A stretch of DNA of 35,624 nucleotides from a virus, in IMG/VR virus record IMGVR_UViG_3300027972_000034, positions 1 to 35,624 of that record, one strand, 5' to 3'. The number at the start of each line of letters is the position of its first letter. Positions within the stretch are counted from its first letter, which is position 1. The notes below the pieces were generated by a model that saw nothing but the letters and a program-made list of their open reading frames with translations, had not been told where the DNA came from and made no database searches. A program made the position numbers and the translations under genes. Shown here piece after piece: positions 1-35,624 of this stretch.

Positions 1-404
1 ATATCTAAGTTAATATATTTTTCTAATAATTCTGGGTTCTCATATATGTTGCCAATAACTTCAACATACTTTTTAATATCATCTAAATTGCAACTATCTA
101 ACTTAAATCCATATCCTGCACAACTATCTTCACGAGTAATAAAGTTAAATTCCTCTATTTTGACTACTTCTTTATATCCAAATTGACCAACTATGATATC
201 ATTTTCATAAATCTCTACTCCATTTTTATCTTTAAGTCCTGTAGATTGCATTAAGATATTTTCACATTCTTCCCAAGTAGCATCCCAATAATCATTACCA
301 GATGTTTGAACTGGTATAACCTGTTTACCATTACATACAACAACATCGTGTATACGCATTGTTTTTTTTTCTGAATTCCAAGCTCTATATTTATGCTCTC
401 TCAT
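1..404 (-). CDS. YopX-like protein, 3' end cut by window edge
   Basis: The frame opens at ATG 404 and is still open at base 1, so the C-terminus is missing. It begins MREHKYRAWN and contains LMQSTGLKDKNGVEIYENDI near residues 60-80, the signature of the YopX family found in many phages of Gram-positive and other bacteria; their function is unknown. The end reads EVIGNIYENPELL, almost identical to the end of the next gene (422-826), so the two are tandem paralogues. It lies last in a minus-strand unit that starts at the promoter 1062-1090. No Shine-Dalgarno sequence precedes the start. Confidence 0.8.
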   Translation of the reverse strand, partial: MREHKYRAWNSEKKTMRIHDVVVCNGKQVIPVQTSGNDYWDATWEECENILMQSTGLKDKNGVEIYENDIIVGQFGYKEVVKIEEFNFITREDSCAGYGFKLDSCNLDDIKKYVEVIGNIYENPELLEKYINLD

Positions 405-421
405 ATTATTTAATATATACG

Positions 422-826
422 TTAATTATTATCTAGTAATTCTGGGTTCTCGTATAGGTTGCCAATGACTTCAATTTCAAGTTTATATATTTCATCTTGA
501 GTTGTTCTAAACCCACCGAATAAATAAGCACCATAATAATTATCATATTCAACACTAATAATATTACCTGTATTTGTTTTTACTATATACCCCTCATAAA
601 TAGAAACTCCATTTTTATCTTTAAATCCTGTATCTTGCATAAGAATAAAATTATCTGGATTTTCTGTATAACCAGATAAATCCCAACCCCCTTCTGGGAA
701 TTCACATAATCCAGTTTCTGGATAAATAACAAAACCATCATACTCCATAATAGGTTTGCAATCAGAGCCATCTTTGTTTATCCAACCCATTCTTTTATTC
801 CAAGCTCTAAATTTAATCTCTTTCAT
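422..826 (-). CDS. YopX-like protein
   Basis: This 134-residue protein starts MKEIKFRAWNKRM and carries LMQDTGFKDKNGVSIYEGYIV around residues 60-83 and EVIGNLYENPELL at the end, the conserved blocks of the YopX family. Such proteins are small, soluble and of unknown function, often in several divergent copies per phage, and are usually encoded among early genes. The neighbouring partial gene (1-404) is a paralogue, which indicates tandem duplication. The start lies one base after the stop of the 828-983 gene, so translation is probably coupled; there is no Shine-Dalgarno sequence. Confidence 0.85.
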   Translation of the reverse strand: MKEIKFRAWNKRMGWINKDGSDCKPIMEYDGFVIYPETGLCEFPEGGWDLSGYTENPDNFILMQDTGFKDKNGVSIYEGYIVKTNTGNIISVEYDNYYGAYLFGGFRTTQDEIYKLEIEVIGNLYENPELLDNN

Positions 827-827
827 A

Positions 828-983
828 CTATTTAATATCTAATTGATAATCGTTCCATAACTGGTCGGTCATAATCTCTACATGATCTAATAAGTCTGGA
901 CTAATTTTATCATGCAATGAGATATAAAGGTCTATATCTTCCTGCACAATACTTGATACATACTCATCAATAATTGTTTCCAT
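828..983 (-). CDS. Small hypothetical protein, 51 aa
   Basis: An acidic 51-residue frame (METIIDEYVSSIVQEDIDLY...) runs from ATG 983 to TAG 828 and ends one base before the YopX gene start. I do not recognise a family. The A/T-rich upstream sequence without Shine-Dalgarno, the tight spacing to the next gene, and a position shortly after the promoter 1062-1090 all fit an early phage gene. It overlaps, in another frame, a 38-codon frame with a strong ribosome binding site (932-1048); only one may be translated, or a frameshift could join them. Confidence 0.55.
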   Translation of the reverse strand: METIIDEYVSSIVQEDIDLYISLHDKISPDLLDHVEIMTDQLWNDYQLDIK

Positions 984-1048
984 ATTTGTATATTTATACT
1001 TGATACTTTGTAGTCATGAACAATGCTGTTTCCTTCTGCATAGTTCAA
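932..1048 (-). CDS. Possible leader ORF with TTG start and strong SD, 38 aa
   Basis: AGGAGGT at 1060-1054, followed by six bases and TTG at 1048, forms one of only two convincing Shine-Dalgarno starts in the window. The frame gives 38 codons (MNYAEGNSIVHDYKVSS...) ending at TAG 932, overlapping the start of the 51-residue gene in a different frame. A second candidate, ATG 1041, gives only 15 codons with a poor 13-base spacing. It is the first frame after the promoter 1062-1090. It may be a leader peptide that couples translation into 828-983, or the original 5' end of that gene broken by a frameshift. Confidence 0.35.
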   Translation of the reverse strand: MNYAEGNSIVHDYKVSSINIQIWKQLLMSMYQVLCRKI

Positions 1049-1061
1049 TCTTTACCTCCTA

Positions 1062-1090
1062 AGTATAACATAAAATTATACAAAAGTCAA
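1062..1090 (-). promoter_or_regulatory. Minus-strand sigma70-type promoter P1
   Basis: On the minus strand TTGACT (1090-1085) and TATACT (1067-1062) are separated by exactly 17 bases. The spacer begins TTTGTATA, as in most other minus-strand promoters of this window. It drives the YopX unit. The -10 box is immediately followed by AGGAGGT, so the 5' leader is very short. Confidence 0.85.
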
Positions 1091-1100
1091 GTAATAATAT

Positions 1101-1130
1101 GTAAATAAAAAGAGGGGTGTTATGCCCTCT
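1101..1130 (-). terminator. Rho-independent terminator of the recombination operon
   Basis: Minus-strand AGAGGG and CCCTCT (1130-1125 and 1116-1111) form a 6-bp stem with an 8-base loop, followed by TTTTATTT. It lies just after the stop of the 1147-1320 gene and before the promoter 1062-1090, so it separates the two minus-strand units. Confidence 0.8.
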
Positions 1131-1146
1131 CTTTAATATAAATTGA

Positions 1147-1320
1147 CTATATATCCATACTACCAAGCAAGGTCAATGATACAAATATATAATGAAGAAC
1201 AAATAGCAATCTCTCTAGAGTTGAATAATGCTCCCAATGTTTCATCATTATCCAGATTGGAAATATAAAGGTTGTCCCTATAATCAATAATCCTAAAGTT
1301 CCCAATAATACATTTTCCAT
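1147..1320 (-). CDS. Small membrane protein, 57 aa
   Basis: From ATG 1320 the product is MENVLLGTLGLLIIGTTFIF..., with two hydrophobic segments (about residues 5-24 and 36-53) around a short charged loop (KHWEHYSTLERL). I preferred ATG 1320 to the upstream in-frame ATG 1353 because 1320 lies four bases after the stop of the preceding gene, whereas 1353 would overlap it by 29 bases. It is the last gene of the recombination operon and sits before the terminator 1101-1130. Function is unknown; two-TM early phage proteins can be host-takeover or exclusion proteins, but nothing here shows that. Confidence 0.6.
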   Translation of the reverse strand: MENVLLGTLGLLIIGTTFIFPIWIMMKHWEHYSTLERLLFVLHYIFVSLTLLGSMDI

Positions 1321-1324
1321 AAGT

Positions 1325-1717
1325 TTAAAATAAATTAATAATAAATTGTACAATAGTAACTAGTCCTATAATTAAAACTACAATAATAGCTAAGACTAAA
1401 AGTAAATTAGAAAATACTTCTTTTGCTCCATCTTCAGCATCCTGCCTATCAATCACATCCTCATCGGAAATAAGATTGTTTTTATCTATTTTATATCTAA
1501 GATATTCGTTAAAATAAACCTCAATTCTATCTGCTGTTGCCTGAGTTATTTTTGCATCTCTATGTTTAAGCATCCTACTAAATGTAACTGCCTTAATTCC
1601 AGCCATTTTGTAGACCTGAGGACGAGTAAAACCTTCTTGTAACATTGTATCAACCATAGCAATATATCGCTTGGCAGGAATTCTTTTCTTGGGATTGTAT
1701 GAAAATTCTTCTAACAT
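1325..1717 (-). CDS. Membrane-anchored HTH protein
   Basis: The 130-residue protein has an N-terminal DNA-binding-like region: residues 25-60 (MLQEGFTRPQVYKMAGIKAVTFSRMLKHRDAKIT split across helices) resemble a phage-repressor-type helix-turn-helix. An acidic linker (SDEDVIDRQDAEDGAKE) follows, then a C-terminal transmembrane helix (residues about 105-128, LLLVLAIIVVLIIGLVTIVQF). A cytoplasmic N-terminal HTH tethered by a C-terminal membrane anchor is unusual for phage proteins. It could be a regulator sensing membrane state or a tether of DNA to the membrane. It sits in the operon with the ERF and HTH genes. The HTH is judged from pattern only. Confidence 0.65.
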   Translation of the reverse strand: MLEEFSYNPKKRIPAKRYIAMVDTMLQEGFTRPQVYKMAGIKAVTFSRMLKHRDAKITQATADRIEVYFNEYLRYKIDKNNLISDEDVIDRQDAEDGAKEVFSNLLLVLAIIVVLIIGLVTIVQFIINLF

Positions 1718-1814
1718 GATTTTGTATAATTAGTGAATAAAACTTGTAACTTAAACCTGCAAAGTGCCATATCGACCTATGGTGGCAACTCTGCTGATGA
1801 TATGTAAACCATAA
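1718..1814 (-). other. 97-bp intergenic gap with small hairpin
   Basis: This is the only sizeable gap inside the recombination operon. It contains an inverted repeat CCATA-TCGACC-TATGG (near 1769-1784) and A/T-rich sequence with ATTATA close to the next start. No ORF with a credible start was found. It may be a processing or attenuation site, or a weak internal promoter; none is well supported. Confidence 0.25.
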
Positions 1815-2336
1815 CTATTTCTTATATTTGCTAATAATATCCTGTGCTATAAATACCAAATTATCTAACTGCTCTAATGTATTTTCTAATTCTGGAATTT
1901 CCTGTACTTTCTCATCATCTTCAACTGGCATTACGCAGTAGTGGGGGAAAGAATGAGAATCAAATCCGTATTGTATTCCTTCACGACCATCTCTTACATT
2001 GCGTATTGTTTCAATTTTACCAATTACTAATTCATCTCTTGGTTCGTAACCTAAACAATCCCTTGCACTTTCCATAATCCTCACCTTCTGCCCTACTTTT
2101 AACACCTCGGGCTTTTGGTATAATGGGTCTATGAGGGTGAATGTGCCTTTGTATGTGTTCTTCCAAAGCCAATCAAACCCATCCCAAGTTTCTAGTTCTT
2201 CTTCTTCACTAGGATTTATTCTAGCCCAGTTTATAATTGATTCATTATAGCCATTAAAACCTGATTCTGTCTCAATCTGAAATGGTCTATCTTTAGGTGC
2301 AAGTTCTATAAGTTGGTCATATGTTAAATCTTTCAT
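1815..2336 (-). CDS. Hypothetical early protein, 173 aa
   Basis: The 173-residue protein (MKDLTYDQLIELAPKDRPFQ...) has an acidic, Trp-rich segment (EEEELETWDGFDWLWKNTYKG, about residues 43-63). A central part around residues 78-130 (VLKVGQKVRIMESARD...) looks like a small beta-barrel of SH3/KOW type, and the C-terminal helix is charged. I do not recognise a family. The barrel reading is inference from the VGQKVRI-type opening. It is co-transcribed with HTH and recombination genes and lacks a Shine-Dalgarno sequence (AAACATATG start). Confidence 0.6.
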   Translation of the reverse strand: MKDLTYDQLIELAPKDRPFQIETESGFNGYNESIINWARINPSEEEELETWDGFDWLWKNTYKGTFTLIDPLYQKPEVLKVGQKVRIMESARDCLGYEPRDELVIGKIETIRNVRDGREGIQYGFDSHSFPHYCVMPVEDDEKVQEIPELENTLEQLDNLVFIAQDIISKYKK

Positions 2337-2362
2337 ATGTTTAATCTATTATTACTACTTCT

Positions 2363-2581
2363 TTATAATTGTCTACTAATTTTATTTGTCCTATTTCTGT
2401 ACTTGTTGATAATCTGGTGAACTCTCCCTCTGGTGATACCAAACTCTAAAGCAATTCCTGTTGGAGATGCCCCATTGTTGTATGCCTGAAGGATGATCTT
2501 GTCTCTATTGCTGATATCATCTGGGATGGCAACATGCCTCCCAGACTCAATCACTAATTTCTTAACTATATTGTAATCCAT
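2363..2581 (-). CDS. Small helix-turn-helix protein (paralogue 1)
   Basis: The 72-residue protein contains a C-terminal helix-turn-helix: ISNRDKIILQAYNNGASPTGIALEFGITRGRVHQIINKY, of the sigma-70 region 4 / resolvase HTH type (ALEFGITRGRVHQI is the turn and recognition helix). Together with the adjacent 65-residue gene it forms a paralogous pair sharing the VAIP/MVIP-(D/S)-x-(I/L)SxRDxxIxQAY block. They are probably transcription factors or DNA-structuring proteins of the early operon. The 2-bp gap to the next gene suggests coupled translation. Confidence 0.75.
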   Translation of the reverse strand: MDYNIVKKLVIESGRHVAIPDDISNRDKIILQAYNNGASPTGIALEFGITRGRVHQIINKYRNRTNKISRQL

Positions 2582-2583
2582 AA

Positions 2584-2781
2584 CTATTTAACATAAGCTC
2601 TTGATACGATTTGGTAAAGTCTTGTCTTCGAAATTTTATAATGACGAGTCAAAACTTTAGGCATTGCACCCAACATATATGCTTGAATAATCTCAGTATC
2701 TCTATCTGACAACCCACTTGGAATAACCATCTTTTTTCGTGTTTTGCTAGCCAAAACTTTTGCTAATTCTGTTGTCTCCAT
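2584..2781 (-). CDS. Small helix-turn-helix protein (paralogue 2)
   Basis: The 65-residue protein METTELAKVLASKTRKKM... contains LSDRDTEIIQAYMLGAMPKVLTRHYKISKTRLYQIV, a helix-turn-helix aligned with the same region of the neighbouring 72-residue gene. The recognition helix differs (KISKTRLYQIV against GITRGRVHQII), so the pair could recognise different operators after duplication. It sits between the SSB-tip gene and its paralogue in the recombination operon. Confidence 0.72.
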   Translation of the reverse strand: METTELAKVLASKTRKKMVIPSGLSDRDTEIIQAYMLGAMPKVLTRHYKISKTRLYQIVSRAYVK

Positions 2782-2791
2782 AATCTATATC

Positions 2792-3079
2792 TTAAAACGG
2801 TATCTCTTCTAAATTTATATCATTTTTCTGTTCAACCTTAGCAGGACTTGCTTTTCTAGTTGTAGGCTGTACCTGAGGAGGATTTACAGCCCCATAAGGG
2901 TTGATACAAGCATATTTCAACCCCTGAGGGTTGGTAAATATGTTGATGGTGGAATAGCCTCGCTCATTGCTATAAGCATCGAGCAAAGCTTTGTCATCTT
3001 TTGAGAATGAGATGGCTGTAAACTCACCCCAATTGTTCTCAATAACTTTTGTTGATCCAATGAATATCTTTTCTTTCAT
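2792..3079 (-). CDS. Small ssDNA-binding-like protein with SSB-type C-terminal tip
   Basis: The 95-residue protein ends DINLEEIPF, which closely resembles the acidic DDDIPF tip of single-stranded DNA-binding proteins, the docking site for replication and repair partners. The preceding part is Pro/Gln/Lys-rich and disordered-looking (about 62-85), and the N-terminal 60 residues could form a small beta-rich fold. It is too short for a full SSB OB-fold plus tail of normal size. Its place directly after the ERF annealing gene supports a role in recombination. The function is inferred from tip and context only. Confidence 0.6.
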   Translation of the reverse strand: MKEKIFIGSTKVIENNWGEFTAISFSKDDKALLDAYSNERGYSTINIFTNPQGLKYACINPYGAVNPPQVQPTTRKASPAKVEQKNDINLEEIPF

Positions 3080-3084
3080 ATAAT

Positions 3085-3705
3085 TTATTCTTCTACTTGT
3101 ATAACTGGTACATCTTCCTGAGGAGCTGGGTTCTGGTACAATTTCTTGATAGCTACCTCTACATCAGGGTCTACCTGATACTTTAGCTTTGCCATCTCTA
3201 TTACTTCTTCATAAGAATGCTGAGAAATGATTTTGCTCAATTTCTCAAACTCAGGTGAATTCTTTCTTAACCAAGGTAAGTATGAAACAGAAGCCTTCTT
3301 CTTATCTTTAAGGGCTCCATCGGTGTCCTCATCAGTAACTAACCCTAGGATAGCAGTCAATGTATATCTTCTGGCATAGGTGATAGCTACTCCCTGTAGC
3401 TGAGAGACTGTCAAAATTTCTTTGCCTTCTCGGTTTAACTTTGGAGTCTCTTTAGGCAATGACAATCTAGAATGAATAGGCTCAACTCCTTCCTTGGTGC
3501 TAAATACAGTACAAATAATATCCACTCCATCCATTGAAGTATCAAAGGTATGGGTAAACCCAAGCTCATTTTCTTTTAATAATGGAGTTATTTTCTCAAC
3601 TATATTGTCTAAGCTGGCATACTTGTAATTGTTACCGGCTTTGTCTTTGTTTATAGTTCCAACTGCTTGCTGAAACTTTGCTAACTGCGGATATATTGTC
3701 TCCAT
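3085..3705 (-). CDS. erf: ERF-family single-strand annealing recombinase
   Basis: The 206-residue protein begins METIYPQLAKFQQAVGTINKDKAGNNYKYASLDNIVEKITPLL, the characteristic ERF-superfamily start. SQLQGVAITYARRYTLTAILGL and DEDTDGA follow at about residues 103-132. ERF proteins anneal complementary single strands during phage recombination and genome circularisation. The C-terminal third is variable, as is usual. Neighbours (SSB-tip protein, HTH proteins) and a promoter upstream at 4108-4136 make an early recombination operon. No Shine-Dalgarno sequence is present. Confidence 0.93.
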   Translation of the reverse strand: METIYPQLAKFQQAVGTINKDKAGNNYKYASLDNIVEKITPLLKENELGFTHTFDTSMDGVDIICTVFSTKEGVEPIHSRLSLPKETPKLNREGKEILTVSQLQGVAITYARRYTLTAILGLVTDEDTDGALKDKKKASVSYLPWLRKNSPEFEKLSKIISQHSYEEVIEMAKLKYQVDPDVEVAIKKLYQNPAPQEDVPVIQVEE

Positions 3706-3706
3706 A

Positions 3707-4060
3707 CTAATTGTGATAATTATGAATAATTTGGTCGATGTCTATGATTTCAGCTTCTACTAAGTCTCGATAAGTAGTAACCTCTAACCAAGAGTGAATC
3801 ATCCCTCGAACTCGGTTGATGTGCATAGTCTTGTTTGGTCTGGAATACAATGCAACATACACTGCAAATATTACCCAATTAGGAGTAGAATCAACCGATA
3901 TAGTCTCATCGAGAATTGTTTCGATGTTGGCTAAATTATTGTTGACTCTCTCATGTTCCTGCTGATACTCATCATCCTCATCTCGAGTGCTAACCTCGTG
4001 AATGTCGGCTTTCCAATTGTCGTTGTCTGAGTTGTAATAAGGATCTCCAAATGTTCTCAT
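3707..4060 (-). CDS. Hypothetical early protein, 117 aa
   Basis: I place the start at ATG 4060 (MRTFGDPYYNSDNDNWK...). The longest frame reaches back to 4129, but that start lies inside the promoter 4108-4136, upstream of the expected transcription start. The protein is acidic and polar up to residue 45 (TRDEDDEYQQEHERVNNN). A more structured C-terminal part follows (NWVIFAVYVALYSRPNKTMHINRVRGMIHSWLEVT). No family is recognised. It is the first gene of the recombination operon and ends one base before the ERF gene start. Confidence 0.65.
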   Translation of the reverse strand: MRTFGDPYYNSDNDNWKADIHEVSTRDEDDEYQQEHERVNNNLANIETILDETISVDSTPNWVIFAVYVALYSRPNKTMHINRVRGMIHSWLEVTTYRDLVEAEIIDIDQIIHNYHN

Positions 4061-4107
4061 AATAGTGAAATTAACTGATACTTGATAGCTTATCCTATCT
4101 AAACTAA

Positions 4108-4136
4108 AGTATAGCATACAATTATACAAAAGTCAA
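4108..4136 (-). promoter_or_regulatory. Minus-strand promoter P2 of the recombination operon
   Basis: TTGACT (4136-4131), a 17-base spacer starting TTTGTATA and TATACT (4113-4108) make a near-consensus sigma70 promoter. It is the same type as those at 1062, 6030, 7135, 7823, 8153 and 9149. Transcription would begin near 4101, about 40 bases before ATG 4060. Confidence 0.85.
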
Positions 4137-4149
4137 GTGTTCCTGATAA

Positions 4150-4272
4150 CAAAAAAACCCCAAGCGAATGCTATAGGGTTCCTTTGAGATGGTTCAAATG
4201 AATATTTCCAAGAAGGGTAAAAATATTCTTGCATAAGTTTCAAGTACTCCACTAGTCACTATACCAGTGGTA
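4150..4272 (-). ncRNA. Candidate phage small RNA, about 120 nt
   Basis: A promoter (4306-4278) points at this gene-free stretch, and a rho-independent terminator closes it at 4180-4151. In between lie a 5' hairpin (GTA/TAC plus CCACT/AGTGG, 4273-4244) starting at the predicted +1, and a perfect 8-bp hairpin GAATATTT/AAATATTC (4228-4200) with a 13-base loop. No ORF of useful length is present. Promoter, discrete hairpins and terminator together are the classic layout of a trans-acting small RNA. The loop contains ACCCTTCTTGG, a possible pairing region. The target is unknown. Confidence 0.6.
4151..4180 (-). terminator. Rho-independent terminator of the small RNA and upstream operon
   Basis: Minus-strand AACCC (4180-4176) pairs with GGGTT (4160-4156), with an inner AGC-ATTC-GCT mini-stem, and is followed by seven T (4157-4151). 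It ends the candidate small RNA and any transcript reading through from the 4303-5543 genes. Confidence 0.85.
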
Positions 4273-4277
4273 CCATT

Positions 4278-4306
4278 AATATATCACATAAATATAAAAA
4301 AGTCAA
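4278..4306 (-). promoter_or_regulatory. Promoter of the candidate small RNA
   Basis: TTGACT (4306-4301), 17 bases and TATATT (4283-4278) on the minus strand. The -35 box overlaps the TGA stop of the 4303-4842 gene. The spacer differs from the TTTGTATA-type spacers of the other minus-strand promoters, so it may be regulated differently. Confidence 0.75.
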
Positions 4307-4842
4307 CTAGCTGACACCCCATCCAATAACTTACGATACAATGGCTTGGTGAACTTCATATACTTATCAGGATTCCGGTCTCGCAACTCCAATAAAGCCC
4401 TAAACTCTTGGTCAACATCACTGAACCTAGATAAACAAATTCCCCCAGCAGTAGTATAAGAAACACTAATTCTCCAAATGCCAAGGCTGTTATTATTGGA
4501 AATTGCTTCGCTAACAGCAAATACATGAGATAAGAAACTAGAATAATATGGAAATACCTCATTTAAACTATAATCTTTCATCGGTACCTCCTTAGCAGCC
4601 TTCATCCGAGAAAAAAATGACTTAGCCAAAGGTAGCAGTTCCTGATCTGTCATGTCCTGCAACTTTTTGCCCTCCTGCCTCACTTTATTCACCGACTCTA
4701 ATAATCTGGATAGGAATGTCTCGTCTCCAATGGTCACCACGCTTGGTAATTTGCCCTCCTGCCACTGTTTTAATATCTGACCACCCAGATAGTCGTCTTC
4801 AACTTTTAATGTCCCCAGAGACCTAATTTTTAAGATATACAT
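4303..4842 (-). CDS. Hypothetical protein downstream of replication initiator, 179 aa
   Basis: The 179-residue protein starts MYILKIRSLGTLKVEDDYLG at ATG 4842, two bases after the stop of the replication initiator gene. The opening resembles a small beta domain. The middle is helical and charged (LLESVNKVRQEGKKLQDMTDQELLPLAKSFF), with a mixed C-terminal part. I do not recognise it. Coupling to the initiator suggests a replication accessory role such as a helicase loader, but no Walker motif is present. The gene terminates at the promoter of the small RNA. Confidence 0.6.
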   Translation of the reverse strand: MYILKIRSLGTLKVEDDYLGGQILKQWQEGKLPSVVTIGDETFLSRLLESVNKVRQEGKKLQDMTDQELLPLAKSFFSRMKAAKEVPMKDYSLNEVFPYYSSFLSHVFAVSEAISNNNSLGIWRISVSYTTAGGICLSRFSDVDQEFRALLELRDRNPDKYMKFTKPLYRKLLDGVSAS

Positions 4843-4844
4843 AT

Positions 4845-5543
4845 TTACAATTCGTTAAAATTCTTATAATGGTTCGGTTTTACCTCATCAAAATTCAGAA
4901 ACTTGTCAATCTGCTCGTCTGACCTGAACAAAAAGTCAAAGTCTGCTACCCAGCCCCGGTCATTCTCTCCATTATGAAATTTGGAGCTCCTGAGATTATC
5001 AATCGCCTTTTTGCATTCCTCGATGCTATAAGTAGCCAACCTAGAGCTGACTTTCTTTAACCTATCCCTAGTAACACGATAACTCTTCCCAAACTTCTGA
5101 TTGAAATACTCTACTAACTCCTCAGTGCTATTGTCTACCCTATGACTACTACTATTATTCTTTCTTGTAATATTAATACTTGTATTATTATCCTCAACAA
5201 TTTTGTTGATACCCCCCTCAACAATTTTGTTGATACCCCCCTCAACAATTTTGTTGATACCTATCAATATTCGCCTAGAAACTTCGCTACCTTTCTCACT
5301 AGGAATAAGTTCCACATGAATAAACTTATGCTCTGCTAAAATACTGATAAGTCTGCCTACTGAATTCTTATGGATATTATAAATATCAGCAAAATACTGA
5401 TTCCTAGCCCAGCAATAGCCCTTCTTATTAGCTAAAGCAGTGATCTCACCATACAATAGCTTCGCATTGGCAGGAATATCAGCATACCTCACATGAGCTG
5501 GGATAACTGCATAATAATTTGGATGTTCTTTGTCTTCTTGCAT
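4845..5543 (-). CDS. Replication initiator / replisome organizer
   Basis: The 232-residue protein has an N-terminal winged-helix region (residues 10-90: HVRYADIPANAKLLYGEITAL, RNQYFADIYNIHKNSVGRLISIL), typical of phage replisome organizers and plasmid-like initiators. The C-terminal part (about 140-222: YFNQKFGKSYRVTRDRLKKVSSRL ... DRGWVADFDFLFRSDEQIDKFL) matches the conserved C-terminal domain of phage replication proteins. Between them is a GGINKIVE motif in three copies (about 96-118), which is the translation of 24-bp DNA iterons. Lambda O-type initiators similarly contain their own origin. Confidence 0.85.
   Translation of the reverse strand: MQEDKEHPNYYAVIPAHVRYADIPANAKLLYGEITALANKKGYCWARNQYFADIYNIHKNSVGRLISILAEHKFIHVELIPSEKGSEVSRRILIGINKIVEGGINKIVEGGINKIVEDNNTSINITRKNNSSSHRVDNSTEELVEYFNQKFGKSYRVTRDRLKKVSSRLATYSIEECKKAIDNLRSSKFHNGENDRGWVADFDFLFRSDEQIDKFLNFDEVKPNHYKNFNEL
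5193..5264. repeat. Three 24-bp iterons, probable replication origin
   Basis: The unit CTCAACAATTTTGTTGATAC plus four C repeats at 5193, 5217 and 5241 with an exact 24-bp period inside the initiator gene. The last copy diverges after GATACC. Each unit holds the inverted repeat CAACA-ATTT-TGTTG. Iterons inside an initiator coding sequence are a known origin arrangement (lambda O/ori). The adjacent DNA between 5142 and 5200 is very AT-rich and could be the unwinding region. Confidence 0.7.
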
Positions 5544-5578
5544 ATTGGTTCATGAATTGATTTTGATACAAAGAAACA

Positions 5579-5595
5579 GAGAGGATTAACCTCTC
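5579..5595 (-). terminator. Weak terminator-like hairpin
   Basis: A perfect 6-bp inverted repeat GAGAGG/CCTCTC with a 5-base loop follows the stop of the 5601-5978 gene. The minus-strand downstream sequence TGTTTCTTT is only partly T-rich, so termination may be partial and allow read-through into the replication genes, for which no separate promoter was seen. Confidence 0.5.
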
Positions 5596-5600
5596 CGCCT

Positions 5601-5978
5601 CTATTTTACTGGAGTAGTACACTTTGCTAATAACTCACCTCTTCCTTTCATCTCATCACTCCTGAAATGAGTTGCTAAATTGCCAACATTCATTCCATAC
5701 TGCTCCATCTTAGCTTCGTCTACTTCACCTGTGAATAACATGACAATAAGCTGGGTTGGGTCTTTAATGATATCGATGGTCTCATCAACAAACTTATTAG
5801 AAACCTCAACCGACTTACTGTCCAAATTAGCTAAAGCTATACATGAATCTAACTGTTCTCTTAGATTCTCAAGCTCCCTTGTCCTCTGTCTGTTCTGGAT
5901 GTACATTAACGCTCCAAATGCCATCCAAAGTACTATCAACAATGATATTATTATCACCGATTGCTTATGACTAAACAT
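5601..5978 (-). CDS. Single-pass membrane protein, spanin- or Rz-like in shape, 125 aa
   Basis: ATG 5978 is chosen because GGGAGGTG lies eight bases upstream, a strong Shine-Dalgarno in a window where most genes have none; a longer frame from 6014 lacks one. The product MFSHKQSVIIISLLIVLWMAFGALMYIQ... has one N-terminal transmembrane helix (8-28), a basic coiled-coil-like stretch (RQRTRELENLREQLDS) and a soluble domain. The TM-plus-coiled-coil shape resembles i-spanins, but the early location argues against lysis. It has its own promoter (6030-6058). Confidence 0.7.
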   Translation of the reverse strand: MFSHKQSVIIISLLIVLWMAFGALMYIQNRQRTRELENLREQLDSCIALANLDSKSVEVSNKFVDETIDIIKDPTQLIVMLFTGEVDEAKMEQYGMNVGNLATHFRSDEMKGRGELLAKCTTPVK

Positions 5979-6029
5979 ATTTTTACACCTCCCTTCTATT
6001 AACCAATAAACCATCTAAAGTACAACTGC

Positions 6030-6058
6030 ATAATAGCATAAAATTATACAAAAGTCAA
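6030..6058 (-). promoter_or_regulatory. Minus-strand promoter P3
   Basis: TTGACT (6058-6053), a 17-base spacer TTTGTATAATTTTATGC and TATTAT (6035-6030). The spacer matches that of P1 in 16 of 17 positions. It drives the SD-led membrane protein gene and, by read-through, probably the replication genes. Confidence 0.82.
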
Positions 6059-6069
6059 GATGAAATAAA

Positions 6070-6420
6070 CTATTTACTCAAAATTTCAATCCCAAACACA
6101 ATATCTGGCTCCCAAGCAGCCTTCCCAAGATAGATAAAGAATCTTAAGGCAAAACTAGCCTCTAAAAGCATAGATTTAGCCTTACCAGTCCAATGTTTCT
6201 CAATGAACCTGATGTCAACCTTGTGGACTGGCTTATGAAACTTTAATTTCTCATTCCCAGAAACTAAATATTTCTCAAAATTGAACTTCTCATCGTGGAT
6301 AACCAAAGTCACATACTGGGATGAACTGATTTTTACCACCCCAGTCAACCCATAAGCATTCAAAACAGGCTGAACGCTCTTCAAAATGGATAATTTCTTG
6401 TTTACAGTGTCTTTTATCAT
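6070..6420 (-). CDS. Hypothetical protein, 116 aa
   Basis: The protein starts MIKDTVNKKLSILKSVQPVLNAYGLTGVVK. It appears to be a compact alpha/beta protein with basic patches (KLKFHKPVHKVDIRFIEKHWTGKAK) and no transmembrane segment. The start ATGA overlaps the stop of the 6417-7070 gene by four bases, so the two are translationally coupled and may form a functional pair. No family is recognised. The operon starts at promoter 7135-7163 and runs toward promoter P3 without a clear terminator. Confidence 0.6.
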   Translation of the reverse strand: MIKDTVNKKLSILKSVQPVLNAYGLTGVVKISSSQYVTLVIHDEKFNFEKYLVSGNEKLKFHKPVHKVDIRFIEKHWTGKAKSMLLEASFALRFFIYLGKAAWEPDIVFGIEILSK

Positions 6421-7070
6421 AACTTTGGTTCGATTAACCCATAAAACCTAGTATTTTCCTCAATAGAGAAGTCTATCCCCTCCATGGCAGTAGACCAAAG
6501 CCTGCTATATCGCCTTTTTAGACTCTCTCGGGTCTTAAATACTCTAAATAGGTAGTTGCCAAGCTCTCCAATTATAAAAGGCTCAAATTCAGGCATAATT
6601 CCACCAAAATAGTAATTCCAATTGGACTCTCCTACCATCAAAAAATATCCATCCATAAACTCCTCAAACTTTTTCTCAAGACTACTATCTTTTTCCATTG
6701 CCTCAGAAATTTTATCAACATCAAGGATGTAAATTTTCTCAAAGAGCTCTGAATTTACCAGATTTTCTTTAAAATTTATCTCATCAAGCCGATCAGATAT
6801 ATACTGGCAAGCAAGATGAGCATTCTCTCTACCATTAGCTCCTATATGGAATCCAATGGTCTGAGTTTCGCTAAATTCTTCCTCTTTATAATCATAAACA
6901 GTAAAAATTTTACCATCAAGCTCCATATTCCATGTATAAAAACTTTTATCAGCCTCATAATAAGTTGGCTCTCCTAAAATAGATTCTAAAACCTGAAGAT
7001 TTGTATAAATTACATGACCAAAATGAGATGTACCAACTGTGCTTTGAGATGTTCTCTTAACCTTTTTCAT
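6417..7070 (-). CDS. Hypothetical protein, 217 aa
   Basis: The 217-residue protein begins MKKVKRTSQSTVGTSHFGHVIYTNLQVLESILGEPTYYEADKSFYTWNMELDGKIFTVYDYKE. Residues 10-80 read as a small beta-rich domain and the C-terminal half is helical and acidic. I do not recognise the C-terminal part. The N-terminal block (FGHV...LxxxLGEPT...W.....GKxFTVYDYKE) is similar in style to short phage early proteins of unknown function. It is the first gene of a two-gene unit with the 116-residue protein and has the same promoter/leader type as the beta-helix genes. Confidence 0.62.
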   Translation of the reverse strand: MKKVKRTSQSTVGTSHFGHVIYTNLQVLESILGEPTYYEADKSFYTWNMELDGKIFTVYDYKEEEFSETQTIGFHIGANGRENAHLACQYISDRLDEINFKENLVNSELFEKIYILDVDKISEAMEKDSSLEKKFEEFMDGYFLMVGESNWNYYFGGIMPEFEPFIIGELGNYLFRVFKTRESLKRRYSRLWSTAMEGIDFSIEENTRFYGLIEPKL

Positions 7071-7134
7071 AAAAATATTATATTAATAAATAATCGCTCT
7101 ATCAGTGAATAAACACTATCCTACTGACACTACT
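7071..7134 (-). promoter_or_regulatory. Conserved 5' leader, copy 1
   Basis: The untranslated leader of the 6417-7070 gene contains AGTGTCAGTAGGATAGTG and TTTATTCACTGAT, which recur with small changes in the leaders at 7759-7822 and 8086-8152. No Shine-Dalgarno sequence is present; the start follows TAATATAATATTTTT. The shared leader implies common post-transcriptional control or shared descent of the units. Confidence 0.6.
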
Positions 7135-7163
7135 AGTATAGCATAATTCTATACAAAAGTCAA
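7135..7163 (-). promoter_or_regulatory. Minus-strand promoter P4
   Basis: TTGACT (7163-7158), 17 bases (TTTGTATAGAATTATGC) and TATACT (7140-7135). The spacer is identical to that of P5 at 7823-7851. Confidence 0.85.
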
Positions 7164-7296
7164 GTAGTATTGCCCCAGAAATATTTATCAAGACTCAAAA
7201 ACTTTCTCAAAAACCTTTTTGGATTTTCTTTGTGGGGGGTGGTAAACCAAAAACCCCTGAAGATAGCCTCAGAGGTCTCGGTCGGATGACAATTGG
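7164..7296 (-). other. 3' region of the beta-helix gene copy 1, no gene
   Basis: No gene is seen. It holds the terminator at 7250-7275 and, on the plus strand, TTTGTGGGGGGT (7229-7240). Its order of elements (AAAAACTTTCTCAAA, then the G-run, then C-rich stem) parallels the stretch at 8210-8292 behind the second beta-helix gene, which suggests the whole unit was duplicated. Confidence 0.5.
7250..7275 (-). terminator. Rho-independent terminator of beta-helix gene 1
   Basis: Minus-strand CCTCTGA (7275-7269) pairs with TCAGGGG (7260-7254), including one G-T pair, around an 8-base loop. It is followed by TTTTTGG. It lies 21 bases after the stop of the 7297-7758 gene. Confidence 0.7.
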
Positions 7297-7758
7297 CTAA
7301 GCAGTGATGATTGACTGCCCCCTGATGATAGAATTCCCAAGGATAACCGCTGAACCGGTGATGATAGCCTCATCAGTAACCACCACCGACTCTCCAACAA
7401 AAGCTCCACCATGAACAGTAGCCTCTCCTGAGATGACCGCTTTATTATTGATGATAGCTCTACCAAAAACCTCAGCATAACCAATCACCTGAGCATCATT
7501 CAAAACCTGAGCCTCTCCATAAACCATAGCATCAAAATATATCCAGCAACCTCCCTCCTGAGAAAGATTTCTCTCGGACTCAACAAAACCACCAACCTCT
7601 CCAGCACAAGCAATTAACTCTCCACGCTCATTGAATATATCAACTAAAGCAGCAATCCTATAAACAGTCACCTTTCGGTCACCATCCCAGAACTTTCTGC
7701 GATGCTCAACTGTAAATTCACAATTAACACCTTTGGTACATACCTCGAACTTTTTCAT
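7297..7758 (-). CDS. Left-handed beta-helix (YdcK-like) protein, short paralogue
   Basis: The 153-residue protein has an N-terminal cap (MKKFEVCTKGVNCEF ... VTVYRIAALVDIFNERGELIACAGEVGGFVESERNLS, residues 1-67). Imperfect hexapeptide repeats follow from about 70 to the end ([IV]xGxA-type: VYGEAQVLNDAQVIGYAEVFG...), forming a left-handed parallel beta-helix. The GGFVESERNLS junction is shared with phage and E. coli YdcK-like proteins annotated as acyltransferase-like; catalytic activity is not evident. It is a single-gene unit with promoter 7823-7851, a conserved leader and a terminator. Its paralogue is at 8307-9032. Confidence 0.85.
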   Translation of the reverse strand: MKKFEVCTKGVNCEFTVEHRRKFWDGDRKVTVYRIAALVDIFNERGELIACAGEVGGFVESERNLSQEGGCWIYFDAMVYGEAQVLNDAQVIGYAEVFGRAIINNKAVISGEATVHGGAFVGESVVVTDEAIITGSAVILGNSIIRGQSIITA

Positions 7759-7822
7759 AAGACATAAATATTATTAAATAATCGGTCAATCAATGGATAA
7801 ACACTATCTCACTGACACTAGT
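7759..7822 (-). promoter_or_regulatory. Conserved 5' leader, copy 2
   Basis: The leader contains CTAGTGTCAGTGAGATAGTG and ends GACCGATTATTTAATAATAT plus TTATGTCTTATG. The last part recurs before the genes starting at 8085 and 9032. An overlapping ATG (ATGTCTTATG) lies seven bases upstream in another frame and opens a short upstream frame (MSYEKV...). No Shine-Dalgarno sequence is present. Confidence 0.6.
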
Positions 7823-7851
7823 ATTATAGCATAATTCTATACAAAAGTCAA
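7823..7851 (-). promoter_or_regulatory. Minus-strand promoter P5
   Basis: TTGACT (7851-7846), 17-base spacer TTTGTATAGAATTATGC and a perfect TATAAT (7828-7823). Confidence 0.88.
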
Positions 7852-7885
7852 GTATAAACTCACACCAAAACCAAAAGTAAAAAAA

Positions 7886-7940
7886 TTTCTCATCAAAGAA
7901 TTTTTCTCATCAAAGAATTTTTCTCATCAAAGAATTTTTC
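7886..7940. repeat. 17-bp tandem repeat, 3.2 copies
   Basis: TTTCTCATCAAAGAATT is repeated exactly at 7886, 7903 and 7920, followed by a partial TTTC. It lies between the stop of the 42-residue gene (7957) and promoter P5. Single similar words (TTTCTCAAAA, TTTTCTCAAAGA) stand at the equivalent place behind the two beta-helix genes, so the array grew from an element common to the 3' ends of these units. Possible roles are binding of a regulator or transcript-end processing. Confidence 0.85.
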
Positions 7941-7956
7941 TAAAAAAAGTAGCTGG

Positions 7957-8085
7957 CTAAAAACCAACCACCTGAACAGCTGTCAAAAACATCCCCCTAA
8001 GGATAAAAGACAACTCATCCCAAAAAAAGTAAAAAGCAACTGCATTCGCAACCGCAACTACAACTAAAGCAATGGTCATTTTCAT
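7957..8085 (-). CDS. Small membrane protein, 42 aa
   Basis: From ATG 8085 the frame reads MKMTIALVVVAVANAVAFYFFWDELSFILRGMFL... to TAG 7957. An N-terminal transmembrane helix (about 4-21) and a second hydrophobic amphipathic stretch make a tiny membrane protein. It was accepted as a gene because it has its own promoter (8153-8181) and the same leader and start context (TTATGTCTTATG) as the beta-helix genes. Function is unknown; a superinfection-exclusion or toxin-like peptide is possible but unproven. Confidence 0.62.
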   Translation of the reverse strand: MKMTIALVVVAVANAVAFYFFWDELSFILRGMFLTAVQVVGF

Positions 8086-8152
8086 AAGACATAAATATTA
8101 ACTGATAAGCGGTCTCACAGCAAGGGTAAAAAACTACCTCACTGACACTAGT
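8086..8152 (-). promoter_or_regulatory. Conserved 5' leader, copy 3
   Basis: The leader shares CTAGTGTCAGTGAGGTAGT and AATATTTATGTCTTATG with copy 2. Several A residues of copy 2 are G, T or C here, an intermediate state on the way to the strongly A-poor leader at 9033-9148. Confidence 0.6.
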
Positions 8153-8181
8153 ATTATACCATAAAGCTACACAAAAGTCAA
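8153..8181 (-). promoter_or_regulatory. Minus-strand promoter P6
   Basis: TTGACT (8181-8176), 17-base spacer TTTGTGTAGCTTTATGG and TATAAT (8158-8153). Confidence 0.87.
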
Positions 8182-8247
8182 GTCCACCCACCCCCCGGAA
8201 CCAAGACCACCGACAAAAAATTTTCTCAAAGACAAAAACAAATTTGC

Positions 8248-8264
8248 TTTGTGGGGGGTCAAAA
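8248..8264 (+). repeat. 17-bp G-run motif, copy shared with 33672-33688
   Basis: TTTGTGGGGGGTCAAAA occurs identically here and at 33672-33688, and its first 12 bases occur at 7229-7240. In the first two cases it lies in the 3' region of a beta-helix gene; in the third it lies at the start of a small coding frame. An exact 17-mer recurring by chance in 36 kb of AT-rich DNA is unlikely. Confidence 0.7.
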
Positions 8265-8266
8265 CT

Positions 8267-8292
8267 AAAAAACCCCCGGGAGCAACCCCGGG
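8267..8292 (-). terminator. Rho-independent terminator of beta-helix gene 2
   Basis: Minus-strand CCCGGG (8292-8287) pairs with CCCGGG (8280-8275) across a 6-base loop. Two more G and then six T (8272-8267) follow. It lies just after the stop of the 8307-9032 gene. Confidence 0.85.
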
Positions 8293-8306
8293 AGCAAGGA
8301 GGGTGA

Positions 8307-9032
8307 CTATCGCTGGTCACCACTCAAGATAGTGGCTCCACCGACATAGTCCGACCCAGTAACCACCGCACACCCAGCAAGCCGAGCCGACCCCTCGACC
8401 ACCGACTCACCACTGACAAAAGCACACCCACCGACCCACGCACTATCACGCACCACTGACTCACCACCGACAGTCGACTGCTCACACACCATAGCTGAGC
8501 CGGCAACCGACGCTCGGTCTTGCACCACCGCACCACCACGCACCACCGCAGACCCACTCACGCGAGCTAAGTCAGACACCTGAGAATCATCAGTGACAAG
8601 GGCATAACCGGAGATAACACCACCACGCACATAAGCACGCTCACGCACCACCGCACCATCACGCACCACTGCATCACCACCGACAGTAGCTGACCCAGCA
8701 ACCTTCGCACCATCACGCACCACCGCAGACCCAAAAACCGCAGCCTGATCAACCACCATAGCATTGGAGTCCACGCGAGCCGACTGACCCACAAAAGCAT
8801 CACCACCGACCCAAGCATCACCAATCACCACAGCATCACCAGCAACCCAAGACTCACCATGGTGAGAAAGGTTCCTCTCAGACTCAACAAAACCACCAAG
8901 ACTACCAGCCTCAGCAATGACACTCCCATCAGGAGCCAAAATATTTCTCAACGCCTCAACACGATAGGTAACCACACGCTGGCCACCAGCACTGACAACA
9001 AAACACTCAGAGGACAAAACAAACTTTTTCAT
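8307..9032 (-). CDS. Left-handed beta-helix (YdcK-like) protein, long paralogue
   Basis: The 241-residue protein shares the cap with the 7297-7758 product (MKKF..., VTYRVEALRNILAPDGSVIAEAGSLGGFVESERNLS, to about residue 57). It then carries roughly 28 hexapeptide-like repeats of the GxAxV / GDAVV / GSATV type up to the C-terminus, predicting a long left-handed beta-helix. Codon use is extreme: the coding strand is A-poor and rich in G and T, unlike any neighbour, so repeats are Val/Ala/Gly/Ser-heavy. Surface display or a trimeric transferase-like role is possible; no catalytic His is obvious. It is a single-gene unit with P7 and a terminator. Confidence 0.85.
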   Translation of the reverse strand: MKKFVLSSECFVVSAGGQRVVTYRVEALRNILAPDGSVIAEAGSLGGFVESERNLSHHGESWVAGDAVVIGDAWVGGDAFVGQSARVDSNAMVVDQAAVFGSAVVRDGAKVAGSATVGGDAVVRDGAVVRERAYVRGGVISGYALVTDDSQVSDLARVSGSAVVRGGAVVQDRASVAGSAMVCEQSTVGGESVVRDSAWVGGCAFVSGESVVEGSARLAGCAVVTGSDYVGGATILSGDQR

Positions 9033-9148
9033 AAGACATTAATATTATTGAATAACCGGACAAGACAGGACAAGGGAGGGAGGTAGCAACCGCAACGACA
9101 ACTCACATGACTATGGAGTCCGAGGAGCAACCCCCCACCACTAAGTAC
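9033..9148 (-). promoter_or_regulatory. Long 5' leader of beta-helix gene 2
   Basis: The final part ACCGGTTATTCAATAATAT plus TAATGTCTTATG matches the other leaders. The upstream part is G/T-rich and lacks the GTGTCAGTGAG block, as if overwritten by the compositional shift of this region. No Shine-Dalgarno sequence was found before ATG 9032. Confidence 0.5.
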
Positions 9149-9177
9149 ATGATACCATAGTACTGCACAAAAGTCAA
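9149..9177 (-). promoter_or_regulatory. Minus-strand promoter P7 (weak -10)
   Basis: TTGACT (9177-9172), 17-base spacer TTTGTGCAGTACTATGG and TATCAT (9154-9149). A second copy of the -35 flank, TTGACTTTTGTAC, lies 16 bases upstream (9193-9181) without a -10 box. Confidence 0.72.
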
Positions 9178-9179
9178 GG

Positions 9180-9735
9180 GGTACAAAAGTCAATGCAGGA
9201 GCCACCAAAAGACCACCGACAAAAGAAAGCAACCACCAAAAGGCACACAATAAAGGGTAACAACCACCACCCACCACCAGCAAGACAACCAGCAAGCCGA
9301 CAACTACCAGCAGGAGCAAGACAAGACAACCACCAGCTAGGGTGCAAGACTGCCCCGACAAGACAACCACCACCAGCAACCACCCAAAAGTAGCCACCAG
9401 CCGACAAGACAACCCACAACCCACCCACAACCGCAAGCACACCCACCCACAACCCACCACCGCAAGACAAGACATTAACCACCGACTGGCACCAAGACAC
9501 CACCCAGAAAAAACACCCCCGAGAAGCCCCAAAAATGACCCCAAAACAGGCAACCCCAAAAATGCCCCCAGAGAGAGGTCATTGGTCGAGAGTGGCAATG
9601 AGTGCTCACCACCCCCACCCCCGACAAGCCAGAGAGGCAAGAAGTCAAGCAGGAGAGCCACCCAGAAGTACCCCCAGCCCCAAAAAAAACAAAAAACCCG
9701 ATGCCCTCCGCCTGTGCAAAATGAGACACCCCTTA
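9180..9735. other. T-depleted, A/C-rich noncoding island
   Basis: Over 360 bases (9181-9540) I count only 14 T on the plus strand, about 4 percent, while A and C dominate with short recurring words such as GCAAGACAACCACC and CCACCCACAACC. The minus strand is correspondingly G/T-rich with G-runs (9608-9628, 9671-9685) that could form G-quadruplexes. Long frames exist on both strands only because stop codons need T (plus) or A (minus); their translations are low-complexity, so I call no gene. It lies between divergent promoters P7 and 9875-9903. Confidence 0.8.
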
Positions 9736-9874
9736 AATTTTCTGTAAATTTTCCAATCCCAAAAAAATGCAAAGTCGCAGGACTGGACTTGCTGTGCCAA
9801 AAAAAGTATCCCAAAAAATGAAAAGTCGTAGTTTGAAAAAATGGCTGTAGTATTTTTTGTAAAATTTTGAAGAC

Positions 9875-9903
9875 TTGACAAATGGATAGTCAGATGTTAA
9901 AAT
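9875..9903 (+). promoter_or_regulatory. Plus-strand promoter of the glycosyltransferase and late operon
   Basis: TTGACA (9875-9880), a 17-base spacer beginning AATGGATA and TAAAAT (9898-9903). It differs from the minus-strand class (TTGACT-TTTGTATA) and shares TTGACAAATG with the promoter at 32132. Transcription would begin near 9910, about 14 bases before the first start codon, which has no Shine-Dalgarno sequence. Confidence 0.8.
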
Positions 9904-9923
9904 AAAGCAAATAATAATACAGC

Positions 9924-10565
9924 ATGAATAAGACAATAACCATTGTGACTTGTGATAGGAAACCATCGTATTTAGCCGATACAGTTGCTACTATCCCAGA
10001 ATGGTATGCAATACAGTATGTAGCACAGGGAAAAATTGTTGCACCGAGAAAAGGTGAGGTGATACATGTAGAAAAGAAATACAAAGATGATGAGACAAGG
10101 CATAGAGATGCTCAGTATAACTATGCGACAGCTCTGTTGAATACAAGAGATGGATTAGTGATTGAGGATGATGTGAAGTTATCAAAAAACTTTGATTTAT
10201 TTTTAAGAAAGGTGGTATCTGACATTCCGACAGAAAGATATGCAGTGGCATTGTATTCTTGCTACAATTGGCATAATGATAATAATTTATCAATCACAGA
10301 GTACCCAGTGGATGACTTTTATGCATTCCAAGGAATGTTGTACGATATTGAGACTGCGAGAAAGTTTGGTCAGTATATTTTGGACAATATAGGCAAAGAG
10401 CCACATGATATGGCATTGAAAACATATATCAAAGGAGTTGAACCTGAGATTGGATTGTTTGCTACAAAGCTGTCGTTGGTTCAGCATTTAGGGGATGTAA
10501 GCACAGGATTAGGCAATCAGCACACTGCATTTAATTTTATTGATGATCATCTAGGACTAGAATAA
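9924..10565 (+). CDS. Glycosyltransferase-like protein
   Basis: The 213-residue protein starts MNKTITIVTCDRKPSYLADTVATIP, a GT-A nucleotide-sugar-binding beginning. LLNTRDGLVIEDDVKLSKNFDLFL follows (EDDV at 81-84, the DXD-like metal site), then FYAFQGMLYD and late His/Asp residues (QHLGDVSTG). The pattern resembles GT25/LPS-type or other GT-A transferases. It opens a five-gene cluster of sugar- and methyl-transferases ahead of the terminase genes. It probably modifies virion proteins, phage DNA or host surface glycans; the sequence does not say which. Confidence 0.75.
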   Translation: MNKTITIVTCDRKPSYLADTVATIPEWYAIQYVAQGKIVAPRKGEVIHVEKKYKDDETRHRDAQYNYATALLNTRDGLVIEDDVKLSKNFDLFLRKVVSDIPTERYAVALYSCYNWHNDNNLSITEYPVDDFYAFQGMLYDIETARKFGQYILDNIGKEPHDMALKTYIKGVEPEIGLFATKLSLVQHLGDVSTGLGNQHTAFNFIDDHLGLE

Positions 10566-11197
10566 TGATATACCCAATAATTCTCCATCATGACCTTAGT
10601 ACAAAGTTTACCAAAAGATTGGTAGGTAGAATTGACAGAGAACATGCAGTAGTGGATTCCAGCAAACTAGAAACCCAATTTACAGAAAGTTTTAACATTG
10701 GAATTATAAAAGGGATACTGAAGATGATAGATTCCGAGTTTACCCATGTGATGATCTGCAATAATGACATAACTATGGCTGAAGGACATTTGGAGGAGTT
10801 GGATAAAATTGTGAAAGGAAAATCAGGAATATTCTCACCTTCCTGCAATTCACCCCACAAAGGAGTGATGACCCCAGTAGGTACAGACGAATTGCGAGAA
10901 GTCCCTTGGGTTGAATTTATAGCTCCAATATTTTCAAAGGATGTACTGGTAAAAACAGGGATATTAGACAAAGACCTCAGTTATGGATGGGGTGTAGAAC
11001 TAGATTATTGCTATCGAGCCAAAAATAGGGGTTTTAAGACGAGTTTATGTCAAGGGGTAGGCATACACCACGAAGAGCATCAATCGCAAGCCAATCAGGC
11101 AGAATATGCCCACACAGCAGGTCAAGAGATGCATCATGTACTCCAAACAAAGTATGGTGACAATTGGCAGGAAATATTAAACTATCCACAATGGTAA
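10565..11197 (+). CDS. Family 2-like glycosyltransferase
   Basis: The 210-residue protein has the GT-A features FTHVMICNNDITMAEGHLEELDKIV (NND at 66-68), EFIAPIFSKDVLVKTGILDKDL and YGWGVELDYCYRAKNRGFK (the WG-x-E-x-D motif before the catalytic region). These match GT2-like glycosyltransferases. Its ATG overlaps the stop region of the previous gene (TAATGA), indicating coupled translation. It is short for a GT2 enzyme and lacks any membrane segment. Confidence 0.82.
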   Translation: MIYPIILHHDLSTKFTKRLVGRIDREHAVVDSSKLETQFTESFNIGIIKGILKMIDSEFTHVMICNNDITMAEGHLEELDKIVKGKSGIFSPSCNSPHKGVMTPVGTDELREVPWVEFIAPIFSKDVLVKTGILDKDLSYGWGVELDYCYRAKNRGFKTSLCQGVGIHHEEHQSQANQAEYAHTAGQEMHHVLQTKYGDNWQEILNYPQW

Positions 11198-11832
11198 TAA
11201 ATAACATTACAATAAATACAACAAATGCATATAGCCCGCTATGTAAAATTGGAGCTGTAAATGAAACAGATAAAAGTCCATGGAATACAAATGACAAATT
11301 GCATAAGCATCCATACACAGCTATATATAATTTATTATTTGCACCATACCAAAACAAATTCTTTGTGTTTGTGGAGTTGGGAATTGAATGGAATGCTTCA
11401 ATGAGGATGTGGAATGAATACTTTACCCAAGGCATAATATATGGATTTGAATACGATAAAAACAAAATCAAGTTAGCATTAAAAGACAAACTGGATAAAG
11501 TAAAATATAAACTGATGGATGTAACTTCTAAAGAATCAATAGCTAAAGGGTTCAAAAGCCTAAAGTATCCACCTGAAATTGTAATTGACGATTCAACCCA
11601 TGTGTTTGATGACCAAATTAAAATAATTAAGACAAGCCTCCCCTACATAGCACATGGAGGAATGCTGATCATCGAAGACATATTTAGAAATGACCAAGAA
11701 TCAAGATACAGCAAGGCTCTAGATGAAATAGCCGACCAAATAAGCTATGCAACATTCATTACAGCAGAACATGAGTTAGAATATACACCGGGATGGAATA
11801 ATTCCAAGCTATTAGTTATATATAAGAAATAA
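11191..11832 (+). CDS. SAM-dependent methyltransferase (CmcI-like)
   Basis: From ATG 11191 the 213-residue product has VFVELGIEWNASMRMWNEYF (60-78, SAM motif I), IIYGFEYDKNKIKLA (motif II acid), EIVIDDSTHVFDDQIKIIKTSLPYI (about 129-153) and GGMLIIEDIF. This order is typical of small class I methyltransferases related to CmcI and sugar O-methyltransferases in glycan clusters. An earlier in-frame ATG (11164) would overlap the preceding gene by 34 bases, so 11191, which overlaps its stop by 7, is preferred. It probably caps or modifies glycans made by the neighbouring transferases. Confidence 0.85.
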   Translation: MVINNITINTTNAYSPLCKIGAVNETDKSPWNTNDKLHKHPYTAIYNLLFAPYQNKFFVFVELGIEWNASMRMWNEYFTQGIIYGFEYDKNKIKLALKDKLDKVKYKLMDVTSKESIAKGFKSLKYPPEIVIDDSTHVFDDQIKIIKTSLPYIAHGGMLIIEDIFRNDQESRYSKALDEIADQISYATFITAEHELEYTPGWNNSKLLVIYKK

Positions 11833-11833
11833 C

Positions 11834-12388
11834 ATGTATATAAACATAATCACCCCCTGTAGTCGTCCTGAAAACCTTTTTGAAATAGAAAAGTCAATAA
11901 ATATTCCATATGAGAATTATCAATGGATTGTAGTTCACGACTCCCTACAAATGCCACCTACAAAGCTACTTCCTCGCACTTCGATGAATATGTTGCATAC
12001 TGATGAAAATAGTGTGTCTGGAAATGCCCAAAGAAATAAAGCATTCCAGATTGTAAGCAATAATCCAGAAAGTTGGATATACTTTAACGATGACGACACC
12101 ACCATACACCCAGAACTCTGGAGTTATATCAAAAAAAACATAGGTGCTGACTTCATCCACTTCAAACAGGAAAATCAAGATGGTAGCATAAGACTATATG
12201 GAAACTCAATAGAAGTCGGACAAGTCGATAGCCATAACTTCGTATTTAAACGAAAACTACTTGGGGACACCCAATGGATACTCGACAAATACGATGCCGA
12301 TGGATACTTTGCCAAAGAGATATATGCAAAAGCTGAAAATCCTGTATACTTAAACAAAGTATTGTCAACTTATAACAAATTAAGGTAA
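11834..12388 (+). CDS. Small GT-A glycosyltransferase
   Basis: The 184-residue protein begins MYINIITPCSRPENLFEIEKSI, has SVSGNAQRNKAFQIV (61-75) and WIYFNDDDTTIHPELW (81-96, DDD metal-binding motif). It matches the GT-A superfamily in compact form. It lies between the methyltransferase and the GT4 gene in one operon, one base after the preceding stop. Confidence 0.82.
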   Translation: MYINIITPCSRPENLFEIEKSINIPYENYQWIVVHDSLQMPPTKLLPRTSMNMLHTDENSVSGNAQRNKAFQIVSNNPESWIYFNDDDTTIHPELWSYIKKNIGADFIHFKQENQDGSIRLYGNSIEVGQVDSHNFVFKRKLLGDTQWILDKYDADGYFAKEIYAKAENPVYLNKVLSTYNKLR

Positions 12389-12393
12389 ATCAT

Positions 12394-13614
12394 ATGAAAA
12401 TACTCCTATATGCCGACACCCCAACCTGCAATACAGGTTTTGGAATTGTGTCAAAGAGCATTGTCAAATTTTTGTTAAAAAACACTGACAGTGAGATAGA
12501 TATACTAGGAATAAACGAAAGAGGAGTGCATGATGAGCTAAGACACAATCCTAGAGTGATAATAGAGCCAGCAGCTGATGGAGGTGATTTACATGGCAGA
12601 ATAAAGTTGATAAAAAAAATGTCAACAGGAGCTTACAACCATATAATAATGATACATGATCTGATTACAGTACTTCAGCCATTAGATAGTTCTGGAGCGA
12701 ATGTATGTTCGGCAATTGAAAATTTAAAGCCATTTTATCCTGAGCAAAAGTATCATTTTTATTTCCCGATAGACAGTGAGTTCCCAGCAGATGCTGACTT
12801 GTCTCCCTACGAACCTCTAAAGGTGTTTGATTCGCTGATACCTTATACTAGATATGCATCAAAGCAGATACAGAAAATATTTGGGAAAGAAAGAGTAAAC
12901 TTAGTTGATGCTATGTATCATGGAGTTGATACAACTGAGTTCTATCCATTGCCAAGACAGCAAAAAAAGCAGTTAAGAAAAGAATTATTTGATATTACAG
13001 ATAAAAGACCTGTAATAAGCATAATAGCTCGTAACCAGTGGCGAAAAGACATTGCTATGAGTATTCATACCTTCAAAGAATATAAAAAGCTTCAAAAAGA
13101 TGCTTTCTTATACATTCATAGCAAAGCTCAAGATGTCGGTGGAAACTTTATGAGATACCTAGAAGTTTGGGGATTGAAACCAAATGAAGATTACATGGTG
13201 GCAAAAAACCTAGATAATGCAAATGGAATAGCTACTCAAAAATTAAATGAAATCTACAATGCTAGTGATTTGATATTGTCCTCAGCACATGGTGAAGGAT
13301 TTGGATTACCATACCTAGAGGCTATGGCAACAAAAACTGCCATTATGACACCAGCTTTAGGTGTAGAGAAGGAAATACTACCCTATCACTATGTACACGA
13401 ATACACAGGGCTAATTTACGAATCATCAGGGCAGGATGGGACACCATTCCCAAGGGCTAGTGTATTATTCCCAAGAGGAGTGGCTGAAGAAATAGATTCA
13501 CTATTGCAAGAAACTTCTACATTAAAAGACATTAAAGATATAGCTTATGACAATGTAAAGGAAAAGTTTGATTGGGATAAGAATTTACAAATATTATTAA
13601 AAAGACTAGTATGA
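12394..13614 (+). CDS. GT-B (family 4) glycosyltransferase
   Basis: The 406-residue protein starts MKILLYADTPTCNTGFGIVSKSIVKFLL, the glycine-rich N-terminal donor/acceptor loop. Near residues 300-332 it has the GT4 signature ILSSAHGEGFGLPYLEAMATK, then TAIMTPALGVEKEIL. Size and motifs fit a retaining GT-B enzyme. It ends at TGA overlapping the start of the methyltransferase fusion (ATGATG). It is the largest transferase of the cluster and may act first or last in building a glycan. Confidence 0.9.
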   Translation: MKILLYADTPTCNTGFGIVSKSIVKFLLKNTDSEIDILGINERGVHDELRHNPRVIIEPAADGGDLHGRIKLIKKMSTGAYNHIIMIHDLITVLQPLDSSGANVCSAIENLKPFYPEQKYHFYFPIDSEFPADADLSPYEPLKVFDSLIPYTRYASKQIQKIFGKERVNLVDAMYHGVDTTEFYPLPRQQKKQLRKELFDITDKRPVISIIARNQWRKDIAMSIHTFKEYKKLQKDAFLYIHSKAQDVGGNFMRYLEVWGLKPNEDYMVAKNLDNANGIATQKLNEIYNASDLILSSAHGEGFGLPYLEAMATKTAIMTPALGVEKEILPYHYVHEYTGLIYESSGQDGTPFPRASVLFPRGVAEEIDSLLQETSTLKDIKDIAYDNVKEKFDWDKNLQILLKRLV

Positions 13615-14879
13615 TGAAAATGAAGATTGAAGACATCAAATTAAATGAGACTAACCCCAGAGATATAACTCCAGACCAATTTGCTAAATTAAAACTTAGC
13701 TTAACTGACTTTCCTGAGATGTTAGAAACTAGACCATTGATTATTGATGAGGACAATGTGGTACTGGGTGGAAATATGAGGCTCAGAGTCTTAAAAGACT
13801 TAGGATATAAAGAAGTCCCTGTAAAGCAAGTAACTGGATGGACTGAAGAGCAAAAAAAAGAATTTGTAATAAAAGACAATTTAAGCTTCGGTGAATGGGA
13901 TTGGGAGATACTTGCTAATAACTGGGATGCAGCTGACCTGCAAGAATGGGGTCTAGAGGTGCCTATAGAATTTAATGAGGCTGATGATGAGCCAAAGGCT
14001 TTAGAAGATGACTTTGAGATACCTGAAGAGATAGAAACTGATATAATAGAAGGAGATGTGATAGAGTTTGTATCAGATGGAATTGTAAGGCATAGAATGA
14101 TGTGTGGAGATAGTACAAACTCAAGTCACATCGCTAAATTGATGGAAAGTGCTAAAGCTGACTTAGTCTTTACTGATCCGCCATATGGAGTGGATTATAA
14201 AAGCAAAAAACTAGGTGGTATTAAAAACGATACCTTAAAAGATGAGGAACTACATGACTTTATCCGAGATAGCTTTGAACTAGCCATAGAATACAGCAAC
14301 CCAAAAACAGCATTCTACTGCTGGTACGAAGACAAATTTAGGGACACTATTCAAAGAGCATTAGAAAATGCAGGACTACAATACAAATCTAACTTGATAT
14401 GGAATAAAGGAATGAACTTATCTGGAGCAGATTACCAAAAAGCTCATGAGAATTGTCTATACTTTCAAAAGGAAGGTGAGAGAGCTAACTGGTATGGTGA
14501 GCGAGATAAGAAAACTATATTAGGATTAAGGCGAAGAGAAATATTAGAAATGCCAAAGGCAAAGCTTCTCCAAATGATTCTAAATATGCAAGACCAAAGT
14601 ACTGTCTGGGATTTTGATAGAGATAGTGTAATAAACTACAGCCATCCTACTCAAAAACCAGTAACCCTATCAGGAAGAGCAATTCTAAACAATACATTGG
14701 ATGACCAGATTGTACTAGATATGTTTCTAGGGTCAGGGTCAACAATGGTAGCCTGCCACCAAATAAACAGAAACTGCTTTGGAATGGAATTAGACCCTAA
14801 ATATTGTCAGGTGATAGTAGATAGAATGAAAAGTCTAGATTACAATATAATAGTCAAAAAAAATGGAAAAGAGATCTGA
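13611..14879 (+). CDS. ParB-like domain fused to DNA methyltransferase
   Basis: Residues 1-70 form a ParB/sulfiredoxin-like domain (IEDIKLNETNPRDITPDQF, then RPLIIDEDNVVLGGNMRLRVLKDLG at 41-65). The C-terminal part is a DNA methyltransferase with DLVFTDPPYG (184-193, catalytic motif IV) preceding VLDMFLGSGSTMVA (368-381, SAM motif I), i.e. the beta-class order of N6-adenine or N4-cytosine enzymes. The fusion is common in phages beside terminase genes. It probably methylates phage DNA, protecting it from restriction or marking it for packaging. Confidence 0.93.
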   Translation: MMKMKIEDIKLNETNPRDITPDQFAKLKLSLTDFPEMLETRPLIIDEDNVVLGGNMRLRVLKDLGYKEVPVKQVTGWTEEQKKEFVIKDNLSFGEWDWEILANNWDAADLQEWGLEVPIEFNEADDEPKALEDDFEIPEEIETDIIEGDVIEFVSDGIVRHRMMCGDSTNSSHIAKLMESAKADLVFTDPPYGVDYKSKKLGGIKNDTLKDEELHDFIRDSFELAIEYSNPKTAFYCWYEDKFRDTIQRALENAGLQYKSNLIWNKGMNLSGADYQKAHENCLYFQKEGERANWYGERDKKTILGLRRREILEMPKAKLLQMILNMQDQSTVWDFDRDSVINYSHPTQKPVTLSGRAILNNTLDDQIVLDMFLGSGSTMVACHQINRNCFGMELDPKYCQVIVDRMKSLDYNIIVKKNGKEI

Positions 14880-15300
14880 TGAATGGTTATTTAACCAAAG
14901 AAAATACGAAGCAATATTATATGATTGCATCAAAAAGTTTAAATGGATGCGATGGGAACATATTGATTGGACAGGGCTTGGCTTTTCCAGAAAAACAGCC
15001 TACAGATATGAACTTCATCTATCCGAAAAAGTAAAAGGAATGTTTACACAAAATAGAAGTGCTGGAGTAAATTATTTGTTACAAAAATGGATAAAATCTC
15101 AAAATGCTACATTGCAAATTGCAGCAATGAGATTGATGGCATCTGAAGATGATAGACAAAGATTGAACCAGCACTATGTTGATGTAACAACTAAAGGAAA
15201 AGCTTTCAGTCCAATTGATTATTCAAAATTATCTGATGAAGCTTTGCAAGAAATACATAAAGCAGTAAAACCAGATGAGAACACAACAGATTCAGAATAA
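14863..15300 (+). CDS. terS: Terminase small subunit (probable)
   Basis: The 145-residue protein has an N-terminal helix-turn-helix-like region (LYDCIKKFKWMRWEHIDWTGLGFSRKTAYRYELHL, 18-52), a helical centre (SQNATLQIAAMRLMASEDDRQRLNQ) and a flexible C-terminus. Size, DNA-binding N-terminus and position immediately before the large terminase support a TerS that recognises the packaging site. It overlaps the methyltransferase gene by 17 bases and the terL gene by 26. Confidence 0.8.
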   Translation: MEKRSDEWLFNQRKYEAILYDCIKKFKWMRWEHIDWTGLGFSRKTAYRYELHLSEKVKGMFTQNRSAGVNYLLQKWIKSQNATLQIAAMRLMASEDDRQRLNQHYVDVTTKGKAFSPIDYSKLSDEALQEIHKAVKPDENTTDSE

Positions 15301-16693
15301 GTTAGATATATATCAAGCTAGAAAAGAACTTTTTAGAAGATCATACTTTGAATTTGTAAAATATTACTGGCAGGTAGTAGAGAATAAACCAATGGTAATC
15401 TCTCCGCATATAAAACTAATAGCAGATGAGCTCCAAGAAATAGTTCACAGAATGGGCAGGAATGAACCAAAACAATACGATTTGGTAATAAACATTCCTC
15501 CTGCTATGAGTAAGTCAACATTGACTACTATAATGCTACCTGCTTGGATCTGGGCTTACTACCCTTATGCAAAAATTATTAGTACATCATATTCCTACAG
15601 CTTGTCTGTTAACCACAGCCTTAAGAGTAGGGATATTGTTTTATCTGATGAATATCAGCAAACTTATGGTATCAAAATTAGGGATGATAAATCTGGAAAA
15701 CATGAATATGCTAACACTGCTAAAGGTGAAAGAATTGCAACTTCTATTGGAGGTACTATTACAGGAAAACATGGTGATGTAATTATAATTGATGATCCGG
15801 TAAACCCAAAAAAAGCATTGAGTGACATTGAAAGAGAAAATGCCAATAATTATATAAAAACTACTCTTAACACTCGTAAAACTGACTCAAGGGTATCTAT
15901 CACCATAGTTGTAATGCAAAGGCTCCACATAGACGATGTTTCGGGCTTATTCTTATCAAGGGACAATGTAAAGCATATTTGTTTGCCAGCTGAATTTTCT
16001 GAGAATGTAGCTCCTGAAAGTGCAAAAGAAATATACCAAAATGGATTACTAGATCCAGACAGATTGTCTAGAGAATCCTTAGATGAATTTAAACTAAACT
16101 TAGGAAGCTATGGATATGCAGGACAATACCAGCAAGTACCTGCTCCTGATGGAGGTGGAATTTGGGATGCTGAATGGTTTCAAGAAATCCCAGACAAAGA
16201 CTTTCCATCCAAAGACCAGATGGTGCAATATGGTACCGATTGGGACTTAGCATATACAAAAAAGGAAGAGAACTCAGCTTCTGCATATATCACTGCGGGG
16301 AAAATAGGTGAAGATATTTACATTGATAGAATTGGAGCTGAATGGTTAGAGTTCCCACAATTGATTGCTATGATGAAAACAAAACCAGCTCCTCATTACA
16401 TTGAAGCTAAAGCATCTGGTAAATCAGCAAAACAAACTTTAACCTATGAAGGAATAAATGCAATTGAAATAGAAGTGATAGGTTCAGGAGACAAGATAGC
16501 AAGATCAAGATTGGCAAGTCCTACTGCTGAAGCAGGTAGAGTATATATTAGATCATCTCAAAAAGATTATCTAATAAGCGACTCAAAGCAAGGTATAAAA
16601 TACTTTCCTAATGGAAGCCATAACGATTTAGCCGATGCACTGAGTCAATGTCTGATGCGATTAACTAAAACCTATAAAGCAATTATATTGTAA
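15275..16693 (+). CDS. terL: Terminase large subunit
   Basis: The 472-residue protein has the ATPase domain with a deviant Walker A NIPPAMSKST (73-82), Walker B GDVIIIDDP (167-175) and a coupling region (VSITIVVMQRLHIDDVSG). A nuclease domain of RNase H fold follows, starting with QYGTDWDLAY (319-328) and ending with HNDLADALSQ. It cuts concatemeric phage DNA and pumps it into the prohead. The protein resembles the gp17-like/Terminase_6 group. The 26-base overlap with terS indicates translational coupling. Confidence 0.96.
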   Translation: MRTQQIQNKLDIYQARKELFRRSYFEFVKYYWQVVENKPMVISPHIKLIADELQEIVHRMGRNEPKQYDLVINIPPAMSKSTLTTIMLPAWIWAYYPYAKIISTSYSYSLSVNHSLKSRDIVLSDEYQQTYGIKIRDDKSGKHEYANTAKGERIATSIGGTITGKHGDVIIIDDPVNPKKALSDIERENANNYIKTTLNTRKTDSRVSITIVVMQRLHIDDVSGLFLSRDNVKHICLPAEFSENVAPESAKEIYQNGLLDPDRLSRESLDEFKLNLGSYGYAGQYQQVPAPDGGGIWDAEWFQEIPDKDFPSKDQMVQYGTDWDLAYTKKEENSASAYITAGKIGEDIYIDRIGAEWLEFPQLIAMMKTKPAPHYIEAKASGKSAKQTLTYEGINAIEIEVIGSGDKIARSRLASPTAEAGRVYIRSSQKDYLISDSKQGIKYFPNGSHNDLADALSQCLMRLTKTYKAIIL

Positions 16694-16699
16694 ATTACC

Positions 16700-17080
16700 A
16701 TGAAACTATCAGAAATGGTGAATGAAATAGAAAAAAATGAAGCTACTAAGCTAAAGTTTGTCGAAAATTGCATTAAAACATTTAATAAGAAAACTATTGA
16801 AGAATCAAAACAAATAAATGTTCGAATAGAAACAAAAGAAATGGAGTGGTGGGATACTATTGAGTATAATAATAAAAATGAAAGTTTGGAAATGCACGAT
16901 TTAATTACAACACTAGGAATAAAAGAGTATAATGTAAAGAGAGTGACAGAACTTTTGATACAAGGATATCCATCAAGTGAAATTATAAAAAAATTACATA
17001 TTGGATTAAATACATTTAATAAGATAAAGCAAACCATCTATGAAAAAGTTAAAGAAGCTAAGCAAGACAAAAAACTCTAA
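16700..17080 (+). CDS. Hypothetical protein between terL and portal, 126 aa
   Basis: The charged, helical 126-residue protein (MKLSEMVNEIEKNEATKLKF...) ends with an HTH-like segment (VTELLIQGYPSSEIIKKLHIGLNTFNKIKQTIYEKV, about 84-119). It overlaps the portal gene by 41 bases in another frame. Its place between terminase and portal suggests a packaging-related DNA-binding protein, but no family is recognised. Confidence 0.65.
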   Translation: MKLSEMVNEIEKNEATKLKFVENCIKTFNKKTIEESKQINVRIETKEMEWWDTIEYNNKNESLEMHDLITTLGIKEYNVKRVTELLIQGYPSSEIIKKLHIGLNTFNKIKQTIYEKVKEAKQDKKL

Positions 17081-18356
17081 CCAAGTAGAGGCTTTTGATA
17101 AATTTAAAGCTATTGTTTTAGAAGATTATCAAGTAAAAAGAGCTGAAACCTTTGGAGCTGAGCATAGTGACTTTACAAAAGTTAATAATGTTGATTTGCT
17201 TTTCTTATATGAAACCCATGCAATTGTATATGCCATTGTAAACAAAATAGCAAAACGAGTTGCTGGTGATGGATTTGTCTTTTTGGATAATGCAGGAAAT
17301 GAAATATCAGATAGTGAAACTCAAAGAATACTAGAAATATTTAAAGGAACTGAAGGCAATCTTTCTTTACTACTTCAGATGAGAAGATGGGTGCAAGATA
17401 TGTTGGTGGTAGGAGATTGCTATGTTGAAAAAGTAGCATTCAACCCTAGAGTAGTAAAGCTAGATCCAATCTCACCAAAATACATGAAAAAATTAGTTAC
17501 CCAAACTGGTGAACTAAAAGGATATGCTCAAGTTGTAAATGGTAAAATTGTAACTGAGTTTGGTGAAGATGAAGTATTTAGCGAAGGATTGAATAATGGA
17601 TTGATATATGGAATATCTCCAGTAAGGTCAATTTGGCGAGAAATACAAGCTGACTTAGGTGCAGTAGTATTCAATAACAAATTCTTTGAAAACTCTGCTA
17701 ACCCAACTACATTATTTCTTCTAAGAGATGAGGTGATGAATTTAGGAAATGCTGAATTGGATGCAGTGCGAACTCAACTCTTAGATTCATATAAAGGTGC
17801 TGTAAATAGCGGAAAACCAATTATAAACAATGTTATAAAAGACATCAAAACAGTAGATAGGGATTTGAATAAAATTCAATTCCTAGGAAGCAGAGATAAA
17901 TTTATAGAAAAAGCCTGTGCTGCCTTTGATATATCTAAAGTGATGCTTGGTATTACAGACTCAGCTAATGAAGCCACAGCAAGTAAAAGTATGAGACAAG
18001 AGTTCTACCTAACAGCTGTAAAACCTTATGAGCAAATAATAGAAAGGTTTGTAAACGAAGAAATATTTCCAAATCTACAAATCGCTAATTATAGACTCAA
18101 AATTATACCTCATGATTTTACAGACTATGCTAGCAAGGTTGAATCTATTATTCAATTAAGAGATACAGGGATACTTACTACCAATCAAGCTCGAGAAAAG
18201 CTAGGAGAGCCAATAATTGAAGAAAAATGGGCAAATGAATTGATGGTTCGTACAGGAATGGGATATGTGCCAGTAAAACCTACAACTATGGTTGACACAA
18301 CCTTAGATAAAGGTATCTATAACAAAGTAAAAAAACTATTTAATGATAATAAATAG
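17040..18356 (+). CDS. Portal protein
   Basis: The 438-residue protein shows portal features: an N-terminal region with YETHAIVYAIVNKIAKRVAGDGF, MRRWVQDMLVVGDCYVEKV, GLIYGISPVRSIWREIQADLGAVVFNNKFFENSANPTTLF (about 185-225), and a C-terminal region with KVMLGITDSANEATASKSMRQEFYLTAVKPYEQIIERFVNEEIFP. The length is usual for HK97-like and SPP1-like portals. It forms the dodecameric DNA gate at one capsid vertex. The position after terL and before the head-morphogenesis gene is canonical. Confidence 0.93.
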   Translation: MKKLKKLSKTKNSNQVEAFDKFKAIVLEDYQVKRAETFGAEHSDFTKVNNVDLLFLYETHAIVYAIVNKIAKRVAGDGFVFLDNAGNEISDSETQRILEIFKGTEGNLSLLLQMRRWVQDMLVVGDCYVEKVAFNPRVVKLDPISPKYMKKLVTQTGELKGYAQVVNGKIVTEFGEDEVFSEGLNNGLIYGISPVRSIWREIQADLGAVVFNNKFFENSANPTTLFLLRDEVMNLGNAELDAVRTQLLDSYKGAVNSGKPIINNVIKDIKTVDRDLNKIQFLGSRDKFIEKACAAFDISKVMLGITDSANEATASKSMRQEFYLTAVKPYEQIIERFVNEEIFPNLQIANYRLKIIPHDFTDYASKVESIIQLRDTGILTTNQAREKLGEPIIEEKWANELMVRTGMGYVPVKPTTMVDTTLDKGIYNKVKKLFNDNK

Positions 18357-19056
18357 CAAACGAAACAGTAAATTTATTCGCAACCTAGAAAATGAATTTG
18401 CAGATTCGTTATATGTTACAATGCAACAAATGGAAGATGAATTCTTGTTATTACTAGAGCAAGGTGTCCAAAAATCTATGAACCCATTGGAATTTATTAT
18501 ATCCCTTGGGTTTGCAACTATAGCTCAAAAGATGACAGAGTTCCTATCAATTGCATATGTCTATTCATACATAGATACAGCTAAAAAGCTAAAACTAGAT
18601 TATGAATTTCAAAGAGTAAGTAGCTATGCAAGCCAAGAAATAAATAGGAGATTGAAAAACATAGAGTTGATGCAAGATACTACCAAAAAACAATTACTGG
18701 TGTCTCTAAAAGATGTATTTGATGGCAAGATGACATATCAAGAATATTTAAACCAATCTGGTGATATATTGCCATTTTCAAAAGGCAGAGCTAAAAGAAT
18801 TGCAGTAAATGAAATAGGTTCGGTTTATGTAGAAGCTACTAATACAGCAATATTAGATTACAAAAAAAACACAGGCACAGTTGTATATAAACAATGGTCT
18901 ACAGTTGGGGATGAAAGGGTGACAGCAGGATGTAGATATAATGAAAGTTTGGGTTGGATAGAAGAAGAAAAAACATATGGCGAAGCACTAAGACCTCCAA
19001 GATTTATTGGATGCCGATGTACTTTGATATATGATGTAAAAGACATTGAAGAATAA
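18343..19056 (+). CDS. Head morphogenesis protein (SPP1 gp7 / Mu F-like)
   Basis: The 237-residue protein carries the C-terminal minor-head signature IAVNEIGSVYVEATNTAILDY, KQWSTVGDERVTAGCRYNESLGW and PPRFIGCRCTLIYD (about 218-231), with the paired Cys/Arg pattern of SPP1 gp7-type proteins. These bind the portal and are packaged into the prohead. The gene overlaps the portal gene by 14 bases. Confidence 0.9.
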   Translation: MIINSKRNSKFIRNLENEFADSLYVTMQQMEDEFLLLLEQGVQKSMNPLEFIISLGFATIAQKMTEFLSIAYVYSYIDTAKKLKLDYEFQRVSSYASQEINRRLKNIELMQDTTKKQLLVSLKDVFDGKMTYQEYLNQSGDILPFSKGRAKRIAVNEIGSVYVEATNTAILDYKKNTGTVVYKQWSTVGDERVTAGCRYNESLGWIEEEKTYGEALRPPRFIGCRCTLIYDVKDIEE

Positions 19057-19060
19057 AAAA

Positions 19061-19090
19061 GTGAAAAATATTATATAATAATAGTATAAA
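19061..19090 (+). promoter_or_regulatory. Possible internal promoter or AT-rich start region before head genes
   Basis: The gap before the prohead protease holds TATATAATAATAG and TATAAATA. Similar TATAAT/TATAAATA words stand at 22984-22998 before the tail tube gene and at 28910-28924 before the 76-residue gene. None has a clear -35 box, so these are possible extended or activator-dependent promoters, or simply AT-rich initiation regions. Confidence 0.35.
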
Positions 19091-19102
19091 TAAAGATTTT
19101 AT

Positions 19103-20023
19103 ATGAAGACTCAATTTAACTTTAAGTTATTAGCTAAAAGCACAGGTGGCAAAAAAGAAATAGAAGGGTATGCCTCTACCCCAGACCTAGATAGAGATAA
19201 TGACATTATCCCTACTGAGGTATTGGCAAAAGCGGTCGATGGATACCTGAAAATGGGAACTTTGCTATACGAACATGGATATGATCCAACCTATGCCAGA
19301 AAACCAGTTGGAAAACTAAATATAGCCAAAATAGATGATGAGGGAAGGCTATATGTCAAAGGTACTATATCCGACCAGTGGATATGGGAAAAAATAGAGC
19401 TAGGAGAACTTAAAGCCTTCTCAATCGGAGGTATGGCAGAATGGGAGGTGAGCCAAAAAGATGGCAAAGCAGTAGGGATTGCAAAAAGCATGGAAATACA
19501 CGAAGTTTCTATTGTAGCAATACCTGCAAATCCTAATGCGATGTTCTCTATCGCCAAGTCTTTGCAAAAAAGTTTGCAAGATGCAATAGAGGATAATAAT
19601 AAAAAAGTGTATAATGAGAATATACCAACTAATGATAAAGTTCTTATGGAAGAAATGATCAAAGGAATACAAGACAGACTTGATGCCTTTTTAACAAAAG
19701 ACAGCGAGAAAGTCGAATTGAAAAAAAGCCTTGAAGCAAAGACTAATGAAATGTCTGAACTCCAAGTTCAATTAGATGAACAGAAATCTAAAAATGAAGA
19801 GTTACAAAAAAGTTTAGATGAAACCATTGCTAGCAAAGAAGCTTTGACTGAAAACATTAAAGCTTTAGATGAAAAACTTACATCAGTAATTGCTACTAAA
19901 AAGTCAGCAAAGACAGATGATGAGTTAGACAAAAAAGCTGAAGATAAGTCAGAAGCTGATGAAGTAGCAAAGTCTGCAAAACAAATTGAAGACAAAGCTA
20001 AAGAATTAGGATTAATACTATAA
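19103..20023 (+). CDS. Prohead protease fused to scaffold-like coiled coil
   Basis: Residues 1-160 are an HK97-family prohead protease: KKEIEGYASTPDLDRDNDII, LLYEHG with His58, KAFSIGG with Ser107, and EIHEVSIVAIPANPNAMF. Residues about 185-306 are a Lys/Glu-rich coiled coil (ELKKSLEAKTNEMSELQVQL and following). It probably serves as the scaffold that the protease destroys during capsid maturation. No separate scaffold gene is present between it and the capsid gene, which supports the fusion. Confidence 0.93.
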   Translation: MKTQFNFKLLAKSTGGKKEIEGYASTPDLDRDNDIIPTEVLAKAVDGYLKMGTLLYEHGYDPTYARKPVGKLNIAKIDDEGRLYVKGTISDQWIWEKIELGELKAFSIGGMAEWEVSQKDGKAVGIAKSMEIHEVSIVAIPANPNAMFSIAKSLQKSLQDAIEDNNKKVYNENIPTNDKVLMEEMIKGIQDRLDAFLTKDSEKVELKKSLEAKTNEMSELQVQLDEQKSKNEELQKSLDETIASKEALTENIKALDEKLTSVIATKKSAKTDDELDKKAEDKSEADEVAKSAKQIEDKAKELGLIL

Positions 20024-20048
20024 ATAATAATTAAATAAGTAAAAAGAT

Positions 20049-21176
20049 ATGATTAAATATACTTACGGTTCCAATGGAGAAGTGTTGCTTAAAGGAAAAA
20101 TGCAACCAAGTTCAGATTCTTTCTCCCAGCAATTATTTGCTAAGTTAGAAAAAAGCTTAACTGGAAATCCAGAATTAGCTAACAAAGCATTGTCAATGTA
20201 CAAGGCTTTAGATACTCAAACTACTCTAGAAGGAAAAAATGTTGTAGAGGAAGTTTTATTTAGAGGAGTACTTGAAAGAGTAAAACTATTTGGTGAAATT
20301 GCACCTTTGTTTGATGACATTCAACTTCCATCTAATCTTTACAAACTACCTATCGAATTAGAAGGAGCTCAAGTCTTTCTAACTGGTGAAGCTACTCAGG
20401 ATGACAATAGTGTTACTGCTTCTGCTTCTACTCCACAGATTGGATTATCTACAATTGAAGCCTTCAAACTATCAGGAAAGTCTCTTACATCTGAAGAGTT
20501 GATTGAAGATTCAGTAATCGACATAATTCGATTTATAGTAGACCGACACGCTGAAGCTATTGCAAGAGGATTTGACCGAGCTATCATTGATGGAGATAAA
20601 GCTACTTCTCACCAAGACAACGATGTAACATCTGGAAGAGATGAGAGAAAAGCAGTCAATGGACTAAGAAAATTAGCATTAGCAGATGCCTCAACTAAAG
20701 TTGATGGAGGTACATTTGGAATAGACAAGATTTTTGATGCTCTAGGAAAAATGAAGAAATTTGGAGGTCCAAGGCAATTAAGCAATGTAGTCTTGATTAC
20801 AGGTCTATCAGTTTACAATAAGCTATTAGCTTTAGCTCTAAACACTACTAACAACAACCAAGTTGCATTCGACTTACAAAGTGGAGTACTAAGAAGTATT
20901 AATGGAATTAGAATCGTTGTATCTGAAGATGTTCGCCAAGACCTAAATGCTTCAGGAGTATACGATGGATCTACTACTACTAAGACTTATGCTCTATTAG
21001 TAAACACCAGCCAATTCATTACCGGAACTCGTTCAAGTGCTAGATTTGAGTCTGACAAAGATTATGACAGAGACCAAGTCAAGCTATACAGCCGAGTACG
21101 AAAAGGATTTGCTCCATTGTTTACTACTTCAGCAAGCAACCCAAATGTTGTAGCAATCTACAATATAACATCCTAA
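20049..21176 (+). CDS. Major capsid protein (HK97 fold)
   Basis: The 375-residue protein follows the protease gene as in HK97-type modules. It has a helical N-terminal region (residues 1-70, the part usually removed or acting as delta domain), the E-loop-like stretch GEIAPLFDDIQLPSNLYKLPIELEGAQVFLTGEATQ, and a C-terminal domain with NGIRIVVSEDVRQDLNASG and DYDRDQVKLYSRVRKGFAPLF. These are features of phage major capsid proteins. A 13-bp hairpin follows the stop. Confidence 0.93.
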   Translation: MIKYTYGSNGEVLLKGKMQPSSDSFSQQLFAKLEKSLTGNPELANKALSMYKALDTQTTLEGKNVVEEVLFRGVLERVKLFGEIAPLFDDIQLPSNLYKLPIELEGAQVFLTGEATQDDNSVTASASTPQIGLSTIEAFKLSGKSLTSEELIEDSVIDIIRFIVDRHAEAIARGFDRAIIDGDKATSHQDNDVTSGRDERKAVNGLRKLALADASTKVDGGTFGIDKIFDALGKMKKFGGPRQLSNVVLITGLSVYNKLLALALNTTNNNQVAFDLQSGVLRSINGIRIVVSEDVRQDLNASGVYDGSTTTKTYALLVNTSQFITGTRSSARFESDKDYDRDQVKLYSRVRKGFAPLFTTSASNPNVVAIYNITS

Positions 21177-21185
21177 TAGGTTGTT

Positions 21186-21216
21186 TATCTCCTACCCTTA
21201 CTAAAGGGTAGGGATA
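21186..21216 (+). terminator. Strong hairpin after the capsid gene
   Basis: TATCTCCTACCCTT (21186-21199) pairs with AAGGGTAGGGATA (21204-21216) across a 4-base loop with a single bulged C. No T-run follows, so this is more likely a 3'-end stabiliser, processing site or leaky terminator that raises capsid expression relative to the genes behind it. Confidence 0.6.
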
Positions 21217-21231
21217 AGCAGAATATTAAAT

Positions 21232-21840
21232 ATGGCATATACAGATCTAACAGCAATAAAAAGAAGACTGCCAAATTTAGATATACAAGCTTCAACATTA
21301 AATGAGTATATAGATGAGGCTAAGGTTTGGATTGATGGTGTCACAAATACTACCTTTGAAGAATCTGGATTTGAAACTAGAATATATACACCCAAAATAA
21401 CTTCAAGACTGGTTGTAATTGAACATGCCACCCAAATTCAAAAATTAGAGGTATTGATAAACCGAACAGAAAATGGAGATGAATGGTTTGAAATAGATTC
21501 CATTTCATATCGAGCTATGCCAGAAAATAGCATTCCAAAACTATATGTTGAATTCCTAAGCACCCTAAACTACCCGGTATATTTTGAAGGGATTACATCA
21601 AGCCTTAGAGTTACAGCTAAATGGGGATATTCAGCCACACCACCATTAGACATAAAGAGAATAGCAACTCAGTATGTAGTCGAGCAATTAAGACAAGATG
21701 GACATGCTGATCTAAAAATAAAATCAGAAAGGTTGAACGATGCGACAATTACATTTGACATCATAACCAGCGAACAACAAATCCAAAAGCTAGAAAAACA
21801 ATTACTTAAATATAAATATTGGGGTGATATACGAGTATGA
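21232..21840 (+). CDS. Head-tail connector protein (gp6-like)
   Basis: The 202-residue protein begins MAYTDLTAIKRRLPNLDIQASTLNEYIDEAKVWIDGVTN, the helical beginning of head-tail adaptors of the gp6/gp15 group. VEFLSTLNYPVYFEGITSSLRVTAKWGYS follows, and the C-terminal tail contains ATQYVVEQLR. It probably docks below the portal to form the connector. The gene overlaps the next by four bases (ATGA). Confidence 0.83.
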   Translation: MAYTDLTAIKRRLPNLDIQASTLNEYIDEAKVWIDGVTNTTFEESGFETRIYTPKITSRLVVIEHATQIQKLEVLINRTENGDEWFEIDSISYRAMPENSIPKLYVEFLSTLNYPVYFEGITSSLRVTAKWGYSATPPLDIKRIATQYVVEQLRQDGHADLKIKSERLNDATITFDIITSEQQIQKLEKQLLKYKYWGDIRV

Positions 21841-22157
21841 GAACAAGTATATTCTTTGTACATAAAGCAGATATATATAGGCTAACTCCTACTATATCTG
21901 GAGGTAGAACAATAGAAGATTGGCAACTAAATGAAACCAATATAGCTTGTTGTGTGCAACCATCAGCTGAAGAGTTGATTGGATTAGGTGAAGGTGATTT
22001 CTTTAATACATTCAATATATTCTTTCCAGAAAAAACTAATGTTCAGGTTGGAGATAAATGTTTAATAGATAGCATAAATTATCTAGTTAGAGGAGTGCAA
22101 AAAAGAGACTATGGGATTACTAGAAACCATGTGAAAGTCTCTGCATTAAGAAAATAG
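21837..22157 (+). CDS. Head closure / adaptor protein
   Basis: The 106-residue protein has the compact beta-barrel pattern of SPP1 gp16-like head closure proteins: VHKADIYRLTPTISGGRTIEDWQLNETNIACCVQPSAEEL and FPEKTNVQVGDKCLIDSINYLVRGVQKRDYGIT. The position between connector and gp10-like gene is canonical. It closes the head after DNA packaging and binds the tail. Confidence 0.82.
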   Translation: MRTSIFFVHKADIYRLTPTISGGRTIEDWQLNETNIACCVQPSAEELIGLGEGDFFNTFNIFFPEKTNVQVGDKCLIDSINYLVRGVQKRDYGITRNHVKVSALRK

Positions 22158-22158
22158 T

Positions 22159-22560
22159 ATGGCAAAATCAGTCAAAATAGATTTCTCAGATATTCGTAAG
22201 TTTGAAAAAGCTACCAGAGAAGCTATTAAAGATAATGTAGATTACGAAGCTAAAGGATTATTGCAAGCAACCACATTAGTTCACAGAGAAGCTGTAAATA
22301 ATACTAAGGCAGGAGTAAAATATATAAAAGGGATTCATAAAACAGGAAACTTAAGAAAATCTCTTACCTTTGAAATTGGAAATGGTGAAGGGACTATCTT
22401 TACAGATGGAAGAATTGTATACCCAAAATTTGTTGAATTTGGTACAGTTAAAATGCGAGAGCGACCATTTCTAACTATTGCTTTAGCAGAGAACCGAAAA
22501 AAGATAGATGAAATATTTGATAAAATAATTAAAAAACAGGTTAAAAAAATGCAAGTATGA
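22159..22560 (+). CDS. HK97 gp10-like tail-neck protein
   Basis: The 133-residue protein starts MAKSVKIDFSDIRKFEKATREAI. It has KGIHKTGNLRKSLTFEIGNGEGTIFTDGRIVYPKFVEFGTVKMRERPFLTIAL, where the VEFGT...RPF motif defines the HK97 gp10 family. These proteins join head and tail. The gene overlaps the tail terminator gene by four bases. Confidence 0.9.
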   Translation: MAKSVKIDFSDIRKFEKATREAIKDNVDYEAKGLLQATTLVHREAVNNTKAGVKYIKGIHKTGNLRKSLTFEIGNGEGTIFTDGRIVYPKFVEFGTVKMRERPFLTIALAENRKKIDEIFDKIIKKQVKKMQV

Positions 22561-22985
22561 GTGTAAAAATTATAAGCCAAGAGATAGCCAATATACTGGA
22601 GCCTCTTAAAACTCAAGGCAAAGTAAAATCTATCGAACAATATTCTTCTGGAAATATAATTGGGTATCCCAGAATACAAATTGAATTTCAAGGATTGCAA
22701 TCAGATTATCTTACCAATCAAGAAAGGCTAGTTGAATATGAATTTGATGTTGTAATAACCCAAGAGATTACAGATGAAAATGCTACATCTCAAACTGGCA
22801 CCGATACAATGAACCAATTGGTGCAAGAGGTAGTAGAGCTATTGGATGATCAAGTGAATAGTGGTACACCTCTAAATAATTCAGTAGATTTTATAAGACC
22901 AATAACAACTACCAGAGCAAAAAACATTCAAGAGCTACCATTAATAACCCAGCTCGTCACAATAAAATGTGTAAAAACATTATAA
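22557..22985 (+). CDS. Tail terminator protein
   Basis: The 142-residue alpha/beta protein (MSVKIISQEIANILEPLKTQGKVKSIEQYS ... GYPRIQIEFQGLQSDYLTNQERLVEYEFDVVITQEI ... LVQEVVELLDDQV) has the size, fold pattern and position of gpU/gp17-like tail terminators. These cap the tail tube and set its connection to the neck. Confidence 0.82.
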   Translation: MSVKIISQEIANILEPLKTQGKVKSIEQYSSGNIIGYPRIQIEFQGLQSDYLTNQERLVEYEFDVVITQEITDENATSQTGTDTMNQLVQEVVELLDDQVNSGTPLNNSVDFIRPITTTRAKNIQELPLITQLVTIKCVKTL

Positions 22986-23014
22986 TATAGATATAAGATA
23001 ACTTTTACAATAAT

Positions 23015-23992
23015 ATGGCAAATAATATAGGAGCATTAGTAAATGTTGGGATAGGAAAAGAAGTAACCCGAGGAACAGCTGTTGCTGCAGGATACTGGAT
23101 CCCAAAAACAGATTTAGATTTCTACGACCAAGTTGAATACATAAAACAGGAAGCACCTTATGGTGTGATTAATGAGTTTATGGATGGAACTGTAGGTAAA
23201 ACTTGGGCATCTGGTAATATAGCCGGTCCAATCTTTATAGATTCATTCGGACTAATCCTAGGAGCTACCTTTGGAGCTTTCCCAACTCCTAGTGGAAACT
23301 CTACAAATGGATACACCCACACATTTGTTCCAGCTCAAAATTCAATTCACCAATCTCTAACTTTATATAGAAAAGAACCCAATGAAGATATAAGATATTC
23401 ACTAGGTATGCTAAACAGCTTAGAGATAAGTTATGAATTAGGGGAGTACTTGTCCTTCTCAAGCGATTTTATGTCAAAAGCAGGTACAACTACCTCTAGC
23501 AGTGCTACATACACTGAGAAGGCTAAATTTAGACCTCAGGATGTAAGTGTTGTGATTGCAAGTACAGTCGCAGGATTAAGTGGTGGAACTACATTGAAAG
23601 TAGAGTCAGCTACATTGACAATTGAAAAAAATGTAACTGAATATCAGGCACATGGAAATACTGGATTAGAAGATATCTTCAATGGAAGATTCTCATATAG
23701 TGGAAGCTTTGTAATCTTATGGGACAACACAACTTATAAAGACTTATGGAAAGCAGGAACTAAACAAGCTCTAAAGTTTACAGCAACAAATACATCAACT
23801 ACAGTTGGATCTGGAAATACCACCAACCCAAGCTTAAGCTTTACAATTGCACCATCTCTATTAGAAGAATTTGGACTAGAGCAAGGAAATGGTGATATAA
23901 TAAAGCAGACAATAGGGTTTACAGGATTATATGACTTAGCAAATAATGCATCTATCTCTGCAACTCTTGTCAATGAAGTAGCTTCTTATTAA
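23015..23992 (+). CDS. Major tail (tube) protein
   Basis: The 325-residue, Thr/Ser/Gly-rich beta protein (MANNIGALVNVGIGKEVTRGTAVAAGYWIPKTDLDF...) has DIRYSLGMLNSLEISYELGEYLSFSSDFMSKA and TLKVESATLTIEKNV, the two-sheet pattern of siphovirus tail tube subunits. It stands between the terminator and the frameshifted chaperone, as expected. Length is above the usual 150-250, which may reflect an added surface domain. Confidence 0.87.
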   Translation: MANNIGALVNVGIGKEVTRGTAVAAGYWIPKTDLDFYDQVEYIKQEAPYGVINEFMDGTVGKTWASGNIAGPIFIDSFGLILGATFGAFPTPSGNSTNGYTHTFVPAQNSIHQSLTLYRKEPNEDIRYSLGMLNSLEISYELGEYLSFSSDFMSKAGTTTSSSATYTEKAKFRPQDVSVVIASTVAGLSGGTTLKVESATLTIEKNVTEYQAHGNTGLEDIFNGRFSYSGSFVILWDNTTYKDLWKAGTKQALKFTATNTSTTVGSGNTTNPSLSFTIAPSLLEEFGLEQGNGDIIKQTIGFTGLYDLANNASISATLVNEVASY

Positions 23993-23997
23993 AACAT

Positions 23998-24357
23998 ATG
24001 GTATCAAACTTAGTCACAATCCAAATAAAAGAACTTTTAGAAAATGCTGAAGGCTCTCTAATATTTAGAAAGCCTAAAGCATCTGAAATGATATTAATAG
24101 CAGATGAACAAACAAAATTGCAAGATGAAAATCACTTTAGAGAAAAAGATGGATTAGATAAAAAAGATTTATCACCGGGATTGATAACAGTAATCCAAGA
24201 CTTGGTTTTAAACTGCTATATAAAAGGAATTGATGAAACTGGAAATGAAATTTCAAAAGAAGATTTTGAAATGAATTTTGTTGACTTACAATCTGTTCTT
24301 GTGGCTTTCTCTAAATTATCTGAAACTAAAGACCTCATAAAAAAAAATCAGAAATAA
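23998..24357 (+). CDS. Tail assembly chaperone, short form (gpG-like)
   Basis: The 119-residue acidic, helical protein starts MVSNLVTIQIKELLENAEGSLIFRKPKASEMILIADEQ. It lies directly before the tape measure gene, the place of gpG-type chaperones. Its last codons contain a run of nine A (24339-24347), where a -1 shift would extend it into the 24345-24572 frame. The short form ends at TAA 24355-24357. Confidence 0.85.
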   Translation: MVSNLVTIQIKELLENAEGSLIFRKPKASEMILIADEQTKLQDENHFREKDGLDKKDLSPGLITVIQDLVLNCYIKGIDETGNEISKEDFEMNFVDLQSVLVAFSKLSETKDLIKKNQK

Positions 24358-24572
24358 TAACTCAGATTAGAACTGGAAAAGTAAAAAGCAAAGCATATCA
24401 AACCTACCTGTATATGAAAAGATTTCATTGTACATATCAGGAAATGCTAAATGAACCAGAGGAACTCATAAAAAACAATTTATTGATTATGACACTCGAA
24501 GCTGAGCAGAAAATTAAAGAGCAAAAAATGGAAAGACTAAAAAGTAAAATGAGCCATGGAAACAAGCCTTAA
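23998..24572 (+). CDS. Tail assembly chaperone, frameshifted long form (gpGT-like)
   Basis: Slipping -1 on A-AAA-AAA (24339-24345) leads into a frame with no independent start. It adds KSEIITQIRTGKVKSKAYQ..., with motif YQTYLYMKRFHCTYQEMLNEPEELIKNNLLIM, and ends at TAA 24570-24572, giving about 191 residues. The extension fills exactly the gap before the tape measure gene and overlaps its start by 17 bases, as in lambda G/GT and many siphoviruses. The T-part binds the tape measure while the tail tube assembles. The ratio of the two forms is normally fixed by slippage frequency. Confidence 0.85.
24339..24347 (+). promoter_or_regulatory. Programmed -1 frameshift slippery site
   Basis: Nine consecutive A, read as A-AAA-AAA-AAT in frame 0, allow slippage of both tRNAs by -1. 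The frame-0 stop follows three codons later. No strong downstream hairpin was seen, so slippage may depend on the A-run alone. Confidence 0.8.
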
Positions 24573-26877
24573 AGTCACAATATCGCTCAATGATGCAATG
24601 TCTGCAGCCTTGGGCAGAATCAGAACTAATCTCAATAAAGTTGGGAAAGATTTTGAAGTGACTGAAAAACAAGCAATCAAATCTACCGACAAAATGTTTG
24701 ATAGCTTTAATGAGTTTGCAGGGGGGATTGCAAAAAGAATGGTTGTAGCTACAGGTGTAATGACTACAGCTATTGTCGGCTTTGGAACAAAAGCTGCAGC
24801 TGAAATGGAACGAACTAGGACATTTTTGAATGTGTTGACTGGAAGTGTTGAAGTTGGAGCTGAGACATATAGAAAGCTTGTTCAGGTAGCAAAAACAACC
24901 CCATTTGAAACCAGACATCTTGTAAATGCTACCCAGACAATGTTGGGATACAATGTATCCTTAGAAGACTCTCAAAAAGCATTGCTGATGTTAGGAGATA
25001 TAGCTTTGGGAAATTCAGAAAGGCTAAAACATTTGACATTGGCTTTCTCCCAAGTATCTTCTGCCGGAAAATTGACAGGACAAGATTTGCTACAACTTGT
25101 AAGTGCTGGGTTTAACCCACTGCAAGAAATATCTAGAACTACAGGTGAAAGTATGGATAACCTTCGAAAAAGAATGTCGGATGGAAAAATTTCATTTGAA
25201 GAGGTGATGAATGCAATGAAAACTGCTACATCTGAAGGTGGAAGATTCTATCAGGGAATGGAAGAGGGAAATAAAACTTTAGCTGGTAGATTTGCTCAAT
25301 TAAGGGAAGAAGTCTCTTTATCTATAACAGAGCTATTAGGACTAAATGAAAGCGGAGAAATCGTAGAAGGAACATTCCTAGACATTGCTAAAAATGGAAT
25401 TAATACTTTAATTGAACATCTAAAAAAAGTAGATTTTACAGAAACAGCAAAAAAGCTTGGAGATGCATTGCAATCTGTAATAGATGCAATTGATAAAACT
25501 ACAAAATTTTATAATGAAAATAAAGATGCAGTTGATGCATTGGCAATTGCAATGGGAACATTTACAGTTTCTTTGTATACAATGGTAGCAGCTACAAAAG
25601 GAATTGCAGCTATAAAAGGTGCTTTTATTGCAATGAAAGTTGCAGGAGTTGTTTCATTTGGAATAATTGCAGCAGTGATTGCTGTAGTAGCTGGATTAGC
25701 TTTCTTAATATATAAAAATTGGGATTGGATAGCTGGTAAAGCAAAAGAAATTTGGGGAAATATAACTAAAACAGTAAATGAAACTTGGGATAAAATAAAT
25801 AAAAAATGGACTGAAACTAAAGACTCTATAGTTAAAACAGCTGAAGATTTAAGAGATAGAGTAGTTGGATTTATAACTAAAGTTAGAAATGATGTAAATG
25901 ATAGATTTACTCAAATTCGAAACAAAGCAACTGAAGTATGGAATGCAATAACTAAATTTATTGGGGATAGGATTAATGATATTAAATGGATACTTAGTAA
26001 TCCATTTGAAGCTCTTGGTTTTGCTCTAGGAAATATTATGGGATTTAACATAATTGTATTTACAGCTATAACTAATTTTGTAAATGATAGAATAAATGAT
26101 ATCAAAAGATTTTTTGAAAGCATTCCCGGTTTTGTTGCAGGAGTATGGGAAAATATTAAAAAATTCTGGAATGATGGATCTACATGGGTAAGTAATAAAA
26201 CTAGTGAGATTGTAAATGGAATTGTAAATTTCTTCTTAGGAATACCGGGAGCCATATCTGGATTATGGGAAACAATAAAAAGAATGGCAAATGAAGGGTT
26301 TACTAATGTTCACAATGCAGTTACAAATGGAATAAATTGGATTGTAGATAGGTTTAGAGAATTACCGGGAAGAGCCAGAGATGCTTGGACAGGACTCAGA
26401 GATTCATTTAATGTAAATATATCTAGAGTTCATGATGCTACAACTAATGGTATAAATTGGATTGTAGATAGATTTAAAGAATTACCGGGTAAAATAAGAG
26501 ATAAATTGTCAGAATGGTTTACAACAGGACAAAATGTGATGAAACAATTTTGGAATGGTATATTAAACAACATGGGTTCTTTTGCAAAAGGATTTAGAGA
26601 AGGATTACAAAGACAAGGTATTAGATTAGCTTCTGGAACTAACTTTGCAATGGGTGGACAATACTTAGTTGGTGAAACCGGTCCAGAATTAGTAACCTTA
26701 CCAAGAGGAGCTCAAGTAACTAGAGCCTCAGAAACTAAAGGTGCAATGCAAGGTCAAACTGTAAACATTACTATAAACAATCCAACTGTTAGAAACGATA
26801 ATGATCTGCAAATGATTATAGACCAAGTTAGTGAAGCCTTTGCTAAAACCCAAAGATTAAAAAGATTAGGAGTATAA
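24556..26877 (+). CDS. Tape measure protein
   Basis: The 773-residue protein has an N-terminal domain typical of tape measures (VEVGAETYRKLVQVAKTTPFETRHLVNATQTMLGYNV, residues about 95-135; GQDLLQLVSAGFNPLQEISRTTGESMDNLRKRMSDGKISFEEV). A hydrophobic segment follows near 340-390 (GIIAAVIAVVAGLAFLIYKNWDWI), then repeated GINWIVDRFxELPG and related helical repeats up to about 660. It sets the tail length and may enter the host membrane. At about 770 residues the tail should be short to medium, roughly 110 nm by the usual 1.5 Angstrom per residue rule. The end ETGPELVTLPRGAQV is conserved among phage tape measures. Confidence 0.95.
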   Translation: METSLKVTISLNDAMSAALGRIRTNLNKVGKDFEVTEKQAIKSTDKMFDSFNEFAGGIAKRMVVATGVMTTAIVGFGTKAAAEMERTRTFLNVLTGSVEVGAETYRKLVQVAKTTPFETRHLVNATQTMLGYNVSLEDSQKALLMLGDIALGNSERLKHLTLAFSQVSSAGKLTGQDLLQLVSAGFNPLQEISRTTGESMDNLRKRMSDGKISFEEVMNAMKTATSEGGRFYQGMEEGNKTLAGRFAQLREEVSLSITELLGLNESGEIVEGTFLDIAKNGINTLIEHLKKVDFTETAKKLGDALQSVIDAIDKTTKFYNENKDAVDALAIAMGTFTVSLYTMVAATKGIAAIKGAFIAMKVAGVVSFGIIAAVIAVVAGLAFLIYKNWDWIAGKAKEIWGNITKTVNETWDKINKKWTETKDSIVKTAEDLRDRVVGFITKVRNDVNDRFTQIRNKATEVWNAITKFIGDRINDIKWILSNPFEALGFALGNIMGFNIIVFTAITNFVNDRINDIKRFFESIPGFVAGVWENIKKFWNDGSTWVSNKTSEIVNGIVNFFLGIPGAISGLWETIKRMANEGFTNVHNAVTNGINWIVDRFRELPGRARDAWTGLRDSFNVNISRVHDATTNGINWIVDRFKELPGKIRDKLSEWFTTGQNVMKQFWNGILNNMGSFAKGFREGLQRQGIRLASGTNFAMGGQYLVGETGPELVTLPRGAQVTRASETKGAMQGQTVNITINNPTVRNDNDLQMIIDQVSEAFAKTQRLKRLGV

Positions 26878-26878
26878 T

Positions 26879-27640
26879 ATGGCAAAAACACTTAGTTACA
26901 ATGGATATGACCTTCAAACATCATTAATAGTGATGACAAATTTGCAATACCAAACTCTTAATAAAGATTTGAGCATAACTAGAATTGCTACAACTGATAT
27001 GAATAAATTCATAGAGTCTTATGTAGCTAATAAAACTATAACCTATACTGGATATATAAAAGGCACGAGTGCTTCTGATGCTGAATCAAAACTAGATACT
27101 CTAAAACAAAATATACTTCTAAATAATGTAGCAAACTTAGATATTGGCTATGCAGGTGGAACTCGTAGATACAAAGCAGTTACCCAAAGTGTTGAAGTTA
27201 CAGATGAAACTGCTGGTTTGGATGTCAAAAATATAACTATAGTCTTTGCAACTATAGAACCATTAGGATTAGATACATCAAATCAAACCATCAATTATTT
27301 AGCCGAAACTGGCACTCCTACGAAGACTATTACCTTCTCGGGTACATATTATGCTCTCCCAACTTATACTCTCACTGTAAGCTCAGAAAATCTACTTACA
27401 GGTATAAATATAAAATCGGTTGAAACTAATCAAGAGATAATTATTCAGCAAAACTATAATGCTGGTGATATTGTAGTTGTAAATACTAGAGATAAAATTG
27501 TTACCTACAATGGAACTCCAATAGATTACTTTGGAATATTCCCATTAGTAAAACAAGGTCAAAATGATTTATTATTTACACCTACCAGCTCAAGCCATAG
27601 CATTAACATTAATATAACTTATACACCTAGATATCTATAA
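26879..27640 (+). CDS. Distal tail protein (Dit-like)
   Basis: The 253-residue beta-rich protein follows the tape measure and begins MAKTLSYNGYDLQTSLIVMTN. It contains LDTLKQNILLNNVANLDIGYAGGTRRYKAVTQSVEVTDET, the N-terminal ring fold of siphovirus Dit proteins, and a C-terminal beta sandwich (GTYYALPTYTLTV...INITYTPRY). It forms the hexameric hub at the tail tip. Confidence 0.82.
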   Translation: MAKTLSYNGYDLQTSLIVMTNLQYQTLNKDLSITRIATTDMNKFIESYVANKTITYTGYIKGTSASDAESKLDTLKQNILLNNVANLDIGYAGGTRRYKAVTQSVEVTDETAGLDVKNITIVFATIEPLGLDTSNQTINYLAETGTPTKTITFSGTYYALPTYTLTVSSENLLTGINIKSVETNQEIIIQQNYNAGDIVVVNTRDKIVTYNGTPIDYFGIFPLVKQGQNDLLFTPTSSSHSININITYTPRYL

Positions 27641-27641
27641 T

Positions 27642-28904
27642 ATGGATTTGATAAAAAAAACATATTTGTACAAATTCTATAATAGTGCAGGATTATATCT
27701 TGGGTCTTTTTATTCTAATGAGTTTGATGTGGCTACTATTCCAACCTATACTTGGAAAATAAATGGTGGAAAAGGAAATTTGGCAATAGAATACATTGCA
27801 CCAATTCAAAAGTTTGTCCAAAACTCATTAGGAGCTCAATTACCTCAATTTGTAAGAATATACATGCATGATAAAGAAACCCCAGCTACTGGAGAATTGA
27901 TTTATAGTGGATTATTGATAGATAACCATTATACATTGACCGAAGAAGGGTTTATAAAACCAGACCAATTCTTATATATATCAGGTGAAAAAGATTTAGA
28001 AGCTAAAATAGTGGAAAATGTAGTTACAGGAGCTACTTCAATTTCATACTCCAACATGGATATAGCTGATATATTAAAAGACTTATTGGATAAATATGCA
28101 CTCAAGGGTGGAGTGGTTACATATACAAACCAAACTTTACCTGAAGTTGGATCAAAAATATCTATTACAGTTAAAAATGAAACTTACCTTGGAGCTATAA
28201 GAAGAATCTGCGGATACCTCCCTCAATTTTGGTGTTTTTTTATAGATGGACAAAATAGACTAAATATAAAATACACTGATTTGGATCAAATAGATCACAG
28301 AATATATATTGGAAAAGAAGGTATACAAGGAACTCTTCGATTGTCTTTAGGAGATGTGATAAATACTGTGTTCTTCCATGGAGGAGATACTGGTGGCGGG
28401 TTAAAATTATATAAAAAGTTTTCAAATCCAATATCTCAAGCTGTATATGGATTGCAAGAGACTATATTAAGTGATGAGAGAGTTACTGTCGCTTCTACAA
28501 TTGAAGCTAAAGCAAATCAAGTATTAAGTAGGAAAGGAAGTCCAATTAGATATTTAGAAGCTACAATAGTAGACAGCAATGGAAATGAGTTTGGATATGA
28601 TATAGACTCAATAAAGCCGGGAGATACACTCCAACTTCTAAGTTCAGAAATACCAACTCAATATTCAACTTGGAGAGATGATACAGGAGTTTTTGGAAAT
28701 GGTATTTGGGATGTTAGTCCTTGGGATTTCTCCCTAGCTGGTATTCTTGGAGTATCTCTACAAATACAAGAAATAATATATGCACATGATAGAGCTACAA
28801 TTATAGCTTCTGACTTTGTAGAAGATTTGGCAACTACAATCAATCAACTAGAAAAAAGACAGCAAGAATTAGAAACTATAGAATCACCAACAATTCCAAC
28901 TTAA
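27642..28904 (+). CDS. Tail-tip hub protein (Tal-like)
   Basis: The 420-residue protein lies directly after Dit. It has MDLIKKTYLYKFYNSAGLYLGSFYSNEFDVATIPTYTWKINGGKGNLAIEY at the start and a central part with LPEVGSKISITVKNETYLGAIRRICGYLPQFWCFFIDGQNRLNIKY, the fold pattern of gp27-like hub proteins. There is no peptidase motif, and the C-terminal part ends in a short helix (ATTINQLEKRQQELETIE). It probably plugs the tube and carries the receptor-binding proteins. Confidence 0.8.
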   Translation: MDLIKKTYLYKFYNSAGLYLGSFYSNEFDVATIPTYTWKINGGKGNLAIEYIAPIQKFVQNSLGAQLPQFVRIYMHDKETPATGELIYSGLLIDNHYTLTEEGFIKPDQFLYISGEKDLEAKIVENVVTGATSISYSNMDIADILKDLLDKYALKGGVVTYTNQTLPEVGSKISITVKNETYLGAIRRICGYLPQFWCFFIDGQNRLNIKYTDLDQIDHRIYIGKEGIQGTLRLSLGDVINTVFFHGGDTGGGLKLYKKFSNPISQAVYGLQETILSDERVTVASTIEAKANQVLSRKGSPIRYLEATIVDSNGNEFGYDIDSIKPGDTLQLLSSEIPTQYSTWRDDTGVFGNGIWDVSPWDFSLAGILGVSLQIQEIIYAHDRATIIASDFVEDLATTINQLEKRQQELETIESPTIPT

Positions 28905-28935
28905 AAGTTGTATAATATAAATATAAGTAACTTCT

Positions 28936-29166
28936 ATGATTAAAGGCGATACTAACAAGTTAATCCAATCTAGCATTAGACAATTGATAGATAGAATTCC
29001 ACATAGTCTAAACCAAGAACAAGAAAAAATGGTGCTAATGATCTGCCAAGAAATAGTAAATACTGTAGTTGAACAAATAGATAAAACTCCAGCTGAAACT
29101 AAAGCAGAACAAGAATTATTGAAAATAAAGAACACTTGGAAAGAACTTAATAAATTACTAAAATGA
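28936..29166 (+). CDS. Small helical tail protein, 76 aa
   Basis: The 76-residue, fully helical charged protein (MIKGDTNKLIQSSIRQLIDRIPHSLNQEQEKMVLMICQEIVNTVVEQIDK...) lies between the hub and the fibre gene, overlapping the latter by four bases. It is likely a tail-tip or fibre-attachment component. It is preceded by TATAATATAAATATA (28910-28924), a possible internal promoter. Confidence 0.6.
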   Translation: MIKGDTNKLIQSSIRQLIDRIPHSLNQEQEKMVLMICQEIVNTVVEQIDKTPAETKAEQELLKIKNTWKELNKLLK

Positions 29167-30488
29167 CGATTACAAAACCAGCAAAAACTCATTCCTTTGC
29201 ACCTACAACAGTTATAAAATCTTCAGAGGTAAATACAAATTTTGACAATTCTTTTGCACCTTATGATACCACAGGATATTTGTATGACGGTTGGTTTGCT
29301 TTGGCAGGAGCTAGTTTAGAATATAATTCAGCTGATTCAGTTAAGACTACTGCAGATGTAAATCTTACAACTGATATTCAAGTTGGAGATAGAGTTACTT
29401 TTGAACAATCTTCTACAGAGAAATTTTATACTGTAATAAATATAAACTACAATTCAACTGTAGCTAATAGAACATATATTCAATTGACAGGAGATGCAGT
29501 AGCAAACAGTGCTATAACCGCAGGGACGGTTGGATTTTCAAGGCATATAAGACCTTATAAATTCCCAGCCGTACCTTTCTTTGGAAATGGAACTTCTGGG
29601 CTTATAAATGGGAAAATTGTACCTTCTGTAGCTTCAAACAATTTAACTGTAGCTATTAAGACTATGGCTGGCACAGACCCTTCTGTTTCTAACCCTGTCG
29701 GGATATGGATTGGAAATAACTTAAGGTGGATAACTTCTTCTTTAGCTGTGACTGCAAATGCTGGGACTAACTGGTTTAATTCGGGTTCGGCAGAATTTGC
29801 TACAAGGGAAATAGATTATTTTGTTTATGCTGCTTGGAATGTAGGAGCATCTCAAATTATGTTAGGATTTGGAAGATTGCCTTATGCTAGAGTATATGGA
29901 GATTTTGTAGGTTGGGCAACCCCAGCCAATGAAAAATATGTAAATTTAGTAAATACAACTTCAAGTGCCTTAACAGATGATTTTGTCAACATAGGAAGGT
30001 TTGCTGCTACCCTATCAGCTGGAGCTGGACATACTTGGTCTGTACCTTCATTTACTAATGCTAATCTTATACAAGAGCCTATTTATGAGACGAGGTTATT
30101 AAGTTATACTCCAACATTAAATGGTTCTGGAGGTTCTATAGGAAGTTTTGCAGCAAGTCCTTATGAAGGAAGATATAAAATAATTGGAGATGTTGTAAAT
30201 AATTTAGTTAATATAACTTGTACAAATGTTGGTAGTTGGTCTGGTAGTGTTCAAGTTGCATTGCCTATGGGTGGTAATTCTGGGATAGATATGCCTGCTA
30301 CTGGTTGGGTAGCTCCAAATGCAGCTAACCCAGCAGTTTCTAGTAGAGCTTATCCTACACTACAAACTACAAATAGAAGATATATATTTTTAGCAGCAGT
30401 AGACACAGGGGCTTTAACTTGGGGAACTTTTGTGGCAAATGACAGAATAAGAATAAATGGATATTATTCACTAACATCTAATGTATAA
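29163..30488 (+). CDS. Tail fibre / receptor-binding protein candidate
   Basis: The 441-residue, Ser/Thr/Gly/Ala-rich beta protein starts MTITKPAKTHSFAPTTVIKSSEVNTNFDN, a short conserved attachment stretch seen at the N-terminus of many siphovirus fibre proteins. Long beta-rich, low-charge domains follow (KLRPYKFPAVPFFGNGTSG-type and GSGGSIGSFAASPYEGRYKIIGDVVNNLVNITCTNVGSW). It probably determines host range. No endosialidase or lyase motif was recognised. Confidence 0.72.
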   Translation: MTITKPAKTHSFAPTTVIKSSEVNTNFDNSFAPYDTTGYLYDGWFALAGASLEYNSADSVKTTADVNLTTDIQVGDRVTFEQSSTEKFYTVININYNSTVANRTYIQLTGDAVANSAITAGTVGFSRHIRPYKFPAVPFFGNGTSGLINGKIVPSVASNNLTVAIKTMAGTDPSVSNPVGIWIGNNLRWITSSLAVTANAGTNWFNSGSAEFATREIDYFVYAAWNVGASQIMLGFGRLPYARVYGDFVGWATPANEKYVNLVNTTSSALTDDFVNIGRFAATLSAGAGHTWSVPSFTNANLIQEPIYETRLLSYTPTLNGSGGSIGSFAASPYEGRYKIIGDVVNNLVNITCTNVGSWSGSVQVALPMGGNSGIDMPATGWVAPNAANPAVSSRAYPTLQTTNRRYIFLAAVDTGALTWGTFVANDRIRINGYYSLTSNV

Positions 30489-30714
30489 CAACAACACTAT
30501 GAATAACAACAATTGGAACTGGAAAAAATGGCTTAATGGAGTAATTATTATTCCAGAGGATACAACTGACTTAATTAAATATGGGACTGCTCTTATAATG
30601 GCACTTCTTGCTAAATATGGCTATAGTGAACTAGGAGAGTTAGAGCTTATGATTATAGCTGGGATAGTAAAGGCTGTAGTGGATAGAGTGCATTATTATT
30701 GGAAATATGAATAG
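30481..30714 (+). CDS. Holin-like small membrane protein, 77 aa
   Basis: The protein has a polar Asn-rich start (MYNNNTMNNNNWNWKKW) and a hydrophobic region about residues 32-66 (YGTALIMALLAKYGYSELGELELMIIAGIVKAVVDRVHYYW) that could form one or two helices. Size and position before the endolysin group fit a holin. ATG 30499 is an equally possible start, since 30481 overlaps the fibre gene. No family is certain. Confidence 0.6.
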   Translation: MYNNNTMNNNNWNWKKWLNGVIIIPEDTTDLIKYGTALIMALLAKYGYSELGELELMIIAGIVKAVVDRVHYYWKYE

Positions 30715-30716
30715 GT

Positions 30717-31070
30717 ATGAAAACAGAGCATATTGAAAAGCTAGACTCAATCATAGACAATCCTAGTCAGCATAACACTGAGGAAAAGGTTAATATTGTA
30801 ATTAGAGTAGTTAGAGATATAGCTCTACAAGTAAGAGGGCATTACAACGATATAGCACTGTTAAAGGGTATGATTGAAACTATTCAGAGGACTTTAGAAA
30901 GTTTAGATGATAAACTATTTGGGAATAAAGAAAGTGAAGGTACAATTTATACTTTGACAACACAGGTGGATATGATGAAAAGAAGCTTTGATAATTTTAC
31001 CAAGCTATTATGGGCTATGATTGGAGCTGTGACAATAGACATTTTATTAAGATTTTTTAACATAATATAA
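30717..31070 (+). CDS. Coiled-coil protein with C-terminal membrane anchor (XhlA-like)
   Basis: The 117-residue protein has an amphipathic helical body (residues 1-95) and one C-terminal transmembrane helix (LWAMIGAVTIDILLRFFNII). This matches XhlA-type holin-associated proteins, which work with a holin to open the membrane. It follows the holin-like gene by two bases. Confidence 0.68.
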   Translation: MKTEHIEKLDSIIDNPSQHNTEEKVNIVIRVVRDIALQVRGHYNDIALLKGMIETIQRTLESLDDKLFGNKESEGTIYTLTTQVDMMKRSFDNFTKLLWAMIGAVTIDILLRFFNII

Positions 31071-31072
31071 AT

Positions 31073-31408
31073 ATGGCAACACGAAAAGACTTTACTGGAA
31101 TGATGAGAAGAGATACTCCAACCTTCAATATTGATCTAGATACTTTCAATATAACTGGATACACTTTTAGATTGACAATAAAAGAAATGGATGATGATAC
31201 AAATGATGATACAAATGCTATCTTAGCTACTAGCTGGACTGCTCATATAAACAACTATGAGACTGCAGTGACTTTGACTAAGACTGAAACTAACTTCCCA
31301 GCTGGATTGTATAAATATGATATACAAATGGCTAATTCTACCATTACCCACACTATTCTATATGGAGAATGGGAACAGATTGAGGATGTAACTATAACTG
31401 CACCATAA
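31073..31408 (+). CDS. Immunoglobulin-like or baseplate-type structural protein, 111 aa
   Basis: The 111-residue beta protein (MATRKDFTGMMRRDTPTFNIDLDTFNITGYTFRLTIKEMDDDTNDD ... FPAGLYKYDIQMANSTITHTILYGEWEQIEDVTIT) has the DxDGY-like strand pattern of baseplate upper proteins and phage Ig-like domains. The GLYKYDIQ...GxxxIxxDVT ending is typical. It probably decorates the tail tip or capsid. It overlaps the next gene by one base. Confidence 0.62.
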   Translation: MATRKDFTGMMRRDTPTFNIDLDTFNITGYTFRLTIKEMDDDTNDDTNAILATSWTAHINNYETAVTLTKTETNFPAGLYKYDIQMANSTITHTILYGEWEQIEDVTITAP

Positions 31409-31932
31409 TGGCTTGTGAAATAAAAGCTACAATTGAACAGCAAGATATAAAAGCTACTTTATCTGACCAGACTATAAAAGCTGATGTCAATGCTATAAAG
31501 GTGCCTTATTATGGACAGATGTATAATCAGACTCAGCAGACTGTAGATATAATTACACAGGGAGTATATGTACCAATGAATATAACTGGAACTTTTGATA
31601 CTGCTAATGCACAGGGAACAGTCGCACCTACTACAGGTACTTTTGGAATAAAGAATATATCTGGAAAAACCCTTAGATTTATGGTAATTGCAACAGCTGA
31701 CCTCCAAATAACTAATAACAGAACAACTGGCTTAAGACTAGCTGTAAATGGAGTAGCATTAACTGAGACTACTTGTCAGGCTCAAACTGGAAACCATAAT
31801 CTAGCTAAGGTAATGACACAATGGATGGTTAATCTACCTAATAATGGTGAGGTTACATACTTATTGGCTAACATATCCTCTGCTGCAGATATAATTGTAG
31901 ACCGTGCTAAAATAGTAGCGGTTATGGTATAA
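31408..31932 (+). CDS. Fibre- or spike-like trimeric protein, 174 aa
   Basis: The 174-residue protein has a short N-terminal repeat (KATIEQQDIKATLSDQTIKADVNAIK) and a beta-rich C-terminal domain (GTFDTANAQGTVAPTTGTFGIKNISGKTLRFMVIATADLQITNNRTTGLRLAVNGV...) with the jelly-roll pattern of phage head or tail fibre tips. The IKAT/IKAD repeat resembles a trimeric stalk. It ends at the extended -10 element that precedes the noncoding RNA candidate. Confidence 0.62.
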   Translation: MACEIKATIEQQDIKATLSDQTIKADVNAIKVPYYGQMYNQTQQTVDIITQGVYVPMNITGTFDTANAQGTVAPTTGTFGIKNISGKTLRFMVIATADLQITNNRTTGLRLAVNGVALTETTCQAQTGNHNLAKVMTQWMVNLPNNGEVTYLLANISSAADIIVDRAKIVAVMV

Positions 31933-31933
31933 T
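31925..31933 (+). promoter_or_regulatory. Extended -10 promoter before noncoding RNA 1
   Basis: TGGTATAAT is a consensus extended -10 element (TG-n-TATAAT) overlapping the TAA stop of the preceding gene. No clear -35 box is present. Transcription would start near 31940. Confidence 0.6.
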
Positions 31934-31936
31934 ATA

Positions 31937-32097
31937 AATATTCCTATGCTGATTTATAACCCAGCTATAGGTTGAGGAAGTACAACTCGTAAAACAGCCG
32001 AGCGTAAAGCCTATAGAAGGTGTGGTTATAGCCGATAATATAGGTAGCAACAATTAGGGGAAATTGACCGATAGGACAAAAGTACCCTTTTTGTTTT
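31937..32097 (+). ncRNA. Structured noncoding RNA candidate 1
   Basis: This stretch has no ORF and several helices: CCTAT-GCTG pairing with CAGC-TATAGG (31943-31972), CTATAGG (31966-31972) alternatively with CCTATAG near 32010, and CTCG/CGAG within 31984-32005. It closes with a terminator (32076-32097), stem ACAAAAG/CTTTTTGT plus T-run. An extended -10 sits at 31925-31933. The alternative pairing of CTATAGG suggests a switch. It could be a phage small RNA or a riboregulator; I do not recognise a known family. Confidence 0.55.
32076..32097 (+). terminator. Terminator of noncoding RNA 1 and the structural operon
   Basis: ACAAAAG (32076-32082), loop TACC and CTTTTTGT (32087-32094) with one bulged T, followed by TTT. 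The stem is AT-rich and only moderately strong. Confidence 0.55.
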
Positions 32098-32131
32098 GAC
32101 TATATTCCCGACACCAAGAGAATGGTTTGCC

Positions 32132-32160
32132 TTGACAAATGTATAATATTATTTTATAAT
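32132..32160 (+). promoter_or_regulatory. Strong plus-strand promoter of the tRNA and lysis unit
   Basis: TTGACA (32132-32137), a 17-base spacer (AATGTATAATATTATTT) and TATAAT (32155-32160): perfect consensus boxes. Transcription would begin near 32167, immediately before the first leader hairpin. TTGACAAATG is shared with the promoter at 9875. Confidence 0.9.
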
Positions 32161-32168
32161 TAAAATAT

Positions 32169-32240
32169 AACCTTTTACCATACTAGTTTAATGTAAAAGG
32201 TTGGGTCATTCCCGTAAAAAACTAGGTCATTCCTAGTTTT
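32169..32240 (+). ncRNA. Three-hairpin leader with two TCATT-loop hairpins
   Basis: Hairpin 1: AACCTTTTAC/GTAAAAGGTT (32169-32202), 10 perfect pairs. Hairpin 2: GGG-TCATT-CCC (32203-32213). Hairpin 3: AAAACTAGG-TCATT-CCTAGTTTT (32218-32240), 9 perfect pairs. Hairpins 2 and 3 share the identical nine bases GGTCATTCC, a repeated pentaloop that suggests a protein-binding site. The unit starts at the promoter's predicted +1 and ends two bases before the tRNA gene. Confidence 0.75.
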
Positions 32241-32242
32241 AT

Positions 32243-32316
32243 AAGGATGTAGTTAAATGGGATAACATTGGTCTCCAAAACCATCATTGTAGGTTCGATT
32301 CCTACCATCTTTGCCA
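32243..32316 (+). tRNA. tRNA-Trp (anticodon CCA)
   Basis: A complete cloverleaf is visible: acceptor AAGGATG/CATCTTT with one G-T pair, D-stem GTTA/TAAC with GGG in the loop, anticodon loop CTCCAAA (CCA, Trp), T-arm GTAGG-TTCGATT-CCTAC and an encoded 3' CCA. The outermost anticodon-stem pair is T-T. It lies between the hairpin leader and the resolvase gene and is read from the promoter at 32132. It may support translation of late phage proteins or replace host tRNA cleaved in defence. Confidence 0.92.
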
Positions 32317-32331
32317 GATAATATATTAAAA

Positions 32332-32688
32332 ATGGAAAATACAATCACTATTCCAATGATAATAAAAGTAAGCACCAATAGAATATATGGTGGTTGCCAT
32401 TGGACACAACGAATGGATTATAAAAATGCCATTAGTAGTGTAGTATATAAATATAGGGAACTATTCCATAAGGTAGAAGAAAAAAACCTCCCTATAGACC
32501 TAAAAATGACCTTTGAGTTTAAAGGTAGAACTCTAGATAGCTCCAATTGTTCCTACATGGCAAAAATGATTGAAGATGCTATGGTAAAAAAGATTGGAGT
32601 AATCCCGGGTGACAGCATCAAATATGTTGGCTCGGTATACTACAAGTCTATTAGAGGAGAAAAAGACCAAATACATATAACTTATTAA
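32332..32688 (+). CDS. rusA: RusA-like Holliday junction resolvase
   Basis: From ATG 32332 the 118-residue protein reads MENTITIPMIIKVSTNRIYGGCHWTQRMDYK. It has LDSSNCSYMAKMIEDAMVKKIGVIPGDSIKYV (68-99), the RusA pattern with acidic residues Asp69, Asp82 and Asp94 as metal ligands and a following Lys-rich end. It cleaves four-way junctions before packaging. An upstream TTG frame start (32311) overlaps the tRNA 3' end and is rejected. Confidence 0.87.
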   Translation: MENTITIPMIIKVSTNRIYGGCHWTQRMDYKNAISSVVYKYRELFHKVEEKNLPIDLKMTFEFKGRTLDSSNCSYMAKMIEDAMVKKIGVIPGDSIKYVGSVYYKSIRGEKDQIHITY

Positions 32689-32692
32689 ACAT

Positions 32693-33397
32693 ATGGCATT
32701 AGCAAAATGGCAAGACTACACATACTTTCCGCTACATCTAGATCCAGTTAAAATTGGATTTAAGCATAAACAAAGATATCCTAATAACCCAGCCTTTGGT
32801 AAATTACAAGGTAAACAACATCTTGGACAAGACTATATCTGTCCAGTTGGAACTAAAGTCTATGCAATTGCAGATGGATACTTAGAAATAAGCATTGGAA
32901 AACAATCAGGACTGATGGTTACAATCAAAACAAATAGAGGACTATCCATCCGAGTGATGCACCTCAATAAAGTATTCGTCCATGATGGATTGATATCTCG
33001 AGGACAACTTATTGGTGAATCAGGAAACTCTGGAGTTAGTACAGCACCGCATAGCCACATTGATATCTATAAAGGGTTAAAAATTGATATAAATAAAATA
33101 GATAACTTTATAGATCCACTTTCATTAAATTACAGCTCACAATTAACTAAAGAAGAAGATATGACTACAAAAGAAGTTCGTTCAATCGTAGAAGCTCTAT
33201 ATTGGAAAATAGCTCTAAGAGAACCAGATAAGGGTGGAGTAGATTTTTGGGTAGGTGAATACTTTAAAGAAAATCAAAAAAGTGTTTGGATGGGTAGAAT
33301 TATGGAAGGGTTTAACCTAGAAAAAGAAAGTCAAAACCTAAGGTTCTACGATGCCAAAAATAGGCGTTGGAGGTCAGAAGAAGATGTAAAGGGTTAA
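32693..33397 (+). CDS. Endolysin, M23 metallopeptidase
   Basis: The 234-residue protein carries the M23 zinc site HLGQD (43-47), His90 and HSH (120-122). The first and last are the HxxxD and HxH motifs of LytM-type peptidases, which cut cross-bridges or stem peptides of peptidoglycan. Residues 155-234 (MTTKEVRSIVEALYWKIALREPDKGGVDFWVGEYF) form a separate helical domain resembling DUF4214-type segments, a possible wall-binding part. It has no signal peptide, so export would depend on the holin. Confidence 0.9.
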   Translation: MALAKWQDYTYFPLHLDPVKIGFKHKQRYPNNPAFGKLQGKQHLGQDYICPVGTKVYAIADGYLEISIGKQSGLMVTIKTNRGLSIRVMHLNKVFVHDGLISRGQLIGESGNSGVSTAPHSHIDIYKGLKIDINKIDNFIDPLSLNYSSQLTKEEDMTTKEVRSIVEALYWKIALREPDKGGVDFWVGEYFKENQKSVWMGRIMEGFNLEKESQNLRFYDAKNRRWRSEEDVKG

Positions 33398-33401
33398 TAG
33401 T

Positions 33402-33662
33402 ATGAAGCCAATCAAAAAGCTTTCAGATGTTACAATTGAAGACTTTGAACATTTGATGAGTAAAATATCTTTAAACTACGAAGATATGGTTGGCAGAAAA
33501 GCTGAGATAAAAAAGTTGTATGATAAAGCTGAAGATGATAGTTGCTACATAATGATAGAAGGTGGAAATGATGAGGGGATACAAATAGCAATTAGAGAAG
33601 GTGAAATAGAAATGATATACGATGCTTGTAGAGAATATTTAGTAAAACATATATGGGATTAA
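33402..33662 (+). CDS. Small acidic hypothetical protein, 86 aa
   Basis: The 86-residue acidic, helical protein (MKPIKKLSDVTIEDFEHLMSKISLNYEDMVGRKAEIKKLYDKAEDDSCYIMIEGG...) lies five bases after the endolysin gene and overlaps the next gene by ten bases. No family is recognised. It resembles small phage regulators or DNA-mimic proteins only in charge. Confidence 0.55.
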   Translation: MKPIKKLSDVTIEDFEHLMSKISLNYEDMVGRKAEIKKLYDKAEDDSCYIMIEGGNDEGIQIAIREGEIEMIYDACREYLVKHIWD

Positions 33663-33913
33663 AAAAAATCGTTTGTGGGGGGTCAAAAAATAACAATATA
33701 GAAGATCTAATCAATGCCAATAGCAGTGTTGCCTTTGATGCTAGAGTTGAAGAGATTATGGCTAAGATATATGAGCAAGATTGTTGGGTGCCAGAAGAAT
33801 ATGAAATGATTAGAATGTTCATATATACCAAACTAGCACCTAGAGATTGGAGCAAAAAAGACAATCGTGTTCCCGACCCCGGTAAAACGATAGATGATTT
33901 AGAAAGTATATGA
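33653..33913 (+). CDS. Small hypothetical protein, 86 aa
   Basis: The 86-residue protein begins MGLKKIVCGGSKNNNIEDLINANSS and continues as a helical acidic protein (ARVEEIMAKIYEQDCWVPEEYEMIRMFIYTKL). Its codons 6-12 contain the G-run motif TTTGTGGGGGGTCAAAA that also appears at 8248. The stop TGA overlaps the extended -10 of noncoding RNA 2. Function is unknown; a later start is possible. Confidence 0.5.
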   Translation: MGLKKIVCGGSKNNNIEDLINANSSVAFDARVEEIMAKIYEQDCWVPEEYEMIRMFIYTKLAPRDWSKKDNRVPDPGKTIDDLESI

Positions 33914-33919
33914 TATAAT
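33911..33919 (+). promoter_or_regulatory. Extended -10 promoter before noncoding RNA 2
   Basis: TGATATAAT is an extended -10 overlapping the TGA stop of the preceding gene, the same arrangement as at 31925. No -35 box was found. Confidence 0.55.
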
Positions 33920-33925
33920 ACATAT

Positions 33926-34064
33926 AGCTATTAAGTTTCAAATCTTTAGACTGATGTCTAACTGGTGTAAACCTAGAGCTTAAGGCTGACAAGATTCACA
34001 AACTGGAATGGGGTAACCCGCTCGACAAATTCCTACAACTAGAAGATTCTGGGTGTAGGTTTTT
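33926..34064 (+). ncRNA. Structured noncoding RNA candidate 2
   Basis: No ORF is seen. Helices include TTAGAC-TGAT-GTCTAA (6 bp), GGT-GTAA-ACC and GGG-GTAA-CCC (both with GNRA tetraloops), a longer pairing GAGC...GCTC around the second, and a terminator CCTACA/TGTAGG (34032-34059) followed by TTTTT. Two GNRA loops and a terminator in 140 bases indicate a compact folded RNA. It lies between the lysis genes and a small ORF. Similarity to a known class was not recognised. Confidence 0.58.
34032..34064 (+). terminator. Terminator of noncoding RNA 2
   Basis: CCTACA (34032-34037) pairs with TGTAGG (34054-34059), with an inner AGAA/TTCT pairing, followed by five T. Confidence 0.72.
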
Positions 34065-34068
34065 GTTT

Positions 34069-34080
34069 TATATGCTATAC
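34069..34080 (+). promoter_or_regulatory. Extended -10 promoter of the 34108 gene
   Basis: TATGCTATACT contains TG-C-TATACT, an extended -10 element, 30 bases before ATG 34108. No -35 box was found. Confidence 0.5.
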
Positions 34081-34107
34081 TGAAAATGTACCTTTGCCAC
34101 TATAACA

Positions 34108-34374
34108 ATGGCAATCCTGCAACCGCCTCCTGTTCGTTTTATGTACATTTACAGAGGGTACATACAAGTTAAAACTGAATTAAGGTTTATTAGATTTGAT
34201 ACCTTCTATCGCAAAATTAACCCTTTTCAATACTATGATTGTATAGACTTGAATGATATGTCAATTTATACAATCAAAGGTCATAATATCCTCAATTATC
34301 ACTTATACAATGTTCGTCCATTAACTAAATCAGACCCTGAGTACATTCCACAATTACCTATACAACAAGGCTAA
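34108..34374 (+). CDS. Hypothetical protein, 88 aa
   Basis: The 88-residue basic, aromatic-rich protein (MAILQPPPVRFMYIYRGYIQVKTELRFIRFDTFYRKINPFQYYDCID...) is unrecognised. A second start at ATG 34141 (MYIYRG) is possible. It is the last plus-strand gene before the bidirectional terminator and has its own extended -10 element. Tyr/Phe/Arg-rich composition differs from its neighbours. Confidence 0.5.
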   Translation: MAILQPPPVRFMYIYRGYIQVKTELRFIRFDTFYRKINPFQYYDCIDLNDMSIYTIKGHNILNYHLYNVRPLTKSDPEYIPQLPIQQG

Positions 34375-34390
34375 TTGCCTTAAACCAAAA

Positions 34391-34415
34391 AGGGAGTGTT
34401 TAACTCCCTCTTTTC
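34391..34415. terminator. Bidirectional terminator between convergent units
   Basis: GGGAG (34392-34396) and CTCCC (34404-34408) form a stem with a 7-base loop, flanked by AAAAA on the left and TCTTTTCTTT on the right. It can therefore end transcripts from both the 34108 gene and the minus-strand genes. Confidence 0.85.
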
Positions 34416-34416
34416 T

Positions 34417-34512
34417 TTATATAATAGCTACTATTGCTATCAATCCAAATAACAATATAAATAACAATAATAATCCTATTATATAATCTAAAGCCTTTGT
34501 TTGATTGTTCAT
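34417..34512 (-). CDS. 31-aa single-helix membrane peptide
   Basis: From ATG 34512 the frame gives MNNQTKALDYIIGLLLLFIL... to TAA 34417, 31 residues with one transmembrane helix (about 11-31). It begins four bases after the stop of the transglycosylase gene, with no Shine-Dalgarno sequence but an A/T start context like other genes. A small lysis accessory (holin-like or spanin-like) is possible given its partner. Its end overlaps the T-rich arm of the terminator at 34391-34415. Confidence 0.5.
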   Translation of the reverse strand: MNNQTKALDYIIGLLLLFILLFGLIAIVAII

Positions 34513-34516
34513 AATT

Positions 34517-35119
34517 TTATTTACTCCATTTACTTTTACTAGCATTCCAAGCTCCAATCCCTCCTCTACTTATCTTGAAAGCCATTGCTTCTACATTTGT
34601 TCTAGGGTCAAAGGGTGATACATATTCTCTTCCCATTTGTCTTAGTGTACCTTCCCAAGTGGATTTTATAAACTGGCTACAGCCTGAAGCAGTTGAATTC
34701 TTATTCTTAGCATTTGGATTTCCTCCTGACTCAGCTTTTATAATCCTCCTCATAACCTCACCGTCTACATTATATTTGGTAGCCATCTCATCTACATAGT
34801 CATAACAGCTTCCATTATATGCTATTTGGTCTTTTTTTGCCTCTCTCGCAAGAGTTTTAGGTTTAGGAGGTATATTGACTGGTTTAGGTTCAGGAATAGG
34901 CTCTAATTGTTCTAATTTGGTGAATACTATTTTACTTGGTGTATAGGGTTGAGCTATAGCTTCTGAGTATTTGAATATCCAAAATATAAATAGTAAACAG
35001 TACAGTGCTATCAGTAAATTCCATTTGTATCTATTGATAGTCTTTTTAGATAATGGACGGTTTTGAATTCGTCTAATATGTTTAATTTAATAATAATACT
35101 CTTTCGAGTCAACAGACAT
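34517..35119 (-). CDS. Membrane-anchored lytic transglycosylase, with in-frame TAA near its 5' end
   Basis: The C-terminal 89 residues (VDGEVMRRIIKAESGGNPNAKNKNSTASGCSQFIKSTWE, GGIGAW) are a goose-type/SLT lysozyme-like domain with catalytic Glu in KAESGG. The frame stays open upstream to 35086 and encodes a transmembrane helix (WNLLIALYCLLFIFWIF), a Pro-rich linker (PIPEPKPVNIPPKP) and then the enzyme. So the 89-residue frame from 34786 is too short. No ATG, GTG or TTG starts the long form. The only good ATG (35119, MSVDSKEYYY) is in the same frame but followed by TAA at 35089-35087. ATT 35086, TAA read-through or a local sequence error could each explain this. Confidence 0.75.
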
Positions 35120-35140
35120 AATCAGTGTTTGAGATATAAA

Positions 35141-35279
35141 GTTCTCAGTGGAGGAGACAAGGATTTGCACCTTGTATAATATACCTGCCGAAAGCAAGAC
35201 GGTATATCTTGAAATGTTAATTCATTCGAAACCTCTTGCACCAAGCGTCTACCTATTCCGCCACCCCTCCATTGAGAAC
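35141..35279 (-). ncRNA. tRNA-like element 1 (tRNA-Leu-like, extended acceptor stem)
   Basis: Read on the minus strand: 5' acceptor GGAGGGG (35270-35264), D-arm GCG...CGC with GGTAGA in the loop (class II tRNA type), a variable interior (35243-35176), T-arm ACAAGG-TGCAAAT-CCTTGT (35175-35157) and 3' acceptor CTCCTCC. No anticodon arm is recognisable. Flanking GTTCTCA/TGAGAAC pairs continue the acceptor helix to about 16 bp and further A/T pairs to about 22 bp. No CCA is encoded. The interior holds CTTG-GTG-CAAG and ATATACC/GGTATAT hairpins. Confidence 0.7.
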
Positions 35280-35304
35280 TCTATATTTTAATGTGCTGTA
35301 TAAA

Positions 35305-35494
35305 GTTCTCAACGGAAGGGACAAGGATTTGCACCTTGTATGAAAGAAAGCAAGTAATCCTGTTATCAAAGCCATATACCATAGAGTTGGCTTCACCCTA
35401 TAAGGACTTTCAGTTATCTAAGTAATAAAAACATTTATCCTTTTTATGTTTTATCTTTAGCGTCTACCTATTCCGCCACCCCTCCATTGAGAAC
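35305..35494 (-). ncRNA. tRNA-like element 2 (same frame, different interior)
   Basis: The 48 bases 35459-35506 (5' acceptor, D-arm and upstream spacer) are identical to 35244-35291 of element 1, and the T-arm is the same. The interior (35458-35340) is longer and unrelated: a near-perfect long hairpin CTAAAGATAAAACAT/ATGTTTTTATTACTTAG and AAGCCA...TGGCTT. The 3' acceptor CCCTTCC and flank TTGAGAAC pair with the shared 5' side to give about 16 continuous pairs, one G-T and a G-T at the discriminator position. The insert is too short for a group I intron. Confidence 0.7.
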
Positions 35495-35519
35495 TCTATA
35501 TTTTAAAGAACTGTATAAA

Positions 35520-35624
35520 GTTCTCAGTAGAGGAGGCAAGGTTTGACTTGCAGATACCCGTTTTCGGGATAGACCAATGTATAAGGCAAGGCTGGTCTTA
35601 ACTAGTATTTTTGTAGTCTGCTAT
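35520..35624 (-). ncRNA. tRNA-like element 3, 5' part cut by window edge
   Basis: The 3' half is present: GTTCTCAGTAGAGGAGGCAAGG (plus strand) with T-arm-like GCAAG-TCAAAC-CTTGC, a CCCG-AAAA-CGGG hairpin as variable arm and AGACC/GGTCT enclosing an 18-base loop. The spacer to element 2 (TATTTTAA..GTATAAAG) matches the one between elements 1 and 2. The 5' half (acceptor and D-arm) would lie beyond base 35624. Confidence 0.6.

Follow-up and report, generated by a model that had tools for sequence, protein, structure and literature searches.

A predicted small-RNA gene at an operon border of a tailed phage, with a candidate antisense target in the bordering operon

The locus and its operons

The window is a whole IMG/VR record of 35,624 bases, that of a tailed phage with genes for a terminase, a portal, a major capsid protein and a tape measure, and with a GC content of 35%. 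Its replication and recombination genes lie on the minus strand at 1-9 kb, and it is from these genes that the label 'early' is derived. A block at 8090-9870 that is very G-rich on the minus strand and encodes hexapeptide-repeat-like proteins is unlike the rest of this phage in composition. Duplicated leaders form a family on the minus strand (9177-9020, 8181-8085, 7851-7750 and 7163-7070), each following a promoter of the TTGACTTTTGTATA class. They resemble each other in the layout ACTAGTGTCAGTGAG...GATTATTTAATAATATT...ATG, and some precede repeat proteins or small genes.

Two neighboring minus-strand operons frame the unit described here. The first is read from a promoter at 6058-6030 (TTGACT-17-TATTAT). 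Its first gene, 5601-5978, encodes a 125-aa protein with an N-terminal hydrophobic stretch, for which neither a family match nor a homologue was detectable. The second gene (4845-5543) has PHROGs matches to replication initiation and DnaD-like helicase loader proteins, and the third (4303-4842) has no family match. Inside the replication initiator gene, at 5195-5262, are three tandem copies of a unit with CCCTCAACAATTTTGTTGATA, possible origin repeats. The second operon has its promoter at 4136-4108 and contains gene 3707-4060, the Erf recombinase gene (3085-3705) and more genes downstream.

A unit with its own promoter and terminator

The small-RNA unit fits exactly between the two operons, on the minus strand: the end of the replication operon is the start of the small-RNA promoter (4306-4278), whose -35 element TTGACT (4306-4301) overlaps the TGA stop codon (4305-4303) of gene 4303-4842. 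A spacer of 17 with a TG element leads to TATATT at 4283-4278. The window has six matches to the pattern TTGAC[AT]-N14-TG-N-TA[TA]N[AT]T, against a mean of 0.05 in dinucleotide shuffles. The predicted RNA starts at about 4273-4271 and ends at about 4151, a length of about 121-123 nt. At its 5' end is a hairpin (4270-4249) of eight pairs and a loop of six that appears in both the minimum-energy and the centroid structure. A middle hairpin follows at 4228-4200, with a perfect 8-bp stem and a 13-base loop; the minimum-energy fold adds three pairs (A-U and G-U), leaving a 7-nt apical loop, CCCUUCU, at 4217-4211. The unit closes with an intrinsic terminator at 4186-4150 (-17.7 kcal/mol taken alone) with seven T at 4157-4151.

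A sequence-only reading of this stretch had proposed a complete small-RNA gene of about 120 nt between two operons, with a TTGACT-17-TATATT promoter whose predicted start is the base of a 5' hairpin, a middle hairpin with a perfect 8-bp stem and a 13-base loop, and a strong seven-T terminator. Each of these elements was found in place, with the predicted start at the base of the 5' hairpin. The promoter spacer does differ from the TTTGTATA class, as that reading remarked, adding that the unit may be expressed at another time. The proposal of a small-RNA gene between the two operons is well supported, with promoter, fold and terminator all beyond chance. The same reading held the unit to be without an ORF. 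Taken literally this is wrong, since a 33-codon frame begins with an ATG at 4233. It crosses the terminator and reaches the next promoter without meeting a stop inside the predicted RNA; the frame is not a credible gene, and in that sense the statement stands. The unit is intergenic, has its own promoter and intrinsic terminator, and contains no credible coding sequence, as is usual for a small regulatory RNA.

The 123-nt RNA folds at -36.0 kcal/mol, compared with -21.8 +/- 3.1 for shuffled sequences (z about -4.5; none of 200 as good). Without the terminator z is only -2.2, so that much of the fold signal is the terminator. The RNA has no Rfam match at the gathering score. Two structured intergenic stretches of the plus strand, 31920-32110 and 33915-34075, are likewise without an Rfam match; a terminator-like hairpin, CCTACAACTAGAAGATTCTGGGTGTAGG-T5, closes the second.

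The unit might simply be where the upstream operon ends, a terminator for genes 5601-4303 preceded by a weak or unused promoter-like sequence. The modest fold signal outside the terminator agrees with this, as does the terminator's position 117-153 nt past the stop codon of 4303-4842, where it is the sole terminator-like structure seen for that operon. We consider it unlikely, because the promoter pattern is far above chance, its TTGACT/TG/TATA layout is common to the other promoters of the phage, and the complementarity described below would be left unexplained. A different role for the terminator is conceivable: transcripts from 4306 could mostly stop there, with some signal allowing read-through into 3707-4060 and erf, making the unit an attenuated leader of the next operon. 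The terminator does lie directly before that operon on the same strand, and read-through would feed it. Two observations make such attenuation very improbable: the next operon has a strong promoter of its own, 14 bases past the T7 tract, and no competing antiterminator is predicted, the same two hairpins forming when the 3' arm is blocked.

Complementarity to the leader of gene 5601-5978

The apical loop CCCUUCU is the exact complement, over 7 nt, of the Shine-Dalgarno sequence AGAAGGG (5997-5991, minus strand) of gene 5601-5978. The expectation of the sequence-only reading that the loop is available for target pairing is therefore well supported, while the likely target itself, the leader of this gene, was absent from that reading. 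Four complementary blocks (8, 7, 9-10 and 6 nt) extend over the leader, Shine-Dalgarno sequence and start codon. In the small RNA the antisense region is 4237-4187 (minus), carried by the loop and both arms of the middle hairpin, and comprises 4187-4194 (AACCAUCU), 4211-4217 (CCCUUCU), 4217-4226 (AUAUUUUUAC) and 4232-4237 (CUUAUG). The target site is 6016-5964 (minus): a leader block at 6016-6009 (AGAUGGUU), AGAAGGG, GUAAAAAUAU at 5986-5977, which reaches the start codon, and CATAAG at 5969-5964, which is codons 4-5. The target lies 1.7 kb from the small-RNA gene.

At -40.2 kcal/mol, the predicted duplex with the 5601 start region ranks first among 3549 windows of 70 nt taken from both strands of the genome (mean -14.4, sd 4.6). 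None of 3000 shuffles of either partner equals it. Among the 51 start regions 5601 is best by a wide margin, the next reaching -21.0, and none of 1500 shuffled RNAs attains such a pairing on any of the 51. Counting the folding costs of both partners leaves an interaction energy of -22.8 to -24.5 kcal/mol; the next gene reaches only -12.6 to -13.3. Intergenic controls were also run. On raw duplex energy the G-rich block at 8.1-9.9 kb and the duplicated leaders score below -40; this measure alone is unspecific, and a per-segment specificity score was used instead. That score, applied to about 330 intergenic segments lying outside the G-rich block, gave a more specific best target only to opposite-strand copies of duplicated genes or leaders. 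The RNA thus has significant complementarity to one specific leader, including its Shine-Dalgarno sequence and start codon. This multi-block match, like the promoter, the stable fold and the terminator, is seen directly in the sequence.

C-rich loops are typical of many Gram-positive small RNAs, and CCCUUCU resembles them. The RNA could accordingly be real and act mainly on host mRNAs, with its loop as a general anti-Shine-Dalgarno sequence; few genes of this phage have a Shine-Dalgarno sequence, which would suit host targets. A general anti-Shine-Dalgarno loop has no need of the three further blocks that match the 5601 leader, and we regard this explanation as distinctly unlikely.

The reading that we prefer, at a probability of roughly 0.6, is that of a free-standing small-RNA gene whose product acts in trans, by pairing with the leader at the 5' end of the bordering operon (5601-5978, the replication initiator gene and 4303-4842). 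Given the perfect complementarity between loop and Shine-Dalgarno sequence, the simplest model begins with nucleation of the exposed CCCUUCU on AGAAGGG, upon which the hairpin would open and its arms pair progressively with the blocks to either side. The duplex would then cover the ribosome-binding site and start codon of 5601 and block ribosome access; it would probably be cleaved, adding mRNA decay to the block of translation. Output would fall for gene 5601, perhaps also for the replication gene behind it, and for the whole operon. From expression of the RNA to repression, these steps beyond complementarity are ones that we infer. The reverse-complement match to a ribosome-binding region makes the RNA probably a built-in brake on the replication operon. 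The terminator at 4186-4150 would also end the upstream operon's own transcript. With the small-RNA gene placed behind the last gene of that operon and the terminator common to both, the circuit would be a negative feedback that keeps early expression of the replication genes in check. The benefit of repressing 5601 is a guess, as its protein has no known function or detectable homologue.

An alignment of the plus strand of the small-RNA gene with the 5601 region extends between the -10 box and codon 5 and scores 47, compared with 24.7 +/- 4.3 for shuffled sequences (1 of 2000 as good). This suggests, as a possible origin of the gene, an inverted and since diverged copy of the leader that its RNA now opposes. 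The predominance of opposite strands of duplicated leaders and genes in the intergenic control fits the inverted alignment. Such an origin allows the complementarity to be a functionless relic of the copying, a possibility favored by the extent of the alignment and by the duplication, in direct orientation, of other leaders of this phage. It is nevertheless quite improbable in our view: the copy is oriented such that it would be transcribed as part of an RNA that has a promoter and a terminator of its own, and the Shine-Dalgarno, start-codon and leader blocks have been kept while the spacers drifted, the loop remaining an exact Shine-Dalgarno complement. Judged from sequence, we have a credible small-RNA gene with a statistically supported, specific predicted target in the operon that it borders.

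Relatives, a parallel unit and known systems

No homologue of the small-RNA unit and no close relative of the phage were found. The nearest named terminases are those of Cellulophaga phages (53% identity), and nothing beyond the terminase was found in common between the window and the Cellulophaga phage loci fetched. A terminase profile was rejected as a route to relatives: it led to phages of at most 54% identity with almost no other early genes in common. Nothing close came from scanning with 4303-4842, Erf or the terminase one protein at a time, and the loop sequence as a DNA probe gave one chance match in viral_contigs, to an unrelated GC-rich contig. Two phages were useful for comparison. 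G380, found by a capsid search, has syntenic structural proteins that are 37-76% identical. G382 was found by a profile of gene 3707-4060, whose protein is 41-54% identical in relatives; the window capsid protein has no match in G382. The unit is absent from the syntenic position in both phages, which are too distant for the unit to be aligned, and the part of G380 that was read showed no such unit. The 5601-5978 protein has no BLASTP homology to the hydrophobic-start proteins of G382 and G380.

Three further observations concern the window and two other loci, L103 and L106. A near-identical stretch, TTGACTCG.AAGAGTATTATTATTAAATTAAACATATTAGA, occurs at 35112-35080 of the window and at 3021-2980 of L103 (both minus), kept though the proteins of the two phages are only about 40-75% identical. 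Degenerate or interrupted tRNA-Leu-like sequences (GGAGGGGTGGCGGAATAGGTAGACGC ... CAAGGTGCAAATCCTTG) with long 5'/3' pairing flanks lie at 35139-35290 and 35310-35500 of the window (minus) and at 6670-6960 of L106 (plus); ARAGORN does not call them even with introns allowed. Leaders at L106 5450-5281 and L103 6180-6010 (minus) have in common the motifs AGAC.GC.GAAGTCT and ACAAAATAACTTGAATT plus a terminator-like hairpin and may be a regulatory RNA; the gene behind them is the rep-like one in L106 and another, small gene in L103.

As a host fingerprint the promoter found no viral match and seven scattered genome matches, mostly Firmicutes. One of the promoter-matched genomes has repeated T4SS_pilin proteins, of a kind known from Patescibacteria, and another genome of the same phylum as this one encodes a distant homologue of a tail protein (26% identity, E 8e-33). 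This is only a weak hint at the host.

G382 has a 91-nt unit of its own (22396-22486; z -3.3) just before its early operon, in which an extended -10 promoter is followed by a hairpin, an unpaired linker and a terminator. It looks unrelated to the small RNA of the window, analogous but non-homologous. The linker, AATAACTCGATAA, can pair without a mismatch with 13 nt of the leader of gene 24662, which is homologous to 3707-4060 of the window. The 9-mer ATCGAGTTA, which tops an unsupervised list of 9-mers in G382 leaders, occurs four times in the 32.5 kb of G382, against 0.12 expected: 23-28 nt before the start codons of 22623, 24662 and 19933-20298, and, as its complement, in the unit. By interaction energy the unit ranks gene 24662 first and 19933-20298 second. 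Both features recur in 12 of 5000 trials with shuffled RNAs (p about 0.002), a moderate statistic. The G382 unit is a parallel case and not proof of descent. A broader idea, which we offer tentatively and think rather doubtful, is that in this group of uncultivated phages, possibly of Patescibacteria, small antisense RNAs arise repeatedly at operon borders, partly by inverted copying of leaders, giving each phage its own fast-evolving regulator of early genes, with one target in the window and three genes in G382.

The general kind, phage-encoded antisense RNA, is already known. The lambda OOP RNA (pO-oop-tO) is likewise a short phage transcript that has a promoter and terminator of its own, lies beside a replication gene and is antisense to a phage gene (PMC5869508, PMC12197685). 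OOP is encoded in cis, opposite its target and with perfect complementarity, whereas the window RNA matches a start region in interrupted fashion and, because that target is 1.7 kb away, is not of the OOP cis-antisense type. The sar RNA of phage P22 also differs from it in being encoded in cis, within its target operon, with perfect complementarity. The two are alike as phage antisense RNAs for which pairing blocks (in our case would block) translation initiation of a phage gene (PMC12197685). Limited, possibly discontinuous complementarity to the 5' region of a membrane-protein mRNA is found in the type I antitoxin OrzO (target zorO), for which 17 discontinuous pairs are enough (PMC3919570). 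The resemblance to type I antitoxins stops at the target, which in the window lies in a replication operon and has no known toxicity; at 125 aa, with a long non-hydrophobic part, its protein is unlike a short hydrophobic toxin of under about 60 aa. VpdS of VP882 and PreS of lambda are, as predicted here, phage-encoded, independently transcribed and trans-acting (PMC12197685). They differ in being Hfq-dependent and described mainly on host targets, whereas the predicted target of the window RNA is an operon of its own phage. Few phage small RNAs have a specific target in the replication operon of the phage itself, and most of these belong to E. coli-type phages. To these the window RNA would add a case with a predicted target, predicted pairing blocks and a possible origin by inverted copying of the target's leader. 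The parallel in G382 suggests that such regulators may be common and have been missed, possibly because their sequences are not conserved between phages.

What the first reader, a model, noticed from the sequence alone, without database searches (positions are those of the whole stretch)
35135..35624. Tandem array of tRNA-like elements with constant ends and variable interiors
At least three minus-strand elements repeat with periods of 164 and 215 bp. Elements 1 and 2 share 48 identical bases (5' acceptor, D-arm, upstream spacer) and an identical T-arm, but carry unrelated interiors of about 68 and 119 bases with no visible anticodon arm. The acceptor helix runs on through GTTCTCA/TGAGAAC and TATAGA/TTTATA to about 22 bp, unlike any normal tRNA, and no CCA is encoded. 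Differences in the 3' strand keep most base pairs (G-T instead of G-C or A-T). This looks like a tRNA scaffold carrying exchangeable RNA cargo, placed upstream of a wall-hydrolase gene.
Basis: partly seen in the sequence, partly recalled or inferred. Interest (0 to 1): 0.9.

Follow-up and report, generated by a model that had tools for sequence, protein, structure and literature searches.

The report
Phage tRNA-like shells with swappable interiors
Many unrelated bacterial viruses carry a small RNA gene that looks like the two ends of a leucine tRNA, but its decoding arm is replaced by an RNA domain that differs from virus to virus and is swapped like a cassette; no database or paper I could search describes it, and its job is not yet known.

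Summary
E1 (35149-35270) and E2 (35313-35485), minus strand, have a 7-bp acceptor stem, U8-G9, a tRNA-Leu D-arm, an unrelated interior (69 and 120 nt) and a 6-bp T-stem with loop UGCAAAU; no anticodon arm, no encoded CCA. E3 is cut by the contig end and its T-arm does not fit.

The same shell occurs in about 336 distinct elements from IMG/VR viruses, prophages and isolate phages (SPP1, phiJL-1, LP65, EFDG1, Listeria LP-101). At fixed geometry 313 of 327 pair at least 6 of 7 acceptor positions, against about 41 with swapped partners. Interiors run from 8 to about 190 nt; most have no relative in the set. Interior families show compensatory changes. Thirty-odd phage pairs have flanks up to 98% identical but unrelated interiors: an exchangeable cassette.

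It is not a tRNA (ARAGORN 3/336, introns allowed), a tmRNA (0/336) or any Rfam family. Antisense action on the own locus is not supported.

Best reading: a phage RNA whose tRNA-like shell is cut out and protected by host tRNA-maturation enzymes and displays a fast-evolving effector domain. Architecture is shown; processing and function are inferred.

The parts
35149..35270 (-). Element E1 core (122 nt): tRNA-like shell with 69-nt interior
35264..35270 (-). E1 acceptor 5' strand GGAGGGG
   Evidence: pairs with 35150-35156
35245..35263 (-). E1 U8-G9 and D-arm TGGCGGAATAGGTAGACGC, the family constant
   Evidence: exact in 384/399 family elements
35176..35244 (-). E1 variable interior (69 nt); a stem GATATACC/GGTATATT can end 2 nt before the T-stem, as in the family
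   Evidence: sequence; family rule
35157..35175 (-). E1 T-arm ACAAGG-TGCAAAT-CCTTGT (6-bp stem)
35150..35156 (-). E1 acceptor 3' strand CTCCTCC; position 73 is A at 35149; no CCA
35135..35148 (-). 3' half of the extended helix of E1 (CTGAGAACTTTATA), partner of 35271-35285
35271..35285 (-). 5' half of the extended helix of E1 (TATAGAGTTCTCAAT)
35313..35485 (-). Element E2 core (173 nt): same shell, 120-nt interior, position 73 is G
35460..35478 (-). E2 U8-G9 and D-arm, identical to E1
35340..35459 (-). E2 variable interior (120 nt), unrelated to the E1 interior
35321..35339 (-). E2 T-arm, identical to E1
35299..35312 (-). 3' half of the extended helix of E2 (TTGAGAACTTTATA); the 5' half is 35486-35500
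35514..35624 (-). E3, 3' part only, cut by the contig end; extension and acceptor 3' strand match, T-arm deviates (16 nt)
   Evidence: the shell scanner does not accept it
34517..35059 (-). Transglycosylase-like reading frame downstream of the array (context, not part of the element)
   Evidence: PHROGs phrog_4067, E 2.6e-13

Best explanation
A phage non-coding RNA class built on a tRNA-Leu shell. Shown by sequence: a covarying 7-bp acceptor, U8-G9 and a constant D-arm, a 6-bp T-stem with loop UGCAAAU, no anticodon arm, no CCA, and in its place a domain that is hypervariable between phages, structured within interior families (closing stem ending 2 nt before the T-stem) and exchanged as a cassette. 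Inferred: the RNA is transcribed with late genes; RNase P at the 5' end, and RNase Z or exonucleases with the CCA enzyme at the 3' end, recognise acceptor and elbow and cut it out of the late mRNA as a stable RNA that cannot decode; the interior is the effector. Interiors diversify and are swapped because they engage fast-changing partners, most likely host defence factors or competing phages.
For: Family in over 100 viral contigs, 69 loci in the genome collection, isolate phages and plasmid records. 399 elements, 336 unique, 186 acceptor 7-mers; D-arm exact in 384, T-loop TGCAAAT in 388 (the D-arm was also the main search key). Fixed-geometry test: 313/327 pair at 6 or 7 of 7 acceptor positions versus about 41 with swapped partners; 303/327 pair all four outer T-stem positions versus about 106. 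Cassette swaps: L041/L394 98% over 400 nt upstream and 95% over 291 nt downstream, L282/L287 96.5% and 98.5%, interiors unrelated; the same interior also occurs with other acceptors (L113 vs L082; L003 vs L253/L284). Interior covariation: A3 93.9% of cells paired, 9 of 11 pairs changed on both sides, 0/500 shuffles reach the covariation score; A1 98.3%, 7 of 13 pairs, 0/500. Excess of closing stems at one fixed place. Co-directional with neighbours, late-regulator-like gene upstream and HNH/terminase downstream.
Against: No expression or processing data could be examined. Interiors go down to 8 nt (L049), so the interior is not always a large domain. Position 73 is not conserved (A about half) and CCA is encoded in 1 of 254, so aminoacylation is not required and CCA addition is a guess. 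No partner protein or target is known; complementarity to the own locus is not above shuffles. Nearby anticodon-arm-less tRNA-like genes with only a 9-11-nt linker suggest that the shell may have a use of its own.
Confidence: 0.55

Rival explanations
1. Shell-only function (RNA punctuation): the tRNA-like shell is a cutting signal for RNase P/RNase Z that separates or stabilises late transcripts; the interior is tolerated filler that only has to fold apart.
For: Position within late operons, in line with neighbouring genes; interior can shrink to 8 nt (L049); anticodon-arm-less tRNA-like genes with a short linker occur nearby.
Against: Interior families keep specific structures through compensatory changes and are replaced wholesale between near-identical flanks; a filler needs neither. 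Elements also sit in tRNA islands.
Confidence: 0.2
2. Decoy: abundant anticodon-less tRNA mimics occupy host enzymes or defence proteins that act on the acceptor or elbow of tRNAs (nucleotidyltransferase toxins, modification or tRNA-surveillance enzymes).
For: Acceptor, D-arm and elbow kept, decoding part removed, G at position 55; often beside phage tRNA genes.
Against: Does not by itself explain structured, exchanged interiors; position 73 and CCA are not conserved; no target known.
Confidence: 0.12
3. DNA-level element: a folded-strand recombination or packaging site near cos/terminase whose arms happen to look like a tRNA.
For: Often near terminase genes or genome ends (2 nt from the end of the phiJL-1 record); exchange of the middle looks like recombination at constant ends.
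Against: U8, the D-loop and the T-loop are kept as in tRNA; also in tRNA islands far from terminase and in SPP1 between head genes; interiors fold with RNA-type covariation including G-U.
Confidence: 0.06
4. Decayed or intron-containing tRNA-Leu genes.
For: tRNA-Leu D-arm; E1 scores 22.6 bits against the tRNA model.
Against: ARAGORN with introns allowed: 3/336; uniform 6-bp T-stem and TGCAAAT loop; acceptors under pairing selection; interiors of median 62 nt, far shorter than group I introns.
Confidence: 0.02
5. Antisense small RNA in a tRNA cage directed at phage or host mRNAs by base pairing of the interior.
For: Hypervariable insert in a stable scaffold is what guide-like RNAs need.
Against: No excess complementarity to the own locus (9.3 vs 9.5 nt for shuffles; partial contigs); interiors evolve as paired structures. 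Host targets not tested.
Confidence: 0.05

Closest known systems
Engineered tRNA scaffolds for recombinant RNA (anticodon arm replaced by an insert)
   Same: Acceptor, D-arm and T-arm kept; foreign RNA in place of the anticodon arm; tRNA enzymes process and stabilise it (recalled; a related paper, PMC3753655, was listed but not read).
   Different: These are natural and phage-borne, have a 6-bp T-stem and UGCAAAU loop, no CCA, and interiors exchanged in evolution.
Gammaherpesvirus MHV68 viral tRNA-miRNA RNAs (TMERs)
   Same: A viral tRNA-like part coupled to variable functional RNA (recalled, not tested).
   Different: There, hairpins are appended 3' of a whole tRNA-like RNA; animal virus, RNA polymerase III. 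Here the domain lies inside the tRNA fold.
tmRNA
   Same: tRNA-like end domain with another domain in place of the anticodon arm.
   Different: No tmRNA call in 336 elements; 3-bp D-stem present; interior median about 62 nt.
YrlA (bacterial Y RNA) with tRNA-like module
   Same: tRNA-like module in a small non-coding RNA (recalled).
   Different: No Rfam hit over the elements scanned; different order of parts.
tRNA-Leu (RF00005)
   Same: D-arm is that of tRNA-Leu.
   Different: No anticodon or variable arm, extra T-stem pair, G55, variable position 73, no CCA.
ROOL and GOLLD large phage RNAs
   Same: Phage RNAs of unknown function, often near tRNA islands (PMC12286853); ROOL lies about 20 nt upstream of an element in L059 and in the loci L144 and L304.
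   Different: Unrelated in size and sequence; only a few of the loci scanned have ROOL.

Membership tests
functional tRNA-Leu | anticodon stem-loop with a Leu anticodon | tested here: not met
   ARAGORN: none in the array, 3/336 in the family with introns allowed; Rfam tRNA 22.6 bits for E1, below 29
functional tRNA-Leu | 5-bp T-stem with a TTC-type T-loop | tested here: not met
   6-bp T-stem, loop TGCAAAT in 388/399
functional tRNA-Leu | discriminator A73 and CCA end | tested here: not met
   A73 in 121/254, CCA encoded in 1/254; E2 has G73. CCA addition after transcription is not testable here
functional tRNA-Leu | tRNA-Leu D-arm and elbow nucleotides | tested here: met
intron-containing tRNA-Leu | removable intron leaving a cloverleaf | tested here: not met
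   ARAGORN with introns up to 300 nt
tmRNA | match to a tmRNA model | tested here: not met
   0/336; no Rfam tmRNA hit
any Rfam 15 family | match covering the element above the gathering score | tested here: not met
   window and about 60 loci; RF02415 rliG overlaps only the 5' end of one element
scaffold RNA with exchangeable insert (works-like) | constant shell with unrelated inserts between near-identical flanks | tested here: met
scaffold RNA with exchangeable insert (works-like) | insert is a structured RNA under selection | tested here: met
   three interior families; not testable for singletons such as the interiors of E1 and E2
scaffold RNA with exchangeable insert (works-like) | stable processed transcript | not testable with these tools
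   no expression data
antisense RNA against own phage genes | excess complementarity to the locus | tested here: not met
   mean longest match 9.3 versus 9.5 for shuffled interiors, 205 loci; partial contigs only

The most novel reading that the evidence does not exclude
A previously undescribed, widespread class of phage RNAs: natural tRNA scaffolds that carry interchangeable structured effector domains, a fast-evolving RNA arsenal for anti-defence or inter-phage competition.
Probability: 0.4. Interest if true: 0.95.

Novelty: categorically new. Interest (0 to 1): 0.85.

Why it matters
If right, phages of many hosts use a tRNA-derived chassis to make and protect small RNAs whose working part is exchanged like a cassette: the natural counterpart of the laboratory tRNA scaffold. 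It would add an RNA layer to the phage-host arms race, explain a feature that annotation pipelines miss or hide under spurious reading frames, and give hundreds of structured RNA domains to test. It is directly testable in laboratory phages such as SPP1 on B. subtilis 168.

Tried and rejected
ARAGORN/Rfam tRNA, intron and tmRNA readings: rejected. Antisense to own locus: no excess. Relatives of the window's own elements by a neighbouring protein and by 26-mer: none found; the closest isolate phages by TerL (Cellulophaga phi17:1, phi12:1, phi18:1) lack the element. Long acceptor extension as a family feature: rejected, rare. Promoter or terminator signature around elements: no clear positional signal. 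E. coli genomes: the one lactobacillus-type element queried gave no match. Literature: ten searches of the open-access library found no paper describing this RNA. A covariance model was not built because the long variable interior would be scored as an insertion; a fixed-geometry pairing test was used instead.

Full report
1. What is in the window. The minus strand of 35135-35624 carries two complete elements and the 3' part of a third. Reading 5' to 3', E2 (35485-35313) and E1 (35270-35149) consist of GGAGGGG (acceptor 5' strand), TGGCGGAATAGGTAGACGC (U8, G9, D-arm), an interior of 120 and 69 nt, ACAAGG-TGCAAAT-CCTTGT (T-arm), the acceptor 3' strand (CCCTTCC and CTCCTCC) and position 73 (G and A). 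The two interiors are unrelated. The acceptor helix runs on by about 13 pairs through the flanks; the same flanks could also pair between neighbouring elements. ARAGORN calls only tRNA-Trp at 32243-32316, Rfam at gathering scores likewise; in a permissive scan E1 reaches 22.6 bits for tRNA, below the gathering score of 29, with 62 interior residues left unaligned, and E2 gives nothing. A scanner for the shell finds E1 and E2 and nothing in 20 shuffles of the window.

2. It is a family. A minority are ordinary tRNA-Leu genes; most have the architecture of E1 and E2: acceptor, D-arm, unrelated interior, usually CAT or TAT, T-arm with TGCAAAT, acceptor. Gapped patterns gave more, and a scan of one genome per species gave 69 loci, mostly Bacillota (lactobacilli, Leuconostoc, Weissella, Listeria, Enterococcus, Bacillus, Paenibacillus, clostridia), some in MAGs of other phyla. 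A narrow pattern is found in 16 of 301 genomes drawn from the family of G001, the genome behind L181 (Lactiplantibacillus): patchy, as expected of prophages. In annotated collections it lies in Lactobacillus Sha1, phiJL-1, LP65, Satyr, Enterococcus EFDG1, Listeria LP-101, LP-037 and B025, Leuconostoc Ln-9, Bacillus SPP1 and plasmid records, with no feature annotated at the element in most rows; in a few (LP65, PEF1, B025) a short protein-coding gene is annotated over it.

3. The shell is a tRNA fold under selection. In 399 elements (336 unique, 186 different acceptor 7-mers) the D-arm 19-mer is exact in 384 and the T-loop TGCAAAT in 388. To avoid selecting on pairing, I fixed the geometry by D-arm and T-loop only: 313 of 327 elements then pair at six or seven of seven acceptor positions, against about 41 if acceptor halves are dealt out anew; the outer T-stem positions behave likewise (303 fully paired against about 106). 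The T-stem has six pairs, giving a 13-bp coaxial helix, and position 55 is G. Position 73 is A in only about half and CCA is encoded in 1 of 254. These points speak against a translating tRNA.

4. The interior is hypervariable, structured and exchanged. Interior lengths are 8 to 192 nt at fixed geometry, median 62; 217 interiors have no relative in the set. The same acceptor occurs with many interiors (GTGCTTG) and the same interior with different acceptors (L113 and L082; L003 and L253/L284). Where relatives exist, the interior is a folded RNA. In family A3, 93.9% of cells form standard pairs, 9 of 11 pairs change on both sides and no shuffle in 500 reaches the covariation score; sliding the partner by 1-3 columns drops pairing to 31-42%. 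Family A1 gives 98.3%, 7 of 13 pairs, again 0/500. A third family, A2, folds with 13 of 27 pairs (shell included) changed on both sides. The structures came from the same alignments, which favours them over slid versions; the changes on both sides are the stronger point. Across families a closing stem ends exactly two bases before the T-stem more often than in shuffles. Most tellingly, 37 pairs have both flanks similar but interiors less than 60% identical (the scale on which unrelated interiors score about 50%). One of them, within L304, is an overlap of adjacent copies and should be discounted, and several pairs share a phage type, so they are not independent. L041/L394 have 98% identity over 400 nt upstream and 95% over 291 nt downstream; L282/L287 have 96.5% over 230 nt and 98.5% over 400 nt. 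So the segment between D-arm and T-arm is replaced as a unit.

5. Context. The commonest upstream gene cluster looks like an ArpU/RinA-type late regulator and the downstream ones like HNH and terminase genes (functions taken from the annotated phages); most neighbours are co-directional (242 of 306 upstream, 209 of 303 downstream). Other elements sit in tRNA islands. In SPP1 the element lies between genes 9 and 11 of the head region, in a segment with moron genes 8-10 of unknown function (PMC6316719). In Listeria phages it stands after the sRNA regions rli62 or rliG and before an mcrA RNA. ROOL RNA occurs in three of the loci scanned. The window's phage is related to Cellulophaga phages by TerL (53%), so its host is probably of the Bacteroidota; those isolates lack the element.

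6. How it probably works. Shown: a tRNA-shaped shell without an anticodon, and a structured, swappable interior. Inferred: transcription with the late genes, excision and protection by the host's tRNA-maturation enzymes, and an effector role of the interior against changing partners. Antisense action on the own genome is not supported (partial contigs). Rivals are RNA punctuation by the shell alone, a decoy for tRNA-directed enzymes or defences, and a DNA-level role; anticodon-arm-less tRNA-like genes with only a short linker, found near some elements, keep the shell-only rival alive.

7. Novelty. No Rfam 15 family covers it in the window or the loci scanned and ten literature searches of an open-access library found no description (calls listed under tried and rejected). 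The nearest analogues, engineered tRNA scaffolds and herpesvirus tRNA-miRNA RNAs, resemble it in principle only and are recalled from memory. Papers outside that library could describe it, so 'categorically new' means new with respect to what could be searched here.

Noticed in passing
L004:2288-2345, L193:4898-4957 (phiJL-1), L175:7292-7351: A second kind of anticodon-arm-less tRNA-like gene (58-60 nt): canonical T-arm and D-arm joined by a 9-11-nt linker; Rfam scores them as tRNA. Found near the main elements.
   Followed up: partly
L431 (SPP1 X89721), about 3540-3585: A 45-nt mini tRNA-like fold (ACGGAC...GTCCGT with a T-arm-like GGGTTCAATTCCC) directly after the main element; the whole gap between genes 9 and 11 may be structured RNA.
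   Followed up: partly
L059:667-1248, L304:3251-3863, L144:7556-8000: ROOL RNA in loci with elements (about 20 nt upstream in L059), possibly a shared RNA island.
   Followed up: no
L097:3553-3738 and 3962-4013; L428:3812-3944 and 4187-4237: Known Listeria sRNA regions rliG and rli62 end next to the element and an mcrA RNA follows; published Listeria sRNA data for prophages may already contain reads of such elements.
   Followed up: partly
window 34379-34462, minus strand: sraA-like match below threshold (26.4 bits); probably only a terminator hairpin.
   Followed up: no
window 13611-14879: Protein matching both ParB-like nuclease and DNA methyltransferase families, close to the terminase.
   Followed up: no
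first 11 nt of many interiors (e.g. L008, L038, L088): A recurrent CTTA-N4/5-TAAG mini-hairpin-like motif directly after the D-arm (TTAGACATAAG, TTATAAGGTAAG, TAGACTATAAG) precedes the closing stem in several interior families.
   Followed up: partly
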